From Ceratodon purpureus (Eukaryota; Streptophyta; Bryopsida; Pseudoditrichales; Ditrichaceae), in assembly GCA_014871385.1 (NCBI GenBank), contig CM026424.1, forward strand, positions 16,024,892 through 16,088,891: 64,000 nucleotides of DNA, given 5' to 3'. A model generated the notes under the pieces. That model did not search any database. It had not been told where the DNA came from and saw only the letters and a program-made list of their open reading frames with translations. Numbering within the stretch: the stretch's first letter is position 1; each line of letters opens with the position of its first letter. Below are positions 1 to 64,000 of this stretch, piece after piece. The translations under genes were made by a program, and so were the position numbers.

Positions 1-39
1 CACGGAAAGGTCCAACAAACGTTCGCCCTTTTTTTTCAG

Positions 40-419
40 GATATACTGTTGGAACTACCCCGTCTGTACCTGTGGCTCTGGGTAAACGTAGATTACCCGT
101 AATGAATGTGGACGGAATCACCGATAAGACCAAAAGACGGAAGATCAAAAGAATTGTGACCACAGTGGTGGATGGTACAGTTGACCACGAAATTCGCAAC
201 ATTCATTCCACGGTGGAGGAGTATGTGCCTAATCAGCCTAATCAGGGGGGAGATGGAGATGACGAGGGGTCGAAATCCTCAGAAGGATATTACTCATCAG
301 AAGATAGCCGTGAAGAAGCACCTGATGATGAAGACATTGTTGTAAGAGTACCATTGGGTAAGCCCGGTACTCGAAGGAATCCAGAGCGGCGCACCGCCAA
401 AAAAAACAAAAAAAAGTGA
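40..419 (+). CDS. 3'-terminal exon of an unrecognised nuclear-type protein (partial)
   Basis: A pyrimidine tract ending in cag at 37-39 looks like a splice acceptor. From there the frame is open to a TGA at 417-419, giving about 125 residues. The start lies outside the window, and the GTG at 72 is probably not an initiator because the frame stays open back to the acceptor. The protein has a basic stretch (KTKRRKIKR, a possible nuclear localisation signal), an acidic-serine stretch around GDDEGSKSSEGYYSSEDS, and a very basic lysine-rich tail. I do not recognise a family. The composition suggests a chromatin-associated or otherwise disordered nuclear protein. A short AT microsatellite follows at about 508-534. 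Confidence 0.45.
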
Positions 420-707
420 TACATCTATTAGCATATTACATATAGAAGTTATATAGAGAAAGTATAATATATATGTCTCCAAAATAATTTTAAAAAAACA
501 CAAAAAAATATAATATATATATATATATATATATCTAAATTTTATACGTAGATACTTATATGTTAACCTTAGTCAATGTCCATAAAACATTAGCTAAGGC
601 TATTGAATGTAATTTTGTTTCGACATGAATTGAAACTTCTCTCATTTATGTCACTATGAAAAATTCAGTAGTGTCTTAATTTCCTTCAGTGGTTGATTCT
701 TGTTCCC

Positions 708-1040
708 AGCTCGCGCCCCCCCCCTTCGCAGGCGCTCGCGCCCCCCCTTCGCAGGCGCTAGCGCCCCCCCTTCGCAGGCGCTCGCGCCCCCCCTTCGCAG
801 GCGCTCGCGCCCCCCCTTCGCAGGCGCTCGCGCCCCCACCCCAAACCCCTTGCTCGCGCCCCCCTGCAATCGCAGGCGCTCGCGCCCCCCCACCATCAAA
901 GGCGCTCGCGCCCCCCCCCCTCGCAGGCGCCCGCGCCCCTCCCAGTCGCTCGCGCCCCCTCGCTCGCGCCCCCCTTCCCAAGACGCTCGCGCCCCCCCCT
1001 CTCACGTGCTCGCGCCACCCTCACTCAAGGCGTTGGCGCC
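708..1040. repeat. C-rich minisatellite, about 15 units of roughly 23 bp
   Basis: About fifteen units begin with the core CGCTCGCGCCCCCCC and most end in TTCGCAGG. The first five are nearly identical and the later ones diverge and vary in length. Each unit has a run of 5-11 C on the plus strand, so the minus strand has regularly spaced G runs able to form G-quadruplexes and the plus strand could form i-motifs. Alanine/proline/arginine-rich open frames here exist on both strands only because the unit lacks stops. Confidence 0.9.
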
Positions 1041-3881
1041 CTTCCTCTTAGCCACGTCATCCCCCAAGTCAACAATATTTGGTGACATGTCGGACGCGTG
1101 GCATCCTAGGTGGCCAAGGTAACTCCCATTTCACCATTTGGGTGGTCAACCGTAAGTCCTGGTCAAACGGACCTCCCCTGACCCCTAACGGACGGACGAG
1201 CGGACCGGACGGACGGACAGGTCCTTTTGTCCCATGAACAACCCTGGCAAGAATGGGTTGGAGAATTTTCTTTTCTTTGAAAATTCATAGTAAATTCAAT
1301 ATTGCTCCAAAATTTGTTCAAAAATATGTGATCATCTTCAAATCTATTTCCCTACGCTCCAAAATTATTTGCGTATTCATTACTTCACCGGAAGTATGCT
1401 GAATTGCTTAAGGTGATCAGAAACAGGTCGTCTACCTTACCACAATCTGGTTGATTTCGACTTTAGGAGTAAAGACCTGTCCAACACACCCACATTTTTA
1501 CATGATTGTAATTCAGTCTAGGAATAGGTTGGTGCACAGAAACGGCACATGCACTGTAGATGTGCAAACGTTAGAAGCTACCACCTCGTGAATTAGGTCA
1601 CAGAGTGAGACGAGTGAAGATGAGTCACCCGCGGTACTGTTCACGTACTCCGGCACATGGGTCGGTACTGTTCAGGTACTGTGTCCCATAGTAATCATAA
1701 GTGGGTACCAAGGTTGTGCCATTTATGATGATACCAGCATATCTCTACTGTAACAGCAGTCTCGCAAGGCTGCGACGTTGGACAGATTCATGGAGAAAAA
1801 GATACAGTCCTAGACCCAAGTCAAGTAACTTGATCTTCTGCCGGTGCCGAAGGGCCCAATGAAGTGCCAGGAATCTCCACAACATGTACTTCCAATGTGT
1901 GGGCCAAGGTGATTAAGACATTCTCTACCGGCCCACGAGAGCAACATTAATGTTGCAGTGCGTTTGTGAGGTGGCCCAGCAATTCCGTAGAATGGGAATT
2001 CTTCTGGCCAGGATCTCTGCATGCTGCAGTATCTCAGTGGGGATTAGATCTTTCTCTTTATTCGGACATTTTTTGCGATCGCTTGAAAAGGAACCTGCAT
2101 TAGCCGAGCTGAATCAGTCATGACGTCAAAAACACCAAGCTCGGAAACTTCAAAATATCATAAGCGTGATCAAGCAATCGACATGAAGTATTGCGTAGCT
2201 TCAGAGGATTTCGTGACCAGTTTTCTTCGGTTGCAATTGAACTTCGTTTACTGACTTTCAAATTAGCTCAGTGCGCAGACGTTTCCAATTTTATGACTGA
2301 TGTTTCCTGCTTCATGTCAAAGTAAGTACGTGCAGTGGTGCTTCAATATAAGCTGCTGTCATGCTAAAAACTATGCAAGTGCATCTATTCGACAGAGGTA
2401 ACCAATCCTTTGATAGGAGTTTCATTGCAACTTTACATATATTTCCTTGTCAAAATACTGTGAATATGAAATAATTTCATGTTAAGGTAGGATCACCAGT
2501 ACCTACGCAGACCAACTACCCACTGGCCTAGGTGTACCAATAACTTGGAGTAGCAAGTGGTAGCATGGAAGAAAACTCTTTCTTGATTTTTGGTGCACTC
2601 GTACATAGATTTGGTTGGTAGCCTCTTTGGCTCAATTATTAGAACTTTTGCTTTGTGACCTTTGAAAATTCATAGAAAATTCAATGTGACCCCAAATTTA
2701 AAAAAAATAAAAAATAGATACATATTCTCTATGATTGCCCTACCTGTGTGTTTTTTTCACACCAATTGTGCCGGCAGCGAGGGTACGAAAGTGGCGATTT
2801 CTGGTGCGGCTACCTTAAATTGAGAGCAATAGTTATTAGGTTACGTAGTATGTAATAAAATACTATTCGGAGCAATGCTTTCATGTTAAATTGGCACCAC
2901 ATGATTCGTAGTCTGTGATAAAAATAAAATAAACAATCTGTTCTTGGAATGACTGATATCATGATTTGAAGCAGACCATGAGAGAATGTAATTTGTCGAA
3001 ACAGTTGCAATTAAAAACTCGCCCCAAAGGCTAGAGGCTTTTTGCTCGGCTTCGGTCGGACTTGAGTTTGGTCTAACGTACATGTAGAGTGCCACTGGCG
3101 AGTGACGGCTGGGCGTGGATTATCGAGTCTGTTTGAGCCTCGTTAGACCCTAGTTGCACTCCGTTAGACCCCGCTAGGCAGCTTTGGCGGACTTCACTCT
3201 GGAACTTTGTTATGCCACTCCAAGCTCTGCTCCGCCAAGCCCTGAATTTTTGGACTCTCGTTCCGCTTGTGGCACCCAGAGTCGCCTGTCTGCTTGGTCC
3301 TCCACCAAGAGGAGCGTGGAGTGGCGGACGGCGGGGCACGTACCTGACACCTTTCTCTCTTTGCAATGAGCCTTTCGTTTCACTTGCTCCTAAAAAAGAA
3401 AAAGAAAAAAAAGACAAAGATAATACTCGCATGCTATATGTGCGTGTGCATCAATTAAAATTTATAAACCTGAATCGAGTGGTCCATCAGTCCATCAATG
3501 GCAGTTTTAAAGAAGTATGTTTGATCATTGAAACTTAATTAACTAGAAGCACACCCCAATGTGAGTACAAGCCTAGAGGATTGCAAGACATCGTCTGTCT
3601 ATAATATGTACTAAAGAGCATACCTCTTAGATCTACTATGCAACATGTGTGACACTGTACCACTTCATGTGTTACACGTACTAAAGTATAAAACTAGTCT
3701 GCACTGCAAGTAGTAGTTGCCGCTGTACATGAAGTGGACATTCCTACAACATCACTCATAGAAATCAAAATCCATGTTGTATATCTGCTGGACAATTCTT
3801 ACTACTCTACAGTTCCACCACTTTACACCAATGTAATGTCACGGATAATGCAGGTCCACTTTCAAGTCCACCATACAGGGC
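1041..3881. other. No gene recognised; scattered degenerate repeats
   Basis: No convincing coding exon was found. A run of GGACGGAC-like words lies at about 1189-1222. Two related AT-rich blocks containing TTTGAAAATTCATAG occur near 1277 and 2662. The block around 1437-1475 resembles the block at 11685-11725, suggesting remnants of one dispersed repeat family. The remainder looks single copy. Confidence 0.5.
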
Positions 3882-5625
3882 TCAATGGTGTAAAGACATC
3901 CACCAGCTGTTCCTCACTTTTTGCTCGACATGCTGCAGCAATTTCGAAAGAGCTGCATATTCAAAACAAGACAGAAATCTAATCAGTTAATAACAGTTCA
4001 AGTACATTGTTGTAAAAACATTCTGCCTGCTGCAGGGGCGTGCTGCCGAAACTTACTTGTGAATTTTGCATCCACACAAGTGGAGCAGGTCCATAGCAAT
4101 TGATCCTCAATGGGGAAATCAAGCGAAGAAGTCATATCCTGAGCAGCAACATCTCGATTACTGATGCTTAATTCGCTCACCATCCGCTTCACCTGCGGGC
4201 TATCACAGCCAGCCTGAGAATCTGGAACTGCTTCCATGGGTTTTGGTGAAGTCACATTCTCAGAGGCAGCAACGTTGCAGCCGAGTCTTTGATGCTGAGA
4301 ATTAACACCCTCATTACCTAACGGTTGAGGGAAGTCAATCGCGCAGCTGCTCGCCTGCTGCATATCATAAAAGGCTTTCTTGTGGGCCAGGAGGAGTGTC
4401 TTTTTGAACTCTTTCAATTTCAGGACCCTGCTCACACATTTATCCATCGTAATAGCATTAGTTTCAGCAAATACAGAAGAAATTCAAAGCCGCCTTACGT
4501 GTTTATCTATAGGTTGAGAACTTCATTTTGTCATGCCTTAAACTGCCGAAGTAATGGGTATCTACATATCAGTTTATACACCATATATAGTCGGCTCTCT
4601 GTACTAGACGCTCAACTTATGAACAATGTTGTTCTACCCAATATTCCAGCAGACGTGATCTACAGCTGGAATCTCAAAGTTAGCTGCCTCACTGACATTA
4701 CAGTACATTGACCTGCAAAGTTCACTAAATGGGCTTTGTATGAGTACACAACGACTGCAACTTATGAGTATTTCACTTCTTTCTAATTAATGGTTCTTCA
4801 CTCGTTTTACAGTATCTACTAATGTCAAGAATTTGTGATTATCATGACCAATACGTTCCCTGGTTTTATGTGCATGATACCACAGCACGTATCAGCTTAG
4901 TACTCCAAACGTGCGTCTCGATTTAATGACCTAGTACAGCAAAAGCAAGAGGGACCGTGCAGCATTTCGGAGAAAGGTTTGATGTGACTATGTTGAGGAC
5001 CAGGCTCTGGACAGCAGCTTACGTGTTTTCACCGTTGGAACAGCAACTCACAGGTGAGTAAATGGAGTTTGTATCAGTAACAACAGGGAGCCCCTCGTGT
5101 ATTTTCGGATTATCAATGTTTCTCAAGGCATTGACGAGGGCTGTGTGCGGCACTGCGCAGTCATTTCTTGGGCCCTCCACCTGTGATCATATAGAAAGTG
5201 ATGATGTTCATTTCTGACAAATTTGTTCAAAGATAGACGTGATTGAGGAGTACGATATTCTCATCCAGAAGTTAACCAAGCTCTACAAGATTGGATTAGG
5301 GGCCAGTAATACTTACATGCATAGCAACCGCTGAAGCCAGTTTGAAGGAGGCATGGCAGTTGAAGCAGATGCCGTCTTTGTGAAAAGCGGACAAGTGGGT
5401 GTTCAGTTCCTCGCGGGTGTTGAAATCGCTCTTCTTGCACGCATTGCAATACAGCCGGTGCTTCAGATTGTAATGTTTTCGCATTTCTCGTTCCAATTCA
5501 GTCGTGAATGCAATGATCTCCTCGCAGTAGTTGCATTTGGCGTGGAAGCTGAAATGCGGCATCACTTTGGGATCCACATTACAGATTATTGGACCTTCCG
5601 ACCACAGCTTGCTGGCGTCGCCCAT
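3882..5625 (-). CDS. C2H2 zinc-finger protein, four exons, 302 aa
   Basis: Exons on the minus strand are 5625-5317, 5180-5023, 4427-4057 and 3952-3882. All introns are GT/AG (donors gtaagt, gtaagc, gtaagt). The phases 0, 2 and 1 match at each junction, and the total of 909 nt gives 302 codons plus TGA. Exon 1 encodes three closely spaced Cys2His2-type fingers at about residues 29-54 (CNYC...H...H), 57-79 (CNAC...H...H) and 84-103 (CFNC...H). The rest is hydrophilic and ends in a short predicted helix. An in-frame upstream ATG at 5697 would add 24 residues; the downstream ATG (MGDASKLW) reads as the better start. Nucleic-acid binding is inferred from the fingers only; I recognise no orthologue. 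Confidence 0.72.
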
Positions 5626-5697
5626 GGTTACAAGGATTGAGCTGATTCGGTGCTCACTGCCAGCAGATCGATGAATAATAGAACGAAACGCTAACAC

Positions 5698-8600
5698 CTT
5701 CAGTCCAGATCTGTGTTCTAGAATCTGCTTATGAATCCCTCATCGACGTACAGATTCAAGCAGAAAGAGTACTACTGTGGTTTGAGATGAAGCCCACCCG
5801 GGTTGTGAAAACTCTGAATTTGATGTTGAAAGAGAGATTTTTGTACCGGTGATGCCCTTGTTCGCAGTGCAAGCTCTGAACTGGAATAGTAAAACAAGAG
5901 GAAGGGGGTATTCATGAGTATGGCAGTTTTGAAACTGCCAAAATGAGGTTCAGGATCTGAAAAATACTACATGTGCAGCTTTGGAGAGGACTCCCTAAAC
6001 TTCCAAAACTGTAAGGAACTACTACTGAATATTTAATACTCTTGCTGATAAGCTCTACTTACAGGCTACAGCATCAGCTAATATAGATGTCCCAACTGCA
6101 AATAAGACGCCACCGCCCTTAAAATGCCTGGTAAAATGACTGGTTCAACGCAGTTGGTCACTTGTGACAATCAATAATATTATTGAAACCAAGCTACAAT
6201 CAGCTTCACACACATACTACAGACACTCATACTGACCTAGTACCGTGCGTTTGCTCCATCGTGCAATAAGATAACCCACGGTGACCTGTCTGAGAGACGA
6301 AGAAGTTCAACCGAATATCAAAATGAATATTCTAGTGCGTGGTCTGTAAAATCAAGAAAACGCAAGAAAACGCAGTCTAGAGTTCTCTCATCGTCGCAGC
6401 TAGGAATCCGGCGTTTCAGCTGACCCAGTGCAAAAGTGGACAGAATGAAGCAGAGGTGCTTCGTCGGTGCCAGTGTTAACAGCGAAATCTGTACTGCTCA
6501 ACAACTGCAAGTGCAATATGTCAGCATCGTAAGATGAATCTGCTCACAACCATAAAAGCTGCGCACAACATCGCCGGTTGACGACTTGTCACTCGATGTC
6601 GGCTGCTATTCGGCGGTACGTCGACGAAGTAATACGAAATTGCTGCTTGTGAGAAAGCTTATGTATTCGTGCGAGATGCCGGTACTGCGTGATCGGATGA
6701 TGTGGCAGGCCGGCTATGTAACGACGCTACCCAGCTAGGAAATAGCGTCTAAGGCTCCAAGCGCATCAATTCAAGCAACTGCCGTGCGCGCGCGTGGAAA
6801 ACACGTCATTAATTCTGATGCGAAAAATTGACCGAGACGGTTCTAAGAAGTAGCGGCGCAGGTGAACTAGTAAGTGCGATTAAACATGAAACCTTCGATC
6901 AAAGGGTTTTGAACTAGCGATAAAAAACGGAGAGGGATGTGTGTGTCTCTAGTCTAAAGATACGACTCTGCCATGGTATGCGGTGATCGACAAGCAATTC
7001 GACAATGTATGGTACAGTACTTCCTTGTACGGTAATCCACTGAATTATATTACTCAAAGGCCGTACATGTTACTATGAATTGAAAAGCATGCACGATTCC
7101 AGCACTACTCGTCATGTGGGGCACTAAGTTAACTGATGTCCCAACTTATAATTCGATGCCTCATATGAGTGCAAGAGCACTCCGAGCTAGGGAAGCTGGT
7201 CAAATGGTCCTTTCAGAGGTCTCAAAAGCTGGTCACTGTTAGGTAAATACTTGAAAGTGAACTTGCTGTGCTACCGTAGATATCGAATGACTACGACTGT
7301 CACTATGACTATCAAGGCGGCGGTAAATATTATCAACTTGCCTGTAATTTGTCGCACCGCCATTCTTGAAGGAGGTCGGGATTGGGGGACTCGGGAGGAG
7401 CCTCTCTGATTCATTCATCTCGTTGTTCCATTAAATTAATCTTATTCCATTCATCGCAGAAGGTTCAATGATCCTCAACGGTCCAGTCTATTTCCACCAC
7501 ACTCATCAAAGTAGCTCCAGAGCTCTTTTTTCTTCAGTATGCTAGTATTTTAGTCTATCGCATGAGCAGGGAATATGTTTTTCGTCTCCCACAAATCGAG
7601 CAGAATAGACTCTATGTCGAGGGCAGAACTCTATCTCGACACAACAAAATTAGCAGACAGTTTTCTAAAGTTGAAAAATTATTAACAAAATTTAATAACT
7701 TATATTTCATGATTCGAGCGATTCCCAAATCTTCATAATTTATCACCGTTTTCCAAAGAAAAACACCAATTATATAATTAGAAATTTATAACTTTAATCT
7801 CTAACTGTCATTAGTTTTAACTTAATTACTATCTGTATTAGTGTGAAAAAAATAACAAAAATATATGTGATGTAACATAAATCTTTTAAAGTGAAATGAT
7901 AAAGAAATACTTTTTCCCATTTGATAGTAATATATGAATAATATCCTACTGTTCCAATCTCATGCTAACCCATCCTGTTTCTAGGTCTAGTAGTAATATG
8001 AAAATTGGCAAAATTGATGAACTTATGAATTGCATCCTCCCAGGCTCCCGGCCTTGAGGGAATAGGACAAGATTGATTCAAAACATACACAGACCAAGAA
8101 CACACAGGTCAACCTCAGAATTGAGTGTGGCCAATTAAGGCTGCCAAGAAGGTTAGAAGGTTTGAGAAGATCACTTCATGACAAAGGATACCTTGTATCA
8201 TTTGGGCACGACAAGCTGCAAATGTGGAAGTTAAGGAGTCCCATGTGCAAATAATAAACAAAAAATAAAAACTTATGTTTATCATGATTCACTCCTATTC
8301 TACGAAGAGGGAAACCTTTCTGTTAGGTTCGAAATTGTTCGAATTTAGCACCTAGCCGCTATTCCTTATATTACAGGCGGACATACTACGCCTGTACTAC
8401 AAAATATACGTCCTAAAATGCTAGCCAAACAGTACATACTGACTAGAATACGTCGGGCAACTCGAAAATTTTGATCCCTTCACGTGGAACATGACGTCAA
8501 GCTCCTTCATCTTTTTGGGAGCGTCATCGTCCATCTTTTTCTTTTTTGAAACCAAAGCGTTTCTACGCGAAGGTAAAAGGAAGACTAAACTTACCACCAG

Positions 8601-11600
8601 CAAGCTGGGAACTATTGGATTGCACCGACAATAGTTTTCAGAGAGGAAGTTACAGCTCTTAGCATTCGGAAGCCCCTCGAAAGCACTGTCCGGATCATTC
8701 GCAATTGACTTCGATCGGTAGATGTCACTGCGCAGTAGTGCATGGGCCCGGGCGAACCCCCAGGGGCACACAGAGGGGGACAAAGTCTATCACGGGCAGA
8801 TCTTGTGTGAATACACCTAATTATTGGATATAATCCAGCAAGTCCAATTAAACATCTTCCCACGGCATCAGAAATTCAGCCGCATTGCCAGCAGAATGAA
8901 ACAGACGGCCACTGAAGCGGATTCGTTTAAATGAAAACCTCGCCACCAAAATAAATTTGTCCTGTTTTGAGCCCGTTTTGAATCGTAAGGAAAATAACAA
9001 AGTCCATCGATTCATCCTACATCTTGACTGTTGTTCGTGTGTAAGATTAGTGTATAGGTAGTCTTGTCAGTGCATAGCAGAGCTTTGGCCTTTCTGAAAA
9101 CATATTTGAACCATTTCATGTGTCATGACCAAATGACAAAAGGAAAAGACAAGTTCAAAGTGAAAACATTCACCAAAGTTCAATGGCAAGTGGCCTAGTT
9201 GCAAAACTCAAGAGTATTCTGTTGATCGGTACAGGTTATGCCAACTACATAACTTATCCAAGGTGCATGCATGGTGAGGTCGGAGGGGCAAGTTGGAAAC
9301 TTGGAGTCACTGATCGAAATGGAGACCTTTGGACCTTTGGCCCAAGCAACACTCACTATGCTGCATTGTGCATTGGAGCAGATGAATTTGGACTTCTTAT
9401 CTGCAGCGTTAGTTCAACTTGGAAGATAAAAGAATGATAAGATAATCTTGAGACTTACTCATTTTCGAAGGATCCCTGCCTACTTTGGACTTATTCCACT
9501 GTCGATTGGTACATTGGGCACTCCACGGACAACAGCCTCTTAGGGATCCCAGGATGCGGCAGTGCGGCTCCTTGGCTCATCTGGACACACAATTGCATGA
9601 GGACTACAATCAAGTCACATGAAAAAATATGATAGTTTAATGGCACTTCGGAAATCAAATATTGTGGATCTGATTTCACCCGAAAGTAAGCGTCTGGACC
9701 TTGGAGCCAAGCCACCTCCGAATGAGGGTCCTCGTTTCTGGGGATTTCTCAGTACGGAAGAATTTTCACTTGCATGGCACTTTTGATAGAATTAGCAGCT
9801 GTGCCGAGTCATTAGTTATTTCTGTCCTCATGTGTGCTAATTGTGCTCACCTTAACCCCACTTCTTAACATTCTTGCAAAAACTGTTAAACCTACTAGCG
9901 TCACGTCGACGTGTTAAAAGCAGTGCAAATGACAAGCTAGTGTCCGTCGTACTCCATCGCCTTTCACGTGCCGCTACAATCTCAGTTTGAAATTAGTTAT
10001 AGTTTCTTTTCCATTCAGCAGAGCACATACTTGAAAGAGAATTCTTGATCCACACTGCAAGAATGATGTTTTAACTAAGTTCGAAGCATCGATCTAGTCA
10101 TCTCAAGTCATGCAGTAGATGGCAAACTTACTGCGATACTCTTCCGCTTCTAGAGATCCCAATTACTCATGTCTCCAAATTCTGTCAGAATGAAAAGAAA
10201 AAAAAATGAGTGGTTCTTTCAATGTTCACAGGGAATCATCTTCCGATTCTAGATTCTTCTGAGGCCCGAGTTCAAATTCCTAGGCTTAGATGCCGGACCA
10301 AGAAGCTGGATCACCAGACATGGCGCAGCGGCTGAACTGCATGTCACCTATATTTAATAAGAAATATTGATGGATTCCTTGGTTTTACTTCCAACCTTCT
10401 ACCTGTTAAGTGACTGAGTCGGAGTGATCTGGGGAGATCTGACCACAAGGCAAGGCTGAATGATTTGTTTCATGTCATTGGACTATTTGATTAGACTAAT
10501 CGAGAGGGGGTCAAGGAGGCTTGTAAACCATGAAATGACTGTCATGGCACCCTAGTTCCAGCACATGACGTAAAACAACCAAGAGTGCAAATCTATCACA
10601 ATCTCGATCGGAGGGTTAACGCTAGAGTTGACCCGAATCGCTAGGTGTATGTCTGGTGAATCACTACATGGGCACATGATGTATTGTACCTTCGACCTGA
10701 TAATAGGTGAACATATCAGTGTGCACTGTGTAGCCACTCAAACCTCACATTTCGGAGCGCTTTACCATATTTGGCTTCACTACAATGTACAGCTAGGCAC
10801 TTGGGATTCTGCTGCACACCAAATATCCATAGCTTATATTACTGTATCACTGTGTCTCATTCAACACGAGAGATTAGCTTCTCAAGTACATCGATCTCGC
10901 TGTATGGAGGTGCTTCAGCGAGTTTAGATTTTGTTGTTCGGTTTGATCAATGTTAATATGAGTGATGTTAATTTAGATATTCGGGGTTAAATTTTGCAAG
11001 GGGATTCCAACCTCATTCAGAAGGTAAGTTCAAATCATAATGTTCAAAGTTAGAAAAAAAAATTTACCATTTGCAAGATCATAATGTTCAAAGTTAGAAA
11101 AAAACTTTTTTCCTTGTTGCAAAATGGATTTGAAGTGTTTTGTGAGCCAGAAATATCAATTTTAAAAGTAAATTTGACTTGAGGCTCTTCAAATTCTTGT
11201 TCCTAGGTGGATTAGAAAGATGCCGATGCACTATTTACCTTCATACAACGTATAGAACCTAAAGAAATGCTTGATTTTTCACACAGAGGTATGCTGAAAT
11301 TCAAATACAAAGGCCGGTCTTTGATAGTAAAAAAAGCACATAAAGTAATATTGGATTAAAAACCTGAGCAATGAGATAACGCGTTAAGATTTTATTGACA
11401 TGTACTAAAAATAAATTGTTTTTGGTGAATTTTTGAGTTTCTCTCATCTAATTAATTTTGGGCTGATTTTGAGGATAAATGAGCATATACCACAATTTTT
11501 GGCATATTTCAGAATGCCCTAAAAGTGTTTTCAAACGTTGAAAGTGAATATCTTCCAAAGTATGACAAATTTTGAAGCATGAATAATCTTGTTGGAAAGA

Positions 11601-11769
11601 TATGGGAAATTCTACGATTTTCAAAAAGTACAACTTTACACGATCAAAATTTAGTAATCAGAAGCTTGCCCAAAGTCTAATTGACCACAATTTGGTTGAT
11701 TTCAACTTTAGAGATTAAAACTTTTATTGAAATGTTTTAGAAATTGTTGGCAGACTTTTGAATTAAAAA

Positions 11770-11771
<2 letters not shown>
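5698..11771. other. No supported gene; some short ORFs
   Basis: This is mixed-composition DNA, AT-rich from 7650 to 8000. A minus-strand frame at 8783-8421 ends in a charged stretch (KKKKMDDDAPKKMKELD). A plus-strand 84-codon frame lies at 9183-9437. Neither matches a family I know or has clear splice context. A 27-bp direct repeat pair lies near 11034-11061 and 11079-11106. Confidence 0.5.

Positions 11772-11847
<76 letters not shown>
11772..11847. repeat. (TA)n microsatellite
   Basis: An essentially pure TA dinucleotide tract of about 76 bp in AT-rich non-coding DNA. Confidence 0.97.
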
Positions 11848-11855
<8 letters not shown>

Positions 11856-13404
11856 GAGTGGGAAGGCTTTGTAGAGTGACCTTTTAGCTACAATATAACT
11901 CAAACCTCTTTAAATGATTTTTGAACTTACATTTGTTGTAGTGTGTATTTAGAACATCATGATTTTTTAAACATCTCAATCTATATAACACATATGATAG
12001 ATTGTAGAATATATTTTTATAAAAGTCAATTTTAGACGTTTCTCTTCTATTTGATGGTTTAGTCCTTATCGTCAAACTTCTTCATGTCTAATTTAGCAGC
12101 TAGCTTATAGAGATTTTAACAACTAATTGACAAAGTTAGTGCTTCTAGGCTACTAGCAACAAGTTCAAAAGTCCATATTATATCCATTTTGTTGGTTGAA
12201 GCCTGCGATTGAATTTGAATTTGTGTCAATACACATTGCAACATTTACAACAAGTTAACAACATCCTACATGCAAATTAAAAAGACCAACTTAAACGTAC
12301 GTACATTATATGATTCCACATATAACATCTGTAGATATTGCAAACTATATGTTATTTAGAAAGTCTACATCAAACCTCAAAATACTACATGTCCTTTAAT
12401 GTTGTACTTGTTCAAAATCAATAATTATGAACTTTGAATTATATATTCAATTACATCACACATTGTTCCGTTTATACCAAACCATCTTATGATAAATAAT
12501 ATTCTTTTTTTCCACTGAAAATTGTAAAAACCTTAATAGTTTGTTTAATATAGGAACATCTAATGTTGAAAAAGTTTTTATAAGCTCTCTAAACACCCAT
12601 CTCCATTCCCTCAACTCTCAATAGTTCTAGTGAATGGAAAAGCAACATTTGTCAACAAAGAAAATAGAAAGTATGATATAGATGGATGGAAATAGGACAT
12701 GGAATCAATTCTTTTAGAACTATTTACAACATCAACATCGTTGTCATGAAGAGAGAAATAGTCCGTAGTTAGGATTCTTTCACTGTGTCTTTCGGATAGT
12801 GCTAATAGTTCACCTTAACATACAAGTGGCCAACTTTGCGTGCACCACAATTACCAACTTCTCCAACTTATGCCATATTTGTCAACATATCAATATAGAT
12901 TTCTTGGAAGTGTATACAAAAAAAGATGGAAGCAGAACGTCACAATGAAAATCACAATAATCCCTTTGAATTAATACAATACAAGTTTGCAATCCACAAT
13001 CTTTATACTAAAGCAACCACATTAGTTAAAATAGTTACAATCTAAGCACAACATCAATATAAAAAATCTTCCAACTCTATAATTTATAAGATAATCATCC
13101 AATACAACTATATTATAAATATTTGAACCAACCAACACTTCAATCAACACTCAATCAACCGGGAACCCTCAATCCTCCACTCCTAGTGGGTGGTTTATGT
13201 AGCAAAAGTAGAGCCTTCTACCACCTCTAATATTTTGCATACAAGTAACTCATATAGTCTTCTTGAAAACTGTCAAAAAATTTAAGTTTTTAAAAGCAAT
13301 AGTCTTTTAGTATAAAAATTTCATTCTAAGAGTAAAAAAATCTACACCAAGCTAAGCAAGGTACCAAATGTTTTTCTTCTCTGTCACTCAAACATTAGAG
13401 TACA
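11848..13404. other. AT-rich stretch without a recognised gene
   Basis: Strongly AT-rich sequence with no ORF of coding quality and no clear repeat boundaries. Probably decayed transposon or intergenic DNA. Confidence 0.5.
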
Positions 13405-13590
13405 TTCTATTTTTAATTTTATTTTTATTTTTATTTTTTTGAGACAAATGGTGAAATTCCATTGCAAGAAGTAAATTACACCGCCGCAAACCAGGCGAAG
13501 GAAAACTCGCTGGCGAGAGATCAAAGTAACAAACGTGAAACCTGTAACCGTGCTAAAAACTGAGAAAACACCTATAACCGAGCTACTAAC
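13405..13590 (-). mobile_element. 5'-truncated LINE 3' end
   Basis: On the minus strand the segment runs into TTCTTGCAATGGAATTTCAC, then a short T/C-rich bridge and an A-rich tail built of AAAAAT units. The intact LINE of this window ends the same way near 28557-28604 (TTCTTGCAATGAAATCC, then TTCAAAAAAAAATC). The shared end and tail suggest a short, 5'-truncated copy of a related L1-type element. No target-site duplication was resolved. Confidence 0.55.
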
Positions 13591-14461
13591 CAAATAATTT
13601 AATTTTGATCTCACAACTTGGATTGAAATATTACAAAAATTTGAGTTTATAAAAAATGTAAAATGTGATTTAGCCATCTCATAGACGTCTTCCTATTGAG
13701 ACTATTTCAAGATGTTTCTGAAAATGTTACATACCTTTGCTATGTCTAAATTTGGTACAAAGCACTATTCTTTTCAAAGTTTTTGTTTTGATACATGAGT
13801 GAACACTCTAAAATATTTACAAGCAAGAATATTGCTTCATTTAGTTTTTTTTGACAAGAAGTCCATAGGCAATCCATTAGAAGGGGCCATTAATATGTTG
13901 TTATGTTCAGTATTAAATATCTTTAGCGATATTTGGTGATACATCTACTTGCTTAGAAATTAGTGTAGAAATACTATTTATGGCAAGTAACTTCCAATTT
14001 TTAGCTCCAAAGGACAAAATTACAAAAAAATTCGAATAGAAGCAAGCAATTGAAGAAAACTAGAGTTGGCAATTACACACACTAAAGTGCAACATTTACA
14101 AGGGCGATGCAATGAACAAAAATAAAGTTGGTACTTTCCTAGGTTTTAGGTTACAAAATACACATCCACTTGTAATGTTAAGTAATGGAACTCACTTCCT
14201 TTGAACGTCAAAGACAAATGAGTCTCAATCTGAGCAAAAACCACGTCATTGCCAAAAAAATTGCAAAAATGCGCGTATTAGAGTGGTCTTCATGCATGTG
14301 CTTGCATTGGAACCATGTAGAGTATATCAAAGTTTGTTTAAGTTTGGTTAGATGGGCATTGGTTGGCAAAAGTGATGTTAAGGGAGAAGATTATCTCAAT
14401 GAATAGGAGGCAATACAACCATATTGACAAATGTTTGCTAAAGCGACAATTATTATAGTTA
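13591..14461. other. AT-rich stretch without a recognised gene
   Basis: Only short AT-rich frames are present. Nothing recognised. Confidence 0.5.
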
Positions 14462-15394
14462 TTAACCCCTAAAGGATAAATAGCCCACTTGGAGCTATTC
14501 TGGGTTTGGGCATGTACTTGTGACTTCAATTTAGATCAAGATTTTTTGAAACTTTTTGTGAATGTTTTTTGTTATAAGGAATTTATTATTTGAGGGAATC
14601 TATTTTTTTATTTATATAGACATTTTTAAAAATAGTTATGGTATCTGAAGTGAAATGTGCTATTTAGTGGATAGTTTGGGCAGCCATGCTAAATACATTT
14701 GTCACCTCTGAGATTATTTCAATAAATACTTAATGTTGTCATTTTTGAGATTTCCCAAAAAAACTTCTTTCAATACAAAGTGTTCACTCCACAAAATATG
14801 TAAGTTTTCTCACTGTTTCAGGCAGTGTGCTAAAAAAACTTCTTCTTTCCTTCATAAAAGTTAGAAACTTTGTTTTTTTAGTAGTTTTCTTTTTTCTACT
14901 GGAAGGATGGACATCAATCTTTACTTTGACCGTTTGGATTGGGACTTCATAACATAATGGGATTTCTAGGACAGAAATATGAATTAGCATTCTTTTGTAT
15001 TAAACTTAATAAAAATATTGTTTTCAACATGCTACACTTGTCTTTTGTGTGTTTTTTTTAAAAAAAATTAGCTAACTTAATCATCTTAGTCATGCACCAA
15101 AACCTTCAAAATCCATAATGCAAAAAACCTAAAGAAAAAAAGTTTGGACTGTGCAACCTAATCAAAAATAGTGTCAAAAAAGTTTGTTTCGACATTTTTA
15201 TCGCTAAAATCTTCTAATCTCTACGGTCGATTATGATGAAATTTATTGAACTATCTACTTAAATAGTCTAGTTAAAGATCTTACGGTTAGAATTAGAAAA
15301 TAATCATTTTTTAATCATTAATGGTTTTTACATTTGAAATGGCAGTTTTGGAGCGTTTTTTGGTGAAACATATTCAAGGATATTTAGGGGTTAA
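14462..15394 (+). mobile_element. Non-autonomous inverted-repeat element, copy 1 (933 bp)
   Basis: The segment starts TTAACCCCTAAA and ends TTTAGGGGTTAA, a perfect 12-bp inverted pair. Interior blocks (gggcatgtac near the left end; aattagctaac, catgcaccaaaacc and gatcttacggttag towards the right) recur in the same order in the 52090-52958 element and partly in the interrupted copy at 30122/44316. It has no coding capacity. The TTAA plus CCCCTA end recalls piggyBac termini, but the 52 kb copy has CTAG in that position, which also fits a TA duplication of mariner type. The superfamily is therefore unresolved. Confidence 0.7.
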
Positions 15395-18300
15395 ATGAGA
15401 AGAATATATTCATTGTTTAGATTTCCAATTGGACATGATTAGGTAACCCATTTGATTGTTTTAAATTTGAGGATTGTAAGACATTTTCACTACACCTCCA
15501 TTGACAAAACAAGGATTTGTTTTCCTTCCCAAGACTCAAATTTGGTGAGCGTATACTTGGCTTCCACACCTATAATAAATGATGACCCCCCACATATCAA
15601 TTTTTTTTGCAAAGTATACTTTTTGGGCATTAAAACTTTGGTATACTGCCCATGCACACTGAGTATTAAAAAAAACTTTTAAGTGAGTTTGAACCTTATA
15701 AACTCTCAATTTGTATGGTGGATTGTGCTCTATTGTGCTATGCACCTTTTTAGACATGGTAGGTAAAAGATCCAATGGTTACATTTTGAGTTTTATGTTT
15801 AACTTTAGAAATCAATAGATTGCTATTAATAAATTCAATAGCTTGTTTTCAGTAAAGGCCCATTTTTATAGTTTTGGCTCTAAAACACCAAAAAACTTTA
15901 GGGATTAAAACACTTCATACATATGAAAAAAATAAGAGTCAATCCTCAAAAAATAAATTTATTGATATTCATAATTAAAATGACTAAAATACTTAAATAG
16001 CCTCAAATTGCTCAAAATCAACTATGTATCACTAAAAATGATATATCATATTTTGAAAAAAGACTATCCTCAAAATTATCCTCAAAATTATCCAAAATTA
16101 TCCAAAATTATTTTTGTCTCCTTTCTTCATAATTATTTTTGAACAAACCAACTATGGTACTACGGCGGTAGGTAACGAACCAGATTTGTAAATTCCATCG
16201 GCTATGATTTGCAAATTGTGCCTAGAGCGACGTCAATGAGGGCCTCCTTCTAGAAGAGAAATGGTGGTACCCGAAGAGTAATAATTCTGGTGACAAGTTA
16301 CAACGGAGCTCCTCCAGAGTCCAGACGCGATGAGCAAAATACTTGCAACTGCGGAGACAATGCAGTTCTCCATCCAGAACTTGTCTATTGCATGTCTTCA
16401 TCACAGGTTGCCATAATTAAGAAGCCAATAATCTTTGCCCACCCGGCTGTTGGAATGCTGCTGGAGATGATATGCCACAGAATATCATGTTGAAGCTTGT
16501 CTGTTATAAGCAAGACTTTCACATTACCTTATGTCTTCCTCCGTCGAAACCAAGTTCGTTGTAATTGAGTACGTACTGAGTTCGTTTTGATTGAGTACGT
16601 GAGTATGTTTCTTCTGAGCTTTTGCGGCAGGGCAAATTCGATTGCAAGCACATTCGGATACTGTAACTCAAGAATGCGAGTTCATCCACCTCTGGGGAGC
16701 TTGATCCAGATCCAAGTCTAATTGTACTGAAGCCACGGGCCACATGGTGGTATGCTCCAGCTCTTGACGGAGTTCCTCGTTTTGAAGTTGCTTGATATTG
16801 TGACCATTCTCATATGAGTAATTTGTGAACGAATTCTCATAGCTGGTAACGATTAGTCCAATAGAGAGGCTAAGAGTACAAACTGTCTTTAGTGTATGTA
16901 CATAATGTTTAACAATTTTTCTTGCAATCCACAGTGTGGAGCATGTACTCCATCAAGGAGTAATCTACAATGTTAATTGCAAGCAAAATTGTGCATATAT
17001 GTAGTACGATATTTATGTTTTACAATGTTCATTGCAACATTGTGACCTTAGTAGTCAACCTTGCAAAGCATGGGATGAGTTATACAAAAAGCGGTCACTG
17101 TTGAAAATTTCAATGAGAATATCTCAAAGATATGTAAGGAATGGTTTCGTAGCTTACTCACATACTTACGGATATGGATTTGTATACCGTAGGTGAGTAC
17201 AAAAAGAGCCATGATCTTTATAGAAATAATTGGTCACATGGTTTGAACAAATCCATGAAAAAATCAATTATCAATGAGCTCGGATTAAGCAAGATGTGAT
17301 TCGACAGATCTCGAAGTCTGCTGGAATAAGTCAGATATTTTGCCATGGTATACACAAAAATATCTTGAAGCTCAAATCTCCTCTTCACACTTTATTAGAG
17401 TTAATATTTAATTTTACTAAGTTACTTAAAATTTTTGTAATTTTGCCGAGTTCTTCACTCGATTCCTGAAAATTCACTGTCGATCGGAGGATTCATCTGC
17501 AATAGTTTTAACTGATCCAGTCTGCAGCGCTTGCACCTCTTGCTCATCGGCACTTCCAGAATCCCCATCACTGCTGGACTTCGATCCCATGTTACGGGAC
17601 CCGTGCAAAACCTAAATCAAAGGAAGTACTACATACTTTCTAATCATATTAATTCCAATTCCTGGGCTACAGTTCCTATAGTTTCATCAAAGGAGTCCCT
17701 ACATGATCACCGGGATGATCTCCAGGGCACAAAGAAAGTAAATGCGAAGACCACTGCAAACACATATGAAATTCCTTCTTCTGAGCCTGAGAGTATGTGA
17801 AATATTTTACAACTGTACTGTGTAGAAATGTGAAGGAGACTCGACTTAGGTTGTCGATCAAATTCCTGAATCACTACTTGAGCTTATTGGTTTTGTTTTC
17901 TTAAAGCATGGCCATATGTACAAGAAGAAGAATGCGATTGCGACCACAACGCAAATGCTGTAATATATCACGACGATCGTGTGTGCATCCAAGGATGGTC
18001 TCCACATCCCGTTCGACACCATTACTGCAGAGATTGCACAATGTTCTAGCTGTGGAGGCTATCAAAGAGAACACAATAATGCTTCCTGGCGATTGCCCCC
18101 ACGCTCACCTTCTTGCGTTGCTTGGACGCACGAGTTGGTGAGGGTTTTATCCTGCAGATCAGGAAGGTGGAGAGCTTGGCTTGGCTCGGGAGTGGAATCA
18201 CCGCACATACAGATGAGAAGCGTAATCATCAGATGAGTAACAATATCAATGAGAGAATGTGAAAGGCCTAGTTCATGCTGAAAGCTTACTTGGTTGGAAG

Positions 18301-21300
18301 TGGGTGCATATACTTCTAGATGGAGAACAAAGGATCCCGAACTCATTAAATTTCCCAATCCTGATTATATTGGTCGCTCAAATATTGTGATTTCGGTTCA
18401 TTTTCTCTCTTTATTTTGAACAATAATGTGCCTGATCATGGAACAATACAAACAGGATTGGCCAATTTAATGAATATGGCGATCTCTAAAACCATCATGT
18501 ATCATACCGGCTGAGTACCATGGCAAAGTCTTCTTTCACTACAAATAATCAGCTTGGGTCCAAATGGATCAATGCAGGAAGAGGGAGCTAGACGGTTGCA
18601 AGAGGAAAAATGAAGAGTTCTTTAAGGAATATGTGCGCAGTGGCACCAGCGCAGTGGCACCAACAAATTGGTAACTGCAAACCAGCAAGGGATCAGTGGG
18701 GAACAAGCTGAGCAGCTTAGTAGAATGTGATACGAAGATGGTGGAGAACAACAAACAAGAAAAACAATGAAGTGGAACACGAGCAGTTTCTGAGAAGAGC
18801 AATATTACTAGTTGGTTGTGGACTCAAGATGTACGTCGGTTCGAAGTGCCATAATTCAGAGCTGAATTTGTAAGTATTTACTTGAAATTTTTCAACTTTG
18901 AGATAGCTCATGGATCCAGCAAAAAACATCCATTCAAGAGCGACAAAACAACGGCTATGGCTTCCCATGTCTCATGGCGCACATACACCATCAGTTTCGG
19001 CAGTGAAACTGATCGGACACTGTTATAAGTTATGTTCGAACTGGGCAGCTGTGGGACTCACGAAACAATGGTATGCCGTTGACGACGTTTCATAGAATCT
19101 CTAGAATTTGATTACGGTTGAGTCACGAAGGAAAACCCAGGTTTGTTGAGTTCCGAGACCAACCATATGTAGATGATAATTCAATTTCAAATGTACAGTA
19201 CATGGAAAACTGTGCGATTATTTTCTTCTTGGCTATTGAACCACTTCAGCTTTGGACTAAATTTCACCCCAAAAACACTTTAAAATTACCTTTTCTAGTC
19301 TGAAGAAGCAAAATGGTCCAAAAATAAATAACATGGCTCAAACGACTTACACAATATAGATATACCTCCACTATTGAATCAACTCAAAAATTTGTAAAAT
19401 TTATTTTATAAAAATTAAATTTAAAAAATATTTTAAAAAACATTGAAATCCCTCCCCAAAAATACAGCTACTATATAGATGGATTGTTTAGATAAAGACT
19501 TTAACAAAATTAGCCCTAGAATGTGGAATAGAAAAAACATTGGTTATGAATTTTATAGTCTCATTAAAAAAATAGGCCTTGTCAAAGGTTATAGAGTCTT
19601 CAAAATATTACAAGAGCAAAAATGATGGCTTTACACAAAAATCTCCAATTAACAATCATAAACTTCTTTAAAAAACCAGTACATATACTTAGAAACTATT
19701 AAAATACTTTATATCTACTCACGACACAAATAAAACATCCAACTTTACATACAATTTACACACACTAAATCACACTTGCCTTTATAGGCAATCTAGAATC
19801 CAACCTACAACTTTGCACATAATAGGTCCAAAAGATCTTGACATCACTAGAAAAATAAAATCATATGAATTATCAGAAATAGATAGGAACTATGCAAAAA
19901 GGAACATAATACATTTATATGAACATGTACATGTAACATCATACTACACCCAAAAGATACCATTCCATATTAGTTGCATCAAATAAAGGCCTTATAAGAT
20001 TTCTAAACAAGCAAATAAAATAACTCATAAAATAAACAATTTAGAAGTTATAGCAAAACAATTTTTCAATTTCAATTAATGAAAAATGACATTGATAGAG
20101 ACTATCTAATAAATTTTAGAACAATTGACAGAAAATCCTGTAACCATATACTTCCAAAAGTTGTTTAGCTAAATTTAAAAAATGCCAATACATGCTCATT
20201 GCTGGCAAACAAATCTTTTTAGTAAGATAATCCCTCTACTACTTGTCCCGTATGTAACTAAAGTGATTGGAACATATGATTACATGTACTACTAACATAT
20301 AGACAATATCATATACTTGATCTACAAGTTAAATGATTTAATAAAGCCATATGGAAAATCAAAGAGCTTTTTATCTCCTCAAATGAATCTAAATGCTCCA
20401 TCTTCATGAATGTTGGTACACTTAGCAATAATCCATAGAAAAACATAATATCCACTTGGCTACTTTTCTATACATCCATGATATCAATAAAATGCTAAAT
20501 TCAAATTAGATATAATGTGTGCCTAAAGACTAGCATACCAACGCAAATCAAGTATATGTCTAAAATCAAATTTCACAATAAAAATTGTTGAATTCACTTA
20601 CTATAATGATAGAACTTCTTTAAAAATACATGAGGCTAAATCCAACAAACATCAAGCACTTATCTACAATATTATTGGGAAAAGATGGAAAGTCAAGCCA
20701 TTAATACTTATTACAGCTAATATAAAGAGCAGCCACATATATGCCTTCATTGAAATCAAGAAAAGATAAATTCAAAATTTCCAAAAAAATCTATCAAAAG
20801 ATAAGTTCAAATATTAATATCATTGCCATTCATTATGCTATGTCAACTCTCCTCTACAAAAGCAAACTAGAAATAACTAATCACTTTATAAACCACATGA
20901 TCTATCATAGAAAAAAATTGGTAACAAATGGATATTTTTAGCTAATCATCAGTTACAACTAAATTTTGGTTATTCATTATCGGCTACTATTTATTGGTTA
21001 TTGGTTACAAGTGTTTATTCTTAAAAAGAGATAGTAATTCCATACCACTATTATGAAAACATGTCTTATAAATATGTGTACAATGGTTAGATAAAGTAGC
21101 ACTTTATTCACGATTTCTCTTCCAAAGACGAGAGTTTCTCTCGTTAATTTTCCAATGTAGCGCTTCTATATTCATTTTGTGCTTGCGTGTCTTATTGTAT
21201 TCTTATTTTCTTTTATAATCATTGATAATTGTATATGTTTGTAGATAAGAATTTTATTTTTGTGTTTATTTCTGTAAGAGATATAAGTGAGTCGTATCAC

Positions 21301-22270
21301 TTGTGAAGAAATGTAATATTTCCACAATGTAGTCCGGTTCAAAACTTCTTAGATTTTTTTTGTAGTACGAAATGGCTTAGCATTACTCATGATAATTTTC
21401 TAGGCAAGAAACTTGAATGTTGTACTAACTACCATGCTCCCTGCAACCCTGAAGCTAAGAAACTCATGCAATAACATGGCAAGATACAACAATGGTTCGT
21501 ACCATTACCTAATAAAAGGTAATGGTTATCACCATCTCTTTTGTTGCTTATAATTTTGTAGAAGGAACTAATATTGCCCCACAACTAATTGATTTGTTTT
21601 AGATATGCATTTGTGTATTTGTGTAATAATATTGACAATGCTTGATGGATGGTTATGATGATGATTAGTGTTTTTTAATTATTTTTATTTTGGTATATCA
21701 AAAATTTCAATGCTATAATCATCTATTTGCCATTTTTAGCATTCCATACCAATGTAGAAGGTTATGACCACACCAAACCACTTGCTATCATCACAAAGTT
21801 TACCTCATATCTGATAAGCACATCATTTTTTGTATATCACTTGTGAAGTTTTGAAAGTGTTCCTACAAACCTCTTATTTTCAATATACTTTCATCTAAAA
21901 GCCCAATCTTGCTTATACTTCTTTTCCACATACTCTGATTTAGTCTACTTTGCCCTCGTGAAGCACATAACCGTGACGTTCATTTTTTACCAATAAAACT
22001 CTGCATGTTAATTGAATACTTTCTTAAAAACTCACATATTAGATCTAGTGGTTATAAGAGCTTTACACAACTTTTTGTGAATATTCTCCACGGATTGACT
22101 TTTGAGTTATAGTATTGCTTCAATAACCTAGATGCATTTATGTACAAATCACCCAACCTATAAATTCTATTCATACAAAATTTTGACATCATGCAAAAAA
22201 CATGTAAGTGGCTATTGAACATTTTTTGTCTTCGGCTCTCAATATTGACCAAGAACAAAGAAATCAAATA
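15395..22270. other. AT-rich region; a possible small gene near 17.5-18.4 kb, otherwise nothing recognised
   Basis: Most of this 6.9 kb is AT-rich without coding quality. Near 17858-18360 the minus strand shows a basic frame (ASKQRKKVSVGAIARKHYC) with a possible gtgagc donor. Downstream of a tattacag acceptor (about 17969) is a hydrophobic helix-like stretch (ICVVVAIAFFFLYIWPCF) ending at a TGA at 17858-17860. A serine/aspartate-rich 38-codon frame lies at 17590-17474. I could not join these pieces in consistent phase, so no gene is called. Short tandem words (CTCAAAATTATC type) occur near 16070-16120. Confidence 0.35.
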
Positions 22271-22556
22271 TGGTCAGAGACGCATTGTACAAAACCTCAA
22301 CTCAAGTCGGCAGGGAGCAAAGTGACATGAGAGACGGAGAGCAGTGAGGCGGCGGTTTTAGGGTTTGCAGCCCCAATCGCGATGTAGGCTAATTTTTAGC
22401 TCCTTCTGGTCTGTTTCAAGAAGCGTGTGTGCGATTTTTGAGGTTTTCTGCTAGTTTTAGTATAGAACAAGTCGCAGTGCGTTTCGGAATACTCACAATT
22501 TAGGAAACCCTAAATGGAGTTTATGCCAATACACTAGCTATTACATTCTGGAAGAC

Positions 22557-23508
22557 ATGGCGTCATACCGTAACGCACTCGCAGGAGGTGAGACAGATCA
22601 AGGTGCCCAGTCACGGACTGTCCCTCCAACTTTCCCACACTCTAAGCCGAATATTACTGACGCTTCAATTGCCTGTCTGGTGTTATGCTACAGGATATGC
22701 GAACTAGGTCAACACAACCCATACCAAGCGACACCCGGCGAGCAACTCCCCGCAGGCTTTGGCAGAAACTGCCACGGGCTCCTTATGCGGCACCTCACGA
22801 ACGGACCTCAGCTCGACATGGAAACCCTAGAGCGGGAGGCAGCTCACCTGAAAGAAACCACGATCATTGCGAGCTTCATCGATAAGAAGATATCCCAGCA
22901 CCCTGCTAGTTGATTGGATATAGTTGATAAACTAGAAGCTTGGTTTTGATGGAGTTGCCTTCAGAGTCGACATGGGCAAGGGGTTTGTTTTTCTCTCCAC
23001 CGCAAGTGTTGTGGTTACCAGACATGTTCTTTCCATGACGCCTCATTCTACGCCATGGGGACAATGTGTCTATTAAGAATGGACAACCAATTTCAACCCT
23101 GATAATCCCATCGGGTTGAGACTACCTGCTTGGATTTCACTCGTGAAAATCCCCTTGGAGTTCAAGCCCCTGAAAGGATACATTGCTGCCGCTCTGGGAC
23201 CTGTCTATGCCTATGACCAACAGAACAATCACTTACGCGACCCTCGGTTTTGTCTAAGCCTTGATCTTTCTCAAGGATGGCCCTCAGCTAAAGCACTGCA
23301 ATGGTTAGAGAACGTGACCAATTATATCCTGGTTAATTACAAACATGCCCCAGTACGTTGCAGGTTTTGTTTGGCGCTAGATCACAAGGTTTCAGAGTGC
23401 CCAGACCTTGGAGCTCAGTGTAGACCTCACAGACAGCAAGCAGTTCTGCATGCTCCGAGAGAACCCCCAGCTCGCAACATCCCGCAAAATAGAGCTAACC
23501 CCAACTAG
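22557..23508 (+). pseudogene. LINE ORF1 (RNA-binding, CCHC zinc knuckle), broken
   Basis: The frame opens at ATG 22557 (MASYRNALAGG) and stops at 22913. A second open piece runs 23116-23508. Its layout matches plant L1 ORF1 proteins of the DUF4283 plus zinc-knuckle type: a PAWISL...IPLEF segment, an ALGPVYAYD segment, a basic/aromatic stretch, then CRFCLALDHKVSECP, a CX2CX4HX4C knuckle at about residues 90-103 of the second piece. The family role is binding LINE RNA in the ribonucleoprotein. Stops and frameshifts between 22911 and 23116 make it non-functional. Confidence 0.72.
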
Positions 23509-24190
23509 CAGTAGGAGCAGAGACCCCAAGCTGCAAATCCCAGGCATCAAGGCGAAGCTGACGATCATGGCTTTACCACGGTAACCGGTAGAAGGAGCAG
23601 ATCGTCAAAGGCAACGTTTGATAAGAGAGCAGTGCAACAGAGCGGATCCGAGAATACGAATCACAGGAATGCAGGTCCTCAACCAAAATTCACCCCTGAA
23701 GTCCCCCTCACTACAGACCAAGTGAAAGAGATGCTTTCTGAATCTCCCGAGTGCATTGAGAGCTCCCCTATGACATGGTCTCCTGGCCGTTATGGCCGGA
23801 ATCCAGGTGCAAAAAGGGGAGCACACAGCACCCTTAGCAGTTGCTCACATGTGCACAGTAGTGCTACTTCTAAGCAATTGGAGCTGATGTCCGAACCCCC
23901 TTCAATTAAACACCGGAACCGATTGTAGTTGAACAAGGACAATTCCAAATCCTTCTTGACCAGACCCCAGCTATAGCCTTTAAAAAGATAGAGGAAATCA
24001 GGAGGGGTCTGGTCAAGTCTGGTCAGCAGCCGGTTAGATATGCAGTCACCCCACTAGCTCAGATTGCCCGTGCCATTCGTCTGGCAGCTTCATACAAAGC
24101 CAAGCTAGACGCAGTTAATCGGAGGATTGATGACACAACTGACGTGCAGGCAGCCCCAAATCAGCCCCAGAATCCTCCCACCCAATCTAG

Positions 24191-27100
24191 ATGATGATGA
24201 ACATTCTAACCATAAACATCAGAGGGCTTAATCGGACCCTAATAAGGTTACTCGATTCAGAAATTATCTTTCCTCTCTTTCACCAACCCCAGACATTATC
24301 TTCATACAGGAACATAAGCTTAGCGGCTAAAGGGTGGCAAACTTGGGTAGACAACTAAATCTCACTGCCACTTATTTGTTTTCTCAAGCCTTGCCTGGAT
24401 ATGGTAATGACTCCAACGACCAAGGAGCGGGACGTGGTGGCGTTGCCACACTGATACATGCAAGACTTAGCCTGAATATAGAGAGCTCAGGCAACTCACA
24501 TCAAGGCAGGGTTTTATGGTTCATTTTGAACAACCTTCCAGGAGGAAGCTGCGGATTCCTTAACATATATGCTGCTAATGACCCTCAGGAGAGGGGGATC
24601 ATGTGTCCAGATTGCAAAGCAGCTTGCCTCAAGCTACAAAATGGGTGTTAGGGAGGGACCTAAACATGGTTGAAAAGAGTGCAAATAAATTCTTTCAGCA
24701 CCAACGCACCATGTGCCCTCAAGAGAGGCTGGCTTGGAACTCCCTCAAAGACGCACTAAACATTCGTGACGCTTTTTCACCATGCTCTCGTTTAAAATTT
24801 AGCTGGGACAATGGACAGGAGAGGGGCCACCGAATTCTAGCGAGGCTTGACCGGATATACACTCTGATTAACCCCCCTTTAAGTTGCTCGGTATCAGTTA
24901 CAGCATATGTGATTCGAGGAGACTGTACTTTCTCCAATCACCTGCCGGCCTCCCTTACCCTCCAGCTGGGTAACTCCTCGAAACCAAAGGGACACTCAAA
25001 GATGAATGTCTCTTATATAAAGGAGACAGGTGATGAAGTCAAGAAGCTTTGGCAATCACTCCAGGAGACCCTCCCATTTTCTCGAAACTGAAAAAAGTCG
25101 TGCACTTCTACCGCACCTACTATACCAAAAAAGCGGAAGAACTCAGAGCTAAGGAATCGGCCCTAAGACAGGAGCTTATAGAAGCTAATGAGAGCCTGCA
25201 GCAGAATCCTTGCTCCTACACATTGCAACTTAAAGCTGCAATAGTCAAAGAGCAGCTCACCGAATTGGAAGGAAAAAAAGCAGTTGGCTAGAGAATTCGA
25301 AGCAAGGTGAGATGGAGGGACCGCGGAGAAGCCTACAATGCAGAGTTCTTTGAACTGGTAAGGGAGAAGCCTCGACTTCATTCAATTTCGCAACTCAAAG
25401 GCTGCAATGGCCAGCTGCACACGGAAAGCCACAAACTGGAAGAGATCTGCCGGGATTATTACGCAGGCTTATATGCCCCCCCTCCGCAAGCCAATGAGAC
25501 GGCCCTGGATTTTTCTCTTGATCACATCACACCCAAGGTGACAGAAGCTATGAGAGAAAGCCTAGGCAGGCCCCTCTCATCCTTGGAGCTCAGCGATGCG
25601 GCGAAAGAGCTTGCAAAGGACAGAGCCCCCGGTCCGGATGGGATCAGCATTACTTTCTTCACGCACCATTGGAGCTTACTAGGAGGCGAATTTTTAGACA
25701 TGGTGAACAAAGGCCTCCGAAGTGGCCAGCTCCCGAGAGGAATGATGCAGGGCCAAATCACACTGATTCACAAGTCTAGACCGCGAGAAGACCTCAACAA
25801 TTGGAGGCCTATCACACTGTTAAATACAACGTATTAAACTTTGGCTAAAGCATTGCAAAACAGAATTAAACCACTGCTAGCGGAGTTGGTTAGTCCGGAT
25901 TAGACGGCCTTTGTGCCAATGCGGTTCATCTTGGATAACGTCTTTGTGGCTCATGAGGTGATTGACACAGCCCGGCGTTCTAAGCAACAGTTGTTGTTCC
26001 TAAAAGTGGACTTTAAGAAAGCATTTGATAAGATGAGATGGGAGTTTATATTTGGCTGCCTGGAGAGACTTGGTATTGGTGCCGAATACCTGGCTATGGT
26101 CAAGCTTTTGTTTATCGGCGCATCAGCGACAGTAGTTGATAATAGGGCCTCTTCCGTAGGTTTTGAGATTAGGAGGGGGGTCCGGCAAGGATGCTCCCTC
26201 GCCCCGTCGCTCTTCATTCTTGTCACTAAGGTTTTAAACCTGATGCTGAAAAGAGCCGAAGCGGAAGGAAAGGTTGCAGGGATAAAGCTTCCTAACTCTG
26301 ATTAGACCCAGCTCATCTCGCAGTTTGCAGATGACACCTCAGTCTATGTCAAGGTTAGCCAACCAAATCAGGTGCATAACCTCATTGACATCCTCAACCT
26401 CTTCAAAGAGGCCTTGGGCTTGGAGATTAACTGGAGTAAATCTCACGCTTATTGGTGTTGTAGCACACCGAAACCCCCTTGGCTGCACAGGACATTGGAT
26501 GGACTTGGGCGGGGGAGCAGGATATTTCGAAGATGTTAGGGACTCCCTTTGGGTTAGACATGGCCTCGAAGAATTTAGACAGCTTTTAGATTGACAAAAT
26601 TCACACCAAACTGAAGTATTGGTCTTCTACCAAGCTATCTTTAGCAGGCAGGGCAGTGATAGTTAAGCAGGTGTTGCTATTGTTGCTGTGGTTTTTCTTG
26701 ACCATATGAGGAGGCTCTGTTAAGGCTCTGACAAAAGTAAAGGCTCTCCTCAGGAATTACCTGTGGTTGGAAGCAGAACACTCCACAAGAACAAGAGTTA
26801 ATTGGAAAGACTGCTGCTCAAAAAAGAAGGTTGGCGGTCTTAGTCTTATAGACCCGCAGGAGGCAATGACAAGTCTACTTTGCAAGTGGGCAGTCACGGC
26901 TTATCTGCCCGGATCATCCAACTTACAGGTCATGATCCGAAACAAGCTCTGGTTTTGCAACCCTTCGAAGAGATCTAAGTGGCCTAGTCAGGAACAGTGG
27001 GGTCTTGCAGTTCAACACTCCCAAGTTCCGGGGTCAAAAATTTGGAGTAAAGTTCACCTTGCCTGGAGCAAGATGGTGAAGCACCTCAGAGAAGCAGAAC

Positions 27101-28254
27101 CATTGAACAAGGCAGATGCAGGACAAAAGTCTCTCTGGTGGACTACTGAGTTCCTAGGAGGGAATATCAATGCTTCCCTTCAGATGGCTCTCTCTCTCTC
27201 TCTCTACATGCGGGGGATGCGGGTGATCAGTGACATCTGGGACTTGTCTGCCAGGGCGCCCAAGACCATATATCAGCTAATTACACGACTTAAACTGGAA
27301 CCACAAGAGATTCAAGTTGTGCAGGACCTTTGCCACAGAGTGGAGCAACGTTTCAGTCAAAAGCTATGCACTCCATGTGACACAACACCGGAAGGCACAT
27401 GGATTGGTGGCTATAACTTGGATGCTAGCAAAGACCCGGCTTTCTTAATCCAAACCTGCAAAAGCCGGAACTCAGGCAACCTGAGAAACAGAGTGTGTCT
27501 TCGAGGCTTTCCCTCCGGGTACCCGGCGTAAAGAGTTGGAGCTCAGTCAACGATCCTGATCGTGGAGTAGACAGCTGGGCTCGGGGAGGTTATCAGAAGA
27601 TGGAGCGGGCCCATCCAACAAGCTCGGGTCGCACAGGTTGAGCGTCACAAGTCTGCGAAGAAGTCCATCTGGGTATATTACGGGGAGCGAGGTGCACTTC
27701 CCCACTTTGATCCAGCCCACCGGAAGTGGAAAAATGGTAAACCCTTCACAATGTACAGTGCCAAAGTGGGAAAGGAGTTCCTTTCGAACAAGGAAACTCT
27801 GGTTAAACCGGTACAAGAAAAATGGCGCCATAAAACGACAATCAGAACAAGGCTAAACTGGAAAGAAGTATGGGCAGACCGCTCACAAAAAGAGGCAGCC
27901 TTCATGCGGTTGATGTGGCACCAGGCAATTGCGACTAATACTTGGAGAGCTAAGTATAATCCTCGAGCTAATCCTAATTGCGTGGTGTGCACCCTTGGTT
28001 CCCAAGAATCCTACATACACACGTTCTTCACATGTTCACACTCCTGGTTGTTTTGGAAATTCGCATTCACGGTGGTACACTGGATGGCAAAGGGGATAAA
28101 GAATGTCATCCCGCCCAAAGAATTCTCCTTGAAGGAGTGCCTCTTCGGCAAATCGGTACGCTCCCGCATGATGGGAGTATGCAAAGTCTGGTCCCTGTTA
28201 CGAGGGATCATTATTTGGAGTTGTTGGATCTCAAGAAATGACGTTGTTTTTTAG
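24191..28254 (+). pseudogene. LINE ORF2 (endonuclease / reverse transcriptase), broken
   Basis: ORF2 starts near ATG 24191 with ILTINIRGLNR, the conserved start of APE-type endonucleases, followed by a DIIFIQEHKL-like motif and GRDLNMVE near 24655. Reverse-transcriptase motifs follow: DRAPGPDGI near 25620, LIHK and NNWRPITLLNT near 25764-25835, VDFKKAFD near 26006, RQGCSLAP near 26184 and the catalytic FADD at 26324-26335. A CX2C...H...C zinc motif (CVVCTLGSQESYIHTFFTC) lies near 27980-28036. At least five frame breaks or stops (for example about 25090, 25290, 25837, 25900 and 26305) show it is dead. Its products would nick target DNA and copy LINE RNA in place. Confidence 0.8.
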
Positions 28255-28604
28255 AACTATCGCTGGACTCCTGAGAGAATCAGGATTTATGTATGGGATG
28301 TCGTTATTGAGAGTGGAAAGGTAGACTGGGTTAGGACTGGTAGAAAGATTAGAAACACAAATGACGCGGAAAAGATTCAGAATGCTCTTAGTGAGTTCGA
28401 TGCCATTTGGACACCTAATGACGTGTTGTGCACTAGAATAGGTATGCAGGTTAAGTGGCACCCGATGCCCACTCAGTTTCCTGTTGTTAATTGGTGACTC
28501 TTGCTCTCTCCCTACCCTGGACGTCCTGCCCGATGAGGGTTTGTATTGGTTCTTTCTTGCAATGAAATCCTCTTCATTTGCTTCAAAAAAAAATCAAAAA
28601 TCAA

Positions 28605-29108
28605 AAATCAAATACAAGCCACTTGATTGCTTTAGCTTTTGAATCCCCTTTCCTTGAAGAGTCTAAATTTCTTTTTCTAGCAAAATTCTAGCATCCTATT
28701 TTGCATACAAGTTATATACCTCATCAAAAACTTGTCTCCAAAGTCTCTTATAAAGATTTCATTCCAATCATATACAACACATCAAACATTCATTATTTTT
28801 ATGAATGAAGTATGAGAGATGTAAATCATGTCTTTACTGTCTTCTTACTATCATATATAATTTCAACACCCACAAGCAATATAAGCACTAAAAAGCACTT
28901 GAAAAAACTATCACACATTCAAATCCTAAACCCCTCTAATCGTCAAGGCTTGAATACCGACTTGGACGACTAAACATCTACTTCTCTCACTTACTTTAGA
29001 GGTAATTACATATCATTCCAATATGCAAACTGAATAAATTATATATTAAAAGTTTGATTTTGACAATCTAAAAGTTGACTTTGGTATAGAAGACCTAAGG
29101 TGCATTGA
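28605..29108. other. AT-rich spacer, nothing recognised
   Basis: No coding frame, no repeat boundary apart from the possible LINE target duplication at its left edge. Confidence 0.5.
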
Positions 29109-29985
29109 CCACGGGGGGGTCACTTTGTGTATATTTGGGGACCCACGTGCGGTGGTAGGGTATTTTTTGGGGGCCTATTTACCTCCTTAAAAGCATTTTA
29201 AAGACCACTATTATTACATAAAGCAAAAAAATTGCCTATATTATCATACCTATCATTACTTATAATATGTATGTCACGGGAATATATTAGAGGCTATTTT
29301 CTTTGTAAGGAAAAAAACTAACTTAAAAAATAATGAGAGTACAAGTGAGTAACAAATACCTTATGGAAAAAAGGTTTAAGTTAAAACAATGCATGAATAC
29401 AAATACATGGCAAATACATGCATGAATAACAAGACATTAGGGTTGAAGAAGTTTTGAAGAGATTGTAGGCAAAGTATGTGTTTAAAAACACAGACATGAA
29501 GTGCATTTATCAAGTATGAACATAAATATATGCCTGATTTAAAAAAAAAATTACATTCTAATGCCTCGAGGAAGTGCCTTCTTGAACTTGTCAATGATAT
29601 CCACTCACATAGCCCTCAGTCCTCTTTCATTCCTCCAGCAAAGCCAATATGTATTAAAAATTAACCCCTGATTTGCTACTACTTTCCATAGTAGAACACA
29701 TCAAAGATGAGCAAAACCTAGTACACAAGGCAAATAAATAAGCTTGATGTGTCACGTATCTTACATTTTGTTAACCCCTAATTGTTTTGTCCCTAAATTA
29801 TATCTACCTAAAATTTAAGAGACCATATTTTCCGGTTCCCTATATTACTTATAAAGGACATATCACTTTTAACGTCCCCTAATTTATATATACATTTCTT
29901 ATAAATTTTACCCATAATTATTTAAATGTACCCTATATTCCGCCGTACGTAGGTTATTAAAAAACGGGAAGTGACCCCCCCGTGG
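29109..29985. mobile_element. 877-bp non-autonomous DNA element with 17-bp perfect TIRs
   Basis: The left end is CCACGGGGGGGTCACTT (29109-29125) and the right end is its exact reverse complement (29969-29985). The similarity continues imperfectly inward for about 55 bp (acccacgtgcggtgg against a related right-hand block). CATTGA flanks both sides directly (29103-29108 and 29986-29991), a likely 6-bp target-site duplication. The interior is AT-rich and non-coding. I cannot assign a superfamily. Confidence 0.78.
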
Positions 29986-30459
29986 CATTGAATATCAAAT
30001 ATAAATGGGTGGAAACATGATAGAGTTGTCATATGGAGAGCTATATTTTCTCTTTTAAAGTCGTAAAAAATATCTTTAATTAAAAAAAAATCCATTTTTG
30101 ATAGTAAAAGTGATGTGGAATTTAACCCCTAAACCGCCAAAGTCCTAGAATGGGCTTTTTGAAATTTCAGGCAAGTTCCTATGATGTCAATTCTGGATAT
30201 AAGTTTCTAAATTTTTTTGTAGACGTAAGGAATTGCAAGAGCTTTGTGGGAGTATAATTTGTTTTTGCACTGGACATTTGAAAATATATTTATGGTGCCC
30301 AAAGCGGTTTTTCCTACTTCTCGCGCAGCTCCAAAATTTTGATACACCCTTCAACTACCTTTGGGATTTTTAATGCAAGTAACTAACATGATTGGTTTTG
30401 AGATTATCAAAAATAAATAAAAATAAAAATAAAAATAAAAAATCTTTCAAACCAGGAAT

Positions 30460-30520
30460 GCTATCTTGTGAGCGGTGAGCAGTGAGCAGTGAGCGGTGAG
30501 CACTAAATTTTCAATTTTTT
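30460..30520. repeat. Left terminal inverted repeat of the giant transposon
   Basis: Starts GCTATCTTGTGAGCGG, followed by alternating GTGAGCA and GTGAGCG heptamers and an AT-rich block ending AATTTTTT. It matches the reverse complement of 43715-43775 over 61 bp with one substitution and no gap. Repeated heptamers near a transposon end are typical transposase-binding sites; that role is inferred. Confidence 0.92.
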
Positions 30521-30714
30521 GACTATTTATTTGATATTTTGAGATGATTTTGCATGACATGGCATATATGGGACCTATGACCGTGGAAAGTGATATAGGG
30601 TATATTCTTTAAAAATGCTTCTAAATTGATAAATGTAGAAATTTACACCCGATTCATACCCGAATGAATTGTGATTTTTTTTTCATATTTCCTATCAATC
30701 CCAGGCCATGAAGA

Positions 30715-31010
30715 CCAAGAGGAAAAAATAAAAATAAAAGAAAAAAAAGAATAGAGAAGAAAATAAATAAATGAAAGAAAGGAAATAGATTAAAAATAAA
30801 TAATGAAAAGGAATATAGGGGGAAAAAATAAAAAATGAAGGAAAATAAGAAGAAAAGAAAGAAATATAAATAAAACAACGAAAGAAAAAAAACAACGAAT
30901 AAATAAAAAAATGAATTAATAAAATAAAAGATAAAACATTAAAAGGAATTAACTAAAAAAGATAAACAAGTGAAAAAATGAATGAAAGATAAAAAAAAAA
31001 AAAAAAAAAC
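30715..31010. repeat. Purine-rich low-complexity tract
   Basis: About 300 bp of almost pure A/G on the plus strand interspersed with T, built from words such as GAAAGAAAG and AAATAAA, ending in an A21-type run. It lies just inside the left end of the giant transposon. Hydrophobic-looking frames on the minus strand here are artefacts of the composition. Confidence 0.85.
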
Positions 31011-31529
31011 AGAATTAGGTGAAGAACGGATGTACACAACGGCTATTGTAGATGAATGTGGCTTCTATTTTTTTGGGATGACTAATTTATCATCCAAGTG
31101 TTGGATGACTGATTTAAAGGTAAGAAGAATTAATTAACTGAGAGTTAATTACTCCAGAAAGCAACTTGGGATTTGTGTTCGTAGGGGACCCCAAGTAATT
31201 ACAAGGGGTGCCCAAGTACCCCAAGTAATTACTAGAGCTATTTGCATAATAGGGCAGAGAAAAATACATGAGAAAGGTTTTAAGAAAATCACATTATATT
31301 GTGATGCCTTCAAGCTGTAACCAAGGAATGTTCAACGTCTTAAAAAAAAAGTACCATCTTTATAATTCAATCATGTATGAAGTCAATTTAAAATATATGG
31401 CTGGTAGAGGCCGGCTCACACAAAAGTAGAGTAAAATGAGGTTAAGGCAAAATATAAAATCCAAGGCCAAAGCTATCATATAATATATAAGTAGTAAAAA
31501 CATAACAATATAGAGTAAATATGCAATGA

Positions 31530-34500
31530 TCAAGTAGACATCTCATCATCGCTACAAGTACCAATCCAACCATCATAAGAATCGCTATCACTAGATAATA
31601 CCACTCTGGCAACTTCTGCAGCTATGTCAAGATAAATCTCAGCATCACGACAAATGCTATCTCTGTCAGATGAAATAGATGGAGAAGGAGCAGCTAAATA
31701 AGCTTGAGCCTGCATCTCTGCATAATGTGGAAGCTCTAAAGGTCTAACTGGACTCTTCATCTTGCTAAGATGGCGCGAGATAATAGAGCCACCAATGTCA
31801 TTCTTCAACGCTTTCTTCCGACTGCACAAGACAATTTCACAGTTTAATAAATATTGAACTAAAATTTTTTAAACAAATAAACAAATGTCAAATGAATGTA
31901 AAGACTTACTTACAAGAACGCTTGGGGGCAATCTTCCTCTCAGGCTCATCATCTGACTCAATGGCACGCTTCTTCTTTGGTGATGGCACAGGAATTGGAG
32001 CAGACTCAACCTCTTCCGCGCTTGGAAGAAGAGGCAACAACACCTGCTTGTACAAGGTGGTGTCATACTCAAAGCCTATGACATGGCGCCGGAGACTCTT
32101 CGATGCTCGAATGGAAGCACCTGCACACAAATTGTAGCTCAATTGCATGAGATTAAAGAATAAAAAGAAATACAACTATCAACAATCAGAGAACAGAAAG
32201 ACTAAAAAATACCTGTAGAAGCTGTGAGATCCATGACAATGTCATTCTCTACAGTGCAGAGATCAATCAGAGCCTGCAAGAGGTTAGAAGTCTTCTCTCT
32301 AGGACCTCTGAATGGCAAACCTGTCTCTGAATTATAAGTCAGAGAATCTGCAGTTATCAAATTAGTACAGTGACCATCAGTGGAGAGCTTGATGCCTTGG
32401 GCACCAAGCTCAGCCCTATCATGAAACTGGAACTTAGACCTTGGAACACCCTCCTCCGCATTCTCCATCTTGATGAAGCACTTGACCATAAAAGTCTTGT
32501 GTTCCCGTGGATAACGGTCTGGAATAGTCAATGGCAGGCCATTGATTGCAAACCACTTGGCCTCCTCCTGAAAGTTAGCCCAATCTGCCCAGGAAATAAG
32601 CTCATTTGAAATGAACCTAGAATCAGGGTAGAATACAATCAAGGCTCCATCATCCTGCAGAAACTGCATAGCAAACTCAAAATGGGCCTTAATCCACGAA
32701 GACTCCATTTTCTTCCCTGCTGAAATCTTGGGGTGCTTGTTCCAGAATGGAATCTCACCATCCTGCCCTAAACCTCGAACTGGTAAATCCTCTGGAACAT
32801 CAAAAATGATGAGGTCCACAGCAGCCTCAGCCTCTTCACCTCCAAACTTCCTAGCCTTGCTACCGAGATTCTCCTTGATCCAGTCCTTCACCTTGATCCA
32901 AACCTCAGGCTCATCCCCCTCTGATAGATCATTAAACAGCTCCAAAATGCCCATAGGGGAGTCATTGATGATCTCAACCCTAGTGTCTGCATCATCCAAC
33001 TGCGAGCATGGAATGGTGTAAATAGTCTGAGAAGGCATAGGGGTAGAAAAAAGAGGCACCTGAGGAGCTACAGGAACTATGGCAGCAGCCATGCTGCTAC
33101 CTGAAGGAGAAATGCCAACATGAGTCAACATCTTCTCAGGCCCTTCCTTCAAGACAAGCTTGGCAAGCTCCCTGTTCCTTGCTGCCAATTCTCTCTTGAG
33201 CTTGACTCCTTCCTCCTTCTCCTTCTTCTTGTCCTCCTTCTCCTTCATCCTTGCCTCAGCCTTTGCCTTCCTCTCTGCTAGTTTCTTCCTTTGCTTCTCA
33301 GAAAGAGAAGCATCATCACCAACCTCCGAGGCATTCTCCTCCAAATTCATGGTATTCTCATCTCCAAGCTGCAGCACCAAGTTGTCACAGCTAGCCTTCA
33401 AAGCTCTCTCATCCCCAGGGCACTTCTCATTCTCCTTCAATTCAAGGTACCAGGGACATTGAACAAGATGTGGAGCTCGAAAATGCCTCCTCTGATAATC
33501 TGTAAAAATGCACTCAGAGCTAGAAATATCCACCCATTTCTTAAAACGCTGTGGTATATCATTCCTATCAATGGCACCTTTAACTACCAACTCCCTCCAG
33601 AAGTACCTCAATATAACCCTCGTCACAGCATTCTCAGCCCCTGCTTGGTTGAGAAATGGCTCTTTCTTGGTAAAAGTGCCAGCCTTAGGGAAGAAACCAG
33701 TGAAGGCCTTCCCCCAAAGAGTCAGAGAATGAGCCTCAATCCATGAGCCAATATCATCTACAGGATTAGGTAAATCCGTGGTCCTGAGAACTATGATATC
33801 CTCCTCTACAATCTTGGCATAACGAAGGCTAGCCTCTTCTTCTAACTGCGGGATAACAAACAAAAACAAAAATATTAGAATCCATTACATTAGAAATAAT
33901 GTGGTATTAATTTCAATTGCAACATATTAAGACATTATTTCAATTTAACTTTTGAGAGAAATTAAGATTGTGCTTACCCCAGCCCAGAATGCTGCTTGAT
34001 CAATCCAAACTCGAAGAACTAAATCAGAAGCTGGTGTTGGAGGAAAATTGTACTCCACCCGACTTTGCTTGCTCATGTTCCACCACTTTAGCCATCTCTC
34101 CTTGTACTTGGGAGCAACCTTGGCGCTTGCAAAAAGTTGCAACTTCTCCGGGGTCATTTCTGCGTCGCTCTGATAAACATCAAAATGGCGAATGATCTGA
34201 AGAGAAGAATACCCCTATGTGAGTATGATAGACCCCTTTAACATACAGACTCACAAAAACATAGTTGCTGAAAAATGAAAATATGTAAGGTCATTTCTAT
34301 AAGCTGAATCAAGTTTCTAGCAAGAGTAGAAAATACACATCGCAAGTACCCTGCAATCACCAGGCAAGAAATAATCAGGGAGTATTATACCCTCCATTAA
34401 GAAGGAAACAATTAATGAATTCGAAAAAGAAGAAAAATAAAACTGAAAAAACGCCAACGGCAGTGTGCATCCAGCACGCACCATCAAAGAAAACATTACA

Positions 34501-37500
34501 ATTAAATAACACGCAGCAACATTCAGTGTGCCCCGCACGAAGCACCAAACAATGATTTCAAAAAAACCGAAAATGCTCGACATTGACGATGAGTAAAATC
34601 ACAGGAGAGTCTCCAAAATTGGAGCAATAAAAAAAAAACAGATTCAAGCTAGATGCTTGAGGCTTGAATCTCACCAAACAACAAGAACCAGCGTGAATTT
34701 GGAAGCAATTGCTGCGTGCTTCCAGCACGCAGCTGCAGACAATCACAACTCAATAAATAAAAAAAACCAACGCTGCGTGCATCCAGCACGCAGCAGTAAC
34801 CAAACACCAAACAGCAAACGACATACACAAGCTCTGTGCCTACATGTCGATGACCATGACCATGAAGGTGTCTCCGAAAATCAAAAAAAAAAATACAAGC
34901 AGCTATGTCAAGGCATGTGCTGGATGCAGTTCTCAAAAAAAAGTGTCTTGCGTGGGAGAGGTCCAGGCACCCCTCGGATCCGAGGGAGCCTCCGGGGGTG
35001 CCGACCAATTCCACTTTTTTCAGACTACCCTGTGAAAACTCAACCCCGCCGTCACATGCATCAAAGAACCAGCGTGAATTTGGAAGCAATTGCTGCGTGC
35101 TTCCAGCACGCACATGCACAGTATTACAACTCAATCAAAAAATACAAACCAACGCTGCGTGCATCCAGCACGCAGCAGTAACCAAACACCAAACACCAAA
35201 CGACATACACAAGCTCTGTGCCTACATGTCGATGACCATGACCATGAAGGTGTCTCCGAAAATCAAAAGAAAAAATATAACCAGAATTCAAGCCAGGTGC
35301 TGGAAGCAGTTTTTAAAAAAAAGTGTCTTCCGTGGTAGAGGTCCAGGCACCCCTCGGATCCGAGGGAGCCTCCGGGGGTGCCAAACAATTCCACTTTTTT
35401 CAGACTACCCTGTGATAATGTTTAGAAATTTACGTACCTCTTTTAAGAAACCTTCGCCATTAGCTGGGTTTGCAATGGCCAAGTATCGGTCCAATTTAGT
35501 AGAGAGGGATGTTTTCTTCACTGCTACCGCCTTCTTTGCAACGGCAAGGAGCTCTGAGGGACTTCCTACCTTGTCCTCTCCGCGACCAGTGACTAATGTG
35601 TCCCTATAGATCCGAATAGCTTCCTCTTGGGCGGCTGATATCTCTCTCTAAAATACAACAATTAGTTGTTAGTGTATTGGCTTCGATAATAAATTAAGTC
35701 ATCACTGATAAATATTTTACAAATTAAATCCATTGAAAATTCTCACCTCGTATAAGAAGTCAATGAATGCATCATATAACAGATGATACCACTTTCTGTT
35801 CTTCATACGCCCCCACTCTAGAATGCTTGCTTGCAAATCTTCATCTTTCACCAGACCCTTTAGCTGGTCAAAGTCCAACAGACCTAGCTGTTGGACCCGC
35901 TTCACCTCATGGGTCCAATGTTGAACAACATGATCTACTTCATTTTTTCTACAAACAGTTGACAGACAATCCATTTAGTTGAATTATCAAGGATTTGTAA
36001 ATGAAATAAATGAAATAAATGATTTAAACTCAAGGCATTTATGTTCTTTACTTAGTTATGAGTTTAAACTGAATGAATTACTTACTTGTTCCAATCTGTC
36101 ATGGCATGCAACAACATGTTGCAATTTGCAGGCGTGACGTTGATGATGATTGAACGGGCTGAAACATGGAAAGAGGCATCATGCTTGTGGAGAGTGTTGA
36201 TCAATTCTGACCAAGCAATATGGCGATGATTGCCGTCCCATACATAGAAATAGCGATTGGAGTATTTCTTCAAGTCTGGATTTGACAGCAAACGTGCTTC
36301 AAACTCAATGTCCTCCTTGCGCCATAAGTCGGACCAGGAAGACCTGTCAGCCTCAGTGACACTTGACTCTTCCATTCTGAAGCTCTTCAGAGATAGATAA
36401 AAGCTTGATGAACCTCGCTTGTAACCATGGCTGAATTCTGCCTTTAGCTTCTATATGTCGGTCTTCAACGGCTCCCTCACATCCTTCATAGGAATCATCC
36501 TGCAGAGTGGCACATCAATCTCCATGCCTGGTATGTCAATTGCTTCTTGAATTGCAAGATGTGAGGTACCCTGCACTGCCTTGCGGAGCTGATCTTCCAT
36601 CTCGGCCAAACCGCCATCGTTACAATCCATGCTTGTGGACGCGCTGTGCACCTCCTCCATGCCCTGTTCAGAGCTCATCTGCAAGCAAAACATGAAACCA
36701 GATTATCAAATGTCTAAACCTAAGTTGGGCCACCACATTATCTTCGGCTCACAAGTCGAATTAAATTTTCATTGCCTTCTCATTAATCTATACAAAACAA
36801 ATGAGGTACATGATTATATCGGGGTCAGCAAAGAAACTACAAAGAAAAAACAGAGCTGCTAGCTAAAACTGATATCAGATGTACCTTCACTGAATTGGAG
36901 ATCGAATTAGACTTCGCTTCCTCCACTTCTTGGAAAGCAATGCGCTTCTCTCTCGGGTTTTTCCCAAGATGAGTTTCCTGCAGCAGTGACAGTGGCTTAG
37001 TCAGTATGAATTCCGTATTCACATGTCAAGCACAATGTTTGCGTGCCAAAATGTTCCTCTTGGTTTTTGTAAATTGCATCTTCTTTCTCGCAGCTTTGCA
37101 TGTGCTCCACTCCAGACATGAGTTCGAGAACGTGGCAACCGATCGAAGCGATAATTGTATCACTGACCGTCTCAACAATGTGCATCCCGTTACCTTGCCA
37201 GCTCAAACTCAAAACAGCCTCGTAGGAGCCAGTTGCAGCTTCATTCCAAAGACATGATACATAATTCTCACTCTCACTCTCTCACACATGTCAACCAACT
37301 GGTGAATTCATGTATTTGCATTCAACTAGAATTCCTTAGCTCACATGTCCAACATGATCCTGTGCAGAATGATTCACCCAAACTTGAGCCCAATGTTCGC
37401 TAATTCGATGCTTGAGGAGTGCTTACGGAATGCCTGGAATGGGTTGCAAGCTCGAAGTTTGCGTGCCACTTAATTATATATAAAAAGTAATAAGTTTCAA

Positions 37501-38890
37501 ACCCAATTAAGTTAGGTGATCTGAGACTGTGGACCAGGTAGGATCCTCTAGACACATGGCTGCTTCGTGCGAGCTGTCCAAAATAAAAATGATAAAGTTA
37601 TTTCAACATGAAACATGTACACTTACCAGAACTGCCTTCGTAGCAAAAGCTTGCGGTTCCACAGCTGCAGATATGTCCGTTTCTTCTCCACCCTCAAGAA
37701 AACCCTCCCGTTCCTGCATGCACTATTTCAAAGCAATCAGTTCGCAAACCATCGAAATTGTCCCAAAACCCGCAAAACCACTGAAATCCAAATAAGCACT
37801 TGTAGACTTACCGAATCTCCTACTTCGTTGACAGCTTCAAGAATTCCTTCCTCCTCGAACCCGCCCACTTGTCTTTCCTGAATCAATAGCAGGGCTTCGG
37901 TTAGAATCGACACAAGCAGAGTCAATTGCCACAGACCATCTCCATTCGGCAACACAGCAACTGCCTCTCACTAGAAAATAAAAAACCCCAACTCCTATTC
38001 CACTCGTTGCAGCAGCACTTACAGACTGAGGCGAAGCCTCCTTCCGCACACACCGACGTGAGTCGTTGCGGTGGACTTCCTCAACAACAGCAGGTCCCGG
38101 CGGCGAGGTACCCTGCAAACCGACCCAACCAGTTGTTAATGATTTTAAATTCCGGCATACTTCGTTTTAGGTTTTATATCCTTCACATTCCTTTCATAAT
38201 GCGCATTCAATCAAAACGTGCGGTTGTAACCCAAACAGTCTGCAGCAACAAGAAAACTAAGCAAAATTTCTGACAAGAGATCAAAGGTCATTACAGGTTC
38301 ACTCGGATTGCTGGTGCCGAAGACGATTTGATAGGGGTCCCCAGCTTCATAAGCGTCGCCTCCTCCCTCTCCCGACGGCAACCCGACCTGCAAACCCAAG
38401 ATACCAAGGAAGGGAAAAGTCAACCCGGTACTAGGGAGAATCTCGACATTCATGAAGTCCGTCCATTCAGTAATTGACATTCATCTAGATTGTATGATCG
38501 CCTAATTCATATTTTGTGAAAGCAGTGTGCAATGCTTCTTAATGTCCTTGACAATTAGATTAAATAAACAAAGCCGCGGTTGAATCCATTCACGAAATAA
38601 ATAAATAAATTCAACATACTTACAATTTGTCAATTACACAATACAAACTGCATGGTATGGTATACCTGACATACAGTGGCCAATGCTTTGATTTTGAGAT
38701 GCTTGGGATCATCTGAACTATAATCCACTTCTGCAATACGAGCAAGATCGACTTTCTCCTTTCGTCTCTTCTGGGCCGCCACCTGCTTCGGATTACTAAA
38801 ACCTGAACCTCGCCTTCTCCCTCTACTTCTAGTCGTACATGATCTAGGAGCCCTCACTACTCTTGGGCTTGGCTCTTCCTCTTCCCTCAT
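31530..38890 (-). CDS. Transposon-borne protein with C-terminal degenerate N4/N6 DNA-methyltransferase fold (13 exons, about 1,337 aa, one in-frame TAG)
   Basis: Exons on the minus strand are 38890-38666, 38387-38295, 38112-38023, 37877-37812, 37713-37627, 36977-36885, 36678-36086, 35948-35747, 35647-35438, 34196-33978, 33845-32213, 32120-31910 and 31821-31530. Every junction is GT/AG with matching phase. Exons 2-6 are short and symmetric. The N-terminus is basic (RSRGRRRGSG), and an E/K-rich coiled coil lies at about residues 806-863. The C-terminal domain (about 960-1200) has the order of beta-class amino-methyltransferases: a motif-IV-like FDVPED (32790-32801), a GALIVFYPDSR strand, then REKTSNLLQALIDLC and a motif-I/II-like DLTASTGASIRAS...VIGFEYD that crosses the last large intron. 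Canonical DPPY and DPFxGSG are lost, so catalysis is doubtful. A TAG at 36451-36453 interrupts exon 7, probably an old CAG. The partner transposase is divergent. Some short exons could be alternatively used. Confidence 0.75.
34683..35415. repeat. Tandem duplication (two units of about 352 bp) in intron 9
   Basis: 34683-35035 and 35064-35415 are highly similar and separated by 28 bp. Each unit holds two hairpins of the form GCTGCGTGC-CCAG-CACGCAGC type and one GC-rich hairpin (34966-35002 and 35346-35382) with arms GGCACCCC/GGGGTGCC around a perfect CCTCGGATCCGAGG palindrome. It makes intron 9 by far the longest of this gene. Open plus-strand frames here have no coding support. Confidence 0.88.
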
Positions 38891-39592
38891 AGGTCTCAGT
38901 AACGCTCTCCCGTAAACATAATTCTAACTAAGACGTATGCTTTGAAATCGACAAGTGCTTAGTACCAGTTTTATAGTGGACTCTTAGTACCCTAAACCTT
39001 TCAGACCTATAATACATGCATGAGCATCCTGTGATTGCTAATGTTCGTGTCAGTATCTTCGTTATGTACTAATAGTAGTATATATTTAAATTGTTAGGTG
39101 CAGACCATTTTAGAATGGCCAGCAAATCTATGTAAAGGGAATGACATGATCTAATGTTGAAATTTGTGAACACCACTCACTGATCTAGTATGATATCTCT
39201 GGTTATTTTAAAGTAAGTTATGGAACTCTGCCTCGAAACAAAATAACCATTTGAAATAAAGTTGCCATGGTCACGCTGACACTGACGGCTAATTGTTATA
39301 AATGTATTGGTGCACCTCTGTGTCAGCACAAATTCTTTGCTGAATGATATAATAGAATTAGCTAAACATGATGTGGTTGGCGGTCTCAGCCGCCTAAGCA
39401 TTTCAGTTTGTCAGATACATTCGAACTTAAATTAAGCTATACAGGTCATGGTGAATTCACGAGTACACCCTATTTCATTTTAGAGTATGTTAGCTGTCCC
39501 ACCACACTAACCACTAACAACTATATAATCTCTACAACCTGGAACACATCAAGCACATCTTCTTACACTCTACTTGCACAAGCTCTTCTCCA
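38891..39592. promoter_or_regulatory. Shared divergent promoter region of the giant transposon
   Basis: The two transposon genes start back to back about 0.7 kb apart. On the minus strand TATAAAA lies at 38975-38969, about 80 bp upstream of the methyltransferase-like ATG. On the plus strand TATATAA lies at 39522-39528, about 65-107 bp upstream of the two candidate transposase ATGs (39593, 39635). Positions fit plant TATA boxes plus short leaders. The shared region would allow co-expression; this is inferred. Confidence 0.5.
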
Positions 39593-42500
39593 ATGCATGA
39601 TTGTACTTCTTCTATCTTCTATAGTACACTTAGAATGGCCTCTCTACGGTCTCATGATGGAGGTATTCCTTTTGTGATGTCTGTAGGTCCAGACAATAAG
39701 GTAGTTGTGGAGGAGCGATTACTTAGCCTCAGGTTTGGGTTTAGAGCTGGGACTATTTACGTGGAAGAAGAGATTTTTGATGATAATGGTGAGATTCTTG
39801 AGTGTGTATTTCAAGTGAAGGATAGTACACCCGATGGTTACGTCTGGACTCTTAGCACTGGAACTTTTAAGGTTTATGGGTTATCACATGCACAGATGTC
39901 TGAGTCTACTGTTCTTTTGACCCCTCCCCCTTCCACATCAACAGTTCAAGTTCCTGGTCTAGCATCTGTCAAAATTGAACCCAGTGACAACTCAGTACAT
40001 TTGTTGAGTGACTCGGATGATGACACTCACAGTGAGATCAAGCTAGGAGACACTAGGTCAAATCCATTTCAGAGTCGTGGATCCCAAGACTCAGGTCGTC
40101 CATCTCGACAGGGTAGTCGTTCTGCGTCATTGTCTACAGGGCGTCCACCTATTCACCCTGCTTCCAAAAAAAACAAGAGCATTATGTTTTCCATCAGAAT
40201 GACAGCATCAAGAAGGGGCTCCCGATCAGAATTATCGAAGATTGATTTCGACACTATTGAACATGAACAAGTGAAGTATTTACCGCCAGTTTACGATGGA
40301 GACAAGATTTTCGAGCTGCCCCCTGTACCAGAAGGAGTTCCAAATCCATTCGAGGGTGGAATGGACGGGATGAGCAAGCAGTATGATGGCCACACCTGGT
40401 GCAAGACCATGACCACAAACATCAAGAACGAGTACGGCCTCACATATCGTAAGTCATCCTGTACTGGACACTTACAATGTCCCAACATGAGTTGTGATTA
40501 CATCTGCCGGAATAATGGGAGGGTAAATAGCACTGAATGGTCAGGCGTAGCTTTAGTACCTTTCACTGTGGGAGGCTCCCCCACAGAGAAATCTACTTTA
40601 GCATGCAAAGTATGTCAGACACCTCCTACTTGTCTAGCATTGTGCGAGGCTAGGATCTATCATGTATCGACTTCAAACAATGATATGACCCGTGCGGCGA
40701 TTCATTTAGGACGTCATAGACATCCTGTTTCTCAGGGCAGATGTCAAGATACTATGGATATCATGTTTGACTGCATAGCTAAGGAGGTTCAGAGGACACC
40801 TAACGCCAAAAACTCTGCTATCGTTCTAGCGGCCAGCAAGCAGTACCTTGCCGATGCTCTGATCCATCCTACTGCAGGAGGCAGTCATCTTCGGGGAGCA
40901 TCTATGGATGCTGTAATGGACCAATTTGAGACTCTTTCTTCCCCGAATATACGGAATTTTGTTTCTGGATCGAAGAGGTTTTTCCGTCAAGGAAGAGGAG
41001 TCACAGATAGCATCCTGGAGCTGAAGGATTACTCCAACTTTGATTTCATCCACCGTAATCAGTTCCCTGGACAGAATGAAGGCAAGGTGTTTCCGTTCAA
41101 GATGTCGACTGATCGTCCAGGAAGCGGTGTGGATCTGGTGAAGCCCATGCAGGCTGGAGGTGATCTTCAAGACTGTTGGATCATGTTCGACCATGTTAGG
41201 CGTGTAGCTGACTGGACCACTATGGCATGCCACGTTTATGACAGTAAGTATTGTAAAGTTATGACAATTGCCCTTTGTGACATGCAATCCGAAGATGCTG
41301 CTGCTCAAGAATTATTTTGGCTCTAGCTCAATGAAGTTAAGCGCAAGAACGGCCTTGAAAATACTAATTTCAAAGGATTCATGGCTGACAATGCTGGAGC
41401 CAACTGGCACGCTGTTCGGAAGGTGTATGGGAATGGAGACCCTAATGATCCTATGGAAGAACGGGAGCGCACTTGTCTTTTCCACTGGACGAAGTGCCTT
41501 CAGAGGGCCACTTCTCGGAATATCTTGCCAAGCTTTCAAGACCAACACAAAGCTTTGTGCAAAGTATGGAAGGACGCAAAGACCCAGGAGGAAGCAGAAG
41601 CGCAGTACAACGTCATCCGCGGGTGGTGGCTTTCGTCAGGCGCTACAACTGAAGAAGGAAGGCGTCATCTAAATGATTGGATGGTTTTCTGACACTATCG
41701 GTATAGACAATGGGGAGGCTCGATGCAGCTTGTAAGTTCATTCATCTCTAAACCTTCCATGAAGTATTAGTATACCTTGCTTTTTATCTTTAATCCTGAA
41801 AATGACATTATTTATTTTATTGTATTTCCCAGGATCTTACCCTTGACGAGAGAGCCGACATGCCTTCCTGCAACCTTGCGGAAACCGTGCATAACAGATG
41901 GCTTCAACAATCAGGAAATACAATGACCTGTTTGTACAAGGCAACAGTGGATGATATGATCCAAGCATTCATGCAAATCACAAGCTATCGGTCTTGGCTG
42001 AAGGGTGGAAAGGGCGGTAAAGGTCCGGATAGAGCAGAACTTCGTTTACGCCACGCTCAACGCTCTGGTGACCCCAAGTTGATTGCTGAGGCAGTTAATT
42101 TCTACCCGGGAGCCGAGGATTTACTGACGAAGAAAGGAGGCTTGGAAGGTGCAGAGATCTTTGGATCTACGAAACGGAAGTTAGATTTGCCGCCTGGTTC
42201 AAGTCATGACTCGCATCGCTATGATACAGTGAATTATTCCATTCCTCGTGATGGCACGAGGTCCACCAGAGCACGCATAGAGGAGGCTCTTTCTCAACCT
42301 GACTCCGGTGTTGAACACACTACTTCAGTGCAGGAGACAGATTGCGACCCGTCTAAGTGGCACATTGCCAAACTGTCCGGCAAGTCTAACCGAAAATGCC
42401 AAGCAATGCAGGCTCATACAAATGAGAAGTGCGATACCCGAGTGCGCCGAGGTACACATGGTACGCCTGCTCCTACCTATGTAGGGCTGAAGAAGGAGTT

Positions 42501-43233
42501 TAGAACCGATTGCCATATTTCTACTGACTTCTGGTTTTGCGCCGATGACATTAATAGATGTGTGAAGGGCACAAAGAAGTCGTTTGTGATCGATTGGCCA
42601 TCTATCCCGCAGACTTGGCCTGTGAAAATGGGCACGAACTTGACCATCAAAGAGATTTTGCCTCTTGAAGAGGCCGGCTTCCAACTCCAACAACGTGGAG
42701 TACTATCACCTCGTCGTCAGTTTCAGGTCTCTGCTAATATGCCGCTTCCACGGAGTCATTTCCCGGTTCCTGCGGATCCGGATACACACCCGACGACTCG
42801 AAACGGATATGCCATCAGGAGAAGTTCTGACGCTCCTACCTCCGACCACCGCAACAAGTGGAGCAGCGCGGGTCTCATGAACAACTATTGGATTACAAAT
42901 GTCACATCCATTCCATATCCAGGATTTGGCTGCGTCATCTCCTTGAAGAGTCCAAGTGAAACGATATATTGTATCACCATCACGGACTTCCCTGGATGTA
43001 CTTGCCCCGACTTCATGAAAATGACTTCGGAAACCCTTGGCAAAAGAGGACAGTGGAAGTACTGCAAGCATGTTTATTATATCTTCCGCTATCTATGTGA
43101 GATGGATTACAAGGTTGATACTTTTATGCACGCCCCTAGCTTCAGCTTCACGAAGTTATGCGTGTTCTGGAGATGGCCAAAGTTGCTGAACCGCTTCAGT
43201 AGTTTCTTATGGTTAGATTGTGAAATCAAGTGA
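39593..43233 (+). pseudogene. SWIM-type DDE transposase of the giant transposon (two exons, about 1,180 codons, three lesions)
   Basis: Exon 1 is 39593-41731 and exon 2 is 41833-43233, with donor gtaagt and acceptor ttcccag in phase 0. ATG 39635 (MASLRSHDGG) is an alternative start. N-terminal residues up to about 200 are serine-rich. A zinc-cluster segment spans about 268-385 (SCTGHLQC, LACKVC, TCLALC, then a histidine-rich HLGRHRHPV). The RNase-H-like core includes CWIMFDHVRRVADW, ALCDM, FMADNAGANWHAV (about 599) and RTCLFHW, as in MULE-related transposases. A SWIM finger CTCPDF...CKH (CxC-x19-CxH) lies at 42997-43071. Lesions: in-frame TAG 41324-41326, TGA 41690-41692, and a 1-base loss near 43152. 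The last of these replaces a natural ending (frame +1, stop 43200-43202) with a longer tail. The family cuts and moves DNA between TIRs. This copy should be inactive without suppression of the stops. Confidence 0.85.
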
Positions 43234-43376
43234 CCAATATAGTTCAAGAGTACATTATATGAATAGCGGAATTGATTTGTTTTGGCTTTGTGATGGATTT
43301 GGAATCCGCAGAACATAAATAAAGGTCACTATTTATTTATGTATTGTCCACCTCTCGAATGTGTTTGCCGTGAAAT

Positions 43377-43480
43377 GAAAGCAAGAGAAGAATATTTCCA
43401 GGGCATGAAGGAATATTCTTCTCTCGGATCCGAGAGAAGAATATTCCTTCATGCCTTGGAAATATTCTTCTCTTGCTTTC
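43377..43480. repeat. 104-bp near-perfect palindrome without spacer
   Basis: The arms are 52 bp and meet at GGA|TCC (43428/43429). I see one mismatch pair (near 43402 and 43455). It lies about 145-175 bp beyond the transposase stop and 235 bp inside the right TIR. The centre CTCGGATCCGAG is shared with the hairpins in the intron-9 duplication. As RNA it would fold into a very stable hairpin able to end or mark the transposase transcript. Open frames on both strands read the same residues because of the symmetry. Confidence 0.93.
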
Positions 43481-43714
43481 CGCGACCAAGAAAATCCAAT
43501 AAAAAAAAATTTAAAAAAAAATTGGATATACTTTCTGTATGTGACTTGAACAATAAGCTTTCCCATCCAACCATTAACATTTGATTTATTCCACGGTTAT
43601 AGGGTCTACTTTATTTGCATTCATATATTCCAACGAAGAGTCTTAAATTGCTCACCATTGTTTGATTGCTCTCAAAAAAATTCAAAAAAATAAAAAAAAT
43701 TCAAATTTTTACCT

Positions 43715-43775
43715 AAAAAATTGAAAATTTAGTGCTCACCGCTCACTGCTCACCGCTCACCGCTCACAAGATAGC
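43715..43775. repeat. Right terminal inverted repeat of the giant transposon
   Basis: Reverse complement of the left repeat with one mismatch in the heptamer array (GTGAGCG in place of GTGAGCA). It ends CACAAGATAGC. The next bases, GTCGCTG, pair imperfectly with the left CAGGAAT. Confidence 0.92.
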
Positions 43776-44316
43776 GTCGCTGATTTTCAAACTATAAAGA
43801 GACAAAGTTTTACCATTTTCTCTTTTTTTTTTAACTTCAGGAATAGACATAGACCTTTGTTTTGACCGCATAGATTTTTATTCTAACAAAAAATGGTTTA
43901 TCAAAAAAAAAAAAATGAGTATTAGTAATAACATGAATCCGTGTTCCTTATACAATGCCTTTTCGTCAAATCTAAAATTTGGTGCACAAGTAACTAACAC
44001 CATGTACATCATTTTAGTACAAAACCTCCAACATGTATAGTGCAAAAAAATTGCTCAAAGAGAAGTCAAAGTCAGCTAATCATGTTTTGAAAGGATAAAA
44101 AAGAACATTGTTTGATATTTCAAACTCTATAGTCTTCTAATCCACACGCTGAAATTTATTGAAATTTTTTGTACATGATCTTTGAAAGTCTTAAGTCACA
44201 TCCTATAGTTAGAGATGCAAAAGCAACTTTATTTTTTATTTGTTCACTCTTGTTTCTGAAATGATAGTTTTTGGAGTGTTTTTGGTGAGAAATGGTCATG
44301 GTTGATTAGGGGTTAA

Positions 44317-44787
44317 AGCAAAGTAGCACTTTTTCGTTACAATGCACGGAAAACCATTCTTCTGTACTAAAATCATATTTTGAAAATTTTAAATTCGATT
44401 TAAACAAAAAGATTCAAGATATAAAAATACAACAAAAATTAGATCTGTATTATTATCTCAATTTAAGCAAACTGAAATATTAATGATATATATTTTTTTT
44501 ATTATAAATAAATAGACATTGAAACCTAATAAGTGAATATCAATAATTCGTATATACATATTGTGTATACAACATGGAATGGAGGAAGATTGCACGGATT
44601 ATACGCTCGGGAGTGTAAGTAAGATCTTACCACACATTCACATATTAAAGAAGTGATTTTTCTATGCTTACTTCTCTTATACTCAATCACCATCAAAACA
44701 TCTATTCAGGCGCTGGCTCGGTTTACTGTGTGTACTTTTTTGTTTCTGGTGACTTTCTTTCCATTAGTAATAAAGGTACCATTTGTC

Positions 44788-44820
<33 letters not shown>

Positions 44821-47800
44821 AAAAAACAAAAAACAAAAAACATCTATTAAACTCCAAAAACATTGCAGGTATACTAGCAAAAGGATAGGGGATGGTATAC
44901 ATACTATCCTAATACCATAGATGGTTTGCCCAAAAGTAATTACATTAAAAAAATTAAAAATTAAAAAAAAAAAAATCATGATGAAAAAAAAAATCAAAGA
45001 ATTTAGTTTTTATGATATTTTGTTACTTCTAAATCATTTAAAGTCATTTTTACCAAAATTTTGCTAAAAATTAAAAATAAATATATATTTTTTTAATTTT
45101 AAAAATTTTAATTTAAAAAAAAAAAAACTCAGTTTTTGAGAGACAAACTTTATTTTTTCAAAAAAGATAAATATTCATTTGCCAGGTGGCGAACCTGCTA
45201 TGGTGTTACGGTGCTCCTAGAATGTTATGAAATTAGACGGGTGCTTTTGGACCAGGCCCATGTGTGTGTTGGACTGGGGCCTAAGTGTTTTTTTTTTTTT
45301 TTTTTTTTTTTTTTTTGGACACAAGAAAGGGGGCCTAAGTGTGTTCAGATGGGGCCAAGTGTGTTTGGACTTGAGCCCAAGTGTGAAGCCCCTTCACTAA
45401 ATCCCACTCTTAATTTAATTCAGATGAGAGGATAATGCTGAATGAGTTGGCCCCACATAAGCCTAAAGATTCTCAAGTAGGGGAACCTCCCAGTTCATTT
45501 AATGCTCCCTTCATTATAGGATTCCAATACCGCTACCGTCACGCCTGTAATCATTCACAACTAACTTAACCCGCATTCAAACTGCAATTTAGCAACCTTC
45601 ACCCTGTTGATCATTGTCTGAGTCATAGCTGGTTGCAAGTTGGAGGAAAAATAGGACAACAAGGGGGGAACCTTGTTAGAGGTTCACTGCATCTAATCTC
45701 TCGGTTCAAATCAAAACAATTTACCAACTCAGCAGTCATTAGCAACTGGAACTTGGGAGTATGGTGAAGTTGGGGGAGGGGGAGAATAGGATGTCACTTC
45801 TTTGACTACAGTGGTACCATAGCAGGTGCGCCCCAAAATAATTCTGAAAATTAAGAACGTCAAATTTAGAAAAATTTGATGGTAAAAAAATGAAAATAGA
45901 ATAAATTAGTTTTGTATTTTTTTTAATCTCTAGGCTATTTATGATCATTCATAGTGTTTTTTTTCTTAAAAAAGCGAACCTTATTTTATTTTATTTTTAA
46001 ATATTTGTTCGTGTGGTGGCAAACATGCCATGGTATTAGAGTACTCACAATATTGCATATAAAATGATATAAACTTGGTTCTTTTGGAAGTACTTGATTT
46101 AATCTTTAAATCTCTGTGATGATGTGAGAGGTCTATTATATCAAAAATTAAAATAAAATAAAATAAAAATTCAAAACTCCATTTCTTGTCAACATTCAAA
46201 CTATAACTTGTACTCCAATTATAGTATCCATCCAATGAAGTTGTTTGCTTGTGAAGATGGTCAATATTGACTGAGAACTAGATATTCAAAAGTGAACTTT
46301 TGTGAAACCTAATAAGGTTGAACAAATCTTTTAGCATTCATAATTCTGTGAAATTTTATTCCATAGTGTTTTTATTCCATTCATTTTATCAAAAAAAATC
46401 TAATTTCTAAATCATCCCCTTGTTAAGAAAAATATACACACACATATTTTTTGAAAACAATGGAAAAATAAATAAATTTTATTGATTGAATATCTTTTAA
46501 CATTTTTGGGGTTCATTTGGGCAATAGAATTATTTGTAAAGGCATCTGGTATGTGATCTAGGTATCATGAGTTTTGATAAAACATATTCTTCTTTTCTCA
46601 CCGTAAATAGTATAAAGAATGAAGACTTGCTCTAAAGAGTATACAACATAAAAAAGCATGGTGGTCTCTCTTTAAGCTCAAGGTAATCTCTTTATTTTGG
46701 ATGTGTAAGACCTTGGTGGTCTTCAAAACCAAGGAAAAATAGTCTTTGAAGATAAAATGACAATAAAATTAGTTTTGCTTGACTTTAAAAACTGCCGAGG
46801 TCTTACACTGTACACATTGAATATAGTAAGACCACAAAGTTCTTTGATGCCTCTTAATTATTTGAAGTAAAAATTAATGATACAATAAAGTTAAATTCAT
46901 GGTATATTTTTGAAAACTTAAGGTGACTTTAAGGATTATTCCAATATTTAACAAATGGTATAAAACCTAAATTCAATATGTTGAAAAAAATTTAAAATCT
47001 TGCTTCAAGATGATAAAACATTCTTGGTAGGTTCTAGACATTCAAAGATTAAACTCTAATCTAACTAGTTATTATAGCCCATATTAACTTTCACTTCCAA
47101 ATATAAACTATTAATTTTGTTTGATGAAGTTTAAGAGTGCTTTTTAAAATTGATCATAAAAATTCATATAGAAGTAGTTAGTGATGAAATTTCAATATCT
47201 GATTGGTTCTATCTATAAACATCCTAAAATCTACACATTTTTTGGTTCCAAATTATACTTTTAATGTAATATGATTTTTTTTTTTTTAAATGACTAATAC
47301 ATATGACTGTTTTTATACCTTAAGTTTTCTAATTTATACTTTGTATCAACATGAAAGGAAGTTTTCTCATTGACCTAAATAATAAAATTATAACAATTTG
47401 AAACAATGTTAAAAATAAGAATCATCAATTAATTTTATGATAAATTATTTTTTAATATATTTTTTGGAAAGCTGATGGATAGAAAACTATATTAAGCATA
47501 TTGTATGTTATGCTAATTTATATATTCAATTTTATTATTTTTATTGATCGTTCAGTTTGAAGGGGATGTTGGCAGAAGTTTTCTAAAGCCACTAAATAAC
47601 TAATCAAATTCTGGTAAGTATCTCATTTAAAGACTTGTTATCTATCCTAAAATGACCAAATAACCACCAATTCTAAGACGTTGAGTAATGCAAGTGTTGA
47701 ATTTTAATTAGGTTAAGGAATAATGTTTAATTCAATATGTAAATAGATTCAATGTGGTTTATTTTAATGTTTTATTCACATTTATATTAACACCTAAAAT

Positions 47801-48711
47801 CCCAAAAATCCAAGACAATTTTGATTTTGAATTAAAAGCTTAAATTCTTTGTAAAATTCTACACAATAAAAAATCAACAAAATTTTCTTGAAACATGATA
47901 TATTGAATATAGCTTAATTTTTGGCCTAATAGGCATAGATGTAAATTCGAATGCTAAAAAAAAATTCCTTTAAAATGAAAAGATAGACAACAAAAAAATT
48001 TGGTGAACTTTATTTATTAAAGTTTTCATTGAAAATTCTTCCACACACTTGTTTATAAAAGTATGTTATTTTCAAAAAAAAAAATATTCATTGGTTTCAC
48101 TTCCCCTAACAAAGTTCTTAAATTGTTTGGATTTATGGCAATACTTGCAAATTCAAATTTTTTTTGTCCTCCGATAAAATATTTTCAATAAATTGTTCAT
48201 CAAGTTACTGTCTTATTCAATGGTTGGATACTATCTTTAACAATTTATGTTTCACAAATTATGATTGTAGAATTGTGAGAAATTTGGTTCAAGCCTAGTT
48301 TGCAATGACTTAAATAAGCAAAAGGAAGTGGCCTTCTAAAGAGGTATTAAAACTGAAATCATAATTTGGAAAAATTGAAACACAAAATCCATCAAAACTC
48401 ATGGGTTTATGAGTCAAACCCTGGGTACCTTCCCAAACAACTCTAATTCCATCATTTAAAGGGAATGTTGTTTCTGATTAATGAGCTGTTTGCCAAGGGT
48501 AAACATCCGCACTATAAATCCCCTGTTTAGTTAAACTGATGCTGACCAAAATGCCGACATGGCATTGTCTCCATCCAGTGTACAATGCACATTGATGCCA
48601 ACTCCTGGCCACAGCCGTGCCTACACGGCACCGTCTTCATCCAGTGCACATCGCAGAAAAGAAGTTAGTTGGAGCGGCATTAATTAGGCCCAAAAAGTGG
48701 AGTATCTGTGC
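44317..48711. other. AT-rich stretch with poly(A)/poly(T) tracts; no gene recognised
   Basis: A run of about 31 A at 44789-44819, preceded by aaaggtaccatttgtcc, resembles the LINE 3' end at 13.4 kb (caccatttgtctc plus A run) and may be a truncated LINE end. Around 45250-45390 units of about 22 bp (TTGGACTGGGGCCTAAGTGTG type) are repeated, one with an expansion of about 28 T. The rest, to 48.5 kb, is AT-rich without coding quality. Confidence 0.45.
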
Positions 48712-48903
48712 CTAGCTACCACTTTTCCAGCAGCACCTGGACTCGCCTGGTTGCATGAACTTGATGCTTGAACTTGCTTTCATGGATTCACAGGAATCAC
48801 TACCCATGGGGTCCTCAATCGTCTTCACTGGCTTATCATACTCCGAGTGATTAATATTAGGCATCATGTGAAGACTCAGGCCAATGGCGACGATCACTGC
48901 CAT
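48712..48903 (-). CDS. Possible small protein, 63 aa
   Basis: An intronless frame starts MAVIVAIGLSLHMM, hydrophobic enough for a weak signal or membrane helix, followed by a charged, cysteine-containing tail (SDSCESM, SRCCWKSGS). It lies in the less AT-rich island that also carries the gene at 49584. No family recognised; it may be chance. Confidence 0.22.
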   Translation of the reverse strand: MAVIVAIGLSLHMMPNINHSEYDKPVKTIEDPMGSDSCESMKASSSIKFMQPGESRCCWKSGS

Positions 48904-49583
48904 GCAGAGTTACGCAATTACAATAGCGGAGTCACTGGAGTGGGTGAGATGAGCTCCAAAATAAGACTCGAGGAGCGGGGACCCTCATAACTGCCTCCGC
49001 CGCTCCCGCTGCCCAACGCAAGTGACAGTCGTGATAGTTCGGCAATTTGCAGCTGCTTATGGATTCAGAGTTTGGCCTTTTAGCGACCTCCGTGAGAGTC
49101 AGGTGGCCCCATTTGCATTCATCGCATTGAACGTTGTAGTAGTACTTCAGGAGTCCAGGTTCCGGCAGAACATGATCAGTGTCTAGACTTCAAGAACGCA
49201 TGTTTGTGTAGTTGGAGGCGTTACGCTCAGAGTTCTTCCAGTTGAACAGACCTTAGACCACTGATTGGTTATGTACGTTGGCCATCATCGTTCCGTGGTT
49301 CTGAGAATTCATTATATGAGCATGAGTAGCAGGGGGTAAACAGGATTTGAGTTTATGAAAGGGAGTACTTGAGTAGTTGAGAATTCATCAACAGATTCTG
49401 CAGTAGTTAATAATGTCTACGAGTAAGTGCATCAGGGGATGGAGATGCATTTGTGCCGTTGAGGTTGACTTGGAGGCGCAGGCGGGGACTGGTCGTGGTT
49501 GATGTCGAATTCTGAGAATTAGTTGATTTGAGATTTTTAGAGGTGGGTGGAGGGGGCTGAGTGAGGTGAATTGGGGTTCACAT

Positions 49584-50495
49584 ATGCCGGGGAAGTTGTT
49601 GACCCCGCAGTCGGCGTCGCAGGAGGCGGGGAAGGCGATGGGGGTGTATAAGCTGACGTTTCCGGGTTCTTCAGCGGGCCAGGACTCTGGGTATGGGTCC
49701 AAGGCAAGCTCTGGGTTACGCAATGCGTTCACGGGGCGTCGTCCTCACAACGTTGATTATAGCAAGTTAGCACAGCAATCTATGAGCGCGAAGACGTTGA
49801 CTGCGTCGAGTTGTCTAGAAGCGCCGGAAATGGAGCACTTCGTGGCCATTTCGGAGGACGACGAGCTGCAGAGCAATGAGCCAGTGTTCAGGGCTAGCAG
49901 CGCCGGCATGCGCAGGTCCGGCAACATGACCTCGGACGACGACTCCACGCTCATGGAGTTTGCCAGCCGCGCCAGCATGCGCACCAGCAACGTGACAATT
50001 TCAGACGACGACTCGTCGCTCATGGAGTTCGCCAGCCGAACCAGCACCAGCGTAGACGTCGAGTTCACGGCACAACCCGCGCGCCACAGTACCGCCTGTT
50101 GCTCTGACCTTGCGTTCCGACGCGAGCTCCGCAAGAGGTTGAACGCGGAGCATACTGTGGTCGAGAATGGGCTGCGTCGTGATAGCACGTCCAGCTTCAC
50201 CCTAGGAAACAGCTTCCGCCGCGAGCTGGAGAAGGAGGACCGCGTCGAGAGCCTTGCGCTCTGGGAGGAGACGGACCACAGAACCCAACCCACCTGTAAT
50301 CGCAACGTCGTCGCGGCCCATAACGCCGCGCCGCACTCGTGGCATGCGGGCGATACGGCGGCCTCATCCCGCACTTCCAGTCGCAACAAGGGACTCGACG
50401 CTATCCTCCGCAAGAAGAAATCGTCGTTTTTCAACGGCTTCTTCTCGGGGCTCAGCTTCTCGTCCTCTCGAAAATCTCGAAAATCTCTGGGTTAG
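49584..50495 (+). CDS. Intronless serine-rich protein of unknown function, 303 aa
   Basis: The frame starts at ATG 49584 (MPGKLLTPQSASQ); an upstream in-frame ATG at 49566 would add six residues. It is intact to TAG 50493-50495. The coding region is clearly GC-richer than its flanks. It contains an internal duplication with two copies of DDDS-S/T-LMEFASR about 22 residues apart (near 49932 and 49998), two FRREL motifs (about 180 and 212), and a basic, serine-rich C-terminus (KKKSSFFNGFFSGLSF followed by repeated SRKS). No enzyme motif, signal peptide or membrane helix is seen. The acidic LMEF repeats and basic tail suggest a regulatory or scaffold protein, but this is a guess. The long antisense frame is a shadow. 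Confidence 0.7.
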   Translation: MPGKLLTPQSASQEAGKAMGVYKLTFPGSSAGQDSGYGSKASSGLRNAFTGRRPHNVDYSKLAQQSMSAKTLTASSCLEAPEMEHFVAISEDDELQSNEPVFRASSAGMRRSGNMTSDDDSTLMEFASRASMRTSNVTISDDDSSLMEFASRTSTSVDVEFTAQPARHSTACCSDLAFRRELRKRLNAEHTVVENGLRRDSTSSFTLGNSFRRELEKEDRVESLALWEETDHRTQPTCNRNVVAAHNAAPHSWHAGDTAASSRTSSRNKGLDAILRKKKSSFFNGFFSGLSFSSSRKSRKSLG

Positions 50496-52089
50496 GCATT
50501 TTGTTGTAGAATTTAGGACAGGATTAAGTTAGTGTAGAGTAGGAGGCGCACTAATTACTTTGTGAATGAGCGTTTGCCGAGCTGCCCCTTTACTCTGGCC
50601 CTGAATCCGGCTTCGGAGATACTGGCCTTGTACATTAGAACCTGCAACAGACAAACAGTACAGCGATTTCAATATAAGAAATTTTCATTTAACTGTGCAC
50701 AGACTTACCGTGTAACATTATGTTGTATTTGGGAATGAGAGTTGGACTTTTCTTCCCAGCCCGCAGCTAATGCCAGCTGAGAGTTCTTCCTTTCAGGGTT
50801 TCGGAAGCCTCTATACGATTTCGGTGCAAATTCGGCTTTGAGAATGTGAGTAGCATCAACATGAATCACTTGGGCGAGTTCAAGCAGACGAACTTTTGTC
50901 TGTTGACATTTTTTCTAGCATTGTCGGGACATAATATAGAGCTCCGCTATCTTGAGTAGTAGCTGCTCGTAGTTGCACATGTTGAAATGGATTATTGGAA
51001 TGCACTTAGTACACACTTTTCACAATTTGTGTTATTAAAGGTGATACCAAACATCAATGATAAGAAATGGCGTTCTATTTCCGTAACTTATGAATGGGAC
51101 GTCTGCGAGTAATCAAATCGCTGTTTGAAGTGACAAGCTTCCAAATTGCTAATGACACCGAACCATCAGTTGCACAGGAAGATATTTCTTTACATGACTA
51201 GTTTTAGCTTCAACGGTTAGTGTCAATGTTTCCAGCTTGAGAATGCTGCTAGCCTGCTGCCTCAGATGCAGGGGACTATGATCCCTTGTCACTGTGGCAA
51301 TGTAGCCCCCGCCTCCAATGCTTAACTCATTACACCCTATGCCACTGATACCAATTTGCAATCATATGTTCATACAGTATACTGGATTCAAATCATTCCC
51401 TCTTGAGGATAAAATGATTATTACATAGAGGTACGTCGGTATTGATTTCACTTCTGTGATTGTTTCCAGTGTACGTTATCCCTGGAATTGCTCGAAGATG
51501 ATTTAGCATGCTCAAGTACCGTTCTTCAAGTTTGTCAGACTCAGGAAAAGGTGTTACCTAGTAATTTATGAGGAATCAGCCAGGATTGTTTCGCCGTGAC
51601 ATTACATTATAATTCTCAGAGATCCCAGCTGTGAGTATCTTCACCCGAAAGTATACAATTTCAGCTTGAAAGTATCATTCCAGCATGCCATGCAAGTCCA
51701 GGCAGTCGATGGACAAGCGTCCCATCAAGCTCACTTCGTTGCTAACACCATCAAGTTCACTTCTTAACTAGCCCATCAATCTCCCTTCTTTACTACTCCA
51801 TCATGCTCGCTTCTTTACTACCCCATCAAGCACACTCCATTCCTTTACAATTACTGCCACATGCATTCTAATACAATGAAAACAGCTACGTGTGAAGTTT
51901 TATTAGAAGATGCAAGACTAGATAGAAATTTACAAAAAAAATAATTCAAGTTCAGATGCACCTTAAACTATTTTCATCTAATATTTGGACAAATACATCT
52001 GTTTTTTAAAGGGCAATCTAAGATACAAATATGGTAACCTTTTCATTTTCCAATCCATATCCTAAGTTGTTGACAAAATCTAAAGGACT
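50496..52089. other. 3' flank and intergenic DNA with an imperfect tandem repeat
   Basis: No further gene was recognised. At about 51714-51845 roughly five degenerate units of 25-30 bp (CCCATCAAGCTCACTTC, then tttac-type endings) follow each other. Confidence 0.55.
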
Positions 52090-52958
52090 CTAGCCCCTAA
52101 AGGACATTCTGCCACATTTGGGCTTTTTTGGAATTTGGGCATGTACCTATGAATGCAGTTTATATCAAGATTTTCTGAAATTTTTATTGAAGGTGGGCCG
52201 TTTGGAGATCTTCGTGTGGTTATTTTTATTTTTCGATTCCGACATCGGGATCAAAAGTTATGAAGGTTTAAGTGTCAAACGCTCCTCGTTGGGCAGCTGC
52301 TGATATTTTCTAAGCCACTGTGAATGCAGCAAATTCTGCCCAAAACTGCCCAAAACTGCCCAAATCTGCCCAAATCTGCCCAAAGACGAAACTTTGAAAT
52401 TCCACCAAAAATTGAGATTTTGATATTTTTCAAAAATAAAAATCTCTATTTATAGAGAAGGCAGTAGAGCATGTTCCCACCGTTCGGATTTTTAATCCAA
52501 ATTGTTTTCATATGCTATTTTTATTGTCCAAAAACAGCCTTTGTTTGTGAATTTCAGCATACCCCCTAGCGGAAAATGATTTTTTTGGCAACTTTCCACA
52601 ACTTTTTTGAATATAGTTTTCTTAGTACAATTAGCTAACTCAGTCTTCTTAGACGTGCATCAAAACCCCCAAAATCCATAATGCAAAAAAATGGTTTTTT
52701 GGGCCTTCAAAACTCTGCTGTCCCCTTTTTTTGCAGGGAAAAAAAACTTGTTTTTCTACTTTGAACGTTATGATCTTGCAATTGGTGAAGAATGGCTGTG
52801 TGAGATTTGGTGGACATGTAGACATAGAAGTTAGCTACAAGATCTTACGGTTAGATGTACTAACAAAGACCCCAAGTTTGCAAAATCCACCTTGCTTTTT
52901 AGAGGGGCTGTTTTGAGGCAGTTTTGATGAAAAATACCCTCAGAACTTTAGGGGCTAG
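52090..52958 (+). mobile_element. Non-autonomous inverted-repeat element, copy 2 (869 bp)
   Basis: The left end CTAGCCCCTAAAG (52090-52102) is exactly inverted at 52946-52958. Interior blocks follow the same order as copies 1 and 3 (gggcatgtacctatg near the left; aattagctaactcag, gtgcatcaaaaccc and gatcttacggttag towards the right). A run of about five CTGCCCAAA(A/T) units of 11 bp lies at about 52331-52386. Non-coding. Confidence 0.78.
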
Positions 52959-53786
52959 GTCATAGTATAATTCTCAATTAGAAAAATTCTTGGCCCCAAT
53001 TATATTGTTTTATTCTCCTAGAATTATTTCAATAATGCCCTTTTTCATCATAGTCTAACCTTGCCCTCATATTTTTATAAAAACAAACTCTTTGATTTGT
53101 AAAAGGTAACCACTTTTCTACTTATTAGTAGCTACACATAAGCCTATGTACAACAAATTCATTCATAGACTAAAATTTAATACATGATTCTTGATAAATA
53201 AAACTTCAAAAGCCTTATGAATATAAATCTAATATTTAGATTTTAGTCCTTAAGAATTACAACAACTAAATTTTGAATCATGAATGGGTTCACTCTTTTA
53301 TCATTCATATGATTTTGCATCTTTGACAAATCTAATTTTTTCTACATATAAGTAATTATAGAAAGCAAATTCTGTGGCAAGTATTCTAAAATCATCAAAT
53401 GTAGAATTTTGTATATTGTATTGTAGATTTGTAGATAGTATTGTGGAATTTTGTAGATAGAATTGAAGATTTTTAGATTTTTTTGAATCACACATATATA
53501 TTATGATATTGATCAAAGTCAGATTAGTTTTTAAAATATCATTTATATTTCAGTACTAGTATAGCTTATTAAGAATTAAACTTCACATTAGATATCAATA
53601 GAGAATTTTATAATGCAATTCAGGAAGAGAATCACCCACTTAAGTTATACGATTTAACAAACATAGGAAGTCAGAAATCCTATTACGGTTGGTCATGCAG
53701 AACATAAGGGGCCTTGAAACAAAATAAGTGCATAGGCAGAAATAACATAGCAACTCCATTAATTCCCCTACAGAAAAAAACATTGT
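52959..53786. other. AT-rich spacer
   Basis: Nothing recognised apart from short local repeats (tttgtagat words at 53407-53475). Confidence 0.5.
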
Positions 53787-54503
53787 AACCTGTGGAGATC
53801 ATACAGTACAGGTCCTCAAAACAATTTGTGACATTCCACCAAATTATAGAACTAGAGTCAGCAAACCAAGCAAGATAAACAAGCACTGCACTCGTATGCT
53901 AGGAGCATGTGAACTCCAAGACAAAAACATCATTTTGCGCAGAAGATTGATACAATGGATGTTTTCAATTGTTGCAAGGTACTCCACAGAATGTTCTGGC
54001 AGCAAGTAGAAAGTCAATGACCAATACATGCACATACAACATAATAGTTGCCACCAATGTGATGTGAAGTTGGTTTGGTTCCAGAGCATTCCACATACGG
54101 CTGAGAATATGGGTGGTATGTGAATCGAGAAGGAGAAGAGTGATATATCGAAATCGAGAAGGAGAAGAGTGATATATCGAAATCGAGAAGGAGAAGAGTG
54201 ATATATCCATGCACCATTACCATGAAAAACGAAACACCACATTTCAGGTTTTGGCATCACCTTGTGTGTCACGGATGTTTTGGATTATAAATTGCAGCGC
54301 AAGACATAGTGAAGTCTAGTTCGATCCCGTCCCCACACCTTGGCGTCCCGGTTGGTAATCACATTGAAACAGTTGTGAAGACCCCTGGAATCCCCCCAAG
54401 AGAGTGGTTGGCACAAATTTGATGTTGGAGGGCATTGGGAAGTTTGGAAAACAGATGTATCAAATGGAATTGGATCAAACAGACAATGGATATGCTTTGT
54501 TCC
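53787..54503. repeat. Outer arm A, left
   Basis: 717 bp, inverted relative to 61025-61712 (688 bp). The 29-bp length difference equals one unit of an internal minisatellite: the left arm has three copies of a 29-bp unit around 54124-54206 (core AATCGAGAAGGAGAAGAGTG), the right arm two. No coding family recognised. Confidence 0.9.
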
Positions 54504-54607
54504 CAAACCACGTCATCCGGCAGCTGATCTGGACCGCCACGTCATTAGACAATGATGACGTGGAGTGGGGCCCACCTGTCCTCCGTTGTAGTCTAGATGG
54601 TTAGGAC

Positions 54608-55906
54608 TAGATGGCAATTTAAAGAGATTTGGACACAAGGAGGAGTCTTCTGCACAGAAGGTGACTTAGGGGGGCTTCAATGGAAGCCCGCCCCTGACCC
54701 GATATTTCTTCCTTTGAGATGGACGAGAGTGAGAACGCAGGTGAACCACACTAGGGACGGATCACCCTCACCCCCGGATACAGATACATGGATAGCGCCA
54801 CACCCAAGGGGCTTTGGACCACTAACACAGGAAGAAGATAGAAGAGCCACGGAGGAAGCAGAGGAGTTGGCGGAGAGGATAATAGAAGAGCTTATGCGAG
54901 AAGTGGAAGAAGAAGCGCTACGGGAGCAAGAACCAGAAAACTCAGCAGACCGCGAAGAGAGACAGCGGTTACTCACCAGTATACTTGCAGAAGCCTTTGA
55001 AGAAGAAGCCGAAGACTACCACGAAACTCTCGACGCCACCTTAGAAGGAGCAACATGAGCCCAAGACCCTCATCAGCATGAAATAACACCTCGCTGCGAG
55101 CTCTCTTTGGAGGGACTGAGCATGGTGGACGAAGCGGAACGACTACGAAAAGAAGACGAACAGAGGAAAGCAGAGGCTACCCGGATTCGGAAGGAGCGTC
55201 ATGCGGCTCCAGTCAAGTTGGACAGGGAGCGAGCGGAGGCCAAGAAACGGGGCGAACAGGTAAGGGAAGCGCCATCGACAATAAGCAAACCGGAACCAAG
55301 GAGAAGCGCGGATTGGGGGAGAGGACTTCCACTTTCTCAAGCGGAGCTCATCTGGTTTTGGGAGGATCAGCTTGCGGTCATGTCGACAACGCTGTCAGAC
55401 GACGAACAAGAAGACTTCCTTAGCTCAGGAGGAGACACAAGCCTAGCCATCGATAGCTTAGGGTTTGACTGAGTTTGAATTAGACTTAGGACCAGACCTA
55501 CTTTAGGACTTTGGTCGTTTGATCTCTCTCGCCGGGCCCGCAAGGTTACCCGGCGACTTTGTTGAGTCAGGGCTGCGGTGCCTAATGGAGAGGGATCTGG
55601 TTCCACCCTTACTGTTGTAGTGTTTGACTGGCCGAGCCCGCAAGGTTACCTGGCATTTGTTGGGGCCTTGGCCGCGTGGCCGGGCAGTGTAGTGTGATAG
55701 TTGCCCCCGCTCTTGCGGTTGGTGTGTCCTTGGGTTCCGGTCCTCGACATGTTCCGTCCCCCTCTGTTACCGGGACCCTCCCGGTTTGTTGTTGGCTTCG
55801 GCCGTGGGTCCCCTCGTAGGGGCCCCGGGCACCCTCTGGTGCCTTTCCCCGCACTGGGACTTTGTTCTGGTTACTTTTTTAATTGCAGCCCGGAAAGGGA
55901 TCTTTA
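54608..55906 (+). mobile_element. 1,299-bp element inserted in tRNA-Glu, 17-bp target-site duplication
   Basis: The flanking AGTCTAGATGGTTAGGA lies at 54591-54607 and 55907-55923. There are no terminal inverted or direct repeats and no LTRs. The plus-strand right end is a T-rich stretch followed by GGAAAGGGATCTTTA rather than a poly(A). A 17-bp duplication with unlike ends fits target-primed (non-LTR) insertion. The 3' part (55530-55700) repeats the word GAGCCCGCAAGGTTACC-like twice. The element is GC-rich relative to its surroundings and carries one long frame. Confidence 0.75.
54609..55472 (+). pseudogene. Charged coiled-coil protein of the tRNA-inserted element, one in-frame TGA
   Basis: A single frame of about 287 codons runs to TGA 55470-55472, interrupted only by TGA 55056-55058 (possibly an old CGA). 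The first half has a strongly acidic heptad-like region (EEAEELAERIIEELMREVEEEA). The second has a mixed-charge E/R/K coiled coil (EAERLRKEDEQRKAEATRIR) and an acidic tail (LSDDEQEDFLSSGGDTS). No polymerase, integrase or knuckle is seen, so it may be a gag/ORF1-like protein of a non-autonomous element. The true start is unknown. Confidence 0.5.
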
Positions 55907-56264
55907 AGTCTAGATGGTTAGGATACTCGGCTCTCACCCGAGCGACCCGAATTCGAGTCCCGGCAACGGAAAGCTCCCGAGTGAAACTGACTACCTCTTT
56001 GCCAAAATTCACCACATTTTCTCACATATTCTTCCTCCCATTGAAAATTTATTATTTTGAAAAATCCCTTCATAATCTTTTTCCAATGAAATCATACACA
56101 ACATTCTTCTCATGCGCTTTCCCATCCCCTTAACACACTTAGGTAGCATCCAAAAAAAAACTAACATCTTATTGAATGGAATTGCCATTTTCATACAAGA
56201 ATTTGAAACTCTATCTAGGGAATAGAGCGACAACATCTCAATAATCTTCATTGAAAGTCCAAAC

Positions 56265-56960
56265 TTAACAAAATGGCTCAACCACAATGAACGCATTTGG
56301 TAGTTTCATGCCAAAGTTCCTACCATCTCTAAACGACACAATCAGAATTGTTGCATCATAGCATTTTGAATCCCTTGGAGGAGCCATTACCAGCATGTTT
56401 GCACGCTCACCCTTGAGGTACAGCCCTAAATCATCGGCGAAGCAGTGAATCCTTACTACTGTGCCATCAGATAGCCGAAGGCCTTGAATTCCATATATCT
56501 TGTCATTCATCATATACGTCAAGACATCAGATTTTATGAGGTAGAGATAGAGTGAAAGCGGACAACACTAGAAAACTGAACGCTCCACCTTAAACTTAGC
56601 TAACTTCTTGCGATTCACTAGCAACGCCGATTCGGAGTCTCGATAAAGCAACAACGTCCGTGATACCCATGAACTTGAAAATCCCATCTTCACCATGGCT
56701 GACTCCATGAAGGTCCAATTCACACGATCATACGCTTTTTCAAATTCAAGCAACAAGATGACTAAATCCTGATTGCTCTCCTTGACCAACGCCATTGCTT
56801 TTGAAGCAAGTATGACGTTGTCTAAAATATACTTATCCTTGACAAAAGCTGTCTGGATGGGGAGGATGATGTTCGGAAGTCAAGGTTGAATCATGTTGGC
56901 TAAAACCTTAGCTGTAACCATATAAATGGAGGTTAACAGTGTTATGGGCAACAAATTATG
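56265..56960 (-). pseudogene. LINE reverse-transcriptase fragment
   Basis: Reading the minus strand from about 56960 downwards: YMVTAKVLANMIQP, DKYILDNVILASK, LLLEFEKAYDRVNWTFMES (RT motif A region), then after a break IHCFADDLGLYLKGE, the FADD catalytic motif, near 56445. It is broken by stops and differs from the LINE at 22-28 kb, so it represents another L1-type lineage. It lies inside the left half of the palindrome and has no counterpart on the right. Confidence 0.75.
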
Positions 56961-57045
56961 TTTACAGTGTTAACATGGTCAGTGTTATGAAAATGCTACA
57001 CACATGATCACATGCTCATGACCGCCCCTTGCCGTCGCCGCGGTC

Positions 57046-57892
57046 GGGGACGCCGTCCCCGGCAACGGCCGCGAAGACGGCTGCAAATTAAAAAAAAAAA
57101 AATCCCGAATCTTAAAATCTTCATAACTTCTTCAAAACGTATCCAAATCGGGCTTATGAGGTGTTTTTTGGCATCTACATTTCCTGTAGATGCCAGAAAA
57201 CATCTCATAAGTCCAATTTGGACAAGTTTTGAAGAAGTTACGGGAATTTGGAGATTTCGGGGAGTTGTGGGTTCGGCCGTCGGCGGGGACGGGGGGCCGA
57301 CCCCGGTGACGGCCGCGGAGACGGCCCCCCGTCCGCGTGGAGGCGGGGTCTCGCAAGGCCTTCCTTCTTCTCTTGGGTTTTCTCTAGAGACGGCCTCCCC
57401 TCCCCTCCTCCACTCGTTCAACCTTGACAAAAAAATTCTATCTCTAGATACTCTAAAAACAAAATCATTACCGAATTAGAAATTTCAGACATATCCCTGA
57501 AATCATGGAAAATGTCCAAAAGATTTTGTAATCGGGATTGTGGGATCCGCCTTGATGTTGGGGTATACTTTAGAAGGAGATATTTATGCCGTTCAATTGT
57601 TGGTGCTCTACTATGGTTTGCAAACATAATCTCAATGTCTAGAAGGAAGATTACATTTGTTTTGGAAATGAAATTATGGCCCATGGGCCTATAGAAGAGG
57701 GAGGTATACAATGGGTGGTACAACTTAAAAGGTAATGAGAAGCTAATAAAAAATAATATTTTTTTATTTGAAGACATTATTTCGTTAGGTAATAAAATTA
57801 AAGGAGAGCTCGACATGGATTTCTCTTACATTAATATGACAAGTTTGTATGTTTTTGGCTTTAATTTTATATGGCAAGACAAATCCTTTTTT
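57046..57892. repeat. Inner arm B, left
   Basis: About 847 bp, inverted relative to about 59481-60331. It contains a GC-rich block rich in GGCCGTC words (about 57265-57400), the hairpin at 57124-57240 and an AT-rich half. A 132-codon frame is present in both arms, in the inner-to-outer direction, but shows no family and little codon bias. Confidence 0.9.
57124..57240. repeat. Hairpin inside arm B, left
   Basis: The two halves (from aacttcttcaaaac to gaagaagtt) are complementary over about 58 nt with roughly eight mismatches. A central GGCATCTACA/TGTAGATGCC stem surrounds a loop of about 5 nt. Size and pairing resemble a small-RNA precursor. The same hairpin lies at 60143-60260. Confidence 0.85.
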
Positions 57893-59480
57893 CCATGAAA
57901 ATGCTCTTTTCCTAATTAATTGCTTTCTTGGGTATTTAAAATTATGTCCACTGTAGTTTGTATATCTTAGTGTTATTGAACTTATTTCTTATGTTTTCAA
58001 ATACCATTTTATTCTATGTAATTATAATTAACTATTTTCCAATTATTGTCTCGTGCTTTATCTAATCCTTTAATCTTTAAGCAAAAAGTCCTTTCTAAGT
58101 TGGATATTTTTATTTAGTTTCTTCTTTTGCCATAATGTTATGACCATGACGTGGTTTTTTCTATTCACTTCATATTCCTCATTTCTTCTTGTATGTCATT
58201 TCCACTCTTGCAATTATTATTATTATTATTTATTTAATCTTTTATTCTAATTATCTTTTTGATTTATTATTACCTCTCATGTACTTTTTTTGTTTTTTGT
58301 TTTTTCCCTTGATATCTATCTTCTCTATACACATCTATTTCCTTCAAACCTTTTCCCATTGTAGTTTGTCTGTCTTGCGGTTATTTGTTATGTTTCATTT
58401 ACTGTCATATTGTATTTTATTTCAATTGTCTGTTTTTTATTATTGTCTTGTACATAATATAATCCTCTAATCTTTTATTTATTTTTCCTGTCTTCCGATA
58501 GTTAAAAACAAAAAGATAGAATGGGAGACAGATTAGAGGAATATTAAATAAATAAATAGATGATGGAAGAGGAATGGAAGGATAGGAAAATGAGAAGATA
58601 AAATGGAAGAATAATGTTAAGATAAAAAACTAAAGAGACGATAGAATGGAAAAATAGTGTAATAATAAAAAGTTAAGAGTATAGAATGGAATAATAGTGT
58701 AATTATAAAATAACAAGAAGATAGAATGGAAGGCAAATGGAAAAAGTATAAAAATAAAAGATAGAATCGGAGACTAAGGAAAGAATACAAAATAATTAAA
58801 TACTTAAAGAAATAAATAAACAAATATAAATTTTTGGCTACGAAGTATGTGTTTGTATTTCCACATTTAGATGAATCCACATGTTATGTCCTTCATTCAT
58901 AAAAATAATGATTATGAATCACCTTTAAGATGGAAAAAATTCATAAGTCTCAGAATAAAAAATTGACGAGATTTGTTAAACTTTAAGCCATATAGACTCG
59001 GTGTTTGTCGAAAAGGAATGGAAGGCAAACGATATGGCATTCACTTGCCCAAGTACTCAAATGTAATACTAGCGTATCCTTCATTTCAAAAGCAAGAAAC
59101 AGTTCTCTTAATGTCAACTCCCAAACCTTCAAAATTCACTCACCTTTTAAAATTAAACATCCACCCTTGTCAGATTGCTTGGTTTTTAATTAATTAATCA
59201 ATTTATTTATTATTAGAAATATAATTTGTTGTATTTAAATTTCTATCCTCTATCACTTATAATGAATTTTTTGTCCACCATCTTCGACTTCTAATTCAAC
59301 TTTACAATCCTCAATTCTATTTAATGTGTCCTCCAACCTCCTTCACACAATTTCAACCTCTATCTAATTTGATTTGAAATCTAATTTCTAAGTGTTACCT
59401 CCTCTACAACATACCTTCCAAATCCTCTCATTCAAATTCATTTCTAAATTTCAAGTTTATCCTTTATTTAATTCCAATGT
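57893..59480. other. AT-rich loop of the palindrome
   Basis: T/C-rich on the plus strand up to about 58490, then A/G-rich from 58500 to 58830, a sharp strand-composition switch at the apex. The A/G half has about three units of roughly 48 bp built on ATAGAATGGAA. No gene recognised. Confidence 0.7.
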
Positions 59481-60331
59481 TCCATTTATGGAATAAGGAT
59501 TTGTCTTGCCATATAAAATTAAAGCCAAAAACATACAAACTTGTCATATTAATGTAAGAGAAATCCATGTCGAGCTCTCCTTTAATTTTATTACTTAACG
59601 AAATAATGTCTTCAAATAAAAAAATATTATTTTTTATTAGCTTCTCATTACCTTTTAAGTTGTACCACCCATTGTATACCTCCCTCTTCTATAGGCCCAT
59701 GGGTCATAATTTCATTTCCAAAACAAATGTAATCTTCCTTCTAGACATTGAGATTATGTTTGCAAACCATAGTAGAGCACCAACAATTGAACGGCATAAA
59801 TATCTCCTTCTAAAGTATACCCCAACATCAAGGCGGATCCCACAATCCCGATTACAAAATCTTTTGGACATTTTCCATGATTTCAGGGATATGTCTGAAA
59901 TTTCTAATTCGGTAATGATTTTGTTTTTAGAGTATCTAGAGATAGAATTTTTTTGTCAAGGTTGAACGAGTGGAGGAGGGGAGGGGAGGCCGTCTCTAGA
60001 GAAAACCCAAGAGAAGAAGGAAGGCCTTGCGAGACCCCGCCTCCACGCGGACAGGGGGCCGTCTCCGCGGCCGTCACCGGGGTCGGCCCCCCGTCCCCGC
60101 CGACGGCCGAACCCACAACTCCCCGAAATCTCCAAATTCCCGTAACTTCTTCAAAACTTGTCCAAATTGGACTTATGAGATGTTTTCTGGCATCTACAGG
60201 AAATGTAGATGCCAAAAAACACCTCATAAGCCCGATTTGGATACGTTTTGAAGAAGTTATGAAGATTTTAAGATTCGGGATTTTTTTTTTTTAAATTTGC
60301 GGCCGTCTCCGCGGCCGTCGCCGGGGACGGC
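59481..60331. repeat. Inner arm B, right
   Basis: Inverted partner of about 57046-57892, carrying the same hairpin at 60143-60260 and the same GC-rich block. A few substitutions are visible (for example cccgt to cctgt at the GC block). Confidence 0.9.
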
Positions 60332-60890
60332 CGCGTTTCCACGCAGTCGGCCACGCGGACGGCCGCCTCTCTCCGCGGTCGCCTACGCGGACTGCCGTCC
60401 GATTGGACGGCCCTCCGCGGCCGACCATGCCGACCACGGGCCGTCCGATTCGTGGCCGTCCCCGGGGCCGACCGCGGAGACGGCTGCCTGATGGGACGGC
60501 CCTCCCAGGCCGACCAGGGCGGCCGCGGACCGTCCGATCCTGCGGCCGTCGCCGTGGCCGACCGCGGGGACGGCCACGGGGACGGCCGAAGTATCCGACG
60601 GCCCGCGGTCGGCCGCGGCGATTGGGCGGTCCCTGATGGCTCACGTCGGGGTCGATCCGGGCCGTCGGATCCCGCGGCCGTCCCCGTGGCCGTTCATGCG
60701 GTCGGCCACGGCGACGGCCGCGAGATCCGACGGCCTAGGAGGGCCGCCTACATCCGACGACCCGCGATGTGCTAGGACGGCCGCATCTTGGCCTTCGAAT
60801 CGAGGTGCGGGCGTCCCCAGCGACCCCTCGGCCGTCTTCGCGAACGGACGGCCGAGATGGGGCGTGGTGATGGGATCGGCCGATCGGACG
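60297..60890. repeat. GC-rich array of GGCCGTC/GACGGCC words
   Basis: About 600 bp with dozens of GGCCGTC or GACGGCC heptamers in both orientations, spaced 10-25 bp apart, giving many short inverted repeats. It continues the smaller GC block of arm B. RGRPRGRP-like frames on both strands arise from the repeat and are not proteins. Confidence 0.85.
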
Positions 60891-61024
60891 ATTGGGGAAT
60901 GTTTTTATCCCCTCAGAGTCGCAAAATTATTACCGCGATGTAATTCTCGAGCGTCGGGGACGCCACGTCCGGGTCGGACGTCCGGACGTCCGGAGCCGGG
61001 TCGGACGTCTATTTGAACAACCCT

Positions 61025-61712
61025 GGAACAAAGCATATCCATTGTCTGTTTGATCCAATTCCATTTGATACATCTGTTTTCCAAACTTCCCAATGCCCTC
61101 CAACATCAAATTTGTGCCAACCACTCTCTTGGGGGGATTCCAGGGGTCTTCACAACTGTTTCAATGTGATTACCAACCGGGACGCCAAGGTGTGGGGACG
61201 GGATCGAACTAGACTTCACTATGTCTTGCGCTGCAATTTATAATCCAAAACATCCGTGACACACAAGGTGATGCCAAAACCTGAAATGTGGTGTTTCGTT
61301 TTTCATGGTAATGGTGCATGGATATATCACTCTTCTCCTTCTCGATTTCGATATATCACTCTTCTCCTTCTCGATTCACATACCACCCATATTCTCAGCC
61401 GTATGTGGAATGCTCTGGAACCAAACCAACTTCACATCACATTGGTGGCAACTATTATGTTGTATGTGCATGTATTGGTCATTGACTTTCTACTTGCTGC
61501 CAGAACATTCTGTGGAGTACCTTGCAACAATTGAAAACATCCATTGTATCAATCTTCTGCGCAAAATGATGTTTTTGTCTTGGAGTTCACATGCTCCTAG
61601 CATACGAGTGCAGTGCTTGTTTATCTTGCTTGGTTTGCTGACTCTAGTTCTATAATTTGGTGGAATGTCACAAATTGTTTTGAGGACCTGTACTGTATGA
61701 TCTCCACAGGTT
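61025..61712. repeat. Outer arm A, right
   Basis: Inverted partner of 53787-54503 with one minisatellite unit fewer (two copies near 61320-61375). Confidence 0.9.
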
Positions 61713-64000
61713 CATGCTGGTTTGCCTAAATTTGTTAAACTTAAGACGATGTTGTTTTCATTTCTCATTTTTATGGGTCGTCATTGTCGTGAATTTTAGT
61801 GGCATTCTTGTTCTTTGTTTCTATCATTTTTTGGGGGTTAGTTTTGCATTTTCACATTGGTCTTGAGAATGAATGGCTTGGTGCTGTTTTTGTAGAGGTT
61901 TTGTAACTTGTTCGATGATTGCTGGCTTGTACCTCCGTTGCCGTTGCTTTGGCTTGGTGGATCCTACCATATGATTCATGTAGTCTTATTTGGTGGTTGA
62001 TATGTTCAAGCCTATGGTATCTGACCTTGGTTTTGCGAAGTTGATGAGCTCATGGGATACCAACCCCCTGAAGTTAATATTTTTTATTTGGAACCAAGCT
62101 TTTGCTGCCAACATTTTCACAAGATTTTCCCTATCTCTTGCTGACCTTCATAGCGAATGAAGTACAAAAACACTACAGGTCTTGATATGGACCCTCAGAA
62201 ACTTGGGGTGCAAGGATTGAAGTTCCCTACAAATCATGACATTTCCTATAATTCATGTGTCCTAGTTTGCGCTCCTAATGTAGATGGTCTAATTACTGGA
62301 AGGGCGATCGAGTTCAACTACCCCTGGTTGTACTGATGCAATTTGCTCTCAATTCATAGAGGCGTTTCACATTGGTGGCAGTGGTAGGGTAATGAGAGGC
62401 AAGTAGATGCCGGCTCAAAAGTTTTTCACGTAAGCATTGGCTCCTCTATGGTGGAGCTCCCTCTTTTTTCTATCTACTTGGAAAACTCCCCCAATAGACA
62501 ATCACCACAACCATAGGCAAATTGTTCATCCAATGCATGATGTGGAGAGCGGAAACCATTATGCATTGTGAAGGACTTGGTGGTAGGGATGAGACACCAC
62601 TAGCCTATGGGAGAAATGACTCCAATATGCACCACCTGCTGCGACTTCAACCAATGTGAAGAGCACCTTATTTTGCCCTTATTTTGCTTGAATGCGGGTT
62701 CTTAACAACATTCAATTTGCTTTAAACTTTTTAGATATTAAAATTCGATTGGAATTTATTTCCATAGCTGCCTCGCATGCATCAATTCATACCATGACAT
62801 TTTGCCATTGATTCTCTGAACTTGAGAAATGCACTAATTCATATTATAACTGTGAAGTCCAATTCTCCTTTAGTTGATGATTGAAATTGCCACAAGGATA
62901 TCAGAATTCATCGGCACATATCTCGAGCACGTAGCTATTGGAATTTACACCAAGAAAAAACCCGGATGGAACCAATTTTTTATTTTTTTTCATGGATGAA
63001 AAATCTAATTGAAAACCCGTATAGCAATATTCAACCACATTTTCTTTGGACTCCAATCCATTAGAAATGATAGCCTCATGGAACTTGTTGTTTCTTCAAT
63101 CTAGCTATGAACTTTCGTCCTAGCATTTTTGAGTCCTAAAATTATACTATTTTCGAAAATTAATCTAATGAAACAAGATTTTTATAACTTTAATGATTTG
63201 TTTTTACACTTTTATATTCTTATCATTGTCGTGGCTTTACCATGGGCAATGGCCCTTCTTCACAAGTTATCAACAAAACTTTGGACCACACCTCACTTAT
63301 AACAACCATTCACTTCCGCCTTTGATTGGGGCCCAAGTCTTTTGTGTAAAGCGGCCTAAAGCGAAATACTGGATGGCTTTACAACTAAGCCTAATGGCAA
63401 AACTAAATTGAGTGGCTGCCTAATCATCTTTGGTATTATGCAGTACTGTGGTAATCATGTTGTGAGCACTGTAAAATCATGATATTTACATGGGCAGCTA
63501 CCTTGATTCATGTGGATGCTAAATCGTTTCGATATGCAAAAGCCGTTAATATTCCTCTCCGAGTTCATGGTTTTAAACAAGGGCCTGACCATTGCATTTC
63601 CTTGTGCTTCCAGACAATATTCAGTGTTGCCATTGTGGTAAACACGTATCGAGAAGTGGGACAACTTACGAGGCAAGTCCAACCAGATCAACTGTAAAAA
63701 TGCACGCTGATTAAATGCCTGACCCAAGTCAAGTTAGTGCGCCCTGACCAGCTAATTCACGCTGGTAGAGCCAATAGTGTTACTAAACAATGCGAAGGGA
63801 GAACACAGTAAAGGGATCTGTCACAAATAAAACATAAGTGACAATTAATCTATCAAATACTGAAGTGAGTCAAGGATTCATCGAACTCACAAGGACTCAT
63901 CCAACTCACATGCTAAGATCTGGATGTACAATTTCTATAGTAAGACACCTTTTTGTGAAGGCTGCCGCTCTCCCTGGTAACATCCCAACTTTCACACCTA
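61713..64000. other. Right-hand flank, no gene recognised
   Basis: Mixed sequence with short frames only (for example 63479-63697, + and its antisense). A 19-bp near-identical tandem pair (AAGGA-TCAT-GAACTCAC type) lies at 63872-63909. Confidence 0.5.

Follow-up and report, generated by a model that had tools for sequence, protein, structure and literature searches.

A transposon of the moss Ceratodon purpureus with Mutator-like features pairs a putative transposase with a candidate pseudo-methyltransferase

The window, i.e. the whole 64,000-nucleotide stretch of Ceratodon purpureus DNA that we analysed (contig CM026424.1), contains a 13,330-bp transposon at positions 30453–43782, in which a putative transposase gene stands divergently beside a second gene (hereafter the partner) encoding a methyltransferase-fold protein. 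This architecture has expanded widely within the genome. We lean towards the view that the element is a cut-and-paste, Mutator-like transposon dependent on its partner, a pseudo-methyltransferase that would bind the element's own DNA for anti-silencing or end preparation. To our knowledge, few transposons carry DNA-modification or anti-silencing genes; such genes reveal by what means genomes keep DNA silent and how elements respond, and the dozens of open-frame copies in this one genome make the element testable.

The element carries 61-bp terminal inverted repeats (TIRs; 30460–30520 on the plus strand and 43715–43775 on the minus strand), whose arms begin GCTATCTTGTGAGCGG from 30460 onward and, in mirror image, from 43775 inward. 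Reading both arms bears out the length and the single mismatch given in an earlier note on this DNA. The TIRs are nested within CAG...CTG ends common to both sides (CAGGAAT... on the left and, as reverse complement, CAGCGAC... on the right), which sets the borders at 30453 and 43782. These are the coordinates that the note had proposed, and other copies confirm them: an exact 10-bp target-site duplication (TSD) lies at the same borders in all nine other complete elements, a count that leaves out a tenth pair (L037/L038) because its right end is missing from the retrieved stretch. The flanks of the window copy (30443–30452 and 43783–43792) agree at eight of ten bases. GTGAGC-type subterminal units are repeated at both ends of all ten elements, and searching the genome for a 16-mer of the TIR gives 347 hits (172 + 175) versus zero for the reversed control. 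A near-perfect 104-bp palindrome (43377–43480), probably a secondary insertion, is present in two of ten elements (the window copy and L041), with one arm alone in L045.

The transposase gene occupies two plus-strand exons (39635–41731, with the ATG at 39635 assumed, and 41833–43202) and encodes ∼1,158 aa. MULE transposases are characterized by a DDE triad and a C-terminal SWIM-type C-x-C...C-x-H motif. Candidate catalytic D residues can be read by eye in exon 1 (MFDHV and MADNAG), and exon 2 offers a candidate catalytic E (AETVHNRW) and a SWIM-like tail (CTCPDF...YCKHVYYI). The SWIM/DDE features claimed from the sequence are thus readable as motifs, but they have no counterpart among Pfam transposase or SWIM families: no family was reported for the 1,158-aa protein at E up to 10, including the MULE profiles (PF10551 and kin), and the SWIM stretch searched alone gave no Pfam match.

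The partner gene lies on the minus strand and comprises eight exons (∼1,194 aa): exon 1 (38666–38890; a basic, arginine/glycine-rich N-terminus, start codon assumed), exon 2 (36086–36678; the ParB-like domain, PLCRM...VR...DGNHRxxAW), exon 3 (35747–35948), exon 4 (35438–35647), exon 5 (33978–34196), exon 6 (32213–33845; an N-terminal part, a charged linker and the methyltransferase domain, bearing both motif I and motif IV), exon 7 (31910–32120; the end of that domain) and exon 8 (31530–31821; containing the stop TGA). It is larger than a methyltransferase alone, and its N-terminal ParB-like half was absent from the earlier note. The exons and GT-AG boundaries of both genes are conserved across ten copies, median dN/dS is 0.05–0.30 over all 11 coding segments, and every scorable pair is below 1. 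These values, which bear out the two divergent multi-exon genes described before, indicate that all coding segments of both genes are under purifying selection. The window copy itself is broken in both genes, with an in-frame TAG (41324–41326), a TGA (41690–41692) and a one-base frameshift after 43149 in the transposase, and an in-frame TAG (36451–36453) in the partner; copies with both genes open exist elsewhere in the genome. The earlier note mentions neither these lesions nor the wide expansion of the architecture.

The N4/N6-methyltransferase assignment of the earlier note is upheld at sequence level: joined exons 6 and 7 match PF01555 (N6_N4_Mtase) above the gathering cut-off (E = 3.7e-10, 40.6 bits; cut-off 26.7), while exon 6 alone falls under it (E = 0.0016). 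The best PDB chains for the domain are the adenine methyltransferases DpnA and CcrM (E = 0.005–0.008); a profile of exon 6 searched against PDB matched unrelated chains, chiefly across the charged linker. Beta-class N6/N4 DNA methyltransferases carry the canonical catalytic motif (D/N/S)PP(Y/F/W). In the partner, each of the 19 transposase-linked copies that were read has DVPE as motif IV (13/13 exon-6 copies and 6/6 distant copies adjoining a listed transposase), and so does L054, a contig of another, probably plant, genome. DNA encoding DVPEDLP has 101 genome matches, in several synonymous spellings, versus one for the reversed pattern, and 97 of 100 listed sites coincide with a listed partner match. 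Among the 99 partner matches that span the motif with 85% identity or more, 79 have exact DVPEDLP; the other 20 differ somewhere within the seven residues, and the one of these that was read (L044) has DVPEDLL. One unpaired distant partner copy with an open frame has DVPK. The motif is thus altered yet constant, which suggests, as far as motifs can tell, that the fold is reused for something besides ordinary methylation and argues against an ordinary DNA methylation writer. There are parallels in METTL14 and MTA9, catalytically inactive MT-A70 proteins that likewise keep a methyltransferase fold with a degenerate catalytic motif. These are paired with an active subunit, whereas no such subunit was seen inside the moss element. 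A degenerate motif IV alone is no proof of lost catalysis.

The first half of the partner likely adopts a ParB/sulfiredoxin-type fold, judging from motifs and one AlphaFold run. This fold binds NTPs, and in ParB also DNA; the arginine of its NTP motif lies in GxxR..A. In the ParB-like region, 32 residues are invariant over seven sequences, including DGNHR..AW. The best AlphaFold model places most 10-residue blocks of residues 61–190 at pLDDT 81–95 (three of the five models have a mean below 50), and its strands and helices follow one another in what we take to be a ParB-like order. PF02195 did not match exon 2 or its relatives, Pfam and PDB sequence searches with the ParB-like exon returned no ParB match, and PDB profile searches gave nothing relevant; the sole related signal comes from one relative, which matched DndB at E = 0.02.

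Our results reveal that the two genes recur together. A divergent partner lies within 25 kb of 95 of 150 listed transposase matches, versus a shuffled mean of 0.97; by group, this holds for 79 of 91 close transposases and, in the more distant groups, for 5/12 and 11/47. The partners of distant transposases were found only with other query sequences, and once these additional matches are included 26 of 47 and 6 of 13 distant transposases are paired. Pairing is kept where transposase cores are just 73–77% and partner domains 44–48% alike, so the partner is probably needed. The first 100 TIR sites on the list include 30 adjacent TIR pairs, which enclose both genes (15), the partner only (4) or neither (11), and never the transposase only. 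The TIRs are therefore not confined to the transposase, and the partner can also travel without it. Near relatives of the partner sit between TIRs rather than at a conserved host locus, and the pair recurs in divergent orientation between such TIRs with differing flanks, in line with the single mobile unit that had been proposed.

The two genes diverge at different rates. Mean dN is 0.057 for partner exon 6 and 0.136 for exon 2, versus 0.021, 0.011 and 0.010 for transposase segments. Between the window copy and L041, transposase DNA is 98.3% alike and partner exons 2–5 only 71.9%. From these sequence comparisons we conclude that elements exchange the first half of the partner, which exists as a few old types.

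These observations bear on what the partner does. That it is a captured host gene carried as a passenger (Pack-type transduplication) is very improbable and largely refuted: more distant relatives, genes that combine ParB-like and methyltransferase parts, do occur away from this transposase in the same genome, but selection is purifying on every exon, the introns are conserved, the gene is retained across diverged transposase subfamilies and it recurs in L054, all of which speaks against a passenger. Activity as an adenine-N6 or cytosine-N4 methyltransferase that marks element DNA by means of an unusual catalytic motif is unlikely too, if less so. The Pfam match above cut-off and the strong selection on the domain fit such an enzyme, as do two related loci in the same genome, not adjoining this transposase, whose motif IV (DQPY and DQPF) is closer to canonical. 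By contrast, every linked copy read, and L054 too, has DVPE, in which the first proline and the aromatic residue of the canonical motif are both replaced; in motif I (DLTASTG), the glycine that usually comes first is missing.

An accessory protein of transposition, binding the ends or the GTGAGC repeats with silencing uninvolved, is a somewhat doubtful reading, for which MudrB would be an analogue in role. It accords with the pairing, with the GTGAGC units at both ends of every element and with the basic N-terminus of the partner. However, ends and transposase are near-constant while partner exons 2–5 differ by ∼28% in DNA, and variation beside a near-identical transposase suggests that this half evolves without tight coupling to the ends. 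The reading that we favour is a factor for DNA binding or anti-silencing that has no catalytic role. The element would be a cut-and-paste DNA transposon built like a Mutator element, and its lineage would rely on a second protein; this pseudo-methyltransferase would bind DNA of the element itself, possibly being loaded onto it as a clamp switched by NTP, and once bound would either avert silencing of the element or ready its ends for the transposase. Of these two roles we prefer anti-silencing, given the faster divergence of the partner compared with the transposase and the exchange of a few old types of its first half between elements.

MULE TSDs span ∼8–11 bp. The element resembles Mutator-like elements (MuDR, Vandal/VANC) in its long TIRs, 10-bp TSD, SWIM-like tail and second gene beside the transposase; it differs in that its transposase has no Pfam match to MULE or other transposase families, and in that its second gene encodes a ParB-like and methyltransferase-fold protein, unlike MudrB and VANC. 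Vandal elements are described as encoding a regulator of their own silencing, and fungal DNA transposons as carrying TET/JBP DNA-modification genes (PMC12730594). The latter likewise have a DNA-modification fold as second gene of a DNA transposon, but enzyme fold and host are different, and the catalytic motif is altered in the moss element. In phages, a ParB-CTPase fold is reported to be fused to an N6_N4 methyltransferase and enriched in prophage regions (PMC12704722). This is the same two-domain combination as in the moss partner, which differs in having introns, a eukaryotic transposon as its setting and a long middle part, with ParB similarity at motif level only. Among the results listed by searches of open-licence PMC papers there was no description of this transposon-partner pair, although one may exist.

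A more specific version is possible, if tentative: in a plant transposon lineage, a phage-type ParB-methyltransferase fusion may have become a dedicated pseudo-enzyme, i.e. an NTP-switched, sequence-specific clamp that would read or mask host-methylated element DNA and protect it from silencing, with exchangeable recognition halves diversifying the subtypes. If the ParB-like half is real, a ParB switch would have been brought into a eukaryotic transposon.

Viral contigs gave no tblastn relatives of exon 6, the ParB-like exon or the transposase, and the ParB-like exon of family 2 went unmatched in phages. The family-2 methyltransferase domain matched 78 phage records (60 of 78 listed), with identities below 60%, none covering more than 80% of the query and most near motif I; two phage methylase genes (L055 and L056; 221 and 260 aa) are too short for a ParB-methyltransferase fusion. 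PHROGs and NCBIfam gave weak matches only (best E = 0.024 and 0.031), with one DNA-methyltransferase PHROG at 0.22. We also considered whether all ParB-like loci belong to the transposon and rejected this, as none of 60 distant transposases lies within 20 kb of the 148 ParB-like or 78 family-1 loci; a single one of the 148 ParB-like loci (C5:19.66 Mb) has a family-1 transposase in its neighbourhood, 15.9 kb away.

Finally, singleton C>T changes affect 42 of 404 CG, 66 of 626 CHG and 157 of 2,267 CHH sites, and seven of nine stops in the examined segments can be explained by a single C>T or G>A change (of the remaining two, one cannot be so explained and the other is unclear). This decay pattern is weakly indicative of, and compatible with, host cytosine methylation.

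The element has transposed in the past, its transposase and partner genes are paired, and its coding sequence is under selection. Its borders lie at positions 30453–43782 of the window. Comparing the arms confirms the single-base difference within the 61-bp terminal inverted repeats (TIRs) described in the earlier note; beyond them, the outer ends read CAGGAAT on the partner side and CAGCGAC on the transposase side. From the searched Ceratodon purpureus genome (362 Mb in 151 contigs, one of 110.5 Mb), ten other copies were fetched, nine with both ends inside the fetched stretch. These nine complete copies are 12.6–16.9 kb long and all carry a perfect 10-bp target-site duplication, with 8 of 10 bases matching at the window copy. 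By eye, at least four of the nine (i.e. the end pairs L031/32, L033/34, L043/44 and L045/46) show a single-base difference within the initial seven partner-side bases or the nearby TIR.

Among the matches listed, 48 of 78 methyltransferase matches have a transposase match within 15 kb, 47 of these 48 in divergent orientation. A larger count used short queries, 150 matches listed per query and a divergent partner within 25 kb. The earlier note expected divergent co-occurrence to recur if the genes form one mobile unit, and it does so in this genome: 95/150 listed transposases are paired (95/150 also when counted from the partner side), against a mean of 0.97 pairs (maximum 5) in 200 trials of random placement with sequence sizes partly rounded or guessed. 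By transposase identity, 79/91 (≥90%), 5/12 (78–89%) and 11/47 (70–77%) of the matches listed are paired. Extra partner matches raise the distant groups to 26/47 (70–77%; 28/47 within 45 kb) and 6/13 (78–90%), with no partner among the matches listed for 19/47 and 7/13, respectively. Pairing is also consistent by subfamily: relative to the family-1 queries (the window element and its close copies), partners of 68% accompany transposases of 97–98%, 64% accompany 89%, and 44–48% accompany 73–77%, percentages that are in themselves no evidence of a faster partner, the transposase query being its most conserved core. Another partner group, 40–41% like the contig L054 from another source, adjoins transposases of 73–74%.

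TIRs around the transposase alone, which the same note would have counted against a joint unit, are seen in none of 30 adjacent TIR pairs (<25 kb; from 100 listed of 347 TIR sites) when fuller gene lists are used: 15 pairs hold both genes, 4 the partner only and 11 neither, the last being non-autonomous. Shorter gene lists gave 7 with both, 4 with transposase only, 3 with partner only and 16 with neither.

All 11 coding segments are found in 10/10 elements, with stops scattered among them and partial matches only for exon 2 in copy L039 and for one transposase segment each in L031 and L043. Splice signals of both genes are conserved across elements. The transposase is ∼1,158 aa long. Nine copies have every partner exon complete and give a partner of 1,193–1,201 aa, without stops in five of the nine; both frames are open in three copies (L029, L033 and L035). 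Median dN/dS values are 0.30, 0.13, 0.05, 0.12, 0.10, 0.19, 0.24 and 0.27 for partner exons 1–8 and 0.11, 0.05 and 0.08 for transposase segments T1–T3, with rows of uncommon length excluded (7–10 of ten copies per segment) and with 17, 27 and 31 pairs scored for exons 2–4 after exclusion of many silent-site-saturated pairs. Every pair with dS > 0.05 and a finite value has dN/dS < 1.

Joined, exons 6–7 match PF01555 (profile positions 29–217). Motif IV precedes motif I (DLTASTG), the order of beta-class enzymes, and reads DVPE in 13/13 exon-6 sequences, all from paired loci. DNA encoding DVPEDLP, in several synonymous spellings, has 101 genome matches versus 1 for the reversed pattern, and 97 of 100 listed sites coincide with a listed partner match. 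Among motif-covering partner matches, the exact heptapeptide occurs in 79/99 at ≥85% identity (one of the 20 others, L044, was read as DVPEDLL), 15/18 at 64–84%, 0/3 at 49–63% and 0/13 at 44–48%. Eight distant copies were read: the six with a listed transposase alongside have DVPEGLP (three) or DVPENLP (three), and the two unpaired ones DVPKGLP (open frame) and DMPEGLP (with a stop). DVPE is constant in the transposase-linked copies read.

Exon 2 encodes an additional domain bearing PLCRM, VR and DGNHR..AW, for which the sequence libraries searched gave no ParB match. The best of five AlphaFold models (three were poor) has a mean pLDDT of 74, with most ten-residue blocks of 61–190 at 81–95, and its predicted strand and helix order is one that we take to be ParB/sulfiredoxin-like. 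PMC12704722 reports phage proteins in which a ParB fold is joined to PF01555, and that folds of this type bind NTPs; the words plant, transposon and moss are absent from the text searched.

Transposons with DNA-modification partners are already known (PMC12730594), and among the results listed from the open-licence PMC literature there was no description of one carrying a ParB-like/methyltransferase partner. The anatomy of the element is Mutator-like, membership of Mutator being unproven; the transposase would cut and paste the element in the Mutator manner, and the partner may be an anti-silencing or end-binding factor that acts on element DNA by means other than ordinary catalysis. The partner evolves faster than the transposase, as mean dN shows, being higher in exons 6 (0.057) and 2 (0.136) than in T1–T3 (0.010–0.021). 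Furthermore, the window element and copy L041 have the closest transposases (98.3% identity, tree support 0.999), while their partner exons 2–5 share 71.9% identity and are separated in the tree by a split supported at 1.000. Trees and identities are in conflict; therefore, either partner halves or transposase halves were swapped between elements. Faster partner divergence and first-half exchange agree more with host conflict than with a structural role at ends that stay constant, without amounting to proof.

The architecture also occurs away from this transposon. L054, a 4.7-kb contig filed under a cyanobacterial (Synechococcales) MAG, encodes exons 2–7 at 1–4181 with per-exon identities of 45–68%, keeps DVPEDLP and has no transposase on the contig. 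It is probably a eukaryotic contaminant of a public bacterial genome, because its introns sit at the same places, and its source is probably another moss. In the Ceratodon genome, a second family (L049+L051 and L050+L052) shares the ParB-like plus methyltransferase architecture (33% methyltransferase and 47% ParB-like identity for L049+L051), with DQPY and DQPF at motif IV; a third (L053) has exon 2 in common and, by eye, similar exons 3 and 4. The ParB-like exon scored 195 matches there, a lower bound on places, with some loci giving two pieces; they span several subfamilies and fall partly into near-identical dispersed groups. None of 148 loci compared has a distant transposase within 20 kb and a single one has a family-1 transposase 15.9 kb away, so the architecture extends beyond the window-type transposon. 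These expanded loci are probably other mobile families. Upstream of the family-2 gene in L051, a protein-kinase exon (PF07714; 6953–7213) probably belongs to a neighbouring host gene.

Some stretches of the element vary between copies. A near-perfect 104-bp palindrome at 43377–43480 recurs in L041, with one arm in L045, and is missing from the other seven of ten elements. Partner exons 4 and 5 are separated by an intron that holds, by eye, two tandem diverged ∼400-bp repeat copies (34640–35410), a stretch that aligns poorly or not at all to other elements. Between partner exons 1 and 2, content differs from element to element, and 36720–38290 is mostly alignable to L029 alone among nine other elements.
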